Origin: an uncultured Flavobacteriaceae bacterium
GTDB taxonomy: Bacteria; Bacteroidota; Bacteroidia; Flavobacteriales; Flavobacteriaceae
Assembly (NCBI GenBank): GCA_947494695.1
Contig: CANLWB010000008.1
Coordinates: forward strand, 62,001 to 126,000
Direction of reading: 5' to 3'
Length of the DNA: 64,000 bases
In this document: piece by piece, positions 1 through 64,000 of the stretch
Numbering within the stretch: position 1 is the stretch's first letter
Layout: each line of letters opens with the position of its first letter
Translations under genes and position numbers: made by a program
Notes under the pieces: generated by a model
Seen by the model: only the letters and a program-made list of their open reading frames with translations
Told to the model about the DNA's origin: nothing
The model's database searches: none

Positions 1-503
1 AGTTTAAATTTCAATCTATTAGCCAAATACTGAGACATTAGCACATCTTCATTTCTCTTATTCGAATAATCTGGTAATCGCCCTTCTAATAAGAATTCCT
101 CAAAGTATGTCCAATTGTAATCTGCTCCAACACCTTTTAAATAGACACCTTCAAAATCGGTTTCTGTGCGTATCACCCCGAACTTGGAAATCACAGCCTG
201 TATATGGCTTACCCCTTCCACACTGTTAAATTCGGGATAGAATTCTTGCTTTTTGGATATCGATGAAATGCTTTCCTGGGATTTGTTACTATCATATTTT
301 GTAACAGTTACATGCCCATTAAAGGCCACCACTTTATCACGTATTTTTTGTTGTAAACCAATACCAGTAGCTATGGCAATCATCATAACGACAACTCCAA
401 TAGTAATTGCAGCGATTCCTATTTTTATAATTGGCGCCGATATACTACTTTTATACGCTTTACTACCAATAATTCGTTTGGCTATAAAAAATTCGTAATT
501 CAA
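1..503 (-). CDS. FtsX/LolE-type ABC transporter permease, N-terminal part
   Basis: The reading frame runs off the left edge, so only the first 167 codons are visible. The protein opens LNYEFFIAKRIIGSKAYKS, followed by a hydrophobic segment (IGIAAITIGVVVMMIAIATG) and then QQKIRDKVVAFNGHV. This is the typical start of Bacteroidota LolC/LolE-like permeases (MacB periplasmic core plus FtsX domain), which help export lipoproteins or other envelope substrates. No ATG fits. TTG at 503 gives the family N-terminus, and a second in-frame TTG lies at 512, just after a stop. The start region abuts or overlaps the start of the divergent gene at 512, leaving almost no intergenic promoter space. The family call is firm; the substrate is unknown. 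Confidence 0.8.
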   Translation of the reverse strand, partial: MNYEFFIAKRIIGSKAYKSSISAPIIKIGIAAITIGVVVMMIAIATGIGLQQKIRDKVVAFNGHVTVTKYDSNKSQESISSISKKQEFYPEFNSVEGVSHIQAVISKFGVIRTETDFEGVYLKGVGADYNWTYFEEFLLEGRLPDYSNKRNEDVLMSQYLANRLKFK

Positions 504-511
504 ATTATTCA

Positions 512-1756
512 ATGAGGTTTAGTGTTTTCAAAAATACAGTTTTATTATTTGTTTTAGTAATGATTTCTTGTGCTTCTAAGGCAAAGGGGAAAATAGAGCT
601 TCAAAATGAAGTCCAAATACCTATAGAGATAGATAGCTCTATTATAGTTGGCGCCAACAGAGCCGATCTTTATCTACCGCTTCTACAAGGAAAACGTGTA
701 GGTATTGTAGCGAACCAAACTTCTGTGATTTTCACCCACCAAGAAACTCAAGAGCCAGATTACATCCATCTGGTAGATTCCTTGCTATCTCTAGATATCG
801 ATGTTAAAAAAGTCTTTTCCCCTGAACACGGATTTAGAGGCCGCGTAGATGCGGGGGAACTTGTTAAAGACGGGGTAGATACAAAAACGGGATTACCGCT
901 TATATCGCTTTACGGAAAACATAAAAAGCCTTCTAAAGAACAACTTGATGGATTGGATGTTGTTATTTTCGATATACAGGATGTTGGCGTTCGTTTTTAC
1001 ACCTATATTTCGACTCTCCATTATATTATGGAAGCCTGTGCTGAACAAAATATACCGGTTTTAATATTTGATAGACCCAACCCTAACGGACATTACATCG
1101 ATGGGCCTACCTTAGAAATTGAACATAAAAGCTTTTTGGGCATGCACCCCATCCCTCTGGTACATGGTATGACTATTGGTGAGTATGCTCAAATGATTAA
1201 TGGTGAGAACTGGTTAAAAAATGAGTTAACATGTGACATCTCCATTATCCCCATAAAACATTACACACATAATACATCTTATAGTCTTCCTATACGTCCT
1301 TCACCTAACTTACCCAACGATCAGTCCATTACATTATATCCAAGCCTCGGGCTTTTCGAGGGCACAAATATTAATGCCGGACGTGGTACAGAATTTCAAT
1401 TTCAAAGATTTGGAGCACCTTTCCTTAATAAAGCTAGTTTAAAGTTTACCTACACTCCCGTTGCCAATTTTGGCGCTAAATATCCGAAACATAAAAACAA
1501 GCTTTGCTACGGCAAGGATTTAAGAGATGAAGGACTTCATGGTGTTATGACGCTTAAATGGGTAATCGAAGCCTACGAAAATTCGAATGATAAATCACTG
1601 TTTTTCAATACCAATAACTTTACAAAACATGCAGGAACCGCTACATTGCAAAAACAAATTGAAGCAGGGTTAGATGAGGCATCTATAAAAGCCACGTGGC
1701 AGGACGACTTAGAAGCCTTTAAGATAATTCGAGAAAAATATTTGATTTATAATTAG
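512..1756 (+). CDS. namZ: DUF1343/NamZ-like exo-beta-N-acetylmuramidase, lipoprotein
   Basis: The 414-residue protein starts with a lipoprotein signal (MRFSVFKNTVLLFVLVMISC, lipobox Cys about residue 20). It then matches the DUF1343 family: GKRVGIVANQTS, FSPEHGFRG (E105, H106), GLPLISLYG, DIQDVGVRFYTYISTL, DRPNPNGHYIDGP and GRGTEFQFQRFGAP. Members of this family (NamZ) remove terminal N-acetylmuramic acid from peptidoglycan fragments, and the Glu of the PEHGxRG motif lies in the conserved active region. The lipoprotein signal implies action in the periplasm or at the outer membrane. The gene is divergent from the permease fragment and its ATG lies within 10 bp of that gene's start. Length and motifs fit a complete gene. 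Confidence 0.9.
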   Translation: MRFSVFKNTVLLFVLVMISCASKAKGKIELQNEVQIPIEIDSSIIVGANRADLYLPLLQGKRVGIVANQTSVIFTHQETQEPDYIHLVDSLLSLDIDVKKVFSPEHGFRGRVDAGELVKDGVDTKTGLPLISLYGKHKKPSKEQLDGLDVVIFDIQDVGVRFYTYISTLHYIMEACAEQNIPVLIFDRPNPNGHYIDGPTLEIEHKSFLGMHPIPLVHGMTIGEYAQMINGENWLKNELTCDISIIPIKHYTHNTSYSLPIRPSPNLPNDQSITLYPSLGLFEGTNINAGRGTEFQFQRFGAPFLNKASLKFTYTPVANFGAKYPKHKNKLCYGKDLRDEGLHGVMTLKWVIEAYENSNDKSLFFNTNNFTKHAGTATLQKQIEAGLDEASIKATWQDDLEAFKIIREKYLIYN

Positions 1757-1924
1757 AGGGTCTTCTATTGCCTTATTGAGATCCCTTGAAAAATGATGGT
1801 CAAAATAAGTTCTCGATTGACGAGGTAGTCTTTGACTAAAAAACCATACTCCCCAAGGCCCCCATCATTCAAAAAATGAATTCAAAATGATCAATATTAT
1901 TATGATCTCAGTTTTATAGATAAA

Positions 1925-2749
1925 TTACTTTAAAAGCCGAACCAGTCTATCTGGGTAATCAGTTATAATACCATCGACTTCAAAATCGATCATTTTTTTT
2001 AAATCCTCTACCTCATTTATAGTCCAGGGAATCACTTTGAAGCCTTCTTCCTGAAGCTGTCGCACTGTTTTACTATCGAGAAGTTTATAGTATGGACTAA
2101 CAATTTCTGGCTTATAAGACATTTGATTCATTTTATTTTGAATGCGTTCGTCTTCATCAACTAGCAACGCTACCACCATTTCAGGCGATTGTCTTTTAAT
2201 TTCCTCTAAAATTCGAAGGTCGAAACTTTGTAAGTTCGTTTTATTGGAAGCCTTGTTACAATGCACAACTTGTAAAACCAACTCAACAAACGCTCTGGGA
2301 ACCGGTGTAAAAATATGGTCATATTCTGGACTAGCCTTTAATTCTATGTTGAATTTTATATCCGGATTCTTTTGTTTCGATACTTTTATCACCTCATCTA
2401 ATGAAGGTTTATATGTTTTTATCTTTTGCTGATTAGGGAATCTTGGATGGACTTTTGTTCCGCAATCGAATTGTTTGATACTATCGAAAGTCATTTGATA
2501 CAGGTTATATTTTCTGTCTAAAGCCTCCGGAATATCATTACCATGACTATCTAAACAATATGTTCTACTCATAAAGGGTTCATGAGACACAACAACAATG
2601 CCGTCCCTTGAAATGGCAACATCAAGCTCTAACGTATGAACACCTAAATCTATAGCTTTTTCGAAGGCCTCAATAGTATTTTCGGGTAGCAAGCCTCTGC
2701 ATCCTCGATGGCCTTGGATATCAACAGTTCTTGATTCTTCACAATTCAT
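1925..2749 (-). CDS. glycerophosphodiester phosphodiesterase
   Basis: The 274-residue protein has the GDPD TIM-barrel signatures: GHRGCRGLLPENT (residues 13-26), the metal-binding ELD in HTLELDVAIS, the catalytic His in VVVSHEP, and the closing IPWTINEVEDLKKMIDFEVDGIITDYPDRL. The family hydrolyses glycerophosphodiesters to glycerol 3-phosphate and an alcohol. No clear signal peptide is visible from the chosen ATG, so it may be cytoplasmic, although a start slightly upstream cannot be excluded. It is transcribed alone, convergent with the NamZ-like gene across about 170 bp without a recognisable gene. Confidence 0.92.
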   Translation of the reverse strand: MNCEESRTVDIQGHRGCRGLLPENTIEAFEKAIDLGVHTLELDVAISRDGIVVVSHEPFMSRTYCLDSHGNDIPEALDRKYNLYQMTFDSIKQFDCGTKVHPRFPNQQKIKTYKPSLDEVIKVSKQKNPDIKFNIELKASPEYDHIFTPVPRAFVELVLQVVHCNKASNKTNLQSFDLRILEEIKRQSPEMVVALLVDEDERIQNKMNQMSYKPEIVSPYYKLLDSKTVRQLQEEGFKVIPWTINEVEDLKKMIDFEVDGIITDYPDRLVRLLK

Positions 2750-2900
2750 AAATAAGCTTACAAAAATAAAAATATAATATATCTAAAGTAAGTTGTTATC
2801 CTAACTTATTTATATGCTATCGTTGCTTTAAGCCTTGACCAAATACACATTGCAAGGCGCAAAGTCCTAAAATAAATATGCCTTTCTTTACCTGCTTCAC

Positions 2901-3392
2901 CTATTTGTAATCTGGTGGTACGATATCTTTCAAACGTAAATAAGTAACCATTTGTCCACGGTGATGGGCATTATGGTTTAAAACATCTATAATCTTATCG
3001 GTTAATTCGGGATTTTCTTTTACATTATCGATAAATGTTTGTAACGAGATAAATTGTTCGTTAGCATAATTTAGCAATTCTTCTTTGCTATAACGATTTT
3101 CATCACCAGGCTCCCATTTAATTGGTTTTTCTTTCATTAATTCCATATTCCATTCTATAGAATATATAGTATGGCATGCCAGCGCTTTAAAGGAACGAAG
3201 CTCCTCACTCGGTTGAAATCCAAAATCATCTTCTGGCATCGTATTGATAACATCGATGGTATAGGATTTTGTAGTTTCCAATCGCGTTTTTAAGTAGTGA
3301 TAATCTCCTTTATCTTTAACAACACTTAATATAGATACAAAGAAAAGCAACACGCTTAATGAGCTTACTATGGAAATTATTTTAATGTTCAT
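2901..3392 (-). CDS. DinB-family protein with N-terminal membrane anchor
   Basis: The 163-residue protein has one N-terminal hydrophobic segment (IISIVSSLSVLLFFVSILSV). It is followed by a four-helix DinB-like domain: TMPEDDFGFQPSEELRSFKALACHTIYSIEWNM, then LNHNAHHRGQMVTYLRL. The spaced His residues (ACHT and HNAHHRGQ) are the usual metal ligands of this fold. DinB-superfamily members include thiol-dependent metal enzymes and many proteins of unknown role. The N-terminal segment suggests a secreted or anchored form, which is less common than the cytoplasmic type. Substrate unknown. Confidence 0.82.
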   Translation of the reverse strand: MNIKIISIVSSLSVLLFFVSILSVVKDKGDYHYLKTRLETTKSYTIDVINTMPEDDFGFQPSEELRSFKALACHTIYSIEWNMELMKEKPIKWEPGDENRYSKEELLNYANEQFISLQTFIDNVKENPELTDKIIDVLNHNAHHRGQMVTYLRLKDIVPPDYK

Positions 3393-3589
3393 GATTACAT
3401 AGTTTTTTTAAAGTTCAATGATAGAACTAAAAACCAACCTGTTATGCAACAAATGTTTTTAATAATAGGACGTTCTATTAAAATCTAAGTCAAAATTTCG
3501 AGCGTTATATCTTTAAAAGCCTTCTGTGGACTTACTTTACGAAGGTTTGACCAAAAAGAAAAGTGCAGAGAGAATTACACTGGCCTTAT

Positions 3590-4426
3590 TTAGGCTTCTG
3601 GAGTTTGTGTTGGTTTTCTATATTTCTGAAATGGTTGTATTAACAAATCTTTAATATTACTATTTTCCTTTTCATCGGGAAATACATCAACACCGTATAT
3701 AATTTTATCGGTGTTTAATTTCATATAGGTTCCAAAGAGTCGGTCCCAAATGGAAAAGATGTTTCCGTAATTAGAATCGGTATACGGTAACTTATAGTGG
3801 TGGTGAACTTTATGCATGTCTGGTGATACAATAACATAACTTAAAAATGTATCCAGTTCTTTAGGAAGTTTGATATTAGCATGATTAAATTGAGTTGTCA
3901 TGACCGATAAGGATTGGTAAAGCATGACCAAAGCTATTGGTGTACCAATAACAAAGATCCCTATAAGGGTAAAGGCATAACGAATAAGGCTTTCAAGGGG
4001 ATGATGTCTGTTAGCTGTAGTCGTATCGACATGGTGATCTGAATGATGTACCACATGTACCATCCAAAGTGGTTTTACTTTATGCTCTATTACATGTGGG
4101 AGATAAGCACCAATGCAGTCAATTAAAACGATTCCTATGATGGTATATAACCATAATGGCATCTCTGGTAGCCAATTAATAATTCCAAAATTATTGGCCA
4201 CAACCCAATCCGAGGACTTTAAAAATATGAAAGCTAAAGGCAGGTTTATCAATACAGTCGTTATGGTAAAAAAAATGTTGGGAATAGCATGCCTCCATTT
4301 TTTATAATGGTTTCCAAATAAAGGTAAGATGCCTTCAATAATCCAGAACAATGTTAGTCCGCCAACTATAATAATTCCGCGATGTAACGAAGGAATGGTT
4401 TCAAAATAGTTTAAAATAGCTTCCAA
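3590..4426 (-). CDS. sterol desaturase / fatty acid hydroxylase-family membrane enzyme
   Basis: The 278-residue integral membrane protein has about four hydrophobic segments and the di-iron histidine clusters of the FA_hydroxylase superfamily: HVIEHK, HVVHHSDHH, NRHHPLE and HKVHHH. It ends with the usual NYGNIFSIWDRLFGTY block. Enzymes of this family hydroxylate or desaturate lipids, sterols or carotenoids at the membrane. The substrate cannot be told from sequence. It lies just upstream of nothing co-directional except the YkgJ-like gene at 4451, 24 bp away on the same strand, which is probably the promoter-proximal member of a two-gene unit. Confidence 0.9.
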   Translation of the reverse strand: MEAILNYFETIPSLHRGIIIVGGLTLFWIIEGILPLFGNHYKKWRHAIPNIFFTITTVLINLPLAFIFLKSSDWVVANNFGIINWLPEMPLWLYTIIGIVLIDCIGAYLPHVIEHKVKPLWMVHVVHHSDHHVDTTTANRHHPLESLIRYAFTLIGIFVIGTPIALVMLYQSLSVMTTQFNHANIKLPKELDTFLSYVIVSPDMHKVHHHYKLPYTDSNYGNIFSIWDRLFGTYMKLNTDKIIYGVDVFPDEKENSNIKDLLIQPFQKYRKPTQTPEA

Positions 4427-4450
4427 GGATACATTTTTCCTTAAATATAG

Positions 4451-4942
4451 CTATTTTATTCTTTGTTTCATCTTCTCAACGATGTTAAAGGCTGCAGGAC
4501 AGATGGCTACGTTCTTTAAAGTTAGGTTAGAAATTTGTTGAAACTTTTTTCTATCGGTATGTGGAAACTCTCGACATGCTTTAGGCCTTACCTCATAAAT
4601 CGAGCAATAATTATCTGCTCCCAAAAAGGTACAGGGTACACCCTGTAGGACGTAATCATGGTCTTCATCAATTCGTAAATGGTCATCTATAAACTGCTGA
4701 GGCTTTTGTCTAAAGTGTTTAGAAATTCGTTCGATATCCTTATCTGTAAATAACGGACCTGTTGTTTTACAGCAATTAGCACATTCTAAACAATGCGTTG
4801 CCTCGAATTCTTCTTCGTGTAACTCTTGCATAACATAATCTAAATCTTTTGGCGGTTTCTTTTTTAACCTTGTGAAAAATTTTTTGCTTTCGTTATGCTT
4901 ATCTTTGGCGAGCCTTGGAAGATTATTAATGATGTCTTGCAT
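4451..4942 (-). CDS. YkgJ-family cysteine cluster protein
   Basis: The 163-residue protein carries the YkgJ/Fe-S-oxidoreductase-like motif CLECANCCKTTGP, followed by PCTFLGADNYCSIYEVRPKACREFPHTD and a final Cys in NVAICPAAF. The conserved cysteines are those expected to bind a zinc ion or an Fe-S cluster. The biochemical role of the family is not established. The gene is 24 bp upstream of the desaturase-like gene on the same strand, so the two are probably co-transcribed. Confidence 0.88.
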   Translation of the reverse strand: MQDIINNLPRLAKDKHNESKKFFTRLKKKPPKDLDYVMQELHEEEFEATHCLECANCCKTTGPLFTDKDIERISKHFRQKPQQFIDDHLRIDEDHDYVLQGVPCTFLGADNYCSIYEVRPKACREFPHTDRKKFQQISNLTLKNVAICPAAFNIVEKMKQRIK

Positions 4943-5244
4943 GTTGCAAAAATAAAGAATTTCTTGAAATGAACTATCCTCGAGGTAGAGCTATAAAGGT
5001 ATGCTTCGGTTGCGTTTAGCATGGGTTTCGCTCATTTTATTTTGACCTTTATGGTCGAAAAATAAAAATTCTGTTATTTTAGATTCCCGTTTTCACTTCG
5101 GCTGTGCTCAGTGATTATACGGGACCGACAATTTCAAGGAAACCCTGAGGCAAAGCCTTGGAGCATTCTTTTTCGATTAAACAAACCAGTCATTCTAAAC
5201 GTCGTAGAATAGCTCAATTATTAGGATGACAAAAAACATAACTT
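4943..5244. other. intergenic region with a short hairpin
   Basis: This 302-bp gap separates divergent genes. No protein-coding frame is convincing. A small inverted repeat AGGC-AAA-GCCT sits at 5148-5158, within text (CTGAGGCAAAGCCTTGGAGC) that resembles extragenic repeats common in flavobacterial genomes. A similar GC-rich hairpin lies upstream of the tmRNA gene. Confidence 0.5.
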
Positions 5245-5946
5245 TTGAAAGACCTTTTCGGAAACGCTTTACTAGATTATCAAAACGGAAACTATACTGA
5301 GGATATTATGACTTCCACGAGTATTTCAGATGAAGACGTGTTACCGCTTCCATATCTGTTTAGAGGGTTTAAAGACATGCCAAAGTTAGAGCAAGAGGCT
5401 CTTAAATTGGCTAAGGGACATATTCTCGATGTTGGTTGTGGAGCCGGGAGTCATAGTATCTATCTTCAAGAAAAAGGGTTTGAAGTCAAGGCTATAGACA
5501 TTTCTCAGGGGGCTACTGAAGTTGCTAAACAACGCGGTGTTATTCATATTGAAGAAAAAGCACTTCTCGATGAAACTCAAACTTTCGATACCATTTTGCT
5601 TCTTATGAATGGCACTGGTATTTTTAAAGAGCTTTCTCAGGTTTCAAAGTATCTATCTCACTTAAAAGGGCTCTTAAATCAGGGCGGACAAATTTTAATC
5701 GACTCTTCTGATATTAAATACATGTACGAAGATGAAGACGGTGGTTTTTGGGTAGATACGAACGCCACATATTATGGAGAGCTCGATTACTTCATTTCTT
5801 ATAAAGGAGAAAAAGAAGCTCCAATGAAATGGCTTTACCTCGATTTTAATACTTTAAAATTGGCATGTGAAACCGTTGGGTTAACATCTCATTTGATTAT
5901 TGAGGGCTCCCATTTTGATTATTTAGCACGAATAACTCTAGCTTAG
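5245..5946 (+). CDS. class I SAM-dependent methyltransferase
   Basis: The 233-residue protein has motif I LDVGCGAGSHSIYLQEKGFEVKAIDIS at about residues 58-84 and a motif IV-like DTILLLMNG. Start choice: no in-frame ATG precedes the conserved KDLFGNALLDYQNG block, and the TTG at 5245 gives the usual N-terminus of this family. The substrate is unknown. The gene stands alone between a hairpin-containing gap and a convergent outer-membrane protein gene that ends 10 bp downstream. Confidence 0.85.
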   Translation: MKDLFGNALLDYQNGNYTEDIMTSTSISDEDVLPLPYLFRGFKDMPKLEQEALKLAKGHILDVGCGAGSHSIYLQEKGFEVKAIDISQGATEVAKQRGVIHIEEKALLDETQTFDTILLLMNGTGIFKELSQVSKYLSHLKGLLNQGGQILIDSSDIKYMYEDEDGGFWVDTNATYYGELDYFISYKGEKEAPMKWLYLDFNTLKLACETVGLTSHLIIEGSHFDYLARITLA

Positions 5947-5955
5947 ATCGGAATC

Positions 5956-7692
5956 TCAAAAATCAAACTTATACGTGGCACCTGCTAAAAACTGAATACT
6001 CTGAACTGGAAAATTTTGCCAACGTTGGTATGCTTTATTTGCAATATTATTGGCTTTAGCAAATACCGAAAACTCTTCATTTATATGATACCCTAGGTGG
6101 GCATTGGCATCGAAATAACTATCTAATACAACGGTTGTGCCCACAGGATCAGGAATAAGAATCCCCTCTAATAACAGCGCATCTTTACGTTCGCCTACAT
6201 AAAACAAATTGGCACCAGTAAACCAATGTTCGTCAATTTGATAATCCATAAATAAGGCCCCTTTTATATCGGGTAAGTTCCACGCTTCTGCTTCGTCTTC
6301 CATAGAATAATTAAAATATTCTGCTTTTAACCCTAATTTAAAGTTTCGGTTGATGTCTACATTTATCTCTCCTGATACTCCAAAGGTATCCACATCGTCG
6401 TACACCATTCCAAAAGAATTTCCATAATCATAAGCATTTTCGGGAGCGATATTTCTAACAATATTAGTTTTATAAAGTGCTTTATTCCGATCTGCAATAT
6501 AGTGCCCGCTAATATTATAACTCATATTGCTAGACAACTTCCCTTTTAAACCTATATACGCGTTATATAGCTGATCCGTTGGCATGACAAACAGGGTTGG
6601 AGACACAAAGGGGTTCTCTGTAGCAAAATCGTAATACGAATTTTGAATTAAATCTCCTTCTATTCCTCCATAGGCAATAAGAACATCATTCACTAATCTA
6701 TAGGTTGCTGTAATGGCAGGATATACATAGAACTTATTATCACCGGACTCTCTATCGTTTAAATAGAAGGCAGAGAAGCCAACGTTTACCGTTAAATCAT
6801 CCTGTTTTAGCTCGTAAGATGGCGTTATTCCAGCCAGAAAGTTTCCGTAGTTTAATTCGGTGTTGGTGGCAAAACCTTTGTCAAAGGTACCTCCTAAATA
6901 ATCGAATCTAATTTTTGTGGAAACCTCAACATCTCTAATGGGTATATCTATTTTTGCTCTTGCAATAAATCTATTTTCTCCAGACCCCTGGTTGTCTCCA
7001 AAGCGTCTAAAAAAGAAACTCCCCGAATTAATATAGGTATCTTCAAAAGTGATATCACCTCCAAAATGAGCGCCAAAAAAAGAATGTTTTTCATCAATAC
7101 CGTTAGTCATGGCATTGGTTATTTGAGATTCAGGTACACCATACCAATTATAGATTTGATGTTTAAAACCCCCTTCTACATTCCAGGCCAAATCTCTTAA
7201 TCGGCTTGAGTAATTCAAATTGATTTCAGAGTTGGAAAAATTATCATCGAAAGAAACACCTTCAATATTTCCCTGTGATGAATGATGACTCACATAACCT
7301 CCAACGCTTTCTGTTCTATTAATTGCATGATTTAAATAAACTTCTCCTAAAATTGTTGTATACGTCCCAACTCCTAGTGTTGCATAATTATCAAACAATC
7401 TAATAGGTTTTCTTTTTTCTACAACTGCCGCTTTTCCTTTGGCTGGTGTAAAGGTTGAAGCTACTGGAAATGAAAAAATATTGTATTTAATTTCCTTTTT
7501 TGTTTCTGTAGTTTCATCTTCTAATGATGGTACCTCTTTAACTTTAAATGCGTCAGAAATGGATGGTGTGTATGGCTTCACAACGTCGATGACACCCGTA
7601 TTTATGGTATCATTTTCCCTATCTTGTGAATATGCAACTGTAGCAATTACCCCAAACGCTACAGTCAATATATTTTTTATGTGCTTTCGCAT
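5956..7692 (-). CDS. outer-membrane beta-barrel protein (TonB-dependent-receptor-like)
   Basis: The 578-residue protein has a signal peptide (NILTVAFGVIATVAYSQ), a short N-terminal stretch DTINTGVIDVVKPYTPSISDAFKVKE, and then alternating amphipathic strands. It ends in GATYKFDF, the terminal aromatic of an outer-membrane barrel. Strands such as ENAYDYGNSFGMVYDDVDTFGVSGEI and the C-terminal FSVFAKANNIANKAYQ resemble the barrel of TonB-dependent receptors, but it is short and no full plug domain is evident. It is 104 bp downstream of the 1012-residue TPR gene on the same strand. This pair is likely a functional unit at the outer membrane; cargo unknown. Confidence 0.8.
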   Translation of the reverse strand: MRKHIKNILTVAFGVIATVAYSQDRENDTINTGVIDVVKPYTPSISDAFKVKEVPSLEDETTETKKEIKYNIFSFPVASTFTPAKGKAAVVEKRKPIRLFDNYATLGVGTYTTILGEVYLNHAINRTESVGGYVSHHSSQGNIEGVSFDDNFSNSEINLNYSSRLRDLAWNVEGGFKHQIYNWYGVPESQITNAMTNGIDEKHSFFGAHFGGDITFEDTYINSGSFFFRRFGDNQGSGENRFIARAKIDIPIRDVEVSTKIRFDYLGGTFDKGFATNTELNYGNFLAGITPSYELKQDDLTVNVGFSAFYLNDRESGDNKFYVYPAITATYRLVNDVLIAYGGIEGDLIQNSYYDFATENPFVSPTLFVMPTDQLYNAYIGLKGKLSSNMSYNISGHYIADRNKALYKTNIVRNIAPENAYDYGNSFGMVYDDVDTFGVSGEINVDINRNFKLGLKAEYFNYSMEDEAEAWNLPDIKGALFMDYQIDEHWFTGANLFYVGERKDALLLEGILIPDPVGTTVVLDSYFDANAHLGYHINEEFSVFAKANNIANKAYQRWQNFPVQSIQFLAGATYKFDF

Positions 7693-7796
7693 ATTGTTTT
7701 TTTGATTTATGATTGATGAAATGCTTTAAACTTCCCTAAATTTAATTTCAAACAAGTCATTAAGCGTGTCCCCTTGATTTTATTCTACAAACTAAA

Positions 7797-10700
7797 TTAT
7801 TCCTGGTATTGTATTGATGAGTTGGTCTTAGACTCTTCTACTTTTATTTTTTTCAATTCTTCTTTTGCTTCTGAAACAACATCACCAAACTCGGTAAAGT
7901 TTTCAATAACACTCTCCAGGATATAGGTGGCCTGAAAGGCATCATTTAAAGCATAAAAGTTCTTCGCCATAAGCACGAGTCCTTTAGCACTGTAATATTT
8001 GTATCCCGAAAAATCTTTTGCTAGCTTTTGAATGGATGTATTGGAAGCTTCATAATTTGAATCTTTATTCTTGAAGTAAGCGTTATAATACAATGCTTCG
8101 GCTGCAGTTTCTCCAGTAGCCACTTTTTCTACTTTAGCATAAGCTGCTTTAGCTTTGTTTTCGTCTCCTGTTTCTATAGCTGAACGGGCAATAATAATAT
8201 GCGCATCACTTTTAATCTTATTATCGATTTTTGAACTTACTAAAACTTTTTCAGCATAATCTACGGCCTTATTATAGTCTTTGAGCTGATAATTCGCCTT
8301 CATAAGATTAGATTGAGCAAATACAACATTTTGAGGAAAATTGGCCTCTTCTTCAAGTCTTAACAATAAAGGTATGGCTTTATTCCAGCTTTTGCTTTCC
8401 AGAAAATGTTGTGATAAACGATACAACGCCTCTTCTGTGTATTCACTTCGTGGTGCTTCTACAATATATGTATAATGTGGTGCCGCATTATCTGTTAATC
8501 CTTTTTTATAGTAAAGTTGAGCGACATAGAAATGTGCCTGTAAAGCATATAATCCACTTGGAAATTGCGTTAAATATCCATTAAACTGTTTAATGGCCTT
8601 ATCTGTATTACCATCTAAGTATTGTTTCTCGGCTGCGTCGTAGGTCGCATTGTCCAAATCGGTATCGGTTACCTCGACATAATCCAGGGTTCTAACCCAG
8701 GATGCATAATCGTCCACGCGGCCTAAATCTATATAAATTAATTTGGCTGTACCCACTGCCTGAACAGCCTCTGGCGTTCCGGGATAATCCCTTGCTACGG
8801 TTTTAAATTTGGTTAAAGCACTTTCATTATTACTGCCATTATAATATACCAACCCTTGGCGCAATAAAGACTTTGGGACAAACGAACTCATTTTATATTC
8901 CGAATTTAAACGGTTATAAATTGTCATGGCTTTATCCGTTTCATTAGCTTTCACATAGGAGTTCCCAAGCTCATACATGGCATCATCTCTTAGTTTTGAC
9001 TTCGGATATTTGGAAATGAAGGTTTCCAATTCTTTTATCTTTTTTGAAGGTTTCCCTGAATGTCCTATACTAATTGCTTTTTGAAAAAACGGATAATCGG
9101 AATCTATCTCGTTTAATTTAATGGCATCGGTATAGGCATTAATAGCTTTTTCGTATTTACTGGACACAAAATACCCATCTCCAAGTCTTAAATAGGCGTC
9201 ATTTAATCTGATTTTATCGTCCTCTTCATTTGTAATGAACGTCTCGAAAAAGCTCGTCGACTGTTCATAGTTCTTCAACTTAAAGTAAGTATATGCCAGA
9301 TTATAATTTATATTTTTATGTTCTGGTACTGATGAAGCTTCTGTTGTTTGTTGAAATTGCTTAAACCCCACCAAGGCATCCTCATAATTGGTTAAATTAT
9401 AATCCGTTTCGGCTTTCCAAAATGTAGCACGAGCTGTGAATTTGGCCTCTCTGGGTTCTGTTAAAGACTGGTCGAACATAGATTCTGCCTCTAAATAATG
9501 ACTCTCATTATAAAGCTCTAGACCTCTATAAAAAGCCACTTTTTGATAAGCTACTTTATTTTCAAAACTGTTTTTTCCTTCTAGCAGTACAAGGGCTTCT
9601 TTATAATTTTTTGAAGTGATATAAGAATCTATTAATAGGGTTTCAACCTCTTCTTTATAACTTGTTTCTGGATATTTTTCCAGGTAACCGGCTAATACTT
9701 GGGGAACGGACTGATATGGATTTCCAATTTCGTAACTTATCTTGGCGTAGTTTAACCAGGCATCTTCCTGAATTTTTGTATCAAAATCCATTTGCGAGGC
9801 AAATCTAAAAGCATTTAACGCCTCTTGTTTTTTATCCAGGTTTATATAACTCTCCCCTAAATGGTAATAGGCATTTTGAGCAATGGCATTCTTCCCATCG
9901 ATAATTTTATTAAATTCAGAAATAGCACTTTCATAATCTTTTTGCTTGTAGTAAGCATATCCTAATTGATAATAATCGGTATTACTCCATTGTCTGGTTT
10001 CACTTCGTCTTCCTTTCTTTCCTTTGTATGCTTTTAAAAACGGAATAGCCTCGGCATATTGTTTTAGATTAAAATGACTTTCTCCAATTATTTTGGAAAG
10101 TTCCGATTCTTCTTCTTCGTCACTACCATTCAAACGTGCTGTTGCCAATTCAATAGCCTTTTCAAAATTTCCTAATTTGAAATTTAAATCGGCCTGGTAA
10201 TACGAGAGTTTTTCTTTGTACTGCTCCTTATCACTCACCTGATCGAAATAGGTGTTAGCCTTCTCATAGTCATCACCTTGATAGGCCATAAATCCGATAT
10301 AATATTTCGCTTGCGAACCAAACTCTTGAGACGTTTCCACTCGGGATAAATATTTTTTGGCTTCTTTATATTGCTTAGAAGAAAACGCCGAATACCCGTT
10401 ATTGAAATTGTACTTCTCTTTTTCCTTCCTACTCAATGCATTTTCATCTACTTTATCATACCATTTTCTAGCATGTGCATATTTAGAATTGTCAAAATAA
10501 TAGTCGGCCACATCTACATAAGCCGTATTTCGCTTGGTGCTTGTTGGATAATCTTGCACAAAATCTTCAACTAACTGATCGGCATTATGCTGATTTAAAC
10601 GCACGGCACAATTGGCGATATAATAGGTGCAATCTGACGCTAGAATTTCTTCTTTAGTCATTTCCTTAACATTACCAAATAAGGTTTGTGCTGCAAGATA

Positions 10701-10835
10701 TTGTTGGTTGTTGTAGAGAGATAATGCCTTTTGATAATCAACCAAATTACTGGTGTATACGGCAGATTGTTGAGCCAACATGTGTATACTAAAACTAATA
10801 GACACCAGGAGGGAAACAATGTTTTTATTAGTCAT
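7797..10835 (-). CDS. large secreted TPR-repeat protein
   Basis: The 1012-residue protein has a signal peptide (IVSLLVSISFSIHMLAQQ) and then TPR units almost to the end, for example YYQLGYAYYKQKDYESAISEFNKIIDGKNAIAQNAYYHLGESYINL and DAYLRLGDGYFVSSKYEKAINAYTDAIKLNEID. It is predicted to be periplasmic or surface-exposed scaffolding. It lies directly upstream of the beta-barrel gene, and they probably form an operon. Large TPR proteins support envelope machines such as T9SS in this phylum, but nothing here proves that link. Confidence 0.88.
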   Translation of the reverse strand: MTNKNIVSLLVSISFSIHMLAQQSAVYTSNLVDYQKALSLYNNQQYLAAQTLFGNVKEMTKEEILASDCTYYIANCAVRLNQHNADQLVEDFVQDYPTSTKRNTAYVDVADYYFDNSKYAHARKWYDKVDENALSRKEKEKYNFNNGYSAFSSKQYKEAKKYLSRVETSQEFGSQAKYYIGFMAYQGDDYEKANTYFDQVSDKEQYKEKLSYYQADLNFKLGNFEKAIELATARLNGSDEEEESELSKIIGESHFNLKQYAEAIPFLKAYKGKKGRRSETRQWSNTDYYQLGYAYYKQKDYESAISEFNKIIDGKNAIAQNAYYHLGESYINLDKKQEALNAFRFASQMDFDTKIQEDAWLNYAKISYEIGNPYQSVPQVLAGYLEKYPETSYKEEVETLLIDSYITSKNYKEALVLLEGKNSFENKVAYQKVAFYRGLELYNESHYLEAESMFDQSLTEPREAKFTARATFWKAETDYNLTNYEDALVGFKQFQQTTEASSVPEHKNINYNLAYTYFKLKNYEQSTSFFETFITNEEDDKIRLNDAYLRLGDGYFVSSKYEKAINAYTDAIKLNEIDSDYPFFQKAISIGHSGKPSKKIKELETFISKYPKSKLRDDAMYELGNSYVKANETDKAMTIYNRLNSEYKMSSFVPKSLLRQGLVYYNGSNNESALTKFKTVARDYPGTPEAVQAVGTAKLIYIDLGRVDDYASWVRTLDYVEVTDTDLDNATYDAAEKQYLDGNTDKAIKQFNGYLTQFPSGLYALQAHFYVAQLYYKKGLTDNAAPHYTYIVEAPRSEYTEEALYRLSQHFLESKSWNKAIPLLLRLEEEANFPQNVVFAQSNLMKANYQLKDYNKAVDYAEKVLVSSKIDNKIKSDAHIIIARSAIETGDENKAKAAYAKVEKVATGETAAEALYYNAYFKNKDSNYEASNTSIQKLAKDFSGYKYYSAKGLVLMAKNFYALNDAFQATYILESVIENFTEFGDVVSEAKEELKKIKVEESKTNSSIQYQE

Positions 10836-11051
10836 TAACTATTGTTTTTGTTTAAAATCAAATATAATTCAATATACCCCTTATAACGAAATAATCGTGC
10901 CATAATTATAAACTGACTTGTCAAATGTTAAAAACGAGAGCAATGAAACTAGAAATTTTAAAAAATACCATCATAACAATAAAAATTATAACTTACGGTT
11001 TGTTATGTTAAACTTTAAACTTTAAACTTGTAGCGTTAAACTTTTTCACTT

Positions 11052-11735
11052 ATGTCTAAACCCATTTTACAGTTAAAAGACGCCTCTATTTTTCAAGGCG
11101 ACAATCTTATTCTTTCGAATGTTAATGTTGAAGTTAACAAAGGAGATTTCGTGTATTTAATTGGAAAAACGGGTACAGGAAAAAGTAGTTTCATGAAAAC
11201 GCTTTATGGGGATTTACCATTAACCAAAGGCGAAGGGCATATTGTAGACTATGATCTAAAAGATCTTCAAGAAAAAGACATTCCCTTTTTAAGGCGAAAA
11301 CTGGGTGTTGTTTTTCAGGATTTTAAGTTGCTTACGGATAGAACGATTAACGACAATTTGTTATTTGTGCTTAAGGCGACGGGGTGGAAAGACCAAACAG
11401 ACATGGATGCTCGTGTTGAAGCAGTATTGGACAAGGTAGACATGAAAACGAAAGGGTTTAAGTTTCCCCATGAACTTTCGGGTGGTGAGCAACAGCGTGT
11501 AGCCATTGCACGTGCTTTACTAAATAACCCGGAACTTATTCTTGCAGATGAGCCAACCGGGAACTTAGATCCACAAACAAGTGTTGAAGTTATGGAAGTG
11601 CTTCAAGACATTAATAAAAATGGAAATACTATTTTAATGGCCACTCACGACTACGCTTTACTTCTAAAGTATCCTAGTAAAACACTTAAGTGTGATGAGA
11701 ATGAGGTGTATGAGGTGGTGCAGAGGAAAAACTAA
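11052..11735 (+). CDS. ftsE: cell-division ABC ATPase FtsE
   Basis: The 227-residue ABC ATPase has Walker [11 protein letters not shown]-loop VVFQDFKLL, signature [16 protein letters not shown], Walker [14 protein letters not shown] and H-loop ATHDYALL. The text [42 protein letters not shown] is characteristic of FtsE, which pairs with FtsX to activate peptidoglycan hydrolases at division. ftsX is not adjacent, as is usual in Bacteroidota. The gene is followed immediately by a rho-independent terminator, so it is a single-gene unit or the last gene of one. Confidence 0.9.
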
Positions 11736-11766
11736 AAACTGCCTGATTGCTCAAGCAGTTTTTTAA
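11734..11766 (+). terminator. rho-independent terminator after ftsE
   Basis: AAAACTGC pairs with GCAGTTTT around a 12-nt loop and is followed by a run of T. It starts at the ftsE stop codon. Confidence 0.8.
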
Positions 11767-11786
11767 ATTCCTACAAGTTATATTTT

Positions 11787-11933
11787 ATTTTATTTCCCTT
11801 TTAATATCTCTATTTCTTTTTTAAGACCTATTGCATACGAAGTAAGTTCCTCTATTTTTTGTAATAAAAGTTTATTCACTTCTCCAACTTCAATACCATT
11901 TTTATCGACTCCTTCTATACCATGAATATCCAT
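11787..11933 (-). pseudogene. C-terminal remnant of a tail-fibre/endosialidase-chaperone-type surface protein
   Basis: A 48-codon frame reads MDIHGIEGVDKNGIEVGEVN followed by KLLLQKIEELTSYAIGLKRN. The text ...GIEVGEVNKLLLQKIEELT..GLK is the typical C-terminus of large flavobacterial tail-fibre-domain surface proteins, where it continues as KKEIEILK. Here a one-base change near the end alters the frame (KRNRDIKREIK) before a stop. A TGA lies just upstream of the ATG. This is most likely the debris of a deleted gene; a real short peptide is less likely. Confidence 0.5.
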
Positions 11934-12346
11934 TAAACGTCAATTCTTGTTTATATTGTTTCAACCTCATTGAATGTAGACAGATTGTAATCTTTTTCAA
12001 AAACAAAATCAGCCTAGTCTGCATATAATTTGACTTAATAAGTTCTAAATTTCACCCTCTATAAAAAGACAATAAGTATCTTAGCCATCTACAAAAGGCT
12101 AGAACAAAAGCTATAGACATTATATTTTCTTTAGGTAAAGAAAATTATAAGCTCTTAAAATAGCCTATCGTTTCAGTAAATTCAAATTAGATAAAACCGT
12201 AATCTCATATAATTCAAAATCATTTTCTAAGTCACAAATAGTATAATCAACGTCGTTTTTCCAATAATTCTTTTAGCTTTGAACTAAATTTTAGTCCCCT
12301 ACATCATACTATAGACATATGATTATAATAGTCGTTAAAATAAATT
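11934..12346. other. intergenic region at the left edge of the polysaccharide cluster
   Basis: About 410 bp, very AT-rich, without a convincing gene. It follows the surface-protein remnant and presumably holds the promoter of the glycosyltransferase gene at 12347, but I see no clear TAnnTTTG element close to that start. Confidence 0.4.
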
Positions 12347-13237
12347 ATGCTTTCCATATTAATTCCTGTATATAATTACAATATTGTTGACCTTGTTCGT
12401 AATATTCATGAACAAGTAACACTGACTCAAAAAGAGTTTGAAATAATTTGTTTAGACGACAAGTCGAACAAAGACATCATTAAGAGAAATGAATCGGTTA
12501 ATTCTTTGGACAACGTTTCTTATCGAGAATCGAAAGACAATAATGGAATTGCCATAACCAGACAACATTTATGCGATTTTGCTAGATACGATTGGATATT
12601 ATTGATTGACGCAGATATGGAATTGAAGGACCACGCATTTATTTCAAATTATTTAAGTGTTATCAATTCTGGTTTCGATGTTATTTTTGGAGGTATTTGT
12701 TATAAAACTAGCAAGCCTGATACAAATAGTTTACTCCGTTGGAAGTATGGTAAAAAATGTGAAGAGGTTTCTGCCAAAAAACGTAATATAAGACCTTATA
12801 AGGTAACTTCGGCTGCAAACATATTGATCAAAAAGGCATTATATAAACAGTTTAGTCTAGATTCGGTTGGAAACTCTTACGGCATGGATATTTTTTTTGG
12901 TCCTCAATTGAAGCTCAATAAAGTTCCCGTGCTACATATAGATAATGCCATTTATCATCTAGGATTAGAAAACAGTAAAAAATATTTAAAAAAGACCGAA
13001 TTTGCTGTAAACACCTTACTCAACCTCCATAGAAAAGACAAAATCAAGTTGCATGAAAATGATTTACTATTGAAATTTACTTTATTGAAATCAATTAAGT
13101 TGAATTTTTTAGGTTCACTTTTCTTTAAATGGTTCAGGAGTTATATGGAAAAGAACCTTGAGGGGAGATATCCCGTTATAACTATATTTCAGCTTTACAA
13201 AATATCTTATATGTGCTATTCTGATTTGCGAGATTAG
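12347..13237 (+). CDS. family 2 glycosyltransferase
   Basis: The 296-residue GT-A protein starts MLSILIPVYNYNIVDLVRNI and has IICLDDKSNKD, GIAITRQHL and the metal-binding LLIDADMEL (DxD type), with RPYKVTSAANILIKKALYKQF in the acceptor half. It transfers a sugar from a nucleotide sugar in the surface polysaccharide pathway; the specificity is unknown. It is one of only two plus-strand genes in the cluster and is convergent with the GT4 gene that ends at 13249. Confidence 0.88.
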   Translation: MLSILIPVYNYNIVDLVRNIHEQVTLTQKEFEIICLDDKSNKDIIKRNESVNSLDNVSYRESKDNNGIAITRQHLCDFARYDWILLIDADMELKDHAFISNYLSVINSGFDVIFGGICYKTSKPDTNSLLRWKYGKKCEEVSAKKRNIRPYKVTSAANILIKKALYKQFSLDSVGNSYGMDIFFGPQLKLNKVPVLHIDNAIYHLGLENSKKYLKKTEFAVNTLLNLHRKDKIKLHENDLLLKFTLLKSIKLNFLGSLFFKWFRSYMEKNLEGRYPVITIFQLYKISYMCYSDLRD

Positions 13238-13248
13238 TAAAAACTCAT

Positions 13249-14343
13249 TTAGTTTGGTATTTTTAGAGATTGAAACATTTCATGCCATACCTTCATAATT
13301 TTAGCTAGATTATAAGTTTCCATACTTTCTTTTGCTGCTCGAGAAATTCTTTGCATCTCATTCTTATTTTCCATAAGCATATGGATTGTATTTGCATACC
13401 CTTCTAAATCGTCTTTTTTAATAAGATATCCATTCTGTTTATCTTCGATATAACTTTTAGGGCCTTGCGTATTCTCGAAAGCTACCACGGGTACTCCACA
13501 TGCCATGGCTTCTGTAACGGCTAGTCCGAAGGGTTCATATCGAGACGTGTTTAATAACATAGATCCGCTTAGATACACATCTCTAATATTTTTTACAGGA
13601 GATAGAAACTGTACGGTAGATTCAATATTTAGTTTTTGAGTGAGCTCAAGCAGATCCTTATAATCCCCGGCTCCGTAAATTTTTAGAACCCAACCGGGTT
13701 GACGTTTAGATACTAGGGACCAGATTTTAATTAATGTATCGTATCCTTTTTGATATGAAAATCTCCCTACAGCAATGACAATATTATTTTCAAGAGAAAT
13801 ATTTATGTTATTTGTCTCAAAACCGATAGGATTAGGAATTACTTTGAAGTTCTTTGTCTTACGGCGTCTCTTGGGAAGGCGATACACAATAATCTGGCTA
13901 TACCTGCTCGCTCCCATATTAAAAAGGAAAAATGATAGCTTAAGCTTTATATTATCCACAATACTAGCTGCTCTGGCATTTTTACTATTATGATTTTCAT
14001 AAACCAAAGGGATGGTGCTTTTTTTCAACAAAAAAGGAAGTAGAGAACCTTTTAGTCCATTATCGCAATTAATAATAATATCAGGGTTAATGGCATCAAT
14101 TTTTTTATTGAGTTTTGTTTTATAATCAACAAGGTTTAGAAGTTTACGTTCTTTTCTTTCTAAATGATGAATTGTAATGCTGTCATGAAAATGAAAAAAC
14201 AATTTACTCGTATCGCCATGAGTATTTATTATATGAATATTGTAACCATATACATTTATCAGGTAATTTTGCTTAACAGACAATACTCTGGCTACTCCTC
14301 CAGAGGTATTCAAGTTAGTTGCTATGTAAAGTAATTTTAGCAC
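13249..14343 (-). CDS. family 4 glycosyltransferase
   Basis: The 364-residue GT-B enzyme has an N-terminal LLYIATNLNTSGGVARVL and a donor-site half with VAVGRFSYQKGYDTLIKIW, LKIYGAGDYKDLL and the EX7E-type motif EPFGLAVTEAMACGVPVVAFE. The family transfers sugars with retention of configuration during glycan assembly. Its start lies 1 bp from the stop of the upstream GT4 gene, so the two are translationally close and co-transcribed. Confidence 0.9.
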   Translation of the reverse strand: MLKLLYIATNLNTSGGVARVLSVKQNYLINVYGYNIHIINTHGDTSKLFFHFHDSITIHHLERKERKLLNLVDYKTKLNKKIDAINPDIIINCDNGLKGSLLPFLLKKSTIPLVYENHNSKNARAASIVDNIKLKLSFFLFNMGASRYSQIIVYRLPKRRRKTKNFKVIPNPIGFETNNINISLENNIVIAVGRFSYQKGYDTLIKIWSLVSKRQPGWVLKIYGAGDYKDLLELTQKLNIESTVQFLSPVKNIRDVYLSGSMLLNTSRYEPFGLAVTEAMACGVPVVAFENTQGPKSYIEDKQNGYLIKKDDLEGYANTIHMLMENKNEMQRISRAAKESMETYNLAKIMKVWHEMFQSLKIPN

Positions 14344-14344
14344 A

Positions 14345-15433
14345 TCAAATCCCCATTAGCTTCATCCATTGTTCTCCAATTCGTTCTAAAGAAAATTTTT
14401 CTACACTCGATGATGCATTAGACTTACAATGCATATACAATTCAGCGTCCTTAATAAATAAATCCATCGCTTTTGTTAAAGCCTTAAGGTTTTGATCTTC
14501 GACAAGCAGGCCATTTTCTTTATGAATGACAATCTCACCCGGTCCGGTTTTGCAATTAAAAGACACTACTGGTGTACCACATGCCAGAGCCTCCAGCATT
14601 ACCATTGGCATACCTTCATGAGAGCTCGATAGAACAAAAAACTTTGCTTTTTTGATATATTTATAAGGGTTACTCTTGAAACCCAACAGATGAACTAAGT
14701 GAGCTACACCATTTCGTTCTGCAACCTCCAATAAATTATCTTTCAGGGATCCGTCTCCAAGAATCACAAGAGCTATCTTATTTTTGGGAAGAGTGGATTT
14801 AGAATAAGCGTCTATAAGTTTATCAAATTGTTTAACATTGGTATCATACTGTCCGACGCCAATGATAAATTCAAAATCCTCCAAAGCAACTTTTTCCATT
14901 GCTTTCCCCTCTACTTCCTGAATATTAATAGGGTTGTAAATCGTCATGACATTCTGTAAACCATGTCTTTCCTCAATCATTTTCTGCATATCCTTTGTGA
15001 TCGAAATCACTTTAAAAGAGTTGGAATACATTAGCCTCGTTAAATATGATTGATCGGGCATATAACTATTAAGTTTGGCACTGTGTACTGTAAAAATAGT
15101 TTTCGTATTATATACAAATCGGGCAACTAATAATTCCTGAATTGGCTTAATTCGAAACCTAAAATCAATTATATAATCAAACTTATGCTTATTCAAGTAT
15201 TTTCTTAACGCAATTAGTCGTTTAATCTTATTAAAAACACCATTAGTCTTATTTTTGAGCTTGCCTAAATTTTCAATAGTACCAGAATATGGATAGGCGA
15301 TATCATCGATAATTATTATGTTATGCACGTCCAACCCTCTTTCATCAAAAAAAACGGATAAAATAGCTGCAACGCGCTCTGCCCCCCCTCTGTTTAATCG
15401 ATACCCTACTAATGCAATTTTTTTCTTATTCAA
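14345..15433 (-). CDS. family 4 glycosyltransferase
   Basis: The 362-residue GT-B enzyme has ALVGYRLNRGGAERVAAIL at the N-terminus, FIIGVGQYDTNVKQFDKLIDAYS in the linker to the donor domain, and the donor motif SSHEGMPMVMLEALACGTPVVSF. It resembles GalNAc/GlcNAc-type transferases of polysaccharide clusters in general architecture, but the substrate cannot be assigned. It is the promoter-proximal gene of a two-gene minus-strand unit, divergent from the GT2 gene at 15542. Confidence 0.9.
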   Translation of the reverse strand: MNKKKIALVGYRLNRGGAERVAAILSVFFDERGLDVHNIIIIDDIAYPYSGTIENLGKLKNKTNGVFNKIKRLIALRKYLNKHKFDYIIDFRFRIKPIQELLVARFVYNTKTIFTVHSAKLNSYMPDQSYLTRLMYSNSFKVISITKDMQKMIEERHGLQNVMTIYNPINIQEVEGKAMEKVALEDFEFIIGVGQYDTNVKQFDKLIDAYSKSTLPKNKIALVILGDGSLKDNLLEVAERNGVAHLVHLLGFKSNPYKYIKKAKFFVLSSSHEGMPMVMLEALACGTPVVSFNCKTGPGEIVIHKENGLLVEDQNLKALTKAMDLFIKDAELYMHCKSNASSSVEKFSLERIGEQWMKLMGI

Positions 15434-15541
15434 TACGCCTGCTTATGAAATTTGTCAAAAATAACTGTTTATTTTTATTAACTTAAAATATTTTTGAAAT
15501 ATAAAAATTACATTTACAACTACGAATAATATCTAATTCAA

Positions 15542-16483
15542 ATGATTCTCTTATCCGTTCATCTTTTAACCTTCAATAGTGAAAAATACATTGAGGAAAC
15601 CTTAATATCCATTCTAAAACAAAAGGTTGATTTTGACTATGAAATTGTGATTGGAGACGATTGTTCTACAGACAAAACACTAGAGATTGTTAATAGATAT
15701 GCATTAAAGCATCCAGACCTATTTAAGGTAAAACAAAATAAAGTCCAACTGGGTATTTTAAAAAACTTTAAAACAACGCTTGATAGATGTCTTGGCAAGT
15801 ATGTTTTCGATATTGCCGGAGACGATTTGCTTAAAAGTGACACTAGTCTTCAAAAAATGGTTAATGTTTTTAATGATAATCCTGAATTAGGCTTTATAGA
15901 TTGTGGTATAGACAGACTAAACGATAAGAACGGTAAAACGGAAGCGCTTTTAAATAAAGAATTACTGCATGCTCCAGATAAAGATTATGTGAAGGCCGCC
16001 TTACTGGGGAGTATAGTTCCTATCGGAATTTGTTATAACCGTGAACTTCTATATAAGTATGTTGATTTTAAAACTTACATGGATATGAAAATAACTATTG
16101 AAGACTATCCCATTATAGTAAATATGATCATGCACACGAAATTTCTAAGAATCCATGAATCGTTAGTGATATACAGAGTCCATGATAGCTCCTATTCTCA
16201 TAAAAAGACATTTGAGCGTCATTTTTTTCTAAACAATCAAATGAGACTTTTATTTAAATATTTCTCGAATAAGTACGAGTTCTCAAAGGATATTATTGAG
16301 GCGTTCTATATAAATTCTAACAGGGAACTTCTATTCTTTGCGGGCTATTTCGAGAAAAAAGAACTTGGAAAAGATATGTTTAGAAAGTTAAAATCAACAC
16401 GTGTTAAAGATTTAGTACACTACTGGGCAAGTCAAAGCAAAATGTTCAGGAAATTAGTTTCTATTAAGCGCTTTATAAGCTAG
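15542..16483 (+). CDS. family 2 glycosyltransferase
   Basis: The 313-residue GT-A protein has LLSVHLLTFNSEKYIEETL, EIVIGDDCSTDKTLEIV and DIAGDDLLKSD (the position of DxD). Its 3' end overlaps by 30 bp the 3' end of the convergent ketoisomerase gene. The role is sugar transfer in the surface glycan; the acceptor is unknown. The divergent promoter region toward the GT4 pair is 108 bp and AT-rich. Confidence 0.88.
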   Translation: MILLSVHLLTFNSEKYIEETLISILKQKVDFDYEIVIGDDCSTDKTLEIVNRYALKHPDLFKVKQNKVQLGILKNFKTTLDRCLGKYVFDIAGDDLLKSDTSLQKMVNVFNDNPELGFIDCGIDRLNDKNGKTEALLNKELLHAPDKDYVKAALLGSIVPIGICYNRELLYKYVDFKTYMDMKITIEDYPIIVNMIMHTKFLRIHESLVIYRVHDSSYSHKKTFERHFFLNNQMRLLFKYFSNKYEFSKDIIEAFYINSNRELLFFAGYFEKKELGKDMFRKLKSTRVKDLVHYWASQSKMFRKLVSIKRFIS

Positions 16484-16876
16484 ATAAGCATTAAAATCAT
16501 GAATATAGTCATCTGCTTGGTATACATCTGAAGCCACCACTAGACAAATAGCTCCTGATGAAAAGTTTTCAAGCTCTCTCCATACCCCGGGTGTTATGAG
16601 CAGACCTTTCGAGGGGTTATTTAATGTGATACGTCTTTCATTCTTTTCATCTTTAACAACAACATCAAAACTGCCACTAACGGCAATTAGGAATTGATTT
16701 AATTCTTTATGAGCATGTCCTCCCCTGTACGAACCGCTTGGAACATCAAATAAGTAATAAACACGTTTTATTTCAAAAGGTATAATATCTTTTTCAATAA
16801 CAGAAAGGTTTCCTCTAGGATCGGTAATTTTAGGAATATCAATTATACTTAAATCTTCAACTTTAACCTGCTTCAT
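16454..16876 (-). CDS. dTDP-4-oxo-sugar 3,4-ketoisomerase, FdtA/QdtA type
   Basis: The 140-residue cupin opens VEDLSIIDIPKITDPRGNLSV and has YYLFDVPSGSYRGGHAHKEL and LLITPGVWRELENFSSGAICLVVASDVY. This is the WxcM/FdtA family, which converts dTDP-4-keto-6-deoxyglucose into a 3-keto sugar, the substrate for 3-amination. The matching aminotransferase lies nearby at 18156, so the pathway is toward a dTDP-3-amino-3,6-dideoxyhexose (Fuc3N or Qui3N). Its start overlaps the flippase gene end by 14 bp, which indicates an operon. Confidence 0.9.
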   Translation of the reverse strand: MKQVKVEDLSIIDIPKITDPRGNLSVIEKDIIPFEIKRVYYLFDVPSGSYRGGHAHKELNQFLIAVSGSFDVVVKDEKNERRITLNNPSKGLLITPGVWRELENFSSGAICLVVASDVYQADDYIHDFNAYLAYKALNRN

Positions 16877-18155
16877 TTAATTCTGTTTTTTTAAATATCC
16901 TTTTAACAGATAAAATTACAATGATCAAATATATAATATATCTTAAAAAATGAGCGAATGTAATTCCTTCTACCCCCATTTTATCCATAAAGAAAACCCC
17001 TAAAACGTACAATAATATATAGGACAATGCTTCTGTTAAAATGAAAAGTTTCCATAAATTCTTTGCAATAAACTGATAGGCAATTACCATAGCTATAATT
17101 TTAACAAAATCTCCTAATAACTGCCATTTAAATAAGCTTTCCATAGGCAGGAAATCTTCAGAGAATAGGAGCTTAATGACTAATTCCCTAAACCAGAATA
17201 GCACAATAAATACAAGTCCAAACACTGGAAGTATTAGTTTGTATATTTTCTTTAATTCCTGAATAAAAAACTCGAGCTTATTTATTTTGGCATACTTGGG
17301 CAGTATGTATAACGAATAAACACCAGTCATAAAAGATAAATAGTAATTTGATAGCCCCGACATGGAAGTCCAATAGCCCGCTTCTTCAGCCGATAAATTA
17401 TTAATTAAATGGTTTCTTAGTTGAAGGTCTACGATGTTCCCCAAAAATACAGCTGCACATGACATGACTATAAAGGTAAAAAGAGCATTTCTATAAAACG
17501 AATGAAACTGCATTTTTAAAGAGGTAAATAGTTTCAAGCTATTTTTTGAAAAAAAAAAGAGTGTTAGGAATTGTGCCACGGGAGTTAACGAAATAGCCAA
17601 TAATACTCCAGAAAGCTTATATACAGACACTAAAAATATTACCAGTAATGTGACCATTGTGTACGTAGAAAACGTTATAATAGTGGCTTTCTTATAATTC
17701 GATTTTCCATTAATAATAGCAAGACTCAAATTATAAACTGCGGTAAAAGGCATTGTAAAGGCCAAAATGATAAAAATATAATTGAAGTCTTTGGTTTTAA
17801 AGAGAAATTGACTCCAAAATGAAGCTCCAAAACACAGTATTAGACAAATAAAAACACTCCCGATTAAACCGTAAAACGCTGAAGTGGCATACATTTTTTC
17901 TAGTTCCTCTGGCTGATCTTCCAATTCGGACTGATATTTTAACACTCCTTGATCAATCCCAAAAGTAGCTCCTAGTCCAAATAAAGCCAGCGCATTTCTC
18001 AGGTTACCAACCAAAGCCAATCCACTAGGTCCCATGTATATAGCTATTAACTTTTGAGACACTAGCCCTAATAGAGATCTTACTAAAACACCAATAGAGT
18101 TTACCGAAAATAATTTTAGCAAGAATAGGTCTTTATGTTCTCTAAACAATTTCAA
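16863..18155 (-). CDS. O-antigen/polysaccharide flippase (Wzx type), copy 1
   Basis: The 430-residue polytopic protein of the MATE/MOP flippase class has an N-terminal LLGLVSQKLIAIYMGPSGLALVGNLRNAL, a mid-protein YWTSMSGLSNYYLSFMTGVYSLYILPKYA, and LFKWQLLGDFVKIIAMVIAYQFIAKNLWKLFILTEA. Such proteins move lipid-linked repeat units across the inner membrane. A second, clearly paralogous flippase of 433 residues lies at 23384. The gene overlaps the ketoisomerase gene and starts 1 bp from the aminotransferase stop. Confidence 0.9.
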   Translation of the reverse strand: MKLFREHKDLFLLKLFSVNSIGVLVRSLLGLVSQKLIAIYMGPSGLALVGNLRNALALFGLGATFGIDQGVLKYQSELEDQPEELEKMYATSAFYGLIGSVFICLILCFGASFWSQFLFKTKDFNYIFIILAFTMPFTAVYNLSLAIINGKSNYKKATIITFSTYTMVTLLVIFLVSVYKLSGVLLAISLTPVAQFLTLFFFSKNSLKLFTSLKMQFHSFYRNALFTFIVMSCAAVFLGNIVDLQLRNHLINNLSAEEAGYWTSMSGLSNYYLSFMTGVYSLYILPKYAKINKLEFFIQELKKIYKLILPVFGLVFIVLFWFRELVIKLLFSEDFLPMESLFKWQLLGDFVKIIAMVIAYQFIAKNLWKLFILTEALSYILLYVLGVFFMDKMGVEGITFAHFLRYIIYLIIVILSVKRIFKKTELNEAG

Positions 18156-19256
18156 TTAAAAAGAATTAATTAAAGTCACAATCTTAGATACATCTTCTTT
18201 TCTTAAACCTGGATATAATGGAAGACTCAATACTTCGCCCTGAAGCTGCTCCGCAACAGGTAATTTCCTATTCTCAAATTCTTTATAAGCTCGTTGTTTA
18301 TGAACAGCTATGGGGTAATGAATTAAGGTTTCAACACCATTTGCTAGTAAATATTCTTGTAGAGCGTTTCTATGTTTAGATCTAATCACGAAAAGATAAA
18401 AAACATGTTGATTCATGTCTCTAACATTGGGAGATAAAACGTTCGTATTATCCAGATTGTCAATATAATTTCTGGCAATTTCTCGCCTCTTACTATTATA
18501 GGCATCTAACACTTTTAATTTTTTTCTTAAGAAAGAGGCCTGTAGCTCATCCAACCTGCAATTATATCCTTTTAAGTCATTTTTATATGTTGACACCCTT
18601 CCATAATTCCTTAATTTAAAAATGGTATCTGCCAGATCTTTATTGTTTGTAGTAATTGCACCGGCATCTCCCAATGCTCCTAAATTTTTTGTTGGATAAA
18701 AACTAAATGCCGCAATATCTGAAAGATTTCCTGCCATACGTTCATCTATAAATCTCGCACCGTGCGCTTGCGCAGCATCTTCAATTAATAATAAATTATG
18801 TTCCTTACAAATACGTTCCAATCCTTCAACATCATATAACTGACCATAAAGATGTACTCCCAAAACAGCTTTAGTTTTTGTACTTAAAGCTCCTTCAATT
18901 TTTGTTATGTCTATGTTATGGACGTTGGGGTTGGGTTCTACCAAAATCGGTTTTAAACCAGCATTACTAATAGCTAAAACAGAAGCAATATACGTATTAG
19001 CCGGCACCAGAATTTCATCTCCTTCAGATAATTTCCCAAGCGTCTTATAAGCCTCTAGAATTAACCGAATCGCATCAAGTCCATTACTCACTCCTACGCA
19101 ATAATCTGTTCCACAATACGAAGAAAATTCATTCTCAAAACTAGAAACCTGTTCCCCTAAAATATAATGTCCTGAATTCAAAAAGTCTTTAAATCCTTTT
19201 TTAAATTCAGCCTCAAAACCCTTGTTGATCAATTTTAAGTCTAAAAATTTAATCAT
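18156..19256 (-). CDS. DegT/DnrJ/EryC1 PLP-dependent sugar aminotransferase (FdtB/QdtB-like)
   Basis: The 366-residue protein has VGVSNGLDAIRLILEA, DEILVPANTYIASVLAIS, LLIEDAAQAHGARF and the PLP lysine block AFSFYPTKNLGALGDAGAI, then RLDELQASFLRKKL. It is a type I aminotransferase that installs an amino group on a keto sugar. With the FdtA-type isomerase in the same operon, the likely reaction is 3-amination of a dTDP-3-keto-6-deoxyhexose. It overlaps the upstream acyltransferase gene by 4 bp (ATGA-type junction). Confidence 0.92.
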   Translation of the reverse strand: MIKFLDLKLINKGFEAEFKKGFKDFLNSGHYILGEQVSSFENEFSSYCGTDYCVGVSNGLDAIRLILEAYKTLGKLSEGDEILVPANTYIASVLAISNAGLKPILVEPNPNVHNIDITKIEGALSTKTKAVLGVHLYGQLYDVEGLERICKEHNLLLIEDAAQAHGARFIDERMAGNLSDIAAFSFYPTKNLGALGDAGAITTNNKDLADTIFKLRNYGRVSTYKNDLKGYNCRLDELQASFLRKKLKVLDAYNSKRREIARNYIDNLDNTNVLSPNVRDMNQHVFYLFVIRSKHRNALQEYLLANGVETLIHYPIAVHKQRAYKEFENRKLPVAEQLQGEVLSLPLYPGLRKEDVSKIVTLINSF

Positions 19257-20221
19257 ATAAACACTTCTTTTAGTAGTTTATAATTGGCAACTTCTATTTC
19301 ATAAAAATCGTGGACCACTGATGATGCTCCAAAACTTTGCTTCCAGTTCAATAAACCTAAATTTATATTTCTTCCCTGATTTTCGTTCGAAATTCCAAAA
19401 TCGATATAAGCCTTGTCTCTGTAAATAGTCGTTATCAACATATGAATCAGGTAATCTAAAGCACCCATTTTAATATTTCGTCTTGTTGAAATATACTGTA
19501 AGTGTGCCACGGTTTTTGTTTCAAAAACAATACACCCCGCTAGTATCTCTTCCCCATCGAAAACACTAAATTGCTTAATATAATTAGGAAACCGATCCTT
19601 CAACAAGGTCATTTCTTCAATCGAATGGACAGGACTTACCCCATGTTGTCCCTTTAAATTAGGTATTAAGATCGAATTCCAAAATAACGACATATTATCG
19701 CTTTCAGTAAACCTCAAACCTAAATTTTCAGCCTTCTTTATTTCCCGCCTTCTTAATTTGGAATACGAGACGACCTCTTCTAATTTAATGGCCATTGACA
19801 AATCTCTTCGAAACGACTCTGCCCTTAAAATAAAGAATAAATAATCTAATTCATCAGAGGTTTTCTGGTTATATATTTTAGGTAACTGTTTAATTTTTAG
19901 TTTTTCAATTTTGTTTTTAGACAAAAAGATCAAAATGGATTTCATCACCTCAAGCACATTTTCAAAATTCGATTTAGACGGTAATATGAGCCCTCCATAA
20001 CTTAGCCCTTGATGAGAACACAACGTATTTCCCTGTTTGTTAGCGGGTAACAAAGCGATCAATTTGTTCTTTTTAAATATTAGCAGCGAAAAATCATCAA
20101 ATCTATCCTGATGATATTCCATAAAATCTCTATAAAAAAGAAATGTTGCATTCTTGGAATTCGCAACAAACTCATCCCAATCAGCTTTGCTTTTATTATT
20201 GTATTTCTTTACTGAGTAAAT
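19253..20221 (-). CDS. GNAT/FemAB-like N-acyltransferase, probable ATT start
   Basis: The protein has DFSLLIFKKNKLIALLPANK and a C-terminal YISTRRNIKMGALDYLIHMLI...DFGISNENQGRNINLGLLNWKQSFGA, typical of FemAB-like GNAT proteins of glycan clusters. The first ATG (20122) would remove the conserved N-terminal block. The same frame continues upstream as IYSVKKYNNKSKADWDEFVA and NSKNATFLFYRDFMEYHQDR, which is the usual family start. No ATG, GTG or TTG exists between it and the TGA; ATT at 20221 is the only sensible start (322 residues). It may N-acylate the amino sugar made by the two neighbouring enzymes, but that is inference. The alternative is that the start codon has mutated and the gene is weakly expressed. 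Confidence 0.75.
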   Translation of the reverse strand: MYSVKKYNNKSKADWDEFVANSKNATFLFYRDFMEYHQDRFDDFSLLIFKKNKLIALLPANKQGNTLCSHQGLSYGGLILPSKSNFENVLEVMKSILIFLSKNKIEKLKIKQLPKIYNQKTSDELDYLFFILRAESFRRDLSMAIKLEEVVSYSKLRRREIKKAENLGLRFTESDNMSLFWNSILIPNLKGQHGVSPVHSIEEMTLLKDRFPNYIKQFSVFDGEEILAGCIVFETKTVAHLQYISTRRNIKMGALDYLIHMLITTIYRDKAYIDFGISNENQGRNINLGLLNWKQSFGASSVVHDFYEIEVANYKLLKEVFI

Positions 20222-20255
20222 TTTAAGTCAGTTTTAGTGCTTATTTATAACTAAA

Positions 20256-21746
20256 TTAATGAGATACTTTCTCAAAAATAATTTCACCATTTTCACCTAT
20301 ATATTTATAGACTCCAGGTAATGCGCCTTCATTTACTATAGCTAAACTAACATCTGGTTCCAAATTAGATAAATAACTCTCGTCTTCGCTTAAATAGGAA
20401 AAAAGTATGCGAAAAGTGTTAACTGAGGTTTTGAGTTTGTCGTCATATTCAGGTATTTCTCCATTTGGCCAGTGTATAGCCATTAACGCACTAAAAATAG
20501 AAAATATTTTATCTCTATCACTGGTTTTCTCATAAGATTCGAGTGTATACTCCATTCCTACATACCCACCATGATCTGCCATAATCAAAATCAAAGCATT
20601 AGGGTCATTTTCTTTTATTAAATTTATTGTTTTGGTTAATCTTTCATTGGCCCTATCTAATCTCTTTAACCATTCCTTTCTTTCATTTTCAATACCACGA
20701 GAATGAATTTTACTACCACTTACATGACTTGGTGCTAAGATTTCAATAAAAAAGAACTTTGGTTTATCTATTGATTCGTTTATTCCTGCTTTTAATGGAG
20801 CAACCACATCTTTCATTTCATCCAAACCCCTCCCGATATAAGATATATCATCATAACTCACATTACAATAATCAAATCCCATTTTTGGTCTATTCAATAA
20901 AAGATAGGACATTTCTGTTATAAAATAGGTTTTGTAATTATTGTTCTTAAATACATCTAAAACGGTATTCTTTGAGATAATAATATCTCTGTCATTTAGT
21001 ACTTCCGAGTAGCTATTAATATTGTTATAATAGTGATGTTTCATCATTAAACTAGAACTATTAGATGATAACGTAAACGCATAATTGCTTCTAAAACCAT
21101 CATAATAAGTAAAGTTATTTTCCACTAAAAAATTCGGAAAATCGATGTTTTCCACCTCATAAAATCCTTTTTTTAATTCAGAAAAACTCACATAACCATC
21201 TGGTTGGATGTAATACACATTAGGTTTCTTTTTAAAAGCGACTTGCGCTATATCATCAGGTTGTTTCATCCAATAAAATGAGTAACCATATTGCTTAATT
21301 ATTGTTTTTGTAAGACTAAATATTCCAATAAAAGCCAATATAAACTGCATAACAACGATTCTCTTAATATGCTTATTTAAGTAGAAAGCCAATACCATTG
21401 AAATAAGTAAAATCCCCAGAGATATCTTCTTTTGCACATCACCAAATAGGCAAATTTTCATCAAAAAAAGAAAAATAAAGACACTAAAAAGGGTTAGAAT
21501 ATGTTTCTTATATCTAAAAAAAGTTTTAAGATTCGTTAACTTATTTATTACAAAAAATAATATCATAGGTATTCCTATAAACATTATTATAAAATAAACT
21601 AAATGTCTCCAACTATTAACTAATGTATAATTGTTGGAATAATAAAAAAGTATAGGATATAAACCAACCGCAACGGCATAGATAAAAGGATAATCTTTGC
21701 TATTATTTAAAAACTCATGTAAATAATCTTTGATCTTAGACATCAT
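20256..21746 (-). CDS. membrane sulfatase-like hydrolase/transferase (alkaline phosphatase superfamily)
   Basis: The 496-residue protein has about five N-terminal hydrophobic segments (up to residue about 160), then a sulfatase-like domain: KPNVYYIQPDGYVSFSELKK, FRSNYAFTLSSNSSSLMM (likely nucleophile Thr/Ser region), YKTYFITEM, and the metal-binding ALILIMADHGGYVG. The layout recalls LPS/teichoic-type phosphoethanolamine or phosphoglycerol transferases, so it may decorate the surface glycan. Its start overlaps the methyltransferase stop by 11 bp. Confidence 0.85.
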   Translation of the reverse strand: MMSKIKDYLHEFLNNSKDYPFIYAVAVGLYPILFYYSNNYTLVNSWRHLVYFIIMFIGIPMILFFVINKLTNLKTFFRYKKHILTLFSVFIFLFLMKICLFGDVQKKISLGILLISMVLAFYLNKHIKRIVVMQFILAFIGIFSLTKTIIKQYGYSFYWMKQPDDIAQVAFKKKPNVYYIQPDGYVSFSELKKGFYEVENIDFPNFLVENNFTYYDGFRSNYAFTLSSNSSSLMMKHHYYNNINSYSEVLNDRDIIISKNTVLDVFKNNNYKTYFITEMSYLLLNRPKMGFDYCNVSYDDISYIGRGLDEMKDVVAPLKAGINESIDKPKFFFIEILAPSHVSGSKIHSRGIENERKEWLKRLDRANERLTKTINLIKENDPNALILIMADHGGYVGMEYTLESYEKTSDRDKIFSIFSALMAIHWPNGEIPEYDDKLKTSVNTFRILFSYLSEDESYLSNLEPDVSLAIVNEGALPGVYKYIGENGEIIFEKVSH

Positions 21747-23118
21747 CTTTTCGCTTTAATAAAAATAAAACTCTTTCCGAATCACCAATATTGAGTTTAT
21801 CTATGGTTTTGAAATAAGTCGAATACTCCCTGTTGAAATTTTTAATGTTATAAAAATCAAAATGATTTTTGAACTCTCGTTTTGATTCTAGCAATTTTTC
21901 TACATACGAATCTTTTCGTTTTGGAAACTCGATGATTAAATATTTGGAAAAAGACGCAAAAAACTGAGCAGACATTTGAAACGGAATGTTACCTGATAAA
22001 GTCATATGGTGTATTACAGCTAAAGCCAAAGTAACATCTGGAGCGAACTTTTTTATTCTTTCTAAAAAAGAAGCCCTTTCATTATTATTAAAACCAATAG
22101 ATGCCGAAGGGTTTAAAACATCTAAAACAAATGGCAGAATATTCGACTCTCTCCTTTCTTTGATTAATCTATAATTAACATCTATCGCATTATTATCGAT
22201 ATCACAAACTAGAGCCACATCCAATTCATGACCAATCTGTCGAACAAACGTTCCGTCATTTCCGCCAATGTCTATTAATACCTTAGCGCCTAATTCACCA
22301 ATCCATGTATTTATTACTTTGGATTTTTGCTGAAAAGCTTGTTTTGAATAGTTGGTCTTGCTATAATAATCTCCCCATTCACTAGTTTCATTCAGCGAAA
22401 GGTTTTTAATGTAACCATATATACTTTTTATGATATTTAATTGTCCTTTTTTTGATAATGAGGAGACTTTTTGACCAACTCCATCACTATGTTTTTCTTC
22501 AAACCTTGCAAGTAAATGAATATTTGAATATATAAAAGGACTTAACTTTGTTTTCAACGGAAGCATTGATGAAAGCATTTTTATTGGTATTCCATCAATA
22601 AAATTACTCATTAGCTTTAATGACTGTGCGCCATGGAAATGTGCTAAAATTAATGGGCCTAAAAAATGGGATATAAATTGTTTGTATCCTCTCCAAGGTA
22701 CATCTCTTTCATAAAAATCAAATGATAACGTATCTATAAAAATAGCCTGACCTTTATGAAAAGTCACATTAAAAGCCGAGGCATCTTTAAGGGAAAAATT
22801 GTTTTCCAAACAGTATTTCTGAAGCTTAAGAGTTAATAATGCCGCCTCCTTATACTGGTTAAAACTCCACTCATAGGGATAGGTAATAAATGAAATCTGT
22901 TCGGGTTCAATTATAATTGCAGAGTCCGTATTCGTCAATTCCTTGTGCTCAATTAACAAACCTGCTTTAAACAATTTGTTAAAAAAACCCTTATCTCTTA
23001 ATGTCATGTATTGTTTAAAATAAAAAGGGCTAATATAACGTCGAATAACCCCGTCTTCAACAAAAATGTTTCCGGAAGGGTCTCTAAATGATGAAGGATG
23101 CCGAGAACTATTTTTCAC
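21736..23118 (-). CDS. NoeA-like class I methyltransferase of polysaccharide clusters
   Basis: The 460-residue protein has an N-terminal 250 residues containing GNIFVEDGVIRRYISPFY, KDASAFNVTFHKGQAIFIDTLSF and RDVPWRGYKQFISHFL, joined to a Rossmann methyltransferase domain with KVLIDIGGNDGTFVRQIG and LALAVIHHMTLSGNIP. Proteins of this type are often annotated NoeA host-specificity-like. The neighbours overlap on both sides (11 bp each), so the three genes 69-residue membrane protein, methyltransferase and sulfatase-like protein behave as one unit. Confidence 0.85.
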   Translation of the reverse strand: MKNSSRHPSSFRDPSGNIFVEDGVIRRYISPFYFKQYMTLRDKGFFNKLFKAGLLIEHKELTNTDSAIIIEPEQISFITYPYEWSFNQYKEAALLTLKLQKYCLENNFSLKDASAFNVTFHKGQAIFIDTLSFDFYERDVPWRGYKQFISHFLGPLILAHFHGAQSLKLMSNFIDGIPIKMLSSMLPLKTKLSPFIYSNIHLLARFEEKHSDGVGQKVSSLSKKGQLNIIKSIYGYIKNLSLNETSEWGDYYSKTNYSKQAFQQKSKVINTWIGELGAKVLIDIGGNDGTFVRQIGHELDVALVCDIDNNAIDVNYRLIKERRESNILPFVLDVLNPSASIGFNNNERASFLERIKKFAPDVTLALAVIHHMTLSGNIPFQMSAQFFASFSKYLIIEFPKRKDSYVEKLLESKREFKNHFDFYNIKNFNREYSTYFKTIDKLNIGDSERVLFLLKRKDDV

Positions 23119-23317
23119 TATTATTCTTCGTTTCTACATCAGATTCTTTAACATCGATATCATCAAACAAATCACTCTTATCATTTTTAGCGATACCCAA
23201 GAACAATTTAATTCTATAAAATAAATTTTTTGAAAAAAGAAAAAAACCAGCTACTCCTGCTACAATTACTTGAATAATCATAGCTCCCAGACCTGGATCA
23301 AAATATAAAAAATGCAT
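23108..23317 (-). CDS. small single-pass membrane protein linked to the NoeA-like unit
   Basis: The 69-residue protein is MHFLYFDPGLGAMIIQVIVA, then a hydrophobic segment to about residue 35 (GVAGFFLFSKNLFYRIKLFL), and a charged tail rich in D, E and K. The YFDPGxGxMIxQ start is a recurring feature of small proteins beside sulfatase-like and NoeA-like genes. It overlaps the methyltransferase start by 11 bp. Function unknown. Confidence 0.75.
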   Translation of the reverse strand: MHFLYFDPGLGAMIIQVIVAGVAGFFLFSKNLFYRIKLFLGIAKNDKSDLFDDIDVKESDVETKNNSEK

Positions 23318-23383
23318 ACGACTGAATTTTGGTTAAAATAACAAATTTCTTTTAACTCACAATAGGTTATTGAAATTTACCTA

Positions 23384-24685
23384 TTATTTTTTCTCGGTAT
23401 CAACTCCAAAAAGTGAACTTCCAAATATGAGTAAAATAATACCATAATACATGACATAACTCACAAAATGCGCTACAACTGCGCCTTTAACGCCATCGAA
23501 TAAATCTATGAAATAAATACTAGTTATGTATAATGTAACGATTAAAAATGCCTCGGTTAGAATATAATGCCAGAACATTTTTTTTGCTAAAAACTGATAG
23601 GCAATAACAATGGACAGAATTTTAACAAAGTCTCCCAACAACTGCCATAAAAACAAATCTTCAACTGGCTCAAATTCAACCGTAAAAACGGAGACAACAA
23701 TAAATTGTCGCAATAAATATATAATAAATAACCCAATAGCTAGGGTAGGAATCACTGTTTTATAAAAACTAAAGATTTCCTTTTTAAACTCGTTATCATC
23801 ATCAATCTCAGAAAATCGTGGTAAGATATACAACGTTATTAAAGAGCTAACCAACATTAAATAATACTTTGAAATTCTGGTCATAGCTTCCCAGAAACCA
23901 GCGTCTTTATACCCAATATTATCTATAATATAGGATCTAATCGCAATGGCTATAAGAGGTAAAAATACAGCCGAAAATAAAGCCATTAAGGAATAAGAAC
24001 TTATTTTCTTTAAAAAGTTAAGACTTACATGATTTACTTGAATGAGCGATACAAGACTGCGCCGGTTAATAATCCCGACAAGTGTGATTAAAAAAATGAT
24101 GGCTTCTGCAATAACAACAGATACTAAGGCACCATCAATCTTCTTTTGATATATTAAAAGCAACGCAATAGAAACACTTAGGATTTGCCCAATAATGTTA
24201 ATAATGATTAAAATTTTATACTTCGAAAAACCATTCATTATTGAGAATGACAGCATATTCAAAGCGTAAAAAGGGAGTACTATCGCAAACACCTGAATGA
24301 TGTAAGTATAGTCATTATACACTGGAAAAATAAGGTCGTTAATCAAACCTGCATTGAAATAACAGAAAAGAGACACCACAATGGTCGACACAAAACCGAC
24401 ATAGAATACGGTAGATATGGTCTTGCTTAACTCAGCGACATTATCTTTAAATTCTGAAATATATTTTACAGTCCCATTATAAAAACCAAAAATAGAGATG
24501 GTCTGGAAGGAGCTCACAAAATTCTGCAAGTTCCCTATTAATGCCAATCCAACCGGTCCGATAAAAACAGCAATTGCCTTGGAAGTTAATAATCCAGCAA
24601 TAATTCTTGTTAATACAGAAGTTGTTTGAAGAGAAGTAACTTTAACTAAAACCTTACTATTTATATAATCAATTAATTTCTTCAA
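23384..24685 (-). CDS. O-antigen/polysaccharide flippase (Wzx type), copy 2
   Basis: The 433-residue polytopic MOP-class protein has an N-terminal LLTSKAIAVFIGPVGLALIGNLQNFV and the late block DLFLWQLLGDFVKILSIVIAYQFLAKKMFWHYILTEA. These match the same regions of the flippase at 16863, with equal length and order, so the two are paralogues. It is the first gene of the minus-strand operon that continues through the small membrane protein, methyltransferase, sulfatase-like protein, acyltransferase, aminotransferase, first flippase and ketoisomerase. Confidence 0.9.
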   Translation of the reverse strand: MKKLIDYINSKVLVKVTSLQTTSVLTRIIAGLLTSKAIAVFIGPVGLALIGNLQNFVSSFQTISIFGFYNGTVKYISEFKDNVAELSKTISTVFYVGFVSTIVVSLFCYFNAGLINDLIFPVYNDYTYIIQVFAIVLPFYALNMLSFSIMNGFSKYKILIIINIIGQILSVSIALLLIYQKKIDGALVSVVIAEAIIFLITLVGIINRRSLVSLIQVNHVSLNFLKKISSYSLMALFSAVFLPLIAIAIRSYIIDNIGYKDAGFWEAMTRISKYYLMLVSSLITLYILPRFSEIDDDNEFKKEIFSFYKTVIPTLAIGLFIIYLLRQFIVVSVFTVEFEPVEDLFLWQLLGDFVKILSIVIAYQFLAKKMFWHYILTEAFLIVTLYITSIYFIDLFDGVKGAVVAHFVSYVMYYGIILLIFGSSLFGVDTEKK

Positions 24686-24858
24686 TTAAATGTAGTTTTT
24701 GATCCCTTATAAATTGACTACATGAACTGTAAACGTTAAAAAACCCATATTATTCTCTAATACTTTTAGAAAGAGTCAAATATACAAAATGATTTAACTT
24801 TTTGGTCTTTGTCAATTAAAATTGTAAGAAATTATTTCTTACCATAAAAAAAATGCAA

Positions 24859-25095
24859 CTACACCTTTTTTTTCTGTAATAAATAATACAGATTTATACA
24901 GAAAATAGCTGTATTAGTGATAATAATTGGTAAAGAAAGTGGATCTAAAATAACGCCATAAAACACAAATAGTAAACATCCTAACGAGTTTACTATTCGC
25001 AATTTTTTAACCGATTTCATTATAAATGAAATTAAAACGGTTGCCATAGCGGCGTATCCAATCCAGTCGACAGCGGATACCCCGAAAAGTTCCAT
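24859..25095 (-). CDS. YgjV-like small inner-membrane protein
   Basis: The 78-residue protein has three hydrophobic segments: DWIGYAAMATVLISFIM, VNSLGCLLFVFYGVIL and LPIIITNTAIFCINLYYLL. The order and the phrase NSLGCLLFVFYG fit the YgjV (Imp-YgjV) family of unknown function. It starts 1 bp after the typA stop on the same strand and is probably co-transcribed with it. Confidence 0.75.
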   Translation of the reverse strand: MELFGVSAVDWIGYAAMATVLISFIMKSVKKLRIVNSLGCLLFVFYGVILDPLSLPIIITNTAIFCINLYYLLQKKKV

Positions 25096-25096
25096 A

Positions 25097-26896
25097 CTAA
25101 ATCGCTTTATTTCGCTTTCGCTCGACCTCTGTTAACAATATTTTACGTAAACGTAAATAATTAGGTGTAACCTCAACGTATTCGTCTTTCTGAATATATT
25201 CTAAAGCTTCCTCTAAAGAAAACTTAATCGCCGGTACAATTTTAGCCTTATCATCGGCTCCTGAAGATCGAACATTACTTAACTTTTTGGTTTTTGTAAC
25301 GTTAACGGTCATATCATCACCACGTGAATTTTCACCAATAACCTGTCCTTCGTAAATATCTTCACCGGGATCTATAAAAAACTTTCCTCTTTCCTGTAGT
25401 TTATCAATTGAATAAGGAATAGCTTGCCCGTTTTCCATAGATACTAAAGAACCATTCTGTCTTTCTGGAATTCCTCCTTTTATAGGCTGATATTCCTTGA
25501 AACGGTGTGCCATAATCGCCTCTCCTGCTGTGGCAGTTAATAGTTGGTTTCGTAAACCAATAATACCACGAGATGGTACAATAAACTCACAAACCATACG
25601 ATCTCCCTTAGCTTCCATACTCAACATCTCTCCTTTCCTAAGTGTGACCATTTCGATGGCCTTACCAGAAACTTCTTCCGGTAAATCGATAGTCATTTCT
25701 TCCACAGGTTCGCATTTCACGCCATCAACCTCCTTAATAATTACCTGTGGCTGGCCAATTTGTAACTCATAACCTTCACGACGCATGGTTTCAATTAAAA
25801 CCGATAAGTGTAATACACCACGTCCAAAGACCATAAATTTATCAGCACTATCTGTTTCCTGAACACGTAATGCCAGATTCTTTTCAAGTTCTTTTGTTAA
25901 ACGTTCTTTAATATGGCGTGATGTCACATATTTTCCGTCCTTACCAAAGAAAGGCGAATCATTAATAGTGAATAGCATACTCATGGTAGGCTCATCGATG
26001 GCTATGGTTTTTAGACCTTCCGGGTTTTCCCAATCTGCTACCGTATCTCCAATCTCGAAACCTTCAAGCCCTACAATAGCACAAATATCTCCGGCCTGAA
26101 TAGCCTCAACTTTCTTTCTTCCTAAACCTTCAAAAACGTGGAGTTCCTTTATTTTAGATTTCACGACCTTTCCATCGCGTTTCACTAAAGAAATGTTCTG
26201 TCCTACTTTTAATTCCCCACGAGTTAGACGCCCAATAGCTATTCTCCCAGTAAAAGAAGAGAAGTCTAAAGACGTAATCAACATTTGGGTGGTACCAGTT
26301 TCAATTTTTGGCTCGGGTATATGCTCAATAACCATATCTAATAATGGTTCGATGTTATCGGTTTCCTTTTGCCAATCTTCGCTCATCCAATTATTCTTTG
26401 CAGAACCGTAAACGGTAGGAAAATCTAGCTGCCACTCCTCTGCTCCTAGTTCGAACATCAGGTCGAAAACTTTCTCATGCACCTCATCTGGTGTACAGTT
26501 CTCCTTATCTACTTTATTTACAACCACACAAGGCTTAAGCCCTAAATCTATCGCTTTTTGTAATACGAAACGTGTTTGCGGCATTGGGCCTTCAAAAGCA
26601 TCAACCAATAGTAGTACACCATCGGCCATATTCAATACACGTTCTACCTCGCCTCCAAAATCGGCGTGACCAGGCGTATCAATAATATTAATTTTTGTCC
26701 CTCCGTACGAAACCGATACGTTCTTAGAGGTAATGGTAATGCCTCGTTCGCGTTCTAAATCATTATTATCAAGAATTAAATCACCTGTGTTTTCGTTTTC
26801 ACGGAATAACTGACAGTGATACATAATCTTATCTACCAGGGTTGTTTTACCGTGGTCTACGTGAGCAATAATTGCAATATTTTTAATACTAGCCAT
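25097..26896 (-). CDS. typA: ribosome-associated GTPase TypA/BipA
   Basis: The 599-residue translational GTPase has G1 AHVDHGKTTLVDK, G2 RERGITITSKN, G3 DTPGHADFGGEV and G4 VNKVDKE. It also has the BipA-specific C-terminal region, including VPSRGIIGLRNQLLTATAGEAIM and LYLRKILL-type ending YLRLRKILLTEVERKR. TypA aids 50S assembly and stress growth. A clear Bacteroidota -7 element lies 23 bp upstream of the start. The only downstream partner is the small YgjV-like gene. Confidence 0.97.
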   Translation of the reverse strand: MASIKNIAIIAHVDHGKTTLVDKIMYHCQLFRENENTGDLILDNNDLERERGITITSKNVSVSYGGTKINIIDTPGHADFGGEVERVLNMADGVLLLVDAFEGPMPQTRFVLQKAIDLGLKPCVVVNKVDKENCTPDEVHEKVFDLMFELGAEEWQLDFPTVYGSAKNNWMSEDWQKETDNIEPLLDMVIEHIPEPKIETGTTQMLITSLDFSSFTGRIAIGRLTRGELKVGQNISLVKRDGKVVKSKIKELHVFEGLGRKKVEAIQAGDICAIVGLEGFEIGDTVADWENPEGLKTIAIDEPTMSMLFTINDSPFFGKDGKYVTSRHIKERLTKELEKNLALRVQETDSADKFMVFGRGVLHLSVLIETMRREGYELQIGQPQVIIKEVDGVKCEPVEEMTIDLPEEVSGKAIEMVTLRKGEMLSMEAKGDRMVCEFIVPSRGIIGLRNQLLTATAGEAIMAHRFKEYQPIKGGIPERQNGSLVSMENGQAIPYSIDKLQERGKFFIDPGEDIYEGQVIGENSRGDDMTVNVTKTKKLSNVRSSGADDKAKIVPAIKFSLEEALEYIQKDEYVEVTPNYLRLRKILLTEVERKRNKAI

Positions 26897-26919
26897 AACA
26901 GTACCTTATTTTAAGCGTG

Positions 26920-26927
26920 CAAAGGTA
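26920..26927 (-). promoter_or_regulatory. promoter -7 element of typA
   Basis: On the minus strand this reads TACCTTTG, a perfect TAnnTTTG match, 23 bp upstream of the typA ATG. No good TTG -33 element is evident at the usual spacing. Confidence 0.65.
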
Positions 26928-27027
26928 CTTAATAATTACCGGAAAACTAATTAATATAATTTTATTTGATTATTACCAATGTAGAAAAATGTTTGAAATC
27001 GATTCAAAAGATGCTAACATTTAATAG

Positions 27028-27035
27028 TATCTTTG
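27028..27035 (+). promoter_or_regulatory. promoter -7 element of kdsA
   Basis: TATCTTTG matches TAnnTTTG and lies 26 bp upstream of the ATG at 27062. It supports that start over an upstream in-frame ATG at 26966, which would place the promoter inside the gene. Confidence 0.65.
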
Positions 27036-27061
27036 CCTTAAATTTTTTCGAAACAGTAGTT

Positions 27062-27880
27062 ATGGCTATTCAAAGTATTCCTAAAATAAAACATACCGAT
27101 TCAAACAATTTTTTCCTGCTTTGCGGCCCATGTGCCATAGAAGGTGAGGACATGGCACTTCGTATTGCTGAAAAAGTAGTTTCAATTACAGATAAGTTAG
27201 AGATTCCTTACGTATTTAAAGGAAGTTTTAAAAAAGCAAATCGAAGTAGAATTGACAGTTTTACAGGAATTGGAAGCGAAAAAGCTCTTAAAATTTTAAA
27301 GAAGGTGTCTGATACGTTTGATGTACCAACGGTTACAGATATTCATGAAACATCGGATGCTGATTTAGCCGCACAATATGTTGATGTATTACAAATTCCC
27401 GCGTTTTTGGTACGTCAAACAGATTTGGTTGTGGCCGCCGCAAAAACGGGGAAAGTGGTCAACCTGAAAAAAGGTCAATTTATGAGTCCGGAAGCGATGA
27501 AGCATGCCGTACAAAAGGTTAAAGATGCTGGTAGTGATAAAGCGTGGATAACAGATCGCGGTACCATGTTTGGATATCAGGATATGATTGTAGATTTTCG
27601 TGGCATACCTACCATGCGCCAATATGCCCCGACCGTTTTAGATGTTACACACTCCTTACAACAACCAAATCAGACCGCAGGTGTAACTGGAGGTAGACCA
27701 GATATGATTGAAACCGTAGCCAGAGCTGGTGTGGTTAATCATGTTGATGGGTTATTCATTGAAACTCATTTCGATCCTGCGAATGCAAAAAGTGATGGTG
27801 CTAACATGTTGCATTTAGACAATTTAGAAAAATTACTCACCAATTTAGTTACTATTAGAAAAACCGTGCAAGCCCTGTAG
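27062..27880 (+). CDS. kdsA: 3-deoxy-8-phosphooctulonate synthase
   Basis: The 272-residue protein condenses PEP with arabinose 5-phosphate to make Kdo 8-phosphate for LPS. Signatures are FFLLCGPCAIEG, VFKGSFKKANRSRIDSFTGIG, VTDIHE, IPAFLVRQTDL, WITDRGTMFGYQDMIVDFRGIP, DVTHSLQQP and FIETHFDPANAKSDG. Start choice: MAIQSIPKI at 27062 gives the normal family length and follows the TAnnTTTG element. The longer frame from 26966 adds 32 residues with no family match. It is close to the polysaccharide genes but is a housekeeping gene. Confidence 0.96.
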   Translation: MAIQSIPKIKHTDSNNFFLLCGPCAIEGEDMALRIAEKVVSITDKLEIPYVFKGSFKKANRSRIDSFTGIGSEKALKILKKVSDTFDVPTVTDIHETSDADLAAQYVDVLQIPAFLVRQTDLVVAAAKTGKVVNLKKGQFMSPEAMKHAVQKVKDAGSDKAWITDRGTMFGYQDMIVDFRGIPTMRQYAPTVLDVTHSLQQPNQTAGVTGGRPDMIETVARAGVVNHVDGLFIETHFDPANAKSDGANMLHLDNLEKLLTNLVTIRKTVQAL

Positions 27881-28206
27881 TGTTTTTATAATCATTCAAA
27901 ACCCCCAAATCTTTTTAACGCAATAAAGATGCGTTCCATTATAGAATCATTTTTCAATCCATAAGCATTAATGAACATTCAACCTACTAAACTTACAATA
28001 GTTTTTATTATAAGTTCTTTACCTCAATACAGTTTCACTTAAAAAAATAATATTGACAACACTCTAAAACATACAGCATCTCAACACTTCCTTTATTTTC
28101 AGCGTGTTGCTTCTTTTGGTGGTATTTTCAGGATTTAAAATCATGATTTTTAAATTATTATGAGACTTGCTTAAAATATTGAATTCGCTACAATCGTCAC
28201 TTTTTA
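27881..28206. other. intergenic region after kdsA
   Basis: This 326-bp gap lies between convergent genes. I see no gene, strong hairpin terminator or repeat in it. Confidence 0.4.
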
Positions 28207-28584
28207 CTATATAAACCAGGCTTTTTTACTTTTACTTAAACAATTTGAAGCTTCATGTAATAACTCAACAAAATTTTCATGATCTAAATCTTCAATAGTT
28301 CTTAGTTGAATAGACCGTACTTGTTTACGTTTATTGTCATTTTTTAGTACCGGAAATTCCTTTTCCAGTAACACGCCTTGCACAAAGGCTACATCGACAT
28401 AGTCCTTACCCTTTAAAACATTAAGATATAGCATAGGCTTATTTCCAATATTATAAAATGGAATTCTATAACTATACTTCTCCTCTACTTCAGGAAGCGT
28501 ATGTAATATAACACTCCTAACATATAACATAATGGATTGATAAGGCTCTTTCTGATTTAAAAAATACGTGTCTACAGGCTTCAA
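28207..28584 (-). CDS. DUF1801-family protein
   Basis: The 125-residue protein has VDTYFLNQKEPYQSIMLYVRSVILHTLPEVEEKYSYRIPFYN and KPMLYLNVLKGKDYVDVAFVQG, the layout of DUF1801 (YdhG-like) proteins with their amphipathic helix and small beta sheet. Function unknown. It is divergent from the regulated operon that starts at 28684, with about 100 bp between the starts. Confidence 0.85.
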   Translation of the reverse strand: MKPVDTYFLNQKEPYQSIMLYVRSVILHTLPEVEEKYSYRIPFYNIGNKPMLYLNVLKGKDYVDVAFVQGVLLEKEFPVLKNDNKRKQVRSIQLRTIEDLDHENFVELLHEASNCLSKSKKAWFI

Positions 28585-28657
28585 TATTTAGGTGGATGAA
28601 AGTTGAATCGTTCAAACTTAACAAAAATTTATGATGATGGATTTAATTTTTTTTGCT

Positions 28658-28676
28658 TACTTTGTATTTCAAAGTA
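28658..28676. promoter_or_regulatory. operator palindrome, copy 1
   Basis: TACTTTG-TATTT-CAAAGTA is a 7-bp perfect inverted repeat around 5 bp, ending 7 bp before the ATG of the membrane protein gene. The same arms and spacing recur at 29762. TACTTTG resembles the -7 promoter box, so a bound repressor would block RNA polymerase. The likely binder is the winged-helix regulator encoded second in this operon. Confidence 0.75.
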
Positions 28677-28683
28677 CTTTTAT

Positions 28684-29295
28684 ATGGAGTCAAAAGATTA
28701 TTTAAAAGACATTAGTGAGATTAAAGATTTAATGAATAAATCATCTCGCTTTATATCTCTTAGCGGACTATCTGGTATCATGGCAGGGATTTATGCACTC
28801 ATTGGTGCCGCAATTGCATACTGGCTGGTTTCTAAATATAGTAGAGGAACCTTGATGCTGGATGGAACTGTTTTTAAATTGGTTATGCTAGACCTCTTCT
28901 TAATAGCGCTATTCAGCGTTGTTACGGGAGTTATTTTGACAACCAAAAAAGCCAGAAAAAATGGTGCCAATATTTGGGACGCTTCCTCCAGGCGACTGGT
29001 TATAAACTTTTTAATTCCACTGGTAGCCGGTGGTATTTACATATTAATTATATTAAATCAGCAGAAATACGGACAAACCGGAGCTTTAATGTTATTATTT
29101 TACGGGTTGGCTTTAGTCAATGCTTCTAAGTACAGCATTGGAGATATTCGTTATTTGGGTTTTATCCAAATATTTTTAGGCTTAATTTGCGCTCTTTATC
29201 CGGGGTACGGATTTTGGCTTTGGGTCATGGGTTTTGGAATTATGCATATTGTTTATGGCACCTGGATGCATTTTAAATACGACTTAAAAAACTAA
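28684..29295 (+). CDS. integral membrane protein co-transcribed with a winged-helix regulator
   Basis: The 203-residue protein starts MESKDYLKDISEIKDLMNKS and has about six hydrophobic segments (GLSGIMAGIYALIGAAIAYWL, KLVMLDLFLIALFSVVTGVIL, FLIPLVAGGIYILIILN and others). The start at 28684 is preferred over an upstream in-frame ATG at 28603, because the operator palindrome would otherwise lie in the coding region. It resembles small membrane proteins that sit with PadR/ArsR-like regulators in Bacteroidota. Function unknown. The operator 7 bp upstream implies control by the next gene's product. Confidence 0.75.
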   Translation: MESKDYLKDISEIKDLMNKSSRFISLSGLSGIMAGIYALIGAAIAYWLVSKYSRGTLMLDGTVFKLVMLDLFLIALFSVVTGVILTTKKARKNGANIWDASSRRLVINFLIPLVAGGIYILIILNQQKYGQTGALMLLFYGLALVNASKYSIGDIRYLGFIQIFLGLICALYPGYGFWLWVMGFGIMHIVYGTWMHFKYDLKN

Positions 29296-29404
29296 ACTGT
29301 TAGTAACATTTTTAGGTTCGATTTTGAACTTAAATAAAAAATTAAATCATGAGATTCCCGATAACGTTTATCTTAAACCAAAACGACAGCGCAGGAATTA
29401 AGAA

Positions 29405-29698
29405 ATGAGCATCATTAATAACATAAATAAAGTATTCGATCATAGAATTAGGTTAGGCATTATGTCTATTTTGATGGTGAATGAGTACGCCGATTTTAAC
29501 ATGCTAAAAGAACTCCTGGGAGCAACCGATGGAAATCTGGCAAGTCATACCAAAGCCTTGGAAAAGGCAGAATATATCAAGGTTGAAAAGCAGTTTATTG
29601 GTAGAAAACCCAATACACGTTATAGCACAACCAAATTAGGAGAAACAGCATTTAAAAAGCACATTGATGCACTCGAAAAATTAATTAATAAAAAATAA
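29405..29698 (+). CDS. winged-helix transcriptional regulator
   Basis: The 97-residue protein is a single winged-helix domain: INKVFDHRIRLGIMSILMVN, ADFNMLKELLGATDGNLASHTKALEKAEYIKVEKQFIGRKPNTRYSTTKLGETAF. This is the one-domain MarR/ArsR-like type (winged helix DNA-binding domain PF13601). It is the second gene of a small operon and has a palindromic site before its operon and another before creD, so it probably represses both. The ligand or signal is unknown. Confidence 0.87.
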   Translation: MSIINNINKVFDHRIRLGIMSILMVNEYADFNMLKELLGATDGNLASHTKALEKAEYIKVEKQFIGRKPNTRYSTTKLGETAFKKHIDALEKLINKK

Positions 29699-29761
29699 TG
29701 TCAACACCTCTTAGGGCATAAGTTGAAACGAAAAAAAGGAAATCAAATTTTTTTAATTATT

Positions 29762-29780
29762 TACTTTGAAATACAAAGTA
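29762..29780. promoter_or_regulatory. operator palindrome, copy 2
   Basis: TACTTTG-AAATA-CAAAGTA has arms identical to the 28658 site, with a different 5-bp centre. It ends 16 bp before the creD ATG. The recurrence around one regulator gene is the main support. Confidence 0.75.
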
Positions 29781-29796
29781 CTTTAAATACATAAGC

Positions 29797-31173
29797 ATGG
29801 AGAACACAACTAAACAATCGCAAAGCAAATTCGGAAATTGGCTAAAAACCTCAATTACCGCAAGAATGTTTGTCATAGGTTTTTTAACCTTAATACTGCT
29901 AATACCTCTATTTTTTGTTGAAGATCTCATAAGAGAACGCTCACAGAGACAAACCGAAGTTATTAATGAAATTAATAAACAGTGGGGTAACGAAGTTCTT
30001 ATTTACGGTCCCATACTAAAGGTGCCATATAAAACCTATCAGGAAAAAACAGTTACTAATAAAAATACGAAGCGCGTTTATACCGAAAACACAGAGGTTA
30101 TTAAAAACGCCTATTTCTTTCCTGAAAAGTTAAACATTAATTCTACCGTTAACCCTGAAGAAAAAAAACGAGGTATCTATACCACTGCCGTTTACAATAG
30201 TAAAATGACTATTACTGGTTCTTTTGTAAAACCTGACTTTAGTGACATTGAAATTAATGCTGAAGACGTTCTTTGGAAGAAAGCAAAAATTATCATTCAG
30301 TCTTCCAATGTAAAAGGCGTAAATGAAGCTGACTTAAAATTAAATCAAACGAGTTTCGAGCTCACCTCTAAATACAATAGTCAGAAGCGTTACGACTATA
30401 CCGAAGTCACATTACATACTCTCGAAAGTAAAAACATTGGTAAAGAACTACTGGAATTTCAAAAACCCCTAGCCTTCCACATCAACTTTAATATAAAAGG
30501 CAGTGAACAACTGCGCTTTATTCCAACTGGAAAACAAACAGAAGCTCAAATCATGTCCAACTGGAAAACAGCCAATTTTTTTGGTGATTTTTTACCCTAT
30601 AATGAGAATAAAATAAATGACAACGGTTTTGATGCCAAATGGAAAATTCTGGATTTAAACAGGCCCTTCTCACAGGAACACTTTAATGGTATTCCAAATT
30701 TAAACGAGTTCGCCTTTGGAGTAAACTTTATGATTCCAGTAGATGAGTATCAAAAAAGTACACGATCTGCCAAATACGGGTTCCTGGTTATTGGTTTAAC
30801 GTTTCTTGTATTCTTCTTAATTCAAACCTTAAGCAAAATACACATTCATCCTTTTCAGTATTTAATGATCGGACTGGCACTTATTATGTTTTACACACTC
30901 CTGGTCTCTATTTCAGAACACAGTAACTTTTTAAAGGCCTACCTAATCGCAGGTATTTCGGTAGTCGCTCTTATTACTTTGTATTCAAAATCTATACTAA
31001 AAACATTCAAGTTCCCTTTATTTATTGGGCTATCGCTAAGTGCATTGTACACATTTATTTATGTGATCATACAACTAGAGAGCTACGCACTATTAGTAGG
31101 TAGCATTGGACTTTTCCTAATTCTAGCCACTGTAATGTTTATATCCAGAAAGATTGATTGGAGTAATGGTTGA
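29797..31173 (+). CDS. creD: CreD-family inner-membrane protein
   Basis: The 458-residue protein has an N-terminal membrane segment (FVIGFLTLILLIPLFFVEDLI), then RSQRQTEVINEINKQWGNEVLIYGPILKVPY, a periplasmic domain, and five or six C-terminal membrane segments from about residue 330 (YGFLVIGLTFLVFFLIQTLS, FQYLMIGLALIMFYTLLVSISEHSNF). This matches the CreD envelope-integrity family. In the present context it appears to be controlled by the small winged-helix regulator. It probably leads a unit with three small membrane-protein genes downstream. Confidence 0.9.
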   Translation: MENTTKQSQSKFGNWLKTSITARMFVIGFLTLILLIPLFFVEDLIRERSQRQTEVINEINKQWGNEVLIYGPILKVPYKTYQEKTVTNKNTKRVYTENTEVIKNAYFFPEKLNINSTVNPEEKKRGIYTTAVYNSKMTITGSFVKPDFSDIEINAEDVLWKKAKIIIQSSNVKGVNEADLKLNQTSFELTSKYNSQKRYDYTEVTLHTLESKNIGKELLEFQKPLAFHINFNIKGSEQLRFIPTGKQTEAQIMSNWKTANFFGDFLPYNENKINDNGFDAKWKILDLNRPFSQEHFNGIPNLNEFAFGVNFMIPVDEYQKSTRSAKYGFLVIGLTFLVFFLIQTLSKIHIHPFQYLMIGLALIMFYTLLVSISEHSNFLKAYLIAGISVVALITLYSKSILKTFKFPLFIGLSLSALYTFIYVIIQLESYALLVGSIGLFLILATVMFISRKIDWSNG

Positions 31174-31295
31174 TTATTTTGATGTTGTTTTGGGCGTTTC
31201 CCCGAAGGAATTCGGGGTTACGCTTAATACATCGTTTACTCCTTTTTCCAGTATAACATTTGTATTCAAAAGATATCTTACAAATAAAAAACACT

Positions 31296-31589
31296 ATGAA
31301 TAGTCTAATAGCAACAAGTAAAGCAATTGCCATTTTAAGCTTTATCATAGGCACAATATTATGTGTTACTCAATTATATCATGGTGGTCTTCAATTTATC
31401 ACTATTGGGTTTTTATTTATTATAGGTGCAACCACAACTAATTTAGCATCGCTTGTAGCGCTCATATTTTATTTGCTGGGACGAACAAGAAACAAATTAG
31501 AGCTAGCCAAAACTTGTGGCCTGGTCATTACAAATATACCTGTAGTTATAATCTACTTTAACATTTTATTCAAAACCCCATGCCCCTAA
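31296..31589 (+). CDS. small hypothetical membrane protein
   Basis: The 97-residue protein has three hydrophobic segments (AIAILSFIIGTILCV, LQFITIGFLFIIGATTTNLASLVALIFYLL, GLVITNIPVVIIYFNIL). No family is recognised. The ATG at 31296 is preferred over a TTG at 31260. Its 3' end overlaps the DUF2809 gene by 10 bp, which indicates translational coupling. A GC-rich hairpin CCCCGAA-GGAA-TTCGGGG lies in the 120 bp after creD. Confidence 0.65.
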   Translation: MNSLIATSKAIAILSFIIGTILCVTQLYHGGLQFITIGFLFIIGATTTNLASLVALIFYLLGRTRNKLELAKTCGLVITNIPVVIIYFNILFKTPCP

Positions 31590-31975
31590 AATTCAACAAA
31601 ACATACTTAATAGTAGCTGTCGTTTTATTCATCACAGAAATTCTTATTGCGACCTTTTTCAAATACGGTTTTATACGCTATACCTTTGGCGATTATCTGG
31701 TGGTTATATTACTTTATACCGCTCTAAAAAGTTTTATAGACACTGTTCCGGTTATTATTGCAATCCCGGTTTTAATCTTCGCATTCTTCATAGAGGTACT
31801 ACAATTAATAAACATATTAGAACTATTAAACCTGAATAATAATCACCTCTTAAAACTCATTTTTGGTAGCACATTCAGAATATCAGATCTGGTAGCCTAT
31901 ACATTAGGTATTCTTACCGTTCTAGTTACCGAATATGTCCTTGATCGAATAAACTTAAAAACAAACAAATCATGA
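31580..31975 (+). CDS. DUF2809 membrane protein
   Basis: The 131-residue protein has four membrane segments and the family text FFKYGFIRYTFGDYLVVILLYTALKSF and FIEVLQ, ending FRISDLVAYTLGI. Function unknown. It overlaps both neighbours (10 bp upstream, 4 bp downstream), so it is part of a tight operon. Confidence 0.85.
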   Translation: MPLKFNKTYLIVAVVLFITEILIATFFKYGFIRYTFGDYLVVILLYTALKSFIDTVPVIIAIPVLIFAFFIEVLQLINILELLNLNNNHLLKLIFGSTFRISDLVAYTLGILTVLVTEYVLDRINLKTNKS

Positions 31976-32628
31976 ATACCATACAAGCATTTATATTTAA
32001 CCGATTTAAAATTCTCTCTTTACTAAGCACATCAATTGCTTTAAGTATTGTACTGCTTATGATAAGAATGAAACTAACCCATTCCTTTTTTTACATATTC
32101 CTCGTTTGGAACTTATTTTTGGCTGTTATTCCCTTTGCCATTTCTACATATCTGGTTAACAAATCAAAAATCAACAAATTATTACTCGTTTTATGGTTCG
32201 GGGCATGGCTGGCATTTTTGCCCAATGCCCCATATATTGTTACAGATTTACTTCATATAAAAATAAGCCCGGATCGTTTTTTATGGCTCGATGTGCTGGT
32301 TGTTAGCTCATTTGCTCTAAATGGACTACTCCTTTTTGTGCTCTCTTTAGTAGATATGGAGGTTATCTTGGGGCAGTATTTTAAACCAAAACAGGTAAAC
32401 ATGATCTCTATAATCATACTCTTTTTAAATGGCTTTGGCGTTTATTTAGGGCGGTTTTTGCGCTATAATTCCTGGGAAATTATTCAAAACCCCTTAAGTT
32501 TATTTGCCGATATTTTTCATATGCTCCTGCATCCAGGTCAACATTTAGAAGCCTGGTTGTTCACGTTTCTCTTTGGTATCTTTCTAAGTATTGGGTTTTG
32601 GATGTTTAAGACACTACAACAACCTTAA
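31972..32628 (+). CDS. DUF1361 membrane protein
   Basis: The 218-residue polytopic protein has the DUF1361 signature WFGAWLAFLPNAPYIVTDLLHI, then GFGVYLGRFLRYNSWEII. Function unknown. It overlaps the DUF2809 gene by 4 bp (ATGA). It is convergent with the SDR gene, with only 2 bp between the stop codons. Confidence 0.87.
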   Translation: MNTIQAFIFNRFKILSLLSTSIALSIVLLMIRMKLTHSFFYIFLVWNLFLAVIPFAISTYLVNKSKINKLLLVLWFGAWLAFLPNAPYIVTDLLHIKISPDRFLWLDVLVVSSFALNGLLLFVLSLVDMEVILGQYFKPKQVNMISIIILFLNGFGVYLGRFLRYNSWEIIQNPLSLFADIFHMLLHPGQHLEAWLFTFLFGIFLSIGFWMFKTLQQP

Positions 32629-32630
32629 TG

Positions 32631-33419
32631 CTATAAGGCTCTGTTCTTTTCCTGAATATTTCTAACAATTTTAGTTGCCATATTTCTGGTAACAAAACGA
32701 GGTATTGTAGATAAAAACTTATTAAAAAAACCTGGAATTGCAACTGTTTTTCCTTTCTTCATGGCATTGTATCCATACCTTGCAACGTCATCAGCACAGG
32801 CCATATTAAAGCTAATTTTATTCTCAGAACAACCGCTAGAAACTGTTTTTTGAAATAAGGTTTTTGTTGGCCCAGGACATAATGCCGTCACGGTTACTCC
32901 CGTACCTCGTAATTCATTAGCAATCGCTTCTGAAAAGGACAGGATATAAGATTTTGAAGCGTAATACATTGACATCAAAGGACCTGGTTGAAATGCTGCC
33001 AAAGATGAAATATTTAAAACCTTACCCGTTTTTCTGGAAATCATCGTTGGCAATAACAGCTTCGTTAAGTGTGTTGTAGTTAAAATATGAAGATGTAACA
33101 TATCAGACTCACGTTTCCAGTCTGTATTTACAAAAGTTCCAAATAGTCCAAATCCTGCATTATTTATGAGTACGTCTATTAAAGCGATATCTTTTGTTTC
33201 ATTAAAAATTTCTTGAGCCACATTGGGTTGACTCAGGTCTTTTATTAATAAATGAACCTCATTTTTATAAGTTTCATTAAAATACGCTTTTACCTTCTTT
33301 AATTTCGACTCGTCAATATCGACTAAAATAAGATTGTATTCATCCTTTATTAGTAATAAAGCCAATTCATATCCAAGTCCCGACGCGGCCCCAGTCACTA
33401 ATGCTGTTTTAGTCTTCAT
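32631..33419 (-). CDS. SDR-family oxidoreductase
   Basis: The 262-residue classical SDR has the cofactor motif TGAASGLGYELA (about residues 9-20), the structural INNAGFGLFG, the catalytic Ser in LNISSLAAFQ and YxxxK in YYASKSY. The position VDIDESK after strand 2 suggests NAD(H) preference. The substrate is unknown. It lies 19 bp downstream of the saccharopine-dehydrogenase-like gene on the same strand. Confidence 0.92.
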   Translation of the reverse strand: MKTKTALVTGAASGLGYELALLLIKDEYNLILVDIDESKLKKVKAYFNETYKNEVHLLIKDLSQPNVAQEIFNETKDIALIDVLINNAGFGLFGTFVNTDWKRESDMLHLHILTTTHLTKLLLPTMISRKTGKVLNISSLAAFQPGPLMSMYYASKSYILSFSEAIANELRGTGVTVTALCPGPTKTLFQKTVSSGCSENKISFNMACADDVARYGYNAMKKGKTVAIPGFFNKFLSTIPRFVTRNMATKIVRNIQEKNRAL

Positions 33420-33438
33420 TTATTTTAGTCATTAAAAA

Positions 33439-34650
33439 TCACTCTTCACCATTCACATAATCTTGCAAATAAGAAAATCGTTCTGTTAATTTTCCATGTT
33501 TTGTTATTCTAGCTCTTTCTAAAATGCCATCGTCATCATCATTAAAAAAGGCAGGAATGACATGCTTTAAGAACTGCTCTCCAAAGCCTTCACTGGCATC
33601 TTTTGGAAGCTCACAAGGGAGGTTATCTACCGCCATCACTGTAATTGCTCCCTCGGCATTAAAGGCGACTTCTTTTTCAGATTGTGCATCGTAACCGTAA
33701 AACGGATCTGCTATGGTCGATGGCCTTATGGTCGATGCTACTGGTCCATCCACATCACAACTAATGTCTGCAACCAGATTAATATTGAAGTCGGGTGATT
33801 TTGCATCTTCTCTGGTAAACAAATAAGGCGCTCCATCTCCATAGAAATGACCTGCAATATAAAAGTCGGCTTCCTTCGCATAAGGCATAAAATTACTTTC
33901 GTAGCCTGATGGGTCTTGATAGAACGCTTCAATATTTCCAACTTTACCATCGCGACGTTTGTTATATTCCATAACGTCTATAACACAATAAACCGGTTCG
34001 GTAAACTTAGCCGTTAAAAATAAGGCGTCGTTAACCTGCTTTATGTTTAAATGGTCAAGGATTTCTTTTGCTCCACGAGCAACCTTTCCTGCTCCAGAAA
34101 GTAATATTTTAATATTTGGTAATGTGATCTTATCCAGTTCAGATTTAACCTCATTTAGATCGGCTAAAGTTTCTACTTGAGGGAGATTAAACAGGTTATC
34201 TCTTATCCCTAATGCTCTAAAACCATTATACGCACCAACCAATCCGGCATAATAACCAAAACCAATTAAACGAAACATATCACTACCTACAATAGTTTCA
34301 TGGTCGTACAACTCAATATTCTTTTCCAGAACAGCTCTTAGTAATGCTCTGTTATAAGGTTGTTTTTTTATAGTATGAGAAAAAAAGAAATATGTTTTAT
34401 TCGGAATTAAATTCTCAATAGGCACTTCCTTTACTCCTATTAACACATCACAATCCTCCACATTATTAACGACATCCAACCCTTCCATATTATATTCTTC
34501 ATCGCTAAATACGCGAATATCACTAGATTCTATTTTAAAAGTAGCTCCAGAAAATTCATGTTGTATTTCGGTTATTTTAGATGGCGAAAAAACCACACGT
34601 CTATCTGGAGGATTTTTGCGTTCTTTAATAATTGCAAATTGAATGTTCAT
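33439..34650 (-). CDS. alanine-dehydrogenase/saccharopine-reductase-like NAD(P) oxidoreductase
   Basis: The 403-residue protein has the Ala-DH/PNT N-terminal layout (FAIIKERKNPPDRRVVFSPSKI, VLIGVKEVPIENLIPNKTYFFFSHTIKKQPYNRALLRAVLE) and a Rossmann part with ILLSGAGKVARGAKEIL. It resembles the lysine-ketoglutarate reductase half of LOR/SDH proteins. It is known in Bacteroidota as an NAD(P)-dependent oxidoreductase of unknown exact reaction. It is the first gene of a two-gene unit with the SDR. Confidence 0.85.
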   Translation of the reverse strand: MNIQFAIIKERKNPPDRRVVFSPSKITEIQHEFSGATFKIESSDIRVFSDEEYNMEGLDVVNNVEDCDVLIGVKEVPIENLIPNKTYFFFSHTIKKQPYNRALLRAVLEKNIELYDHETIVGSDMFRLIGFGYYAGLVGAYNGFRALGIRDNLFNLPQVETLADLNEVKSELDKITLPNIKILLSGAGKVARGAKEILDHLNIKQVNDALFLTAKFTEPVYCVIDVMEYNKRRDGKVGNIEAFYQDPSGYESNFMPYAKEADFYIAGHFYGDGAPYLFTREDAKSPDFNINLVADISCDVDGPVASTIRPSTIADPFYGYDAQSEKEVAFNAEGAITVMAVDNLPCELPKDASEGFGEQFLKHVIPAFFNDDDDGILERARITKHGKLTERFSYLQDYVNGEE

Positions 34651-34974
34651 TAATTTGTTTGTTTTGCTTATTAGATTGCTCTGGGTATCTTAACAATCAG
34701 GACATCGAACTGATACGATAAACAGTGGAACAATTATTGCACGAAAATAATAGGAATTGCAGGGTTATACAAACTTTTTAATACCTTTGCTGTCCGCTTA
34801 AAGCGAATCAAGGAAAAACACCTTCGCTATAAAGCTATAGATAATGGGATTAATTCCCGCTTTGAGCTATATTTTCTTTATTTCGAAAATACTCGATATA
34901 ATGCAGATTGGCTTGAAGTTCTAAAGTAAGGAGATCCCGACGCAAGCGTCGAGGAATTCTTTTCAATTCATATT
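34651..34974. other. leader region between the oxidoreductase gene and tmRNA
   Basis: About 320 bp. It holds the plus-strand promoter box at 34782 and a GC-rich palindrome CGACGC-AA-GCGTCG at 34938-34951, which is of the same general kind as the hairpin at 5148. No gene is visible. The palindrome may be an extragenic repeat or a processing signal in a tmRNA precursor. Confidence 0.5.
34782..34789 (+). promoter_or_regulatory. promoter -7 element, probably for tmRNA
   Basis: TACCTTTG matches TAnnTTTG, with TTG 22 bp upstream (34757-34759). It lies about 190 bp before the mature tmRNA 5' end, so a long 5' precursor is implied if this is the tmRNA promoter. Confidence 0.55.
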
Positions 34975-35366
34975 GGGGTCGACTGGTTTTGACAGCGAGA
35001 TTAATTGAACGGTAAGCACGTCGTGTAATGACATTGAAACACGTTAAAGGCTAGGTCAACTTTTAAACGGCGAAAATAATTACGCTTTAGCTGCATAATC
35101 CGAATTATAGTAGGATTAGCCTAGGTACACAAGGTGTACAAGCTTTATGTCTCCGGAAAGCCTTTGTTAACGGCGTTCCATTTTGAGGCATCGTAAATGT
35201 TAACATAGATTGGGTAGTGCTTTGATGCCTTTTCGAAACTAAAAAAGATAAGTTATAAGTAGGTTGTCTTTAACCAGCTTATAATCGAAAACCTAAGAAA
35301 AGAATAAACGTGTAGAAAGCTCTTTGATTACTTGTTTGGACGAGAGTTCGATTCTCTCCGACTCCA
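34975..35366 (+). ncRNA. ssrA: transfer-messenger RNA (tmRNA)
   Basis: The 5' end GGGGTCG pairs with CGACTCC at 35359-35365 to form the acceptor stem (one G-T pair). The T-arm sequence GAGTTCGATTCTC precedes it, and GGTTTTGACAGCGAG follows the 5' end. The internal tag frame at 35069-35098 encodes GENNYALAA and a stop, which is the usual tag of this phylum. tmRNA rescues stalled ribosomes. The 3' CCA is not encoded: the stem is followed by ACT, so it must be added. A terminator follows at 35390. The 3' side of this gene borders an integrase remnant. Confidence 0.96.
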
Positions 35367-35389
35367 CTTTTTGAGTATCAAAACTCAAC

Positions 35390-35424
35390 AAAAACCCTGT
35401 AAATTTATAACTTACAGGGTTTTA
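35390..35424 (+). terminator. terminator of tmRNA
   Basis: AAAACCCTGTAA pairs with TTACAGGGTTTT around a 9-nt loop. It lies 24 bp after the tmRNA 3' end. A second small inverted repeat TTGAGT/ACTCAA lies just before it. Confidence 0.8.
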
Positions 35425-35681
35425 TGTTTTATTCAATTTCAAATAATATCATATAAAATCATCCTAATCGAGACCAATTCGGTGACCCTTTTCAGGTTCT
35501 TAGAACAGGTCTCGCTGACCAATTTATTTTTCTGTTTTCAGCTATTTACACAACAAGACCTCTTGGTTTTCAAATATTAACTCACTACTTCTAAGTTCGT
35601 TAGCGAGACCTAAAATCTATCTTTTCATGAAAATAGACTTTTCTATTCATTTCATCTTGCAAATTCCAATATTAATAATGA
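35425..35681. other. junction between tmRNA and the integrase remnant
   Basis: About 260 bp without a gene. It includes two copies of GAGACC/GGTCTCGCTGACC-type text near 35480-35520. The attachment site of the former mobile element is expected around here, but I could not find a second copy of the tmRNA 3' end elsewhere in the window. Confidence 0.35.
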
Positions 35682-36641
35682 GGAATTAATTTACGATCAA
35701 CCGTTGATAATAAACGTGTTGAAAAAAGTATAACCAGAATGATTGTGCCCAAATATTGGAATAAAAAATCTCAAAAAGCTATGGATAAAATCGTGAAGCT
35801 GTTGAAATCAATAATCACATTGACAATCTCAAACATAAGCTATATAAAATACATCAAAGATTAATTGATGATGATCAATTTATATCTGCAAAATCTATGA
35901 TGAACATCTTGAAAGGCAATGGTAAAAAAGTTAGATTCATTTTAGAAACGTTTAAGGCACATAACAAAAAAACTGATTTATTAGCGAGTAAAGACATTTC
36001 TATTAGTACGGCAAAACGTTATTGGACTTGCTATGACCATGTTAAACAATTCATAGAAGTCGAATATCGATTAGAAGATTATAAACTAAAAGACATTAAC
36101 TACCATTTCATTACCAAGTTTGAATTATTCTTAAAAACTGTTAGACATTGCAATCATAATTCGTCCTTAAAATATATTAATAATTTCAAGAAAATTATTC
36201 GTATTGCTCTGGCTAACCAATGGATGGATCGAGATCCTTTTTATAACTATAAAGTGAAATTTACCCCTGTAGAACGAGCGTATTTAACAGCTGAAGAAGT
36301 TGATACACTATACTCAAAAGAATTACATTTTGACAGATTAAAAGTAGTAAGAGATATGTTTGTGTTTTCATGCTACACAGGTCTCGCATATTCTGATGTG
36401 GAGAAACTATCCAAATCGGATATCACTATTGGAATTGATGGTAAGCCATGGATCAATATCAAACGTATTAAAACAAATACACGAAGTAGCATTCCATTGT
36501 TACCAATTGCGAAAGAAATCCTAAATCGCTATGCATATCACCCACAAGTGATAAAAAGTGAAAGATTAATTCCTGTCTTTAGTAATCAGAAATCGAATGC
36601 CTATTTAAAAGAAATAGCAATGCTCTGCGGTATTAAAAAAC
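35682..36641 (+). pseudogene. broken tyrosine integrase of a tmRNA-associated element
   Basis: The arm-type DNA-binding region reads LRSTVDNKRVEKSITRMIVP then KYWNKKSQKAMDK in one frame. It resumes as NREAVEINNHIDNLKHKLYK in another after a one-base deletion near 35785. The SAM-like core-binding domain and first catalytic half follow (MFVFSCYTGLAYSDVEKLSKSD, with Gly-Leu where Arg is often G-[LI]-R-type). The gene stops at the IS256 left end, so the HxxR, H and Tyr region is missing. The longest intact piece is 35897-36679, ending in IS-derived residues. It is the original integrase of an island inserted next to ssrA and is now inactive. Confidence 0.8.
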
Positions 36642-37995
36642 GGGATAATAAAATATTTTGTGTTTTGTCATTTATTTAGTTGAAAAATGATTTTGAAATT
36701 CATAGGCAAAAAATTTACTTATAAATTTTTATTTTATGAATCCAGAACTAGAAAAACAATTAGAAGCCTTAATAGGCAAAATCACAAACAAAGAAGACTT
36801 TGATCAAGTAAAAGAACAATTACTTAAGCGAGGTATAGAATCACTATTGCAGGCAGAAATGACCGCTCATTTAGGTTATTCAAAAGGAGATCCAACATTA
36901 ACAGATAACCAGCACAATGGTTTCTCCCAGAAGACCTTAAAAACTCAAAATGGCGAACAGCGTATAAAAATCCCTAGAGATAGAGCATCGAGTTTCGATC
37001 CTGTGATTGTTCCCAAACATCAATCCATAAGTCAAGAATTAGAGGACTGTATTCAATTGCTTTACGCCAAAGGCATGAGTAATAGTAATATCATAGACTT
37101 CATAAAGCACACTTACGGGGTCAACTATTCAACATCACAAGTGTCACTCATTACCAACCAGTTATTGGAAGATATTAAACTTTGGCAGCATAGGCCGTTG
37201 GAGGATGTCTATCCCATAATCTGGATTGATGCCATTCATTATAAAATACGCCACGAAGGCAAAGTCGTCTCTAAAGCTTGTATGATTGTTTTAGGAGTCA
37301 ATACCGAAGGGCAACAAGATATTTTAAGTATGAACATTGTTGAATCCGAAAAAGCATCTGCCTGGATGTCTATTTTAGATGACTTGCGTACACGTGGGGT
37401 AAAAGACATCTTCTTTTTATGTTCGGATAATCTCTCTGGGCTAGACAAAGCCGTAGAAGCCATTTTTCCAGACAGTATAAGACAAATATGTATTGTGCAC
37501 CAAATTAGAAACTCTCTGAAATATGTAAACTATAAAGACCGCAAAGCAATAATGGCCGATATTAAATGTATTTATGGAGCAGACAATGAACATCTGGCAT
37601 TAGAAGCTCTCGAAATATTTAAGCAAAATTGGGAAGGTAAATATTTATCAGCCGTACAATCTTGGGAAAATAACTGGGATAATTTAATGGCTTTTTTAAA
37701 CTACCCAAAAGAGATTAGGAAACTCATTTATACTACCAATATCAATGAAAGTTTCAATGCTAGTTTACGCAAATACACTCGTAACAAAAAAGTGTTTCCT
37801 AATGATGATGCAGCTTTAAAATCCATATATCTAGCTGCTCAAGGAATTAGAAAAAAATGGAAGAAAACTCGATTTAAATGGGCGCAAATTTACAACCAAT
37901 TGTATATTTGTTTCCCTAACAGGTTATAATAAACAAACTTTTAACCTATGAATTTTGAAATTATTTTTCAAAAACACAAAATTTTGGATAAACTC
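36642..37995 (+). mobile_element. IS256-family insertion sequence
   Basis: The element holds one transposase gene between imperfect 25-bp terminal inverted repeats. The left end 36642-36666 starts GGGATAATAAAAT and the right end 37971-37995 reads, on the minus strand, GAGTTTATCCAAAAT; both end TTTTGTGTTTT. The two ends agree at 19 of 25 positions. I see no matching 8-9 bp target duplication at the flanks. The lack of duplication and the loss of the integrase 3' part suggest a later deletion or recombination between copies. Confidence 0.8.
36736..37929 (+). CDS. IS256-family transposase
   Basis: The 397-residue protein has the mutator-type layout: GIESLLQAEMTAHLGYSKGD, NGFSQKTLKT, RIKIPRDRASSFDPVIVPKHQ, YPIIWIDAIHYKIR (first catalytic Asp), FFLCSDNLSGLDKAVEAIFPDS (second Asp), ICIVHQIRNSLKYV and YTTNINESFNASLRK (Glu). 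The DDE triad is present and the length is normal, so it is probably active. It lies wholly between the terminal repeats of the element. Confidence 0.96.
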   Translation: MNPELEKQLEALIGKITNKEDFDQVKEQLLKRGIESLLQAEMTAHLGYSKGDPTLTDNQHNGFSQKTLKTQNGEQRIKIPRDRASSFDPVIVPKHQSISQELEDCIQLLYAKGMSNSNIIDFIKHTYGVNYSTSQVSLITNQLLEDIKLWQHRPLEDVYPIIWIDAIHYKIRHEGKVVSKACMIVLGVNTEGQQDILSMNIVESEKASAWMSILDDLRTRGVKDIFFLCSDNLSGLDKAVEAIFPDSIRQICIVHQIRNSLKYVNYKDRKAIMADIKCIYGADNEHLALEALEIFKQNWEGKYLSAVQSWENNWDNLMAFLNYPKEIRKLIYTTNINESFNASLRKYTRNKKVFPNDDAALKSIYLAAQGIRKKWKKTRFKWAQIYNQLYICFPNRL

Positions 37996-38070
37996 TTATT
38001 TGCTAGAATATATTCTTGATTTGGACTTCTATGTTTATTAGGAACTGTTCTTTCTAAATAATTTCTCTTA

Positions 38071-38303
38071 CTATAGGGCAAAAATTATGTGTATAAACTT
38101 TAATTTTGAAGTTTTTATTTGTTCTGTAGTTAGTTTATTAACTTGATCGTTAACTTGGTCGTTGAATTCTGGATTAATTGGAATCTCTATTAAAAAATGA
38201 TTTCTATGTGGTCATTAGTGTCAAATCTAGGTTTTCCAGAACCATTATTTTTGAGAGCTTTACAATAGAGGGAATACCTATTCCTTAACTCCCTAATCAT
38301 TCG
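38071..38303 (-). pseudogene. C-terminal remnant of an AlbA_2/Schlafen-type ATP-binding protein
   Basis: On the minus strand, three frames together read RMIRELRNR, GIPSIVK, ALKNNGSGKPRFDTNDH, FLIEIPINPEFNDQVNDQVN and KLTTEQ. This is the familiar end of AlbA-domain/HATPase_4 helicase-like proteins (GIPSIIKALKNNGSPKPxFxT..YFLIEIPIHPEF). At least two frameshifts are present and the N-terminal part is absent. Clear debris of a lost accessory gene. Confidence 0.65.
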
Positions 38304-38729
38304 TATTTATACTATGAACCAGCTATTAAATATGCCAAACATACTGAAAATCGTAATCTACAAGCTATGGACTCCAAACACAGGTAGATTTACTAGATGT
38401 ATTTATCCACCAAAATCCATTTATCTACAATAGCTACATAAGTCTTTAGAAAAGAATATATTTAGTCTTTGCTGCGTCTTTTCCTATGCCACAAGGCTAA
38501 TTTCTAGAAGAGTAATAATCAATATGTTGTTAGTCGGATGGATACACATTTTATGTGCTTGATAAAATTTTTTGTCCTGAGTCTTGATCTGATTACTCAC
38601 AGTTTAAACTTTGCAAAAGACAAGAACTTAACAAGGGTAAATGTAATAAAAAACTAAATTAATAGATGTATTATTACTCTTGCTCTCTACATCACTTAAA
38701 ATACTTGTGTTGAACGCCTTTCTTTTAAA
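38304..38729. other. decayed accessory DNA upstream of IS-side of the Fic gene
   Basis: About 425 bp without a convincing gene. It contains the left copy of a 25-bp imperfect direct repeat that also lies on the other side of the Fic gene. Confidence 0.4.
38628..38652 (+). repeat. direct repeat flanking the Fic gene, left copy
   Basis: Begins TTAACAAGGGTAAATG. It agrees with 39954-39978 at 22 of 25 positions in the same orientation. The two copies bracket the Fic gene by about 80 and 185 bp. Confidence 0.5.
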
Positions 38730-39770
38730 TTAAAAATATGTCTTTACAGCAAACTCAAATTGATTAATAAAAATCTCTTTAAAGTTTGAAATATTGTTTT
38801 GTTCGTAGAATAATAACATTGCTTTTTTGTAATCAATTGAGTCAACTGTCCTAAAAGATAACGGGCAATAACCATAATTCAATAAAATCGCATTACTAAC
38901 AATTCTTGCCGTTCTTTTATTACCGTCCATAAATGGCTGGATATAAGAAATCAGAACCAAAGCGAGTAATGCTTTTTCAAATATGCTTTCTTTGTCGTTA
39001 ATCACATCGCAAGTATTCCTAAGTGCCTCTAAGATTTGAAATTCATTATCAAGTGGTTTATAATTCGTTCCCGAGATACCGACTCTCCTTTTTCTTAAAT
39101 TCCTTTCAACCTCCAATTCTTTTGTCAGAATGCTGTGAATATCCTCAATCTTCGGAACAGTTAATGGATTTAAATAATCATCATGTTCAATTATGAAATC
39201 AAGGGCATCTTTATGATTCAATAGCATTACAGCTTCTTCTTTAGTTTTGCCGGAAGCTGTTTCCTTTTCTTTTAATAGTCGTTCAGTTTCTAAAAGTGTA
39301 TAAGTATTTCCTTCTATCTGTGATGACTTCCAGCTTAAATCAATCGCCAATCTTTCTAATTCCTTTTTATATTCAAATTCTGATAGTCCGAATATGTTTT
39401 TTTTATACTCCTTATGCAATAACGCCAACTTATCCAATTCACTTTCAGTAAACGAATTATAATTCTTTAATAAAACTGTTATTACTTCTGAATTGAAATT
39501 TTCTATGATTTGTCGTTCATCAATTTCTTTTTCATAATACTTTTCAATATCTATTGGACGAATCAATTCATAAGCAGGTGATAAAAGATATTTTGTTCCT
39601 TTACCTTGCCCTTTTGTTAATAAATAATTGTCTAATATCAAGTTGGTTAGGGTCCGTTTTAATGTGGCATAGCTAAAAGATTCACTAATTCCATCAAAAA
39701 TCTCTTTAGATGAACATTGTCCTTTCGTTTTTACAAAATCAATTATCTGTTGTTTTCTATTATCAATCAT
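38730..39770 (-). CDS. Fic-family protein with N-terminal winged helix and inhibitory motif
   Basis: The 346-residue protein has an N-terminal winged-helix-like part (QQIIDFVKTKGQCSSKEIFDGISESFSYATLKRTLTNLILDNY), an inhibitory-type helix SSQIEGNTYTL (fits [S/T]xxxE[G/N], about residue 157), and the Fic core YIQPFMDGNKRTARIV. In canonical AMP transferases this motif starts with His (HPFxxGNGR); here it is Gln. The remaining GN(K)R residues are kept. The protein may therefore be inactive as an AMPylator, use another chemistry, or act as a regulator through its DNA-binding part. It is a lone gene in accessory DNA flanked by an imperfect direct repeat. Confidence 0.88.
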   Translation of the reverse strand: MIDNRKQQIIDFVKTKGQCSSKEIFDGISESFSYATLKRTLTNLILDNYLLTKGQGKGTKYLLSPAYELIRPIDIEKYYEKEIDERQIIENFNSEVITVLLKNYNSFTESELDKLALLHKEYKKNIFGLSEFEYKKELERLAIDLSWKSSQIEGNTYTLLETERLLKEKETASGKTKEEAVMLLNHKDALDFIIEHDDYLNPLTVPKIEDIHSILTKELEVERNLRKRRVGISGTNYKPLDNEFQILEALRNTCDVINDKESIFEKALLALVLISYIQPFMDGNKRTARIVSNAILLNYGYCPLSFRTVDSIDYKKAMLLFYEQNNISNFKEIFINQFEFAVKTYF

Positions 39771-40230
39771 TTTTCACTTTTAAGCTCATAAAGATACTGC
39801 TTTGAGCTCATTAGTTAATGTGTTTTGAGCTTTATTTTTTGCTTAAATGAGCTACAACGATAGTTTTAGGTGGTAATAATGGTAAGTTATTATAAGGTGT
39901 ATTTCTATTAAATTTTGCCTTTTTAAACAAAGGGAATTATTGCTTATGCTATTTTAACAAGGATAAATATAGTAAAAATTTACCTACGTTTAAATGATTG
40001 GGGTAACCACTACTCTTGTAATATAAAAGTGTTTTAATTATGTGGTCTATTCCATTTTATAGTTCTTTTCCCTAAGATTCAACAAGTCCGGTTCAAAAAA
40101 AGGTTCTAAGATGAATTGTAAAATTATTTTTGATCTAAACACGTAAAAAATCTTTTTAATTCAAGACTAAGAAATAAAAGGTATTTTGGGCAGATTTCAA
40201 TTAAACCCAATAATTTAAACTCCCTAAATA
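39771..40230. other. intergenic region between Fic and recombinase genes
   Basis: About 460 bp, very AT-rich, between divergent genes. It holds the right copy of the Fic-flanking direct repeat (39954-39978). No gene or clear promoter box is visible. Confidence 0.4.
39954..39978 (+). repeat. direct repeat flanking the Fic gene, right copy
   Basis: Begins TTAACAAGGATAAATA. It is 22 of 25 identical to 38628-38652. Confidence 0.5.
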
Positions 40231-41145
40231 ATGAAAGATCACATTTTGACCTTTATTTTCCATTGCAAAATAGAAAAGAAATTAAGTGAAAAAACAATCA
40301 AAGCTTATGAAACAGATTTAAAACAGTTTGAAAATTTTATTGACATTGAGGACACTAAAGATATCGGTAAAGAGGAGCTAAAGTCTTACTTTTTGTACTT
40401 GTCTAAATTCGCAAGGAAGACGATTAAACGAAAAATAGCTACATTAAAAACCTTTTTTTCTTATTTGGAATTTGAAGAAATTATAGAAAATAACCCTTTT
40501 AGAAAAGTAAGGATAAAAATCAAAAATGATTTGATATTGCCTAAAATTTTATCTGTTAAAGAAATAGAGCAGATTTTAAAAATCCTTTATGAAGCAAAAA
40601 ATAGGATTTCTGATACCAAATCATATACTTACAAAGAAATTGTTAGAAATATAGCTGTTGTAGAGCTTTTATTTGCCTCAGGTATTAGGGTATCTGAATT
40701 GTGTACACTAAAAAGATCGAATGTTGCTCATGATTTTTCTTTAATTAAAATACAGGGTAAAGGAAATAAGGAGCGGACTATTCCCATAACTAATAAAGCA
40801 ACTCGAAATGCATTGAGAGCTAATTATAATAATTTCGAACAATCCATTATAAAACAATCCTATCTATTTATTAATCGTTTTGGTAATCCATTATCAGAAC
40901 AATCCGTAAGGTTATTAGTTAAAAAAATAGCACAGAAAGCACAAATTAAACGTAATATTACCCCTCATGTATTTAGGCATTCTTTTGCTACTTTGTTGTT
41001 AGAAGAGGACGCAGATATAAGGTATATTCAGCATTTATTGGGACACAGTTCAATAATGGTGACACAAATATATACTCATGTAAATGAAAGCAAAAAGACT
41101 AAACTCCTTACTTTAAAGAATCCACGAAATTTGATATCGATTTAA
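40231..41145 (+). CDS. XerC/D-like tyrosine recombinase, candidate invertase of the adjacent cassette
   Basis: The 304-residue protein has an N-terminal SAM-like domain (KLSEKTIKAYETDLKQFENFI, KRKIATLKTFFSYLEFEEIIENNPF) and a complete catalytic domain: Arg in LLFASGIRVSELCTL, Lys in IQGKGNKERTIPIT, HxxR in HVFRHSFATLLLE, His in HLLGHSS and Tyr in VTQIYTHV. All active-site residues are present. Its stop lies 15 bp before a perfect 25-bp inverted repeat that recurs 3.9 kb away. That position is typical of recombinases that invert neighbouring DNA. Host Xer duty is less likely because of the accessory context. Confidence 0.92.
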   Translation: MKDHILTFIFHCKIEKKLSEKTIKAYETDLKQFENFIDIEDTKDIGKEELKSYFLYLSKFARKTIKRKIATLKTFFSYLEFEEIIENNPFRKVRIKIKNDLILPKILSVKEIEQILKILYEAKNRISDTKSYTYKEIVRNIAVVELLFASGIRVSELCTLKRSNVAHDFSLIKIQGKGNKERTIPITNKATRNALRANYNNFEQSIIKQSYLFINRFGNPLSEQSVRLLVKKIAQKAQIKRNITPHVFRHSFATLLLEEDADIRYIQHLLGHSSIMVTQIYTHVNESKKTKLLTLKNPRNLISI

Positions 41146-41160
41146 ATAATAATTAGAATC

Positions 41161-41185
41161 CGAATAACGGATAACTATTTATTAT
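41161..41185 (+). repeat. 25-bp inverted repeat, left copy (IR-L)
   Basis: Starts CGAATAACGG and ends TTTATTAT. The last two bases are the A and T of the ATG of the ATP-grasp/radical-SAM gene. It is perfectly complementary to 45047-45071. Sequence outside the 25 bp is not shared except for scattered bases, so the repeat has sharp edges. It contains ATAAC twice in tandem. Confidence 0.9.
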
Positions 41186-43550
41186 GTTTCAAAGAACTCT
41201 TTTCTGGGTTGGCCCCAGAAGATCTGATTTAGATCACGTAGAACATCTATTTTCTGGAGCGATAGTAATAATGGGGCAAGAAGAATCCTCAACAAATTTT
41301 ATATGTCGTTCTTTTGAGCATTATGCAAATAAAAGAGTTAATCACAATGATGGACAAAACTTTCCTGCAATTGACACCTTCTTTTGCGACCAAATAATTA
41401 ATATAATAAAAAACTACCAAAGCCCTAAATTCATGGCTTACGGGAGAGTTCCTAGAGGTCTGACACAAGAATTAAAGAGTTATTTTATAGGGCAAAATCA
41501 CTCATTAATTCTGTCAATGCTTGAAGACAAAATGCGCATGCGTAGTTTGCTTTCCAAATATATAAATGTACTCCCTTTTACAATCAATTTCTTTCATGAA
41601 ATTACACTTGCATCATTGAAAGATATGTTTCCCAATAATGATCAATTCATACTTCAAGAAGCAATTGGCTCATCTGGAGGAAATGGAACCCATATTCTTT
41701 CAGAGCATTCAGAAAATATTGTTCTAAAGAAGATCAAATCAAAAGATTTAATTGTATCTCCATATTTCAAAAAATCAATAAGTGTCAATCAACATTTAGT
41801 TGTTTTTCAAGATAATTCTTTAATATTTCCTCCTTCTATTCAAATAATACAACCCCATCTAGAAAAGTTAATTTTTTTTGGGAGTGATTATAGCTCTGCA
41901 AAATTGCTTAAAAGTCAAATAAGAAATAAAATATATGAAAGTACTAAAAAAATAGCAGAAATACTTCAACAATGTAATTACAGAGGAGTCGCAGGAATTG
42001 ATTATTTAATTGATGAGAACGAAAATTTGATGTTTATCGAAATTAATTCCAGATTTCAAGCATCAAGTTTTTTATTAAACCGAGAACTAATTTCAACTTA
42101 TAATATAACCTTACAGGAATTACATCTGAAAGCATTTAAAATCAAATCTCCAGAAACAGAATTTATAATCAACATGGAAACAAGTTTCATAAATGTTATA
42201 TCATCTGATAAAAAGACCTCTAAGGTTAAAAACGGTATTAGAAATAACTTGAATCTTGAAACAAATGATTTTGACTTGAATAATGAAAAAATTGATCAGA
42301 CTTATGAGGTGATCAATTCTGCAAATGATATAGAAATAGAAGCTGGAGGAACTGGTTATTCTTGTATATTTAAATTTCCGATAATGGGAAAGACGATTGA
42401 AGGGCACTTTCGATTACAGCCGAATTTATTGAGATTATCTAATTGTTTTGAAAATCGACAAAATAATATAACCCTTTCTCCCATATCTAAAGCAAAATTT
42501 GAGCTATTGACATTAGGAGTCCAATTAAGTTCGGATGCAATAAACTACATGAATAAATCTATTGAATTAAAAATGAGATACGCAATAGGCTATGCAATAG
42601 ATATTAAAATAACAGATAAAGTTTATGTAAACGCTCCTGTAAAGAGCCGCTTTTCAAACTTAAGTCCTTATATACTTGATCACAATAATAAGGAGGGCTT
42701 TACTATTTGGAAAGATAACTCAAAAATTTTTAGTGTAGATGTTTCTCTAACGCATCCATTAGCAATGAGAAAGACTAATAATGGGGTTCCATATAATCAT
42801 ATGGGACAAATGATTAATGATAGACTTCGCATATCTCCTTTTCCTACATGTAAATACAACAAAAAAAACAAATTAGCTTGTAAATTTTGTGACATTGGAT
42901 ACGCTGATATTGAATCTAAATATAGATTAGAAGATATTTGTGAAATGATAGATACCTATCTCAGTGAAGATGTTCAGTTAAGACATTTTTTAATTGGAGG
43001 AGGGACTGCTGGGAAAGCGGGGTGGAAGTTAATTCTAAAAATCGCAAAGCATATACGTTTACGCTGTAATTTAGATATTTATTTAATGGTTACACCACCA
43101 GAGGATTTGTCATTGCTATATGAGTTAAAAGAAGCTGGTATAACTCAAGTTGGTTTTAATCTTGAATTTTTTGATCGAAAACTTGCTGCTCAAATTATGC
43201 CAGGAAAAGGAATGATACCTTTTGAACAATATGAACAGGCATTTAAGTATGCGACTTCAATTTGGGGTAATAAAGGAGCTGTAAGAAGCATTCTTATAGC
43301 TGGTATCGAACCTTATAAAAATACTTTAAATGGAATTCAGTATCTAGCAAAACTTGGAGTTATGCCTATTCTGTCGTCGTTTCGATCTACACCTAATACA
43401 GAAATGGAATTCTTTTATTCTCCGTCACCAGATGAAATCACATGGCTTTGGAAAAAAGGTCAAGAGATCACAGAAAAATACAATTTGATTTTGGGACCAG
43501 AATGTATTTATTGTCAAAATAATACAATTAGTTTACCTGGTTCATTCTAA
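41184..43550 (+). CDS. ATP-grasp / radical SAM fusion protein
   Basis: The 788-residue protein has an N-terminal pre-ATP-grasp region (FWVGPRRSDLDHVEHLFSGAIV) and an ATP-grasp domain with FILQEAIGSSGGNGTHIL and the metal-binding GVAGIDYLIDENENLMFIEINSRFQ. A middle part of about 200 residues is not recognised. A radical SAM half has C556, C566 and C569 (C-x9-C-x2-C instead of Cx3Cx2C), GGGTAGKAGWKLI (SAM GGE-like position) and GFNLEFFD. Another Cys pair (C774, C777) lies at the C-terminus. ATP-grasp enzymes make amide-type bonds and radical SAM enzymes do radical chemistry on the same or linked substrates, so a two-step modification enzyme is likely. Substrate unknown. The ATG overlaps the left inverted repeat. 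Confidence 0.8.
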   Translation: MFQRTLFWVGPRRSDLDHVEHLFSGAIVIMGQEESSTNFICRSFEHYANKRVNHNDGQNFPAIDTFFCDQIINIIKNYQSPKFMAYGRVPRGLTQELKSYFIGQNHSLILSMLEDKMRMRSLLSKYINVLPFTINFFHEITLASLKDMFPNNDQFILQEAIGSSGGNGTHILSEHSENIVLKKIKSKDLIVSPYFKKSISVNQHLVVFQDNSLIFPPSIQIIQPHLEKLIFFGSDYSSAKLLKSQIRNKIYESTKKIAEILQQCNYRGVAGIDYLIDENENLMFIEINSRFQASSFLLNRELISTYNITLQELHLKAFKIKSPETEFIINMETSFINVISSDKKTSKVKNGIRNNLNLETNDFDLNNEKIDQTYEVINSANDIEIEAGGTGYSCIFKFPIMGKTIEGHFRLQPNLLRLSNCFENRQNNITLSPISKAKFELLTLGVQLSSDAINYMNKSIELKMRYAIGYAIDIKITDKVYVNAPVKSRFSNLSPYILDHNNKEGFTIWKDNSKIFSVDVSLTHPLAMRKTNNGVPYNHMGQMINDRLRISPFPTCKYNKKNKLACKFCDIGYADIESKYRLEDICEMIDTYLSEDVQLRHFLIGGGTAGKAGWKLILKIAKHIRLRCNLDIYLMVTPPEDLSLLYELKEAGITQVGFNLEFFDRKLAAQIMPGKGMIPFEQYEQAFKYATSIWGNKGAVRSILIAGIEPYKNTLNGIQYLAKLGVMPILSSFRSTPNTEMEFFYSPSPDEITWLWKKGQEITEKYNLILGPECIYCQNNTISLPGSF

Positions 43551-45046
43551 CCTTTCCCTTTCTTTTTATGTATTATTTGCTTTTCCTTAGATAATTTTTT
43601 CTCTAATTTTAATTTGGTAATATGGACATTTAACAATTTAATTTCCTTTCTTAATTCTTTCATTTTTTTTTTAAGGCCACCTTGTTTCGTTTTATTCAAT
43701 TGAACTCTCAACTCAATAAGTTCTTTTAAAAATTTTGAACTTCCTTTTAACAAGTATCCAGTTGCCAACATGAAAGTTGTAACAGTTCCTTCAACTGAAG
43801 TTGCATACTCCATGATAATTTCAATAGGAGAATTTTTTCTTAAAGAGACATGGGTTATCGAACCTTCCAATTCAAGGTAGTCATTACACTGTTCCAGTGT
43901 CAAAAAAATATTGTTCGTACAAGTGAGAGCTTTTGAGATGTCTCCCCCAATCACAAACTTCGCTCGTCCCCAATCACCTTGTTTTTTGTTTAAGTAAAGG
44001 TCTATTTCTCCTGCATGTAAAGCATAATTGTTTCTAAAAATAGGATTATCTTCATTATTTTTCCTTAGTGACTCGACTAGTTCATAAAGATTTTGTAATT
44101 GAGAACTTTCATATATATTCGAGACACTAACTAACTTACTTAAATATTTTATTTCTCGAAACTTGTTTCGCTCGAAGGCTAAAAAAAAACCTAATCTGAT
44201 GGCTGCGTCAAAATCATCAGCTCTATTTAAAGATAGGTATAAATTTGCCAATGGAAAGTATGAACTAAACTTAATAAAGTAAGTTTCCATACTAGAAAGC
44301 AACTCTCTATACTCATATTTACTGATACTTTTTCCTTGTTTAGAGGCCTTATCACTAGTCACTTCTAAACCGTGTGAAGTGAAGTAATTTGAAAATCCCC
44401 CAAAAGTATATGGTAATTGCATTATTGGAACTTTCACGTTGTCAAACATAGCATCAACAAAGTCAACGTATTCAATGTTCACTCTTCCTAAATCAATTTT
44501 ATACAAAGTCGCATATCGGAATATAGCTCCTTCTAAAGTACAAGACTTTATAGTACATGAACTTAAACTAGCACTTTCGAATAAACAATTACTAAGGCTT
44601 GTACTTTCGAAAAAAGTATTATTAAAAATACATCGGCTGAAATTTGCTCCTCCTAAATTAGCTCCGACAAATGTCGTTCCATCATTTTTATCACTGGAAG
44701 TGAAAGCAGAAGATTCAAAATCGGCAAATTGAAAATTTGAACCATTAAAGTTACAGTCAATAAATTTGCAACTTGAAAATTCCGAACCTGTACCCGCTGC
44801 TTTCTTAAAGCTACAATTAACAAAAGTTACATTACTAAGAGCTACACGTTTTAAACTATGACTTTCGAAGCTTTTATTTTCAAATATTGCGTCTGAAGCT
44901 ATGCTTTCAGTAAATAATGCTCCATCATTACCGAAATCTTCAAGATGTAACATAAGATCTTTTTTTGCCTTTTCCCAAGACTCATTAGTAATTTCAGGAA
45001 TTGAACTTGTAGGCCTGATAGGCAAATTACTTTCTTCTGAAACCAT
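43547..45046 (-). CDS. pentapeptide-repeat protein with C-terminal coiled coil
   Basis: The 499-residue protein has roughly residues 40-190 made of five-residue beta-helix repeats with F or L at the centre (SNVTFVNCSFKKAAG, SSCKFIDCNFNGSNFQFADF, GANLGGANFSRCIFNNTFFE, ASLSSCTIKSCTLEGAIF). A helical middle part of unknown fold follows, then a hydrophobic stretch (TTFMLATGYLL) and a Lys-rich coiled coil at the end. The repeats give a rod-like quadrilateral helix often used for binding. No enzyme motif is visible. The start lies immediately inside the right inverted repeat, and the stop overlaps that of the ATP-grasp/radical-SAM gene. Confidence 0.85.
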   Translation of the reverse strand: MVSEESNLPIRPTSSIPEITNESWEKAKKDLMLHLEDFGNDGALFTESIASDAIFENKSFESHSLKRVALSNVTFVNCSFKKAAGTGSEFSSCKFIDCNFNGSNFQFADFESSAFTSSDKNDGTTFVGANLGGANFSRCIFNNTFFESTSLSNCLFESASLSSCTIKSCTLEGAIFRYATLYKIDLGRVNIEYVDFVDAMFDNVKVPIMQLPYTFGGFSNYFTSHGLEVTSDKASKQGKSISKYEYRELLSSMETYFIKFSSYFPLANLYLSLNRADDFDAAIRLGFFLAFERNKFREIKYLSKLVSVSNIYESSQLQNLYELVESLRKNNEDNPIFRNNYALHAGEIDLYLNKKQGDWGRAKFVIGGDISKALTCTNNIFLTLEQCNDYLELEGSITHVSLRKNSPIEIIMEYATSVEGTVTTFMLATGYLLKGSSKFLKELIELRVQLNKTKQGGLKKKMKELRKEIKLLNVHITKLKLEKKLSKEKQIIHKKKGKG

Positions 45047-45071
45047 ATAATAAATAGTTATCCGTTATTCG
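45047..45071 (-). repeat. 25-bp inverted repeat, right copy (IR-R)
   Basis: Read on the minus strand it is identical to IR-L for all 25 bases and is followed directly by the ATG of the pentapeptide-repeat gene. Confidence 0.9.
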
Positions 45072-45821
45072 AAATTTCACATAAGATATCCTTATGCAGA
45101 AATTCCATTAAAAATTTAAGATTAGAGTAATTAATTAAAAAGGGAGTCCGTAAATATATACTTTTTTTGTATTTAGATACCTGATTCTTGTTTCTTTTTT
45201 ATTTAAATTCAATTTCTTAACCTAAGTATCCAAATTATGCATTTACCTTATTTACAAATCGGCTGTATCCTGGTAACTTCGTTATGTTACTTTAGTTTCA
45301 ATAGTTATTAATTGTTGAGTTTAGTTTTAACATTGCAAAATTTGATAAAAAGACTTACATCTGTCAGAAGCTTTTGAGCAAGACTAAACCCTTCGCAATT
45401 GCTTTTATTTTTGCCTAAGCAAAGGCTAATGAGCTTAGGAGAAGTGATAATTAAAACAAAGAATTATAAGGGTATTGATTAATCCTTATAGTTTATTTAT
45501 TGGTAACAATATTACTACTAATAGAAAAAGGGGGGTAAACTCTTAACCAGCTCTAACCTAAATTAATCTTAAAACCATTCCTGTTCCCTTAGACTATTTT
45601 TAAATTAACATAGACCTTAAATGAACTCACCAATATTCAATTACAATCAAAACGATTCAATTTCTTTTTATTTGAGAGATTCGCATAATTTCAGATTAAA
45701 CCGTTGTGAATTATAGGAATTTTTTAATCATTTTAGTGATTAAGTGATTTTTTAAAAATTTTCATACCTCTTTTTTAGTTTCCCTTCGTTATTATTATAT
45801 ACAATTACTATTAATGATTTT
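45072..45821. other. non-coding region right of the invertible cassette
   Basis: About 750 bp with no convincing gene on either strand. It lies between the right inverted repeat and a sigma-factor gene, and must hold the promoter of one or both neighbours. I see no clear TAnnTTTG element facing the cassette. Confidence 0.4.
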
Positions 45822-46556
45822 ATGGAAAATTCTAATGATATTAAATCTCTTTTAGAGGAGATTGCAGTTTCGGTATTGAAAGATAAAATAGGGAATTATG
45901 ATATCCTTACTGAAGAAGATAAAAAGGATATACTCTTTTGTGTTACCGACCCAGTCCAAATTATGGAATATTTAGAGTTTGAAAATAAATTAAATAAACA
46001 AAGAGCCTGGAAGAAGATCATGTTTGACAGGAAGAAGATCATATTTGAAAAGGTTTTCGACCGTTTAAATAACCCATTATGTCTTTTTGCTTATAAATAT
46101 GTGAATGATTTTAAGACCTCAGAAGACATCGTACAAAATGTTTTTATAAAAGTTTGGGAGGATGATACCATTTCTTTTCATGATATGAAAAAGGTTGATG
46201 GGTTGTTTTATACAATCGTAAAAAATAAATCACTTGATTTTTTAAGAAGTAAATACGCAAAAGATGTTCAAGCCTACCCTATTGAAAATTTAGAAATATT
46301 TCAAACAGAAAAATACAACCTAAAAGAGACTTTTATTGTTGATACTTCAACTATTATTCATAATGCAATCAATTCATTACCGAATAAATGTGGTTATGTT
46401 ATGAAATTGAGCCTTAAAGGTTACTCTAATAAAGAAATAGCGAGTGAAATGCAACTATCCGTTCAAACTGTCAAAGTGCATAAAAAAAACGCCTATAAAA
46501 AACTTCGAAAAATTTTTGGTCAAAAAACTAAATTCTGGTTAAATTCTGAATCTTAG
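45822..46556 (+). CDS. ECF sigma factor with N-terminal extension
   Basis: The 244-residue protein has sigma region 2 (NPLCLFAYKYVNDFKTSEDIVQNVFIKVWED, FYTIVKNKSLDFLRSKYAKD) and region 4 (INSLPNKCGYVMKLSLKGYSNKEIASEMQLSVQTVKVHKKNAYKKLRKIF), the FecI-like pattern of Bacteroidota. About 75 residues precede region 2, which is unusual; this part includes a short repeated block (KKIMFD.KKIIFE). No anti-sigma or SusC/D gene is adjacent. It is paralogous to the sigma gene at 48600. Confidence 0.88.
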   Translation: MENSNDIKSLLEEIAVSVLKDKIGNYDILTEEDKKDILFCVTDPVQIMEYLEFENKLNKQRAWKKIMFDRKKIIFEKVFDRLNNPLCLFAYKYVNDFKTSEDIVQNVFIKVWEDDTISFHDMKKVDGLFYTIVKNKSLDFLRSKYAKDVQAYPIENLEIFQTEKYNLKETFIVDTSTIIHNAINSLPNKCGYVMKLSLKGYSNKEIASEMQLSVQTVKVHKKNAYKKLRKIFGQKTKFWLNSES

Positions 46557-47343
46557 TTAAAATACTTGATAACATTTGACGGCTAAAAAACCAGACGATT
46601 GAAACGGGGCTATGGCAAAGTCTATTTTTGATGTTTCGTAGAGTATAACATATTAAGGAACGAAGTACGAGGAATTTCGTAATCCTGGTAAGTTTAGGTC
46701 TTTGATACGGGGTTTAACATTAGAGCTTTACAGGAATCTTACCAATCCAAATAAATTAGAAGGTGAAATTAATATTTGAACTATTAGACATATTTAATAC
46801 TATATGGATACTCAGAGAGGCAATTAAACCTTAATCTCGAAACTAAATAATTTAATAAACGTATATAATGAAACTTTATGGAGAGAAAATGGCTTTAGTT
46901 TCGAAAGTATGCTATTAGAAAGTATTGTAAAAATAGTACGATTTGAATGTGGCATTTATAAATGAAAATATTAAAGATATTTTATCACCTGTAAAAACAC
47001 AATTATGAAAGAAAATACAATTTTATTTGCATTATTAAGATTTGATTTTAAAGATGTTAATATTCAAATTGTTTTTGCTTTTAACAGGAGCTCTATAATA
47101 ATGGCAATACCATTAAATAAACTATGGATGACATTACATTGACATTCAAATTTCAACAGGAAACAGTAATTCCTCTGGAAGCAGAAATTTTAGCTCAGAT
47201 GCGGCTACTATTAATTTAAATGGGAGTGTGTTACGTTCTTTATGGTTAACAGTATCCCAAAAAATAATGTTCGTAACATTAATTAGTTTCAAGGAAATAT
47301 ATAAACTCTTAGTTTGGAAATTAGAACTTTAAAATACTAGATT
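46557..47343. pseudogene. decayed coding DNA
   Basis: About 790 bp with short open stretches that look like former protein text but are broken by stops, for example ISKLNNLINVYNETLWRENG near 46840-46900, INENIKDILSPVKTQL near 46960-47005, and YIDIQISTGNSNSSGSRNFS near 47137-47190. No family can be named. It probably represents one or more lost accessory genes. Confidence 0.4.
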
Positions 47344-48108
47344 ATGAATCAAACAGATTTAGAAAAAGTACGACACAATAGCCTAATTACTTTGGATGAG
47401 ATTAACGAGAATACTGAAGATAAGGTACAAGGCTATTATACTATCCAGTATATTAAACAGTTTTGGAATAAAATATATAGCAAATTTATTTTTCCTACAA
47501 TATCCACTTCTGAAGGATCACCAGAAGAGGTAATAGTAAAAATTGATGAAGTTAAATCATTTATATTATTTGCAATTAATGATATTTATAAAACTGATAT
47601 TAATGGTGTCTTAAAGCAACTACAAAAACTACAAGATTTATTTTCGAATAAATCTTTTCCTATAAAATCTAATAATGAAAACCTTAGACCATTCATTAAA
47701 GTTATCAAGAAAATAAACAAAACTTTTGATAAAATGGCGCTGGTTGCTACAAATCCAAATTGGTTGCTAAGAAATTTTAAAAAATTCATAGGAATTGCAA
47801 AACCAAAAATATCTTCATCTAATAAAGATAGAATTTTGAATATAATAGAAAAGTCATTACTCGGAGCGACAGAAAGATTAGCGGAAAAATTGAATATCGA
47901 AGAAAACTTCATAAATGCTTTCTCGATATTAGGTCTTCCATTTACGGCATCTAAAGAAGATGTAGAGAAAAAGAGAAAATATTTAAGCAAAAAGTATCAT
48001 CCTGATAAGAACCTCAGTGATCAAAAAATGTTTACAAAAAGGATGTCTGAAATAAATAATGCCGCCGATTTACTATTGAATGAATACTATAAGAAATATG
48101 GTTCTTAA
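47344..48108 (+). CDS. protein with C-terminal J-domain
   Basis: The 254-residue protein has roughly 185 N-terminal residues of mostly helical, Lys-rich sequence with no recognised family (YTIQYIKQFWNKIYSKFIFP, INGVLKQLQKLQDLF). It ends in a J-domain (AFSILGLPFTASKEDVEKKRKYLSKKYHPDKNLSDQKMFTKRMSEINNAADLLL) with the HPD motif. The J-domain is terminal, unlike in DnaJ itself. It should recruit DnaK to whatever the N-terminal part binds. It sits between the two sigma genes. Confidence 0.82.
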   Translation: MNQTDLEKVRHNSLITLDEINENTEDKVQGYYTIQYIKQFWNKIYSKFIFPTISTSEGSPEEVIVKIDEVKSFILFAINDIYKTDINGVLKQLQKLQDLFSNKSFPIKSNNENLRPFIKVIKKINKTFDKMALVATNPNWLLRNFKKFIGIAKPKISSSNKDRILNIIEKSLLGATERLAEKLNIEENFINAFSILGLPFTASKEDVEKKRKYLSKKYHPDKNLSDQKMFTKRMSEINNAADLLLNEYYKKYGS

Positions 48109-48599
48109 ATAAAGGTGTATATAAAGTTGTCAAACTATGTGTTAACCTGATTTGATAATTAGAAAATGATGATTGCAAGCGCTTTTGATATTTTAAGAAG
48201 TGAGAATGAGGAAATAAAGTTACAACAGGTATTATCTTTGTGAAGTATAATATGTTTTACACACTTAGTGAGATACTACCTAAAAAATTATGCTTTTATT
48301 TGTCAAATAATATAGATAATCGACACACTCTAACTTCATTGTTGATACTCTATATTATACACACCCAATCTCTCTAAACCCGGATTAAAATTTATTAAAA
48401 CAAAAAGGAGCCAAACAACTTGTCTCTTGTAATGAAATATATGTTTCAACGGGTTATTGTACTTATTGTTATTGTTAGATTTTTTCCGGAAAAAATGCTA
48501 AATATATTTTCAAGTTTCCCGGATTAATCATGTTAACTGCCCCAAAAATGTCTAGGCCTTCTTATAAACGGAGTTTAATAAGAACTTTTAAAGACATCA
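48109..48599. other. intergenic region before the second sigma gene
   Basis: About 490 bp, AT-rich, with no convincing gene. It presumably contains the promoter of the sigma gene at 48600. Confidence 0.4.
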
Positions 48600-49331
48600 A
48601 TGAATCTAACCAAGCCACAGAAACTAACGTTAAACGAATTCGAAAAGATTTACTATCGCCTATATACACCGTTATGTCTCTTTGCAAATACATATGTTAA
48701 TGATTTAGATATCTCTCAAGATATCGTCCAAGATGTCTTTGTAAAAGTATGGGAGGACAAGCTTTCTTTTGAAAATCAAGATAAGATAGATGCGTTCTTT
48801 TATATAGCAGTAAAAAACAAATCGTTGGATTTCCTAAAAAGTAAATATTCAAAAGATTTTAAGGCTTATGCTACAGAAGATCTTGAAATTTTACAATCAG
48901 AAGCACACTTTATATCCGAAATTGCAATTATAGAAGCTTCTACCACTATTGAAAATGTACTCAAATTGCTGCCTAAGAGATGTGCTGAAGCTATGCGATT
49001 AAGTATTAAATATTACAAAAATAAAGAGATAGCAGAAAAAATGAACATATCCGTAGACACGGTTAAGGAATACAAAAAAAAATCGTACAAAAAATTACGA
49101 GTTTTTTTTCTGATTATGCAACAAATAAGGGATAATAAAATATTTTGTGTTTTTCAATTAAAATGTTTTTCAAGTTCCTCAATAGCTATTTTTTGTTCTC
49201 TAACATTTCCAACACGTATAGAATCTACCAAGGCTAATAATTCATGTAACATACTATCTTTTAGTGCTGCTTCTGGCACCTTACTGTGTAACGGTTCTAT
49301 AGCAAAACCTCTATTCTTCCCCTTAGCGTAA
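48600..49331 (+). CDS. ECF sigma factor, 3' end replaced by an IS256-type terminus
   Basis: Region 2 (TPLCLFANTYVNDLDISQDIVQDVFVKVWED) and region 4 (LKLLPKRCAEAMRLSIKYYKNKEIAEKMNISVDTVKEYKKKSYKKL) are intact and closely match the sigma gene at 45822, without its N-terminal extension. Real sigma sequence ends near 49128. From 49129 the frame reads through an IS256-type end (RDNKIFCVF) and then antisense to the next gene until a stop at 49331. The first 176 residues may still form a working sigma factor, but the tail is not native. Confidence 0.75.
   Translation: MNLTKPQKLTLNEFEKIYYRLYTPLCLFANTYVNDLDISQDIVQDVFVKVWEDKLSFENQDKIDAFFYIAVKNKSLDFLKSKYSKDFKAYATEDLEILQSEAHFISEIAIIEASTTIENVLKLLPKRCAEAMRLSIKYYKNKEIAEKMNISVDTVKEYKKKSYKKLRVFFLIMQQIRDNKIFCVFQLKCFSSSSIAIFCSLTFPTRIESTKANNSCNILSFSAASGTLLCNGSIAKPLFFPLA
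49129..49153 (+). repeat. solo IS256-type terminal repeat
   Basis: These 25 bp are identical to the left end of the IS256 element at 36642-36666, but no transposase gene follows. Directly after it lies the stop codon of the minus-strand regulator gene. It is a scar of a lost element or of recombination between copies. Confidence 0.8.
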
Positions 49332-49666
49332 GACCATACATAGACCTCATCACTTTGAATACTATTAACTAAAGGTTCTGCACTATGTGCTGTAACAACA
49401 CCACGAACTAATCCTGTTGGTCTTTGAGGATAAACATATTTTAATCCGAATTTTAGAAACTCTAATAAGGCTAATTTCATAACCATTTTCTTATCACTCG
49501 CAATTAAACCAGCTATAACGCTTCGGTTGAGGGACTCGCTAACTTCGCTATTACTTATTCCTAGCTCATAAGCGATATCTTTCATGAACCATTCCTCCTT
49601 TCCTTTAGCTATAATCTTGAGTAGGATAACTAAATCTTGTGGTCGCATTCCATTGTGCTGCTTCAT
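49154..49666 (-). CDS. winged-helix regulator/antitoxin-like protein, orphan
   Basis: The 170-residue protein has an N-terminal MarR-like winged helix (MRPQDLVILLKIIAKGKEEWFMKDIAYELGISNSEVSESLNRSVIAGLI). The C-terminal part has GLKYVYPQRPTGLVRGVVTA, HSAEPL and AIEPLHSKVPEAALKDSMLHELLALVDSIRVGNVREQKIAIEEL. This two-part architecture is common in bacteria, often with a second gene directly downstream that I recall as nucleotidyltransferase-like. Here the downstream side is cut by the solo IS end, so any partner is missing. A perfect 24-bp palindrome lies 17 bp upstream and is probably its own operator. Confidence 0.78.
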   Translation of the reverse strand: MKQHNGMRPQDLVILLKIIAKGKEEWFMKDIAYELGISNSEVSESLNRSVIAGLIASDKKMVMKLALLEFLKFGLKYVYPQRPTGLVRGVVTAHSAEPLVNSIQSDEVYVWSYAKGKNRGFAIEPLHSKVPEAALKDSMLHELLALVDSIRVGNVREQKIAIEELEKHFN

Positions 49667-49683
49667 AATTCTTGTTTTTACAA

Positions 49684-49707
49684 TTTCGCGATTCGCGAAT
49701 CGCGAAA
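49684..49707. promoter_or_regulatory. perfect 24-bp operator palindrome
   Basis: TTTCGCGATTCG followed by its exact complement CGAATCGCGAAA gives a perfect 24-bp palindrome. TTCGCGAA forms its centre, with CGCGAA half-sites repeated outward. The GC-rich CGCG units stand out in very AT-rich DNA. It lies 17 bp upstream of the regulator ATG, which suggests autoregulation. Confidence 0.8.
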
Positions 49708-50511
49708 CACGAATATATATAATTAATAATACATATCCAATAAAATGATTATAATTATATGAATTCGTAATTTGAGGTAAGTAGATGAATATGACAGAAC
49801 GTTATTTCGTTAAAAGTGTTACTATTATAAATTTTATTCAATGCTTATTTTAAAAACTGCCGAATACTTTCTTGTGCTCTTTTTACTTTATCAACCCTAG
49901 TAAAACATAAATAGAAAACGTGTAAAAGTTATCATAGAGAGATTGATTAAAGGTTGCTAAAAAGATTCTAAGAGGACAATCGAAAAACTGGTTTCGTTAT
50001 TGCAACCGATTAGATTGTAGGAACCTCGAAGAATAAAGTATAATACCATTTAATACTCCGCAAAAGAAGAAAAACGACACAACGCTTTAAATCCATGTAT
50101 TATATATTCGAATATGGCATAAAACCATTTCACATATTTCCCCTCCCCTTTTTGTTTTCTTTCATTAGCATAGGACTATTCCCAAAAACAAGCAACACCT
50201 ACCATTTTAAACTGTCCTTCTCTAATTCAAAATCGATGTCTTACACTCACCTGTATTCCTCCTTTGGACCTTTAACTATAAATACATCCCTTTAAGGAAA
50301 GCCTACTTCCTTTTTAGACATTTTTTTACCACTAAATTTATTATGGATCAAACGATTACATACAATCATTTTAATTCTCACAAAGTGAATATAGACATAA
50401 ATACATTCGATTAATAGCGCAAAAAACCTGAATATTTTGTTAAAACATTTAAATGGAGGAAACCGAAAATCCGATAAAACAGAGTAGGTGTAAATTTAAT
50501 TTTTAACATAA
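49708..50511. other. intergenic region, probable right margin of the accessory region
   Basis: About 800 bp without a convincing gene. Core-type genes resume after it. I looked for a copy of the tmRNA 3' end as a right attachment site and did not see one. Confidence 0.4.
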
Positions 50512-53500
50512 ATGAAAAAATCTTACTTTTTTATTTTTGCATGGCTATTCTTTGTATTTAATACAACAGCACAGGAGAACTACTACTATTACCAGGGTGA
50601 AAAATTACACCTTGAAATAAATAAGGAACACATATACCTTATTCTAAATGAGCACATAGAAAGTAAAAACCAGTTAGACGAATTAATCAAAGAAATTGGA
50701 GAGGTTCAAAAATTTGAATCTAATACCACACATCGCTCTTTAAATCCCATTAATACAGGGTCTACCTCTTTTGAAAGTAACTGGGCAGAGATTAAACTGC
50801 TTAAAAAAAGCTCATCAAATAACACCTATAGCGAAATATTACAAAAACTTAAGAAAGTAAAAGGAATAGACATGGCCTCCCCTTGTTTTTATGATCAAAC
50901 GGGCAACAGCATGGCTTTATCTCAATACTATTACGTCAAGTTAAGAAACGAGAATGAACTTAGTGCGTTAATAGACTTTACCAGGGAAACAAAAACCAGG
51001 ATTGTAGGACAAAATAAATTTATGCCTTTATGGTATACTGTTAGTGTTACTCCTGATAATAAAATAAATGCTATGGCAATGGCTAATACCTTTTATAACT
51101 CTGGAAAATTTGCACATGCTGAACCCGCATTTATCTTTGAATTACAGCATAGCGATACATCTAACCCTATGACATCTCTGGAAAAACCGGTGCCTTTTTC
51201 TGCAGATACTTTTTATAATGATCAATGGGGATTGAATAATACCGGGCAACTTGGGGGGACCGCAGGAATTGATATTAACGCTGAAAATGCCTGGACAAAA
51301 ACCAAAGGCTCCTTAGATATTAAAGTAGCTGTTTTTGATGAAGGTTATGAAATGAATCACCCAGATTTACTTCAGAACAATTTTGGAACCGGCTATGATA
51401 CCGAAACAGGGACTTCCCCATCTGTAGTTTGGGGTCCACATGGAACCGCTTGTGCCGGAATAGTTGGTGCCGTTCAAAATAACAACATAGGAGTATCTGG
51501 AGTGGCCCCTCGTACTGGTATGATCTCTATAAGTATCCGTTTTAGCTCTACAACCTACGCTAAGTTGGCAGATGGTATTAATTGGGCATGGATGAATGGA
51601 GCCGACGTAATAAGCAACTCATGGGGAGGAGGAGGTCCTTCTGCCTTATTTGATAATGCCGTAACCAATGCGTTTACTAATGGAAGAAATGGATTAGGAA
51701 CCGTTATTGTTTTTGCTTCAGGAAATAATAATGGTAGCGTTTCTTACCCTGCCAATAGTGCCGCAAATCCGGATATTTTAGCTGTAGGTGCTATGAGTAT
51801 GTGTGGTGAACGAAAAAACCCGTCATCATGCGATGGAGAAAACTTTTGGGGAGGCAATTATGGGGCTCAACTCGATGTTATGGCGCCTGGAGTTAAAATA
51901 CCAACAACAGATAGAGTAGGCAATGTGTTGCCCGATAACAGCCCTTCAAATCCAGGTGACTATAACCCTTGGTCATTTGGTGCTCCTGGGAACTATGCTA
52001 ATTTTGACTATACAAAATGGTTTAACGGTACCTCTTCTGCCTGCCCGCATGTAGCAGGAGTAGCAGCTTTAATCTTAGCCGAAAATCCGTGTCTAACCCA
52101 TAATCAGGTAGAAGATATTATAGAACAAACGGCACAAAAGGTGCGCCCCGACCTGTATAGCTATGCTCCTACAGCCGGAAGACCAAATGGGACATGGCAT
52201 AATCAAACAGGATATGGCTTAGTAGATGCAGGAGCTGCTGTTACTTTAGCCCAAAACACCCCGGCAGGAGGAACAACACCATTTGATCTATATGCTCAGG
52301 ACAGACCTGATGATGTAGGAAATGAACCCAATCTAACATCTGCCTGGTTCTCAGCAAGTCAGGATATGTGGGTAAGACAGACACTAAATGGCAATGGCGC
52401 AGGAGGCCATCAAAACCCGGAGTATAAAGAATTCTCACCTAATGGCGTCTACGTTAAAGTTAGAAATAGAGGCACAACAATATCAGACTGTGCTGTAGTT
52501 AAAGTCTATTTTGCCAGAGCCGCAACGGGCTTAACCTGGCCACAACATTTTATAGACAATTATAGTGGCACTTTGCTTAATGGAGATTTTATAGGCAGTG
52601 CTCCTGTTCCTGCTATTGCTCCCGGAGGATCTGCTATTGTAGAAATACCTTGGTACCCTCCTAACCCTGCAGATTATGGAAGTGGACCTTCACATCACTT
52701 TTGTCTAACGGCTCGTATTGTTTCTCCGAACGACCCTATGGCCAACGAACAAAACAATGTGAATATTGGAGTCAATGCTAAAAACAATAATAATGTTATT
52801 TGGAAAAATGTAGATGTATATAATACAATAACAACAGACCGTCCTCATCCTGGACATAATCTATATCTAAGAGGCGTTGCTAGAGAAAATAGATTTGTAA
52901 ACCTGCGTTTTATCGATCGAGGCTTAGATAAGTACGATGAAGTAGAAAAACCGTTCTTTCAAGTTGGAACTCTTGAACTTGAATTAGAACCCAAGCTTTT
53001 TGAAAGGTTAAAGGAATATGGCGCATTAGAAGGAGAGGGTATTAAAGTTATAGATGATAATCTGGTACAGATATCATCGGGAAGAGCTATGTTTAAAAAA
53101 TTCCCCTTGAGGTATAACGAAACATTTACATTAACTTTCAGGTTTAAGCCATTTCATGACATGGATGAAAGAGAAAGATACATACTAAATGTTGTACAGG
53201 AAAATTCAGAAAAAGAGATCATTCAAGGCGGAGAACAATTTGTCATTGTAGCTAAAAAAGAACAAGACATTATTGAAGATCACCCCTTGCCTTTTAATGT
53301 TTACCCGAATCCTAATGATGGTGTTTTCACTATCGAGTTTAAGCAAGCAAACACAGGGAATTATACCGTAAGTGACTTTTATGGAAACATCGTTATAGAA
53401 GGTAAAATTAACAATCAAGATAAAGTGACCATAGACCTTACTGGTAAAAAATCCGGACTATACTTTATAAAGATAGGTACAGGAAAATCAACTAACACAA

Positions 53501-53520
53501 CCAAAGTAATAAAACTTTAA
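50512..53520 (+). CDS. secreted S8 (subtilisin-like) protease with T9SS sorting domain
   Basis: The 1002-residue protein has a signal peptide (YFFIFAWLFFVFNTTAQ), a propeptide-like region of about 220 residues, and an S8 domain with D276 (VAVFDEGYEMNHPDL), H310 (GPHGTACAGIVG), the oxyanion Asn in VIVFASGNNN and S508 (FNGTSSACPHVAG). A beta-rich middle part (CARDB-like, PNLTSAWFSASQDMWVR) follows. The last 75 residues (NVYPNPNDGVFTIEF...SGLYFIKIGTGKSTNTTKVIKL) are a type A T9SS sorting domain. It is exported across the outer membrane and probably attached or released as a protease. A terminator follows. Confidence 0.95.
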   Translation: MKKSYFFIFAWLFFVFNTTAQENYYYYQGEKLHLEINKEHIYLILNEHIESKNQLDELIKEIGEVQKFESNTTHRSLNPINTGSTSFESNWAEIKLLKKSSSNNTYSEILQKLKKVKGIDMASPCFYDQTGNSMALSQYYYVKLRNENELSALIDFTRETKTRIVGQNKFMPLWYTVSVTPDNKINAMAMANTFYNSGKFAHAEPAFIFELQHSDTSNPMTSLEKPVPFSADTFYNDQWGLNNTGQLGGTAGIDINAENAWTKTKGSLDIKVAVFDEGYEMNHPDLLQNNFGTGYDTETGTSPSVVWGPHGTACAGIVGAVQNNNIGVSGVAPRTGMISISIRFSSTTYAKLADGINWAWMNGADVISNSWGGGGPSALFDNAVTNAFTNGRNGLGTVIVFASGNNNGSVSYPANSAANPDILAVGAMSMCGERKNPSSCDGENFWGGNYGAQLDVMAPGVKIPTTDRVGNVLPDNSPSNPGDYNPWSFGAPGNYANFDYTKWFNGTSSACPHVAGVAALILAENPCLTHNQVEDIIEQTAQKVRPDLYSYAPTAGRPNGTWHNQTGYGLVDAGAAVTLAQNTPAGGTTPFDLYAQDRPDDVGNEPNLTSAWFSASQDMWVRQTLNGNGAGGHQNPEYKEFSPNGVYVKVRNRGTTISDCAVVKVYFARAATGLTWPQHFIDNYSGTLLNGDFIGSAPVPAIAPGGSAIVEIPWYPPNPADYGSGPSHHFCLTARIVSPNDPMANEQNNVNIGVNAKNNNNVIWKNVDVYNTITTDRPHPGHNLYLRGVARENRFVNLRFIDRGLDKYDEVEKPFFQVGTLELELEPKLFERLKEYGALEGEGIKVIDDNLVQISSGRAMFKKFPLRYNETFTLTFRFKPFHDMDERERYILNVVQENSEKEIIQGGEQFVIVAKKEQDIIEDHPLPFNVYPNPNDGVFTIEFKQANTGNYTVSDFYGNIVIEGKINNQDKVTIDLTGKKSGLYFIKIGTGKSTNTTKVIKL

Positions 53521-53589
53521 CCCGTTCTGTTAATTAATAAAAAATACCGAATTCTAAGTTAGAATTAAAAGGAACTTCCCTAAACCCTA

Positions 53590-53621
53590 AAGACCTTCCA
53601 CTAATCCGGGAGGTCTTTTTT
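53590..53621 (+). terminator. terminator after the S8 protease gene
   Basis: AAGACCTTCC pairs with GGGAGGTCTT (one G-T pair) around a 7-nt loop and is followed by T residues. Confidence 0.75.
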
Positions 53622-54236
53622 GTTAAAAATTGAATACTTGAATGATCTCACTAAAGCACCAAAAATTTAATTAACATCAAATCCATTCCCTTTCCACAAA
53701 AAAGGGAAGACTACAGAACCACCTATAAAATGAATTGTGGGCACTAAAAAAACGTACCAAGAGAAAACGAAATATCCAACAATTAAAGCTTCTGTTTTAA
53801 TCAAAACGAAAATTTTTCGTACGCGTTTAGTAACGAAGTTTCAAGTAAGATCTAAGAAACTAAAAATGATTTTTCCCAGTTGAACAAGTTCAACTTTTTT
53901 GTCAGTTTCATTCAAGTAATTTACGTGACACAAAACCGTAAATGAATTTATGGTAAATGAATTAACAAGTTCAACAATGAAAAACAAGACTATATTACTG
54001 AAACATATTAAATTCATTTTTTATTAATATTTCGAAATACAAGTGCAATTTTTGCTCAAATCGCAAAGATTATTTGACAATAACGAGTAACACGGTAAAA
54101 TCAAAAAAGTAAAGAATCACAAGACAAACAATTACGAATACATTTCATTGTTAATAATCCCTTCTTTCCAAGACGCTCTCAGACCGTAACTACAAAACAT
54201 TTGAAAAATATTCCAATACAAAATAACAACCAAACT
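53622..54236. other. intergenic region
   Basis: About 615 bp, AT-rich, without a convincing gene, between the S8 terminator and the acyltransferase gene. Confidence 0.4.
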
Positions 54237-55361
54237 ATGAAACTTAAATCTGTTAATTACATTTCTTCTCTTACGCCATTAAGAGGTGTAGCTGCTTTAT
54301 TAGTTGTACTATTCCATTACGATGTTTGGTTAATGTTACGTGGTTTTCCTCGATTGATTAACACAGAATATTCCTCTATTATAACTAATGGGTATTTATG
54401 GGTAGACTTTTTTTTTATACTAAGTGGGTTTGTAATTTGTCATGTGTATGGTAAGACATTAGAAAACCGAAATAGAATTGCTATAAAAAAATACTTGTGG
54501 GCCAGATTCACACGACTTTACCCTTTATATGTTTTCATAATGCTACTTTTTGTATTGCAAACCGTTTTATTATTTCAGATGTTTCCTGACTATGCAACTG
54601 AAAAGTGGAAATGGAGTAGAACTGTACCCGATTTCTTTATTCATTTGTTTTTTTTACAAACTAGCGGAATTATTGACCGTCCTGTTTGGAATGTTGGATC
54701 GTGGTCAATTGCAGCAGAATGGTGGACATACATTTTTGCAATTGGGCTTATCCCATTGTTAAACAAGCGCAGTAACCGTATAAGTATCATTTCTACAATA
54801 TTAGCCTTATTAGGATTCGTTTTTATTGCAAGTCAAAATCCAAAATTTAAACTTGACGAATTTTATGGATTAGGTACACTTCGTTGTATTTTTGGTTTTA
54901 TAATAGGCATTGGTGTGTATCAATTATACGCCATGTTGGTCAATAAAAAAACAATATGGAGTAAAGACTGGTTCTTCTATATAATGCTTTTATGCGCTTT
55001 ATCTGTTCTGCATTTTAATCTATACGATATAATAGCCATTCCATTTTTTGGAGCTTTCATTCTTTGTGCTTCACTTAACCAAGGGGTTCCATATAAATTA
55101 CTAAATTCAAGACCATTACTTTTCCTGGGTAATATTTCTTACTCAACATATTTAATCCATTTATTGTGGATATACCTTTGGTTGATGTGGTTAGATTTAT
55201 ATTTTAAACCTACAAATCCTAATGTTATACCTACTTTATCAGATAAAATGCTTTGGCTGTCCGTACTATTAGCATTAATAATTGGATCGTCATACTTGAC
55301 CTATAAATATGTTGAAATTCCTGCTCAAAAAAAACTTAGACAATGGCAAAAGTCACGATAA
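54237..55361 (+). CDS. membrane acyltransferase (acyltransferase 3, OafA/YrhL type)
   Basis: The 374-residue polytopic protein has the family hallmarks SSLTPLRGVAALLVVLFHYDVW (catalytic-type His in FHY), FFFILSGFVICHVYGK, WARFTRLYPLYVF, VWNVGSWSIAAEWWTYIFAI and LFLGNISYSTYLIHLLW. It O-acylates a sugar or glycan at the membrane. ATG at 54237 is used; an in-frame TTG at 54201 would add 12 residues with no family match. It has its own transcription context and is not part of the polysaccharide cluster. Confidence 0.92.
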   Translation: MKLKSVNYISSLTPLRGVAALLVVLFHYDVWLMLRGFPRLINTEYSSIITNGYLWVDFFFILSGFVICHVYGKTLENRNRIAIKKYLWARFTRLYPLYVFIMLLFVLQTVLLFQMFPDYATEKWKWSRTVPDFFIHLFFLQTSGIIDRPVWNVGSWSIAAEWWTYIFAIGLIPLLNKRSNRISIISTILALLGFVFIASQNPKFKLDEFYGLGTLRCIFGFIIGIGVYQLYAMLVNKKTIWSKDWFFYIMLLCALSVLHFNLYDIIAIPFFGAFILCASLNQGVPYKLLNSRPLLFLGNISYSTYLIHLLWIYLWLMWLDLYFKPTNPNVIPTLSDKMLWLSVLLALIIGSSYLTYKYVEIPAQKKLRQWQKSR

Positions 55362-55817
55362 AAACTATAGAAAACGTAGTACCATAGAATACCTGTATGT
55401 ATTCACCATACTATTTTTATCATTTAGAACGTCATAGACCATCTTTTTTAAAGAAGAATTTGCTATCTTTTACCGACAGATTAACGCCCGCTCCAATTCA
55501 ATTTTTCTCACCAATTTTACTATAAAATTCTTAAAAACAATCTTTTTTAGTAGATTTAACGCTTATAACAAACTATGCCCGATTCAATCAAAATCGTACA
55601 GACCTAAAAATCAAGACATTGCATTCAAAAAACAAATTTAGCGCAGTTGAAGTCTATTTAAAATTTGTAGATTTTATTACCCTTTTCAGCTTAAATTTAT
55701 GCTAAACATGGATAAAATACATAAGGTAACAAATAACCATGTTAGTATATGATGCTTAAAATGAACGTGTTTAAATTGAATTCAGGTTATAGTTATAAAT
55801 AATCTTTAATTGTCAAG
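55362..55817. other. intergenic region before the T6SS genes
   Basis: About 455 bp without a gene or obvious hairpin. It should carry the promoter of tssH. Confidence 0.4.
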
Positions 55818-58289
55818 ATGATAGACCAAATGCCCCCAAAATTAGAAGAAACCATACATATCTCTCAGGCGATAGCAAAAGAGTATTCCCATTCCGAATA
55901 TTCATCACCACACGTATTAAAGGCGCTTTTACACAAAAGCATTGGGATGTTAAAATACATCGAAAGTATTGGTCAAGATGCCTATTATATTGAAGAATGG
56001 GCAGAAGTAAGATTAGAGTCCTTACCAAGGACAACCAAAGTCCCTGAAAACCCTAGTGGAGATCATTTAATAGAAGCTATTTTTTACGAAGCAGAAAGCA
56101 TTAAATTTAAAATTGGAGTCGAAGATGTCAATGAGTTTTGTATTTTAATTGCATTATGCACACCTGGTGTAGGTTTTACGTTCGAACAGCTAAAAACTAT
56201 GCCGCTCACCCCTGCAGAGATTATTAATAACTTAACTGCAAACGGAGAGACTTCTATTGAGGTTAATGACATGATTTCTAATAATGCTGTTGCCAGTAAA
56301 AATGAAGCAGCCGATTCCATTTTAAAAACCTACTGTATTGACAAAACTGCGCTCGCCAAAAGCGAATCTCTTGAAAAGATTTCAGGTCGGGACGCTGAAA
56401 TTAAAATGATATCCGAAATTCTTGGAAGACGCTCAAAACCCAATGTTTTAGTTTTAGGAGATCCTGGCGTAGGGAAAACCGTTCTTTTAAATGGATTAAC
56501 CTATACAACACTTAGTGCATCTATTCCCGAACACTTAAAAAATGCCAGCGTTTTTGAACTGGATTTTATTCATTTAGTTTCTGGTGCAGGTTATAAAGGA
56601 GAGATCGAAGATCGATTAAAAAAAGTCATTGAGGCGGTAAAACATTTTGAAAACCCCATCCTTTTAATTGATGAGTTAAACAATTTAACAGATAAAAACT
56701 CTGGAAATCAAGGTTTGGCAAATATCTTAAAAGCAGAACTGGTTAAAGGTGATCTAACCATTATTGGAACGTCTACCAACGATTCGTTTAGAAAGCATAT
56801 TGAAACTGACGAGGGTTTATCACGACAATTTGAAATCATTCGTTTGCACGAACCCAATGAGGACGAAGCATTTAGAATGATCGCTAACACCATATCGTAT
56901 TATACGAATCACCACCAATTAGATATAGATAAAGACGGTATTAAAGAAGCCATTCGTTTAGCAAAACGGTATAACAAGGAACGTAGTTTACCAGATTCGG
57001 CTATCGATTTAATAGACCGAACGATGTCTGCCACTAAATTCATGATCCAGACATCGCAATCCGAAATAGCGACTTTAAAACTTGAACTCGACACATTAAA
57101 AAACAGCGATTTAGAAACAAACGAGTTACTTTCAGAACAAGCCTGGTTAAATCTTCAAATGAAGCATAAACTAAGCTACTTATTATTTAGTGACATCCCG
57201 GAAGAATTACTCTATCAAAACATTAAAGAACCAGAAACAGGCTTTACAGTGCTTGAAAAACAGCTTGACTTACTTGATGAAAAGGCAGGTAAAGAGAAAA
57301 CAAATATTACCAAAGCAGACATTGCTTCTACCATAGCAAATAAGACAGGAATTCCAACGGGAAAGCTTCAAAGTGATGAGAAAGAGCGTCTGCTTAATAT
57401 GGAAGCTGAGTTACAAAAACGTGTTATCGGACAAGACCATGCTGTTAAAGTCATTACTGAAGCGGTTTTAGAATCACGTTCGGGTTTAAGTAAGCCTGGC
57501 TTACCAATAGGTTCCTTCTTTTTCTCCGGTCCTACAGGAACCGGTAAAACAGAATTAGCTAAAGCGCTGGCCGAATTTTTATTTCAGACCGAAACCTCTA
57601 TTATAAGGTTTGACATGTCTGAGTTTAAAGAAGAGCACTCGGCTGCACTATTATATGGAGCCCCTCCAGGGTATGTTGGTTATGAAGAAGGCGGACTACT
57701 CGTTAATAAAATTAGGCAAAAGCCTTATTCTATTGTCCTTTTTGATGAAATCGAAAAGGCCCACCCCTCAGTTTTTGATATTTTTCTTCAAATTTTAGAT
57801 GAAGGAAAACTGCATGACCGACTGGGTAAAGAAGGTGATTTTTCAAACGCTGTCATCTTATTTACTTCCAATATTGGAAGTCAGCACATCGTCGAATCGT
57901 TTGGTAACGGTGTCATTCCTAAATCCAGTGATCTGTTAGAGATGATGGGACATCATTTTAGACCGGAATTTTTAGGGCGATTAACCGAGATTATTCCGTT
58001 CTCCCCCATTACCGAAGATCATATTGCCAAGATCTTTAAAATCCAGCTTAAAGACTTATTAAAAGCACTGGAAAAGCAAGGAATTCGCTTAGAACTTTCA
58101 GACGAAGCCATTGTACATTTAGCAAAAAAAGGATTTACACCCAAGTATGGTGCCAGACCATTACGAGGTGTTATACGAAACGACTTAAGGTCTCCGTTAT
58201 CAAAACTTATTATAGCCGGTAAAATCGAAAAAAACACCCATATTTTTCTAGATATCGACGAACGGAACAGCCTGAGGTGGAAATATTAA
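55818..58289 (+). CDS. tssH: T6SS sheath-recycling AAA+ ATPase TssH/ClpV
   Basis: The 823-residue ClpA/B-type protein has an N-domain (IHISQAIAKEYSHSEYSSPHVLKALLHK), AAA-1 with Walker A GDPGVGKTVL and Walker B ILLIDELNNL, and AAA-2 with GPTGTGKTELAKAL, VLFDEIEKAHPSVFD and GARPLRGVIRN. There is a Walker-B variant (DELN) in the first ring. Placement directly before tssB and tssC shows that it is the ATPase that disassembles the contracted sheath of the Bacteroidota T6SS, not housekeeping ClpB. Spacing to tssB is 72 bp. Confidence 0.9.
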   Translation: MIDQMPPKLEETIHISQAIAKEYSHSEYSSPHVLKALLHKSIGMLKYIESIGQDAYYIEEWAEVRLESLPRTTKVPENPSGDHLIEAIFYEAESIKFKIGVEDVNEFCILIALCTPGVGFTFEQLKTMPLTPAEIINNLTANGETSIEVNDMISNNAVASKNEAADSILKTYCIDKTALAKSESLEKISGRDAEIKMISEILGRRSKPNVLVLGDPGVGKTVLLNGLTYTTLSASIPEHLKNASVFELDFIHLVSGAGYKGEIEDRLKKVIEAVKHFENPILLIDELNNLTDKNSGNQGLANILKAELVKGDLTIIGTSTNDSFRKHIETDEGLSRQFEIIRLHEPNEDEAFRMIANTISYYTNHHQLDIDKDGIKEAIRLAKRYNKERSLPDSAIDLIDRTMSATKFMIQTSQSEIATLKLELDTLKNSDLETNELLSEQAWLNLQMKHKLSYLLFSDIPEELLYQNIKEPETGFTVLEKQLDLLDEKAGKEKTNITKADIASTIANKTGIPTGKLQSDEKERLLNMEAELQKRVIGQDHAVKVITEAVLESRSGLSKPGLPIGSFFFSGPTGTGKTELAKALAEFLFQTETSIIRFDMSEFKEEHSAALLYGAPPGYVGYEEGGLLVNKIRQKPYSIVLFDEIEKAHPSVFDIFLQILDEGKLHDRLGKEGDFSNAVILFTSNIGSQHIVESFGNGVIPKSSDLLEMMGHHFRPEFLGRLTEIIPFSPITEDHIAKIFKIQLKDLLKALEKQGIRLELSDEAIVHLAKKGFTPKYGARPLRGVIRNDLRSPLSKLIIAGKIEKNTHIFLDIDERNSLRWKY

Positions 58290-58361
58290 CGATTATAATT
58301 TTTTCATTAAAAAAGTTTATATATTTATGAAAATTGTCACATTTTAAAACTACGAATTGTT

Positions 58362-58814
58362 ATGAGTAATAATACTTATGGATTAGGTGGAACAGAAATA
58401 CAAAGCGAGGCTAATGAAGCCATCCAGGATATTCCACAAAACAGAACCTTATTAGTAGAAAAACTTACAGAAAACCAGCCCATAAAGCCAGAGGTCGTTA
58501 AAGGTTTAAAAACCGTAGAAGAGGTTTTTGAACATTTTAAACCGGAAGTTGATATTGATTTTGAAGATGCTGATGGTGTCACAAAAAAAGAAACTTTAAA
58601 CTTTAGTAATTTAGGTGATTTTGGAGCAAATGGTATCACTAGACAGAGCAAGTTTTTAAAGGATTTAAATACAGAAAAAGAGCAATACGTTAAGATTATA
58701 AAGCAGCTAAAAACAAATAAAATTTTAAAAGCAGCTTTAACAGATCCAGATGCTAAAGCGGCTTTAATGGAATCTATTCGTGCCCTAATAACTGAAATAG
58801 AAGAAAAAAAATAA
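58362..58814 (+). CDS. tssB: T6SS contractile sheath small subunit TssB
   Basis: The 150-residue protein resembles the sheath small subunit: NRTLLVEKLTENQPIKPEVVKGLKTVEEVFEHFKPEVDIDFEDADGV, then LGDFGANGITRQSKFLKDLN and a C-terminal helix AALMESIRALITEIEEKK. With TssC it forms the contractile tube sheath. It starts 3 bp before tssC (stop at 58814, tssC ATG 58818), so the pair is translationally linked and made in step. Confidence 0.92.
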   Translation: MSNNTYGLGGTEIQSEANEAIQDIPQNRTLLVEKLTENQPIKPEVVKGLKTVEEVFEHFKPEVDIDFEDADGVTKKETLNFSNLGDFGANGITRQSKFLKDLNTEKEQYVKIIKQLKTNKILKAALTDPDAKAALMESIRALITEIEEKK

Positions 58815-58817
58815 ACC

Positions 58818-60173
58818 ATGGCCAAATCTAAGCAAGCCCAGCAACAAGTTTCTCCAGTTGAGAATCCTGCACAGCATTTAAAAGAGAATAACGAAAAATT
58901 AGTAAAATATGGCGGTTTTGATTTATTAGAAGCCTGTATCGAAGGGGTACAAAATATGAACCCTGAACGTAAAGCCAGAAAAAAAATATTTTTAACAGAG
59001 AGTACTAAAACAGAAGAACGCGATACCTTAAAGAAAACCTTAGAAATTTGGTCTAATGTTTTATCGCAGTCTGATGACATTTCCGAGATGATTGAGGAAT
59101 CCGAAACGCGTTCTGAGATCTCTCAACACATGTTAAAGAAAAACTTAGGAGGAGCCATAGAAGCTTCAAGAGAGCTGGAACGTTCCTATCGTTCTATGGC
59201 GTTATTCTATAAAAACACAGAATCAGATAAACTAAAAAATGTATCTATAGTAAACGCAGAATTAGATCAGGTTAAGGACTTGGACAATACACGTTTTATA
59301 GACGCTATCTCCGACGAATTAAAATCTACCTACGACCGTTTAGATTTAAGGGAAAATTACGGATTACTTGTTATTCCTGGATATTTAGGCTCTAATAAAG
59401 TGGTAGAAAAATGGGCTAAAATTGCTTATGAAAATAAAGCCATGCTCATAACCGACTTTGAGCATTTAGACGAGCCCGATGATGTTATGGAAATGTTTGA
59501 AGCAGCAAACCTTACCGGAGGAGATAAATACCGATCTAACGTCATTATGTCCTGTAACTGGTTGGTTGGCCGTGGTAAGCACGATGAAGTTGGAGAAGAT
59601 GATGATTTATTCGTACCGCCTTCCGGAGCTTTGGCAGGTAAAATTTACAACACCTTAATGTCTCAGGTAACCGCAGGTAAAAAACATGGTGGTATTAATG
59701 AAATTGACGGGGTTCGATTTGACCTTAGAAAAAGTGAAATTGCGCAGCTAGAAAAACTAGGCCTGGTTCCTATGGTAAACGAATATGGTAAGGTTATGGC
59801 ATTTTCTGCAAAAACCTTATTTAATGGAGATAACTTAGGACTTCAAACCTACTCTGTAGTACGTGTATTCGATTATGTGACTAAAGTATTAATGGACTTC
59901 TTAAACCGTCGTGCTTTCGAAAACTTTAATGCTAAGACCAGAAAAGAATTAATGGGACAGATTGTTAAATTCCTGGATGATGTTACTGGTCCAGATAAAT
60001 TAATTGAAGACTTTTCCATAAAGCGGTTTGAACAAGACCCTAACCATAAAGATCGCGTATATTTAGATGTACATATGAAACCATATTTCCCTGCCAAAAA
60101 CTTTTTAATTAAAATGGATGGACAAAAAGGAGATGATGGTAATGAATGGGATGCTGAATATGAGCAACAATAG
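58818..60173 (+). CDS. tssC: T6SS contractile sheath large subunit TssC
   Basis: The 451-residue protein has the Bacteroidota TssC pattern: LKENNEKLVKYGGFDLLEACIEGVQNMNPERKARKKIFLTE, ENYGLLVIPGYLGSNKVVEKWAKIAYENKAMLITDFEHLDEP, SNVIMSCNWLVGRGK and FVPPSGALAGKIYN. It builds the sheath with TssB. A strong bidirectional hairpin terminator follows, and tssO lies on the other strand. Other T6SS genes (baseplate, Hcp, VgrG) are outside this window. Confidence 0.94.
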   Translation: MAKSKQAQQQVSPVENPAQHLKENNEKLVKYGGFDLLEACIEGVQNMNPERKARKKIFLTESTKTEERDTLKKTLEIWSNVLSQSDDISEMIEESETRSEISQHMLKKNLGGAIEASRELERSYRSMALFYKNTESDKLKNVSIVNAELDQVKDLDNTRFIDAISDELKSTYDRLDLRENYGLLVIPGYLGSNKVVEKWAKIAYENKAMLITDFEHLDEPDDVMEMFEAANLTGGDKYRSNVIMSCNWLVGRGKHDEVGEDDDLFVPPSGALAGKIYNTLMSQVTAGKKHGGINEIDGVRFDLRKSEIAQLEKLGLVPMVNEYGKVMAFSAKTLFNGDNLGLQTYSVVRVFDYVTKVLMDFLNRRAFENFNAKTRKELMGQIVKFLDDVTGPDKLIEDFSIKRFEQDPNHKDRVYLDVHMKPYFPAKNFLIKMDGQKGDDGNEWDAEYEQQ

Positions 60174-60200
60174 AAATAGACGTTGCAAACAATAAAATAT

Positions 60201-60240
60201 AAAAAAAGGATTTAGCAGAACAATGTTAAATCCTTTTTTT
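60201..60240. terminator. bidirectional terminator between tssC and tssO
   Basis: AAAAAAAGGATTTA pairs with TAAATCCTTTTTTT around a 12-nt loop; it has T tails on both strands and serves both convergent genes. Confidence 0.85.
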
Positions 60241-60271
60241 ATAGTCGTTGTAAAATAATGATAGCTTAAAC

Positions 60272-60781
60272 CTAATTCGAAGATCGTCTTGCAATATCTA
60301 AATCACGCTGAACATCCTTATAATCCTGTTTACAGTTATCTAAAGCCTCCTTATACTCTTTTATCGTCGTTTCTGCATCTTTTAAGTCTCTTAACTTAGC
60401 TTTTGTCTCTTGTAATTCTGCATATAAGCTTACAATAGAGGCATACATATCATATTGGTATGTAGAGTCTTTCGCAGGAATTTTTTCCTGTAGATTAACT
60501 AATTTTTTACTTATCAAATTATTTTGAAAAGGTATGTTTACCCCTGGTGTTTCCAAAGAATCTATCATACGCTTTATACTTCCCATTTGCACAGAAAAAT
60601 CATTTTGAAAATCTATTTCTTTCTCTATGGCTTTAGCTTGATTTTTAAGTAGGGCGTTTTCTTTATTTGGGACTTTAAAATTAAAATACACAGCAGTAAC
60701 TATGGTACCTGCCGTTACTAAAAAAAGTAATAAGAATTTTAAAAAACTATTACGCCTTTCTTTAACATTTTTTGGTTTCAT
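60272..60781 (-). CDS. tssO: T6SS transmembrane protein TssO
   Basis: The 169-residue protein has one N-terminal membrane helix (FLKFLLLFLVTAGTIVTAVYF) and a periplasmic helical part (FNFKVPNKENALLKNQAKAI...LQEKIPAKDSTYQYDMYASIVSLYAELQETKAKLRDLKDAE). Length and layout fit TssO, a protein specific to the Bacteroidota T6SS that helps form its trans-envelope part. It is convergent with tssC. Confidence 0.85.
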   Translation of the reverse strand: MKPKNVKERRNSFLKFLLLFLVTAGTIVTAVYFNFKVPNKENALLKNQAKAIEKEIDFQNDFSVQMGSIKRMIDSLETPGVNIPFQNNLISKKLVNLQEKIPAKDSTYQYDMYASIVSLYAELQETKAKLRDLKDAETTIKEYKEALDNCKQDYKDVQRDLDIARRSSN

Positions 60782-61036
60782 CTATTCTTTCAGTTGATTA
60801 AATTTTATAAGTAAATATAAATATAATAAATGATTTAAAGGAAAGTAAAATCAAGTTACCCGGTACAATTTTGTTTTTAGTTCCTGTAAGGTGCAATGAC
60901 CAACTTTTCGACTCAACTTAAGTCTTTTATTTACAACGAAATACATAATTTATGGACGTATATTTTATTCCTGTAAAATTCCCTGTTTTTTTAATAAGCA
61001 AGGAACCTGGAGGCGTTCAGTATAACTACAAACATG

Positions 61037-61879
61037 CTATTGCGAGATCAAATTGAACGACGATGAATAAGTCGTTCCAACCTCAACATTATTTTTAATA
61101 CCTGGTTTGAATACAGGCTGGTTTTCAAGAGCACTTTTAATCAATTTGTCTATATCTGAAACACTGGAGTTGACTTTTACATTTTTCGTCTTCCCCTCTT
61201 TATCTATTGAAAACTCTAAATTAATTTCTACATGTCCTTTTACTAAACTATAGTCTATATGTCTCAATATAAAAAACCTGGTTACAGATGAGAAACACTC
61301 CAGATAATTCTTCTTTTCGATGTTGAAGCATATTTCGGGTAATGGCAAAGTGTCCAAATCTTCGAAGCGGCAAGTTTCAAATGCATTAGCACTATATTCA
61401 TTTGATTTGGTACTATGGTAAGGCTCATGTTCAAGTATAAATGTATTACCCTGATCAAAGTTTTTAATTTTCTTTAATTGTATAACAAAATCATCCCTAA
61501 TCAAAAAAACTTTGTCTTTTGACCAATATACGATTTCAAAAATTTCATCATAGTGTTTTGCGTTTTGGTCGGTCTTAAAACCTATGACCCCGTTATTTTT
61601 TGTATCTAAACTTTCCCAACTCGTATTTTGTAGATAAACCAGTGGATTTTTATGGTTAGCTCCAACAACTTCAATTTTTTGATCATGAGTAAAAGACACA
61701 TAGTTTTCATCCGACATCATGTCAAGTTCTTCCATGTCTTCACTCCAGTTTTTACCATGACTATCAATAATCGTGATGTCAACAATCTTCCATTGCCCTT
61801 CAAGGCTTGGCCGTGACTGCGCATTAAAAGAATAAACAGACAACAAAAAGACCTGTAAAAAGATTTTAATGCGCTGCAT
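61037..61879 (-). CDS. secreted protein with lipocalin-like and TonB-C-like domains
   Basis: From the ATG at 61879 the protein is 280 residues: a signal peptide (MQRIKIFLQVFLLSVYSFNA), a lipocalin-like N-terminal part (LEGQWKIVDITIIDSHGKNW, WSKDKVFLIRDDFVIQLKKI), and a C-terminal domain GHVEINLEFSIDKEGKTKNVKVNSSVSDIDKLIKSALENQPVFKPGIKN, which matches the TonB C-terminal fold found in Bacteroidota secreted proteins. A start 30 bp upstream (61909) is also open. Its role beside the T6SS genes is unknown; it need not be part of T6SS. Confidence 0.75.
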   Translation of the reverse strand: MQRIKIFLQVFLLSVYSFNAQSRPSLEGQWKIVDITIIDSHGKNWSEDMEELDMMSDENYVSFTHDQKIEVVGANHKNPLVYLQNTSWESLDTKNNGVIGFKTDQNAKHYDEIFEIVYWSKDKVFLIRDDFVIQLKKIKNFDQGNTFILEHEPYHSTKSNEYSANAFETCRFEDLDTLPLPEICFNIEKKNYLECFSSVTRFFILRHIDYSLVKGHVEINLEFSIDKEGKTKNVKVNSSVSDIDKLIKSALENQPVFKPGIKNNVEVGTTYSSSFNLISQ

Positions 61880-61937
61880 AGAAAAAATGTATACTATTGA
61901 AAACATCATTTTTATTTATTGTTTAAGGTTATTTAAG

Positions 61938-62114
61938 CTAGTGTATTGGAGTTTCAATGTAATTACCATCCCCAAGCTTACGCTTTGTACGTTGTTCTTT
62001 GGTTGCTTCTGGTGTAGCAATAGTGCTGGAATATAATGGCTTCGGAAAACAGGCTTCTTTTCTTCTTTCGTAATCTGCTTCTCTAAATTCATCAAAGACT
62101 CCGCAATCTTTCAC
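61938..62114 (-). pseudogene. truncated third copy of the tandem membrane-protein family
   Basis: A 58-residue frame (GTG start possible) reads GVFDEFREADYERRKEACFP then KPLYSSTIATPEATKEQ. This matches FDAYRQQDFERRKAEGFPKPLYRSHIPTPEATEEQ of the two large neighbours. It has a different ending (LGDGNYIETPIH) and no membrane part. It is a remnant or a minimal relic of the same family. Confidence 0.7.
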
Positions 62115-62147
62115 TATAGTATATTTCAGGTTTCTTTAAAATTAACA

Positions 62148-63137
62148 TTAAAACCAAGACTCGGTTAATTCGATTTGCTCGCCTGTGAATTTTTCAGTTT
62201 TTGGAGGTTCAAACCCGCGTCCGTTTTCATCTGTTTTCACATATACGATTCGCCCATCTTCAAACTCAAATCTATAGTAGGTATGTGCTATTGGGGTGTC
62301 TTTAGATTTCATAAAGCGGACATGAATCCAGTCTTTGTGAATCTCTGGATCGTAAATCATCGAATCGGCCTCACGTGTAAAATCCTCTAAATCCTCTTTC
62401 CAACAGGCATCCCGTTCTGCTTGCTGCTCCTCTGTGGCTTCCGGTGTCGGGATATGGCTTCTATAGAGAGGTTTTGGAAAACCTTCCGCTTTTCTACGCT
62501 CAAAATCTTGCTGGCGGTAAGCATCAAAAGCCGTACCGGGTGGTAGTGGTCTATTTTTATCCATATACCATACGTAGAACGACCATATTTTCCTAAAGTT
62601 GGTTTCATGCGCCTCTAAACTCGACCCTCCTATTTTTTTATCAGGATGTTGCGCTACCAATTCAATCCCTAAATTTCCAGTCACACCTCCTGTCCCTACC
62701 CAAAACACAATAGCGTCGTTAAAAGGTAGCACATAGCTTTTGTACTTATTTATTCTATAAGGAAATGTAAATAGTCCCGTTTCTCTATTTAAAATAATAT
62801 AGGCTTTTTGCTTTATAAAAATCTTTACAAAAAAATAAATACATGAGACGGATAAAATTGATATTATCAATATCATCACGGGATGAGCTAGCCCTTCTTC
62901 TATATCTTTACCAAAAAACAGAAATAGCAACAAAAATATAAACAGAAATATAAAAGACACAATGGCATTGGATTTCTCCTTTATATCAATCTTAACAACA
63001 GTACTATTAGCTTCTTCAAAAAAACTTCCCTTTTCATCTATCATACTTTGAGATAAAGGTTTAAATTCTTCCAGAATTTCAAATGGAAGTTTCGCATCAA
63101 AAAAATGCTTTATTTGTGTTATAAAGTGTTTTAGCAT
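62148..63137 (-). CDS. tandem-family membrane protein, copy 1
   Basis: The 329-residue protein has about 75 N-terminal residues of mixed helix, two hydrophobic segments (AIVSFIFLFIFLLLFLFFGK and VMILIISILSVSCIYFFVKIF), then a long C-terminal domain: AYIILNRETGLFTFPYRINKYKSYVLPFNDAIVFWVGTGG to FEPPKTEKFTGEQIELTESWF. No known family is recognised. It lies next to a second copy with nearly the same C-terminal 225 residues but a divergent N-terminal third. The setting beside T6SS genes is compatible with an effector, immunity or accessory role, which is not proven. Confidence 0.72.
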   Translation of the reverse strand: MLKHFITQIKHFFDAKLPFEILEEFKPLSQSMIDEKGSFFEEANSTVVKIDIKEKSNAIVSFIFLFIFLLLFLFFGKDIEEGLAHPVMILIISILSVSCIYFFVKIFIKQKAYIILNRETGLFTFPYRINKYKSYVLPFNDAIVFWVGTGGVTGNLGIELVAQHPDKKIGGSSLEAHETNFRKIWSFYVWYMDKNRPLPPGTAFDAYRQQDFERRKAEGFPKPLYRSHIPTPEATEEQQAERDACWKEDLEDFTREADSMIYDPEIHKDWIHVRFMKSKDTPIAHTYYRFEFEDGRIVYVKTDENGRGFEPPKTEKFTGEQIELTESWF

Positions 63138-63161
63138 AGATTAAATCATGTCATATTAACG

Positions 63162-64000
63162 CTAAAACCAAGATTCTGTTAATTCAATTTCCTCGCCTGT
63201 AAATTTTTCTGTTTTGGGAGGTTCAAACCCGCGTCCGTTTTCATCTGTTTTCATATACACGATTCGCCCATCTTCAAACTCAAATCTATAGTAGGTATGT
63301 GCTATTGGGGTGTCTTTAGATTTCATAAAGCGGACATGAATCCAATCTTTGTGAATCTCCGGATCGTACATCATCGAATCGGCCTCACGGGTGAAATCCT
63401 CTAAATCCTCTTTCCAATAAGTATCCCGTTCTGCTTGCTCCTCCTCTGTAGCTTCCGGTGTCGGGATATGGCTTCTATAGAGAGGTTTTGGAAAACCTTC
63501 CGCTTTTCTACGCTCAAAATCTTGCTGGCGGTAAGCATCAAAAGCCCTACCGGGTGGTAGTGGTCTATTTTTATCCATATACCATACGTAGAACGACCAT
63601 ATTTTCCTAAAGTTGGTTTCATGCGCCTCTAAACTCGACCCTCCTATTTTTTTATCAGGATGTTGCGCTACCAATTCAATCCCTAAATTTCCAGTCACAC
63701 CTCCTGTCCCTACCCAAAACACAATAGCGTCGTTAAAAGGTAGCACATAGCTTTTGTACTTATTTATTCTATAAGGAAATGTAAATAGTCCCGTTTCTCT
63801 ATTTAAAATAATATAGGCTTTTTGCTTTATAAAAATCTTTACAAAAAAATAAACACAAGAAATAAATGTAATCGTTAAAAGCAGAACCGCTACAGGATGC
63901 GTAAACCCTTCTTCTACCTTAAAACCTAATAAAATAAGAAAAATAAAAAAAACAAACATGACTATTGCTGAAACCTTAGAATTCGTCTTTTCTTTAATAT
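63162..64000 (-). CDS. tandem-family membrane protein, copy 2 (5' end outside window)
   Basis: At least 279 residues are visible, and the frame continues past position 64000. Hydrophobic segments AIVMFVFFIFLILLGFKV and AVLLLTITFISCVYFFVKIF are followed by the same C-terminal domain as copy 1. In the last 165 residues only about seven residues differ (for example RAFDAYRQQ for TAFDAYRQQ, DTYWKED for DACWKED). The membrane part differs much more. The gap between the copies is 24 bp. Confidence 0.72.
   Translation of the reverse strand, partial: IKEKTNSKVSAIVMFVFFIFLILLGFKVEEGFTHPVAVLLLTITFISCVYFFVKIFIKQKAYIILNRETGLFTFPYRINKYKSYVLPFNDAIVFWVGTGGVTGNLGIELVAQHPDKKIGGSSLEAHETNFRKIWSFYVWYMDKNRPLPPGRAFDAYRQQDFERRKAEGFPKPLYRSHIPTPEATEEEQAERDTYWKEDLEDFTREADSMMYDPEIHKDWIHVRFMKSKDTPIAHTYYRFEFEDGRIVYMKTDENGRGFEPPKTEKFTGEEIELTESWF

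Follow-up and report, generated by a model that had tools for sequence, protein, structure and literature searches.

Why should two complete genes that meet tail to tail be enclosed by a perfect inverted repeat, beside a tyrosine recombinase gene and with nothing else between the copies? The question arose from a first-pass annotation of a 64,000-nucleotide stretch of DNA from an uncultured Flavobacteriaceae bacterium (hereafter, the window), which proposed that recombination between the repeats selects between two alternative functions, encoded by unrelated genes. Our analysis makes it quite probable that we are dealing with a cassette invertible by site-specific recombination, in which the recombinase would invert the segment through the centre of the site, the slot near the recombinase would be regulated, and inversion would alternate the dominant partner as a form of bet-hedging.

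Table 1. Coordinates of the locus within the window
Feature	Position	Strand	Remarks
Xer-like tyrosine recombinase, 304 aa	40231..41145	+	D-type (points at the cassette); PF00589 1.7e-40
Left (recombinase-proximal, "near") site	41161..41185	+	Core GATAACTATTTATTAT at 41170-41185; fits family motif
Gene A, 788 aa	41184..43550	+	ATP-grasp and variant radical-SAM domains; near slot
Gene B, 499 aa	43547..45046	-	Pentapeptide-repeat protein; far slot, convergent
Right ("far") site, inverted copy	45047..45071	-	Core at 45047-45062

The architecture that had been described from the letters held in every measured respect (Table 1): the two site arms are 25 nt each, 100% complementary and 3861 nt apart, the stop of the intact recombinase gene lies 15 bp outside the left one, and the stop-codon ends of the two genes share 4 bp. 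Each arm is the immediate 5' leader of one gene: the ATG of gene A takes its first two bases from the end of the left site, and that of gene B abuts the right one. With up to three mismatches allowed, the 25-mer had exactly two copies in the 5.49-Mb genome and its backwards control had none, so the pairing of the repeats is not a product of chance. A dedicated recombinase and inverted repeats with identical cores flanking a segment, both marks of an invertible element, are found in the window. Profile searches matched gene A to PF02655 (1.9e-6) and PF04055 (2.6e-8), and its score against the variant radical-SAM model NF045502 (169.6 bits) exceeds the cut-off of 125. Gene B matched PF13599 (8.5e-16) and PF00805 (1.9e-15), while its NCBIfam scores for Qnr and HalA (49.8 and 38.6 bits) fall far below the respective cut-offs of 240 and 250. 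PADLOC matched neither gene, a close search of genome contigs yielded no relatives of gene A, and among 395 genomes of the phylum searched at E 1e-40 the only match to gene A was the window's own copy.

The recombinase is not one of the housekeeping enzymes of its host. It scored 249 bits against the XerD and XerC equivalog models, short of their cut-offs of 330 and 335, and the genome encodes two further Xer homologues with 38% and 34% identity to it. A tree built from 75 of the 80 related loci described below, the window, four plasmid loci and seven host Xer proteins (15 loci were offered for the last, and reading frames containing a stop were dropped) separated the recombinase group from the host proteins with support of 99/99; this separation and the scores below cut-off rule out an orthologue of XerC or XerD acting in dif resolution. 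An integron-type integrase was likewise rejected (TIGR02249, 119.7 bits against a cut-off of 265). Arg153, Lys177, His246, Arg249, His272 and Tyr281, which we take to be the catalytic positions, are invariant in eight aligned sequences. At E 1e-65, two of 395 genomes of the order matched (G000 and G484), and a close search of viral contigs gave none.

An alignment search with the recombinase produced 80 genome loci from several phyla, and in 62 of them the motif GATAAY-N5-[A/G]TTA adjoins the recombinase gene (in the other 18 it was absent from that position). The family site is AT-rich, with an outer half that is typically AATAAAG-GATAA, a centre of 5-6 nt that is identical between both copies of a locus, and an inner half, TTAT[C/G], that extends into or near the start codon. 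Of 54 related loci whose sequence continues for over 1.5 kb downstream, 28 had an exact inverted repeat of at least 16 bp at the recombinase 3' end, compared with 10 of 540 random windows from the same loci; the scan detected no such repeat in 46 of 84 loci, in part because contigs stop at the site. When the family was scanned for the site with three mismatches, 55 of 299 genomes matched, and many of the single matches look like chance; besides G000, only G014, G029 and G221 had inverted site pairs at cassette distance. Within the available stretch, exact core copies numbered two in all of 38 cassettes except L157 (one), and L083 may carry an extra site. A multi-site shufflon was rejected, given the two site copies of the window genome and the lack of any cassette of the 38 with three or more. 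One layout thus encloses many gene pairs, in both orientations and in several phyla, as would be expected of a family of genetic switches that has drawn little attention.

The contents of these cassettes bear on the claim that the two genes of the window are unrelated alternatives, which fared less well. Relatives of genes A and B recur together at two other loci: in L087 the halves of gene A are split between a 316-aa protein matching residues 573-785 and a 423-aa protein matching 160-332, in L091 only the ATP-grasp half is present, and both loci have pentapeptide proteins in the gene B position (3e-10 and 8e-5, respectively, values that the repeats may inflate). Because both partners recur together, a random pairing of unrelated genes is ruled out. 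In other members the pair resembles Thoeris, a known two-component defence system. A ThsA composed of SIR2 and STALD domains, together with a TIR protein of ThsB type, was found in L085, L108 and L111 and not in the window; the ThsA matches were at 2.8e-99, 2.8e-94 and 6.9e-93, and the TIR partners matched ThsB at 1e-6 to 4e-10 and PDC-S66 better. Other cassettes of the family encode SIR2-NACHT and AAA-type NTPases. A hand count placed an enzyme near and an NTPase, TPR or pentapeptide protein far in 19 of 25 cassettes (binomial p 0.015), but its rows are phylogenetically non-independent and its labels came partly from BLAST links, and we give it no weight in our conclusions; in the gene calls of L092 and L094, overlapping ORFs were dropped by hand. 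It seems that each cassette is a module of two parts inherited together, in many cases a sensor/effector with a small-molecule enzyme.

If such modules are inherited as units, are they also exchanged as units? The near side of the window could be compared with that of Flavivirga jejuensis, whose platform is nearly identical (89.6% over 1044 bp up to the near site) and whose cassette is unrelated. Five more comparisons gave the same platform with a different cassette: the Aliarcobacter plasmids L076 and L077 (97.8% and 90.4% on the two sides), L124 and L138 (74.1% and 88.5%), L094 and L103 (75.9% and 80.8%), L107 and L108 (86.6%, plus 28 bp at the far site), and L118 and L108 (93.1%, near side only). 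Far-flank genes matched strongly only between such platform pairs (e.g., L094/L103, L124/L138 and L076/L077), the remaining matches being weak or scattered. At the level of aligned sequence, it is shown that a given platform can carry one two-gene cassette or another, with the junctions at the sites. These six comparisons, and a motif and layout that span phyla, are what would be expected if the chief role of the recombinase and its pair of inverted sites were the exchange of promoterless two-gene cassettes among genomes, in the manner of an integron and by double site-specific exchange, with inversion a by-product of no regulatory value. We regard this as the strongest of the alternatives and still an unlikely one. 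Cassettes could also be exchanged by homologous recombination in the flanks, and no circular or donor intermediate was seen. The same pairs are reused, and the 3' ends of the convergent genes overlap in 27 of 42 cassettes (median -10.5 bp), compared with 12 of 88 other convergent ORF pairs (median 101.5); both features suggest that the pair and its arrangement are under selection.

Evidence for an invertible cassette comes from a pair of Prevotella loci, L108 and L111. They are collinear on the recombinase side (98.9% over 1462 bp) and identical on the far side (100% over 55 bp), and the Thoeris-like ThsA/TIR cassette between these flanks aligns in the minus orientation at 84%, the TIR proteins having 100% identity over 246 aa. 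At the junctions the outer half-sites are fixed and the inner halves exchanged. More widely, six of the eight recurrent pair families occur in both orders, or five if one omits L078 of S. salivarius, in which the GNAT/MTase pair stands in the opposite order at a locus without a demonstrated far site. In the L115 and L160 contigs, the recombinase-side flank was found beyond both cassette ends, with 99-nt arms.

Assemblies, too, tend to break at the site. A contig end lies within 250 bp past the recombinase stop in 22 of the 80 loci and before its start in 4, with the motif at 20 of the 22 ends, as expected if both orientations coexist, and at 3 of the 4. Among the genus's other Xer-homologue loci, 24 in number, none came that near a contig end. 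In F. jejuensis, a 6940-bp contig has the inverted site at both ends and shares a terminal overlap of 123 bp with the contig of the recombinase. Of 14 genomes rescanned, 6 had a second contig ending in a site of identical core, and in G672 a search for a separate cassette contig found none. Strain mixture could account for breaks in the genomes derived from metagenomes. Inversion is strongly supported for the family by these comparisons, and the proposal that the segment inverts with both ORFs whole, changing the neighbour of the recombinase, stands at that level, on the pairs found in both orders, L108/L111 and the breaks at the site. The comparison with related genomes that had been suggested revealed the opposite order in L108/L111, and the window's own pair was not seen in flipped form, the gene A relatives being near in all three loci (the window, L087 and L091).

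It could be argued that the family inverts and the window copy is a fixed relic, and its cassette does lie inside a single contig of 317,747 bases, whereas the F. jejuensis assembly broke at the site; we judge this improbable, as the window's recombinase is intact and invariant at its catalytic positions, and its sites have kept over 25 bp an identity that a relic should lose. Least credible by far is that the repeat is a translation leader shared by two genes, with no recombination, a reading that has in its favour the extension of the site into or near start codons and, by eye, an AGG/AGGA stretch like a ribosome-binding site in Aliarcobacter, and that is contradicted for the family by the inverted cassette of L108/L111 and the contig breaks, and in the window by a leader that, rather than preceding many unrelated genes without recombinases, has two inverted copies genome-wide, adjoining one.

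How an invertible cassette would act on its genes is a matter of its near slot, which we infer to be the regulated one. In D-type loci, the window among them, the near gene would be read through from the recombinase gene, whose stop is at or next to the site; in U-type loci, it would stand beside the divergent promoter region of the recombinase. Since the 3' ends often overlap and leave no room for a terminator, the far gene would be expected to suffer interference when its near partner is transcribed. Outside the near site, L160 has an inward-facing promoter-like sequence, TTGACT-17-TATACT (equalled by 3 of 200 shuffles), L142 was marginal (23 of 200), and 12 of the 14 near flanks scanned for sigma-70 sequences scored no better than shuffles, L157 being without a near motif; a Bacteroidota-type promoter pattern was absent from both window flanks. 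Of 32 loci with a far-flank neighbour, 17 have it pointing toward the cassette, and transcription may therefore often reach the far gene as well. Inversion, with the crossover placed in the site centre and performed in the window by its own recombinase, would choose which partner of a two-part conflict module is expressed, the small-molecule enzyme or the sensor/effector; for the window, dominance would pass between the ATP-grasp/radical-SAM enzyme, now near, and the pentapeptide protein, a population-level bet-hedging of a costly defence-type module. Both Thoeris proteins are generally held to be needed, and strict one-at-a-time expression would disable that system; unequal expression of the partners is the more plausible.

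A bolder reading, to which we would give slightly less than an even chance, is that of a recombinase platform, spread across phyla, by which conflict modules of two promoterless genes (an enzyme and a sensor/effector) are both exchanged and flipped, with inversion switching the expressed half so that cells are primed in opposite states: mobile, phase-variable immune cassettes with features of integrons and invertons. If true, it would explain why some recombinases adjoin defence-type genes, two-part immune modules could be phase-variable at the whole-gene level, and the recombinase group and site motif would offer a sequence handle by which new defence-like pairs could be found through guilt by association. 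A natural inverter of whole cassettes with a compact, AT-rich site could also serve as a genetic tool.

Several known systems invite comparison. Invertons, or phase-variable promoter switches such as fim, the RecV switches of C. difficile (PMC5903667) and the invertible promoters of Bacteroides, share with the family inverted sites, a tyrosine recombinase and reversible inversion of a short segment. They flip a promoter or a gene end, whereas the family flips two whole convergent genes between fixed flanks, with a start codon on or close to the site's inner edge. Closer in outcome are the Gin/G segment of phage Mu, Cin of P1 and the sap system of Campylobacter fetus, in which inversion brings one or the other of two alternative genes, whole or almost whole, to a position behind a fixed expression site. 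Those systems swap related surface or tail-fibre genes within one lineage, the phages with serine recombinases, whereas the family has one tyrosine-recombinase group across phyla and many non-homologous pairs. In integrons, an Xer-related integrase lies beside a site that captures and expresses promoterless genes; an array of attC-bounded single-gene cassettes was rejected here, the family having a single convergent two-gene cassette enclosed by one site in two inverted copies. Thoeris is usually laid out as an operon, whereas in L085, L108 and L111 the ThsA-type and TIR proteins are encoded convergently inside an invertible segment. No description of the family layout came up in searches of one open-access library or in passages of PMC12529663, PMC7159879 and PMC5903667. 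A further system is PinQ, a serine recombinase acting on a cryptic-prophage segment, whose site-specific inversion affects adsorption of phage T2 (PMC12529663). Its authors remark that a recombinase lying close to anti-phage genes is usually dismissed, and the point in common with the family is inversion by a site-specific recombinase with a link to phage resistance (PMC12529663).

The first-pass annotation had proposed that 41161-45071 was an invertible cassette of two unrelated genes, and its particulars were borne out by the sequence: a left 25-bp copy beginning 15 bp 3' of the stop codon of an intact, cassette-facing Xer-like recombinase, a perfectly inverted copy closing the far end, and between them two tail-to-tail genes whose stop codons overlap by 4 bp. 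The left copy overlaps the ATG of gene A, by domain models an ATP-grasp and variant radical-SAM protein. Gene B, identified in the same way as encoding a pentapeptide-repeat protein, has its ATG directly against the right copy; neither gene was matched by PADLOC. The alternative, a leader shared by many genes, is argued against by the 25-mer's occurring exactly twice in the genome, with up to three mismatches allowed. Among the surrounding genes (see the table), the Mutator-family transposase directly follows an ORF whose match is confined to the N-terminal integrase domain, and was perhaps inserted into an integrase gene; a Fic/DOC-family protein lies upstream of the recombinase, and a DnaJ-domain protein lies between two paralogues that resemble ECF sigma factors and share 55.7% identity over 158 aa.

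Features of the window (G000:C8:62001-126000) and of three related loci (L-numbers; G-numbers are genomes and C-numbers contigs)
Feature	Sequence	Position	Strand	Remark
Integrase-domain ORF	window	35897-36679		260 aa
Mutator-family transposase	window	36736-37929		PF00872
Fic/DOC-family protein	window	38730-39770	-	
Xer-like tyrosine recombinase	window	40231-41145	+	intact
Cassette with both sites	window	41161-45071		
Gene A	window	41184-43550	+	788 aa
Gene B	window	43547-45046	-	499 aa
ECF sigma-factor-like protein	window	45822-46556	+	
DnaJ-domain protein	window	47344-48108		
ECF sigma-factor-like protein	window	48600-49331	+	
AAA partner, two ORFs	L076	1937-4407		Aliarcobacter plasmid pM830MA
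Gene pair in line with far slot	L095	14468-16839		Poritiphilus flavus
Long cassette	L103	3426-9455		70-bp arms

Similar loci extend well beyond this genome. When 299 genomes of the family were scanned for the site, G000, G014, G029 and G221 proved to have inverted pairs next to a recombinase, and three Aliarcobacter plasmids have the layout of the window. Searching by alignment of the recombinase N-terminus gave 147 matches, of which 111 were confirmed as relatives and 80 kept, with four viral-contig loci added. The motif GATAAY-N5-[A/G]TTA, which misses the diverged core AATAATAGGATATTATA of the plasmid loci L076 and L077, adjoined the recombinase in 62 of the 80 (48 downstream, 14 upstream) and lay on neither side in 18, against a background of 55 in 4200 random 200-bp windows. 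Of 84 loci scanned without the motif, 38 had exact inverted repeats 16 bp or longer, the recombinase facing the cassette (D-type) in 28 and facing away (U-type) in 10. The consensus of 75 sites was AATAAAG-GATAAY-N5-ATTAT[C/G], in which GATAA and TTA were imposed by the extraction pattern and the equal centres of both copies are partly built in by the exact-repeat requirement. The 80 family recombinases in the tree (75 of the 80 loci, the window and four plasmid loci) separated from seven host Xer proteins with support of 99/99, and spanned Bacteroidota, Campylobacterota, Bacillota, Desulfovibrionaceae, Ignavibacteriota, Fibrobacterota, Spirochaetota and others. At the contig end of L083 (Ferruginibacter sp. 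HRS2-29) two half-sites form a perfect palindrome, GAATAAAGGATAAT...ATTATCCTTTATTC, which may be a rearranged site; a further site, unlike the first, comes after it.

That the recombinase accompanies the repeats held within the genus of the window, where 2 of 12 genomes searched had the site and the same two a close recombinase orthologue. The second, Flavivirga jejuensis KACC 14158 (G006), has a recombinase 92% identical to that of the window, the 24 other Xer homologues listed for the genus being 33-39%. Its 6940-bp contig C11 has an inverted site at each end and holds a convergent pair wholly unlike that of the window, a 1406-aa SIR2-NACHT protein and an 890-aa protein whose residues 403-604 match pyridoxal-dependent decarboxylase, and the recombinase contig, C4, starts 123 bp inside the C11 end. 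The two genomes thus share the recombinase side but not the cassette, and it was at the sites that the F. jejuensis assembly broke.

Such turnover recurred on similar platforms, i.e., the recombinase, flanks and outer half-sites into which a cassette fits. Similarity stopped at or near the site on both sides of unrelated cassettes in L076/L077, L124/L138, L094/L103 and L107/L108 (the far-side similarity of the last being 28 bp only), and for window/F. jejuensis and L118/L108 was seen only on the side of the recombinase. The far side had no consistent neighbour, which in the stretch examined pointed toward the cassette in 17 loci, away in 15 and was absent in 7 of 39. Some platforms are situated among defence-type genes, with such far neighbours in 3 of 10 scanned (L106, L124, L153), where the genes directed into the far slot encode PD-(D/E)XK nuclease, non-specific endonuclease and TIR proteins. 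On L076 and L077, annotated DUF4172 proteins adjoin the far site, comparable to the Fic/DOC-family protein of the window.

The cleanest case of a cassette inverted on one platform is that of L108 and L111 (Prevotella and Prevotellaceae genomes), which agree in the same direction across the recombinase (98.9% over 1462 bp) and at the far flank (100% over 55 bp), while 2219 aligned bp of cassette match in reverse orientation at 84%, with TIR identical over 246 aa and ThsA at 76%. At their four junctions AAATGAACGAAT (near, adjoining the recombinase) and ATATAAACTAAC (far) are fixed, and the inner sequences are exchanged. By BLAST, ThsA is far in L085, L108 and L160 and near in L111; an Mrr/AAA protein far in L088, L115 and L142 and near in L095; AAA proteins far in L118, L147 and L155 and near in L075, and far in L106 and near in L130; GNAT near in L077, L107 and L161 and far in L078; CDP-alcohol transferase far in L092 and near in L096 and L099; and a 256-aa partner near in L128 and far in L101 and L163. 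The opposite order expected in relatives was therefore present in six of eight recurrent pair families (five without L078, whose far site was not demonstrated), but not for the window's own pair, which has one order in window/L087/L091, as does L124/L153. In L087 the halves of gene A are separate near-slot genes, a 316-aa radical-SAM protein (39% to residues 573-785) and a 423-aa ATP-grasp protein (30% to residues 160-332); L091 has the ATP-grasp half only (35%), and the far slot holds a pentapeptide protein in both (3e-10 and 8e-5 to gene B). In L123, from another Campylobacterota genome, the contig breaks 41 codons into a near gene similar to the beginning of gene A (46% over 35 aa).

Of the 80 loci, 22 had a contig end no more than 250 bp past the recombinase stop and four had one no more than 250 bp ahead of its start; 20 of the 22 ends carried the motif (10 of these stopping 6 bp or less from its inner edge), as did three of the four. 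Among 24 other loci with Xer homologues in the genus, none lay within 250 bp of a contig end. Since assembly k-mers usually exceed 25 bp, a repeat of that length would be expected to cause a break only if both orientations coexist, and in metagenomes strain mixture is a possible source of breaks. A site-pattern rescan of 14 genomes (12 of the 22 broken loci with pattern-fitting sites, plus L102, L105 and L112) found a second contig ending in a site with the same core in six (G670, G672, G674, G677, G678, G683); in G672 (Allomuricauda ochracea JGD-17) the two contigs stop in different genes, each 127 bases from the 22-mer start. At its far end the contig of L115 (G014), like that of L160, repeats 99 nt of recombinase-side flank plus site, so both junctions were assembled; past the far site the contig runs on for 39 bp in L111 and for 83 bp in L127.

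Genes converged from both sites in 37 of 38 inverted-repeat loci, mostly one per side, L157 being the exception. Their 3' ends overlapped in 27 of 42 cassettes, five added by hand (median gap -10.5 bp); of the 88 other convergent ORF pairs that these loci contain, 12 overlapped (median 101.5). A Pfam scan of 37 cassette proteins, plus the window's two, indicated that many pairs combine either a pentapeptide protein or an AAA/NACHT NTPase, in some cases carrying TPRs, with a small-molecule enzyme (ATP-grasp, glycosyltransferase, SHMT, aminotransferase, PLP decarboxylase, spermidine synthase, carbamoyltransferase, CDP-alcohol transferase, UbiA, methyltransferase or GNAT); in some cassettes one partner of those scanned had no Pfam match. 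Three cassettes are Thoeris-like, with ThsA and TIR (L085, L108, L111). The AAA partner of L076 is apparently a split gene, its two ORFs matching the same single-gene relatives; the cassette of L103 is unusually long, with four ORFs on the near side and a single SHMT-like gene on the far side; and in L095 two genes that are in line with the far slot, one encoding a 282-aa protein lacking a Pfam match, resemble a defence-type ATPase and HNH pair.

These comparisons establish a conserved site, an associated recombinase, inverted isoforms and varied cassettes on one platform. The recombinase would cut the centre between the half-sites. In D-type loci, leaving aside two with long duplicated arms, the first base of the repeat falls between 12 bp upstream and 34 bp downstream of the recombinase stop, so that a shared transcript of recombinase and near gene is expected; the near gene of U-type loci would face the promoter region of the recombinase itself. 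In U-type L160 a promoter close to consensus lies immediately outside the near site and points inward, and scans of other loci mostly gave no clear signal. The slot layout, the L160 promoter and the inconsistent far neighbours lead us to favour unequal, orientation-dependent expression of the two partners over the strict on/off alternatives first proposed, and the present orientation of the window should favour the ATP-grasp/radical-SAM enzyme. Our search of open-access literature did not find a family of such whole-gene invertons described. The locus looks like a tyrosine-recombinase inverton, but one of whole genes, and with a turnover of contents that is like that of integrons.
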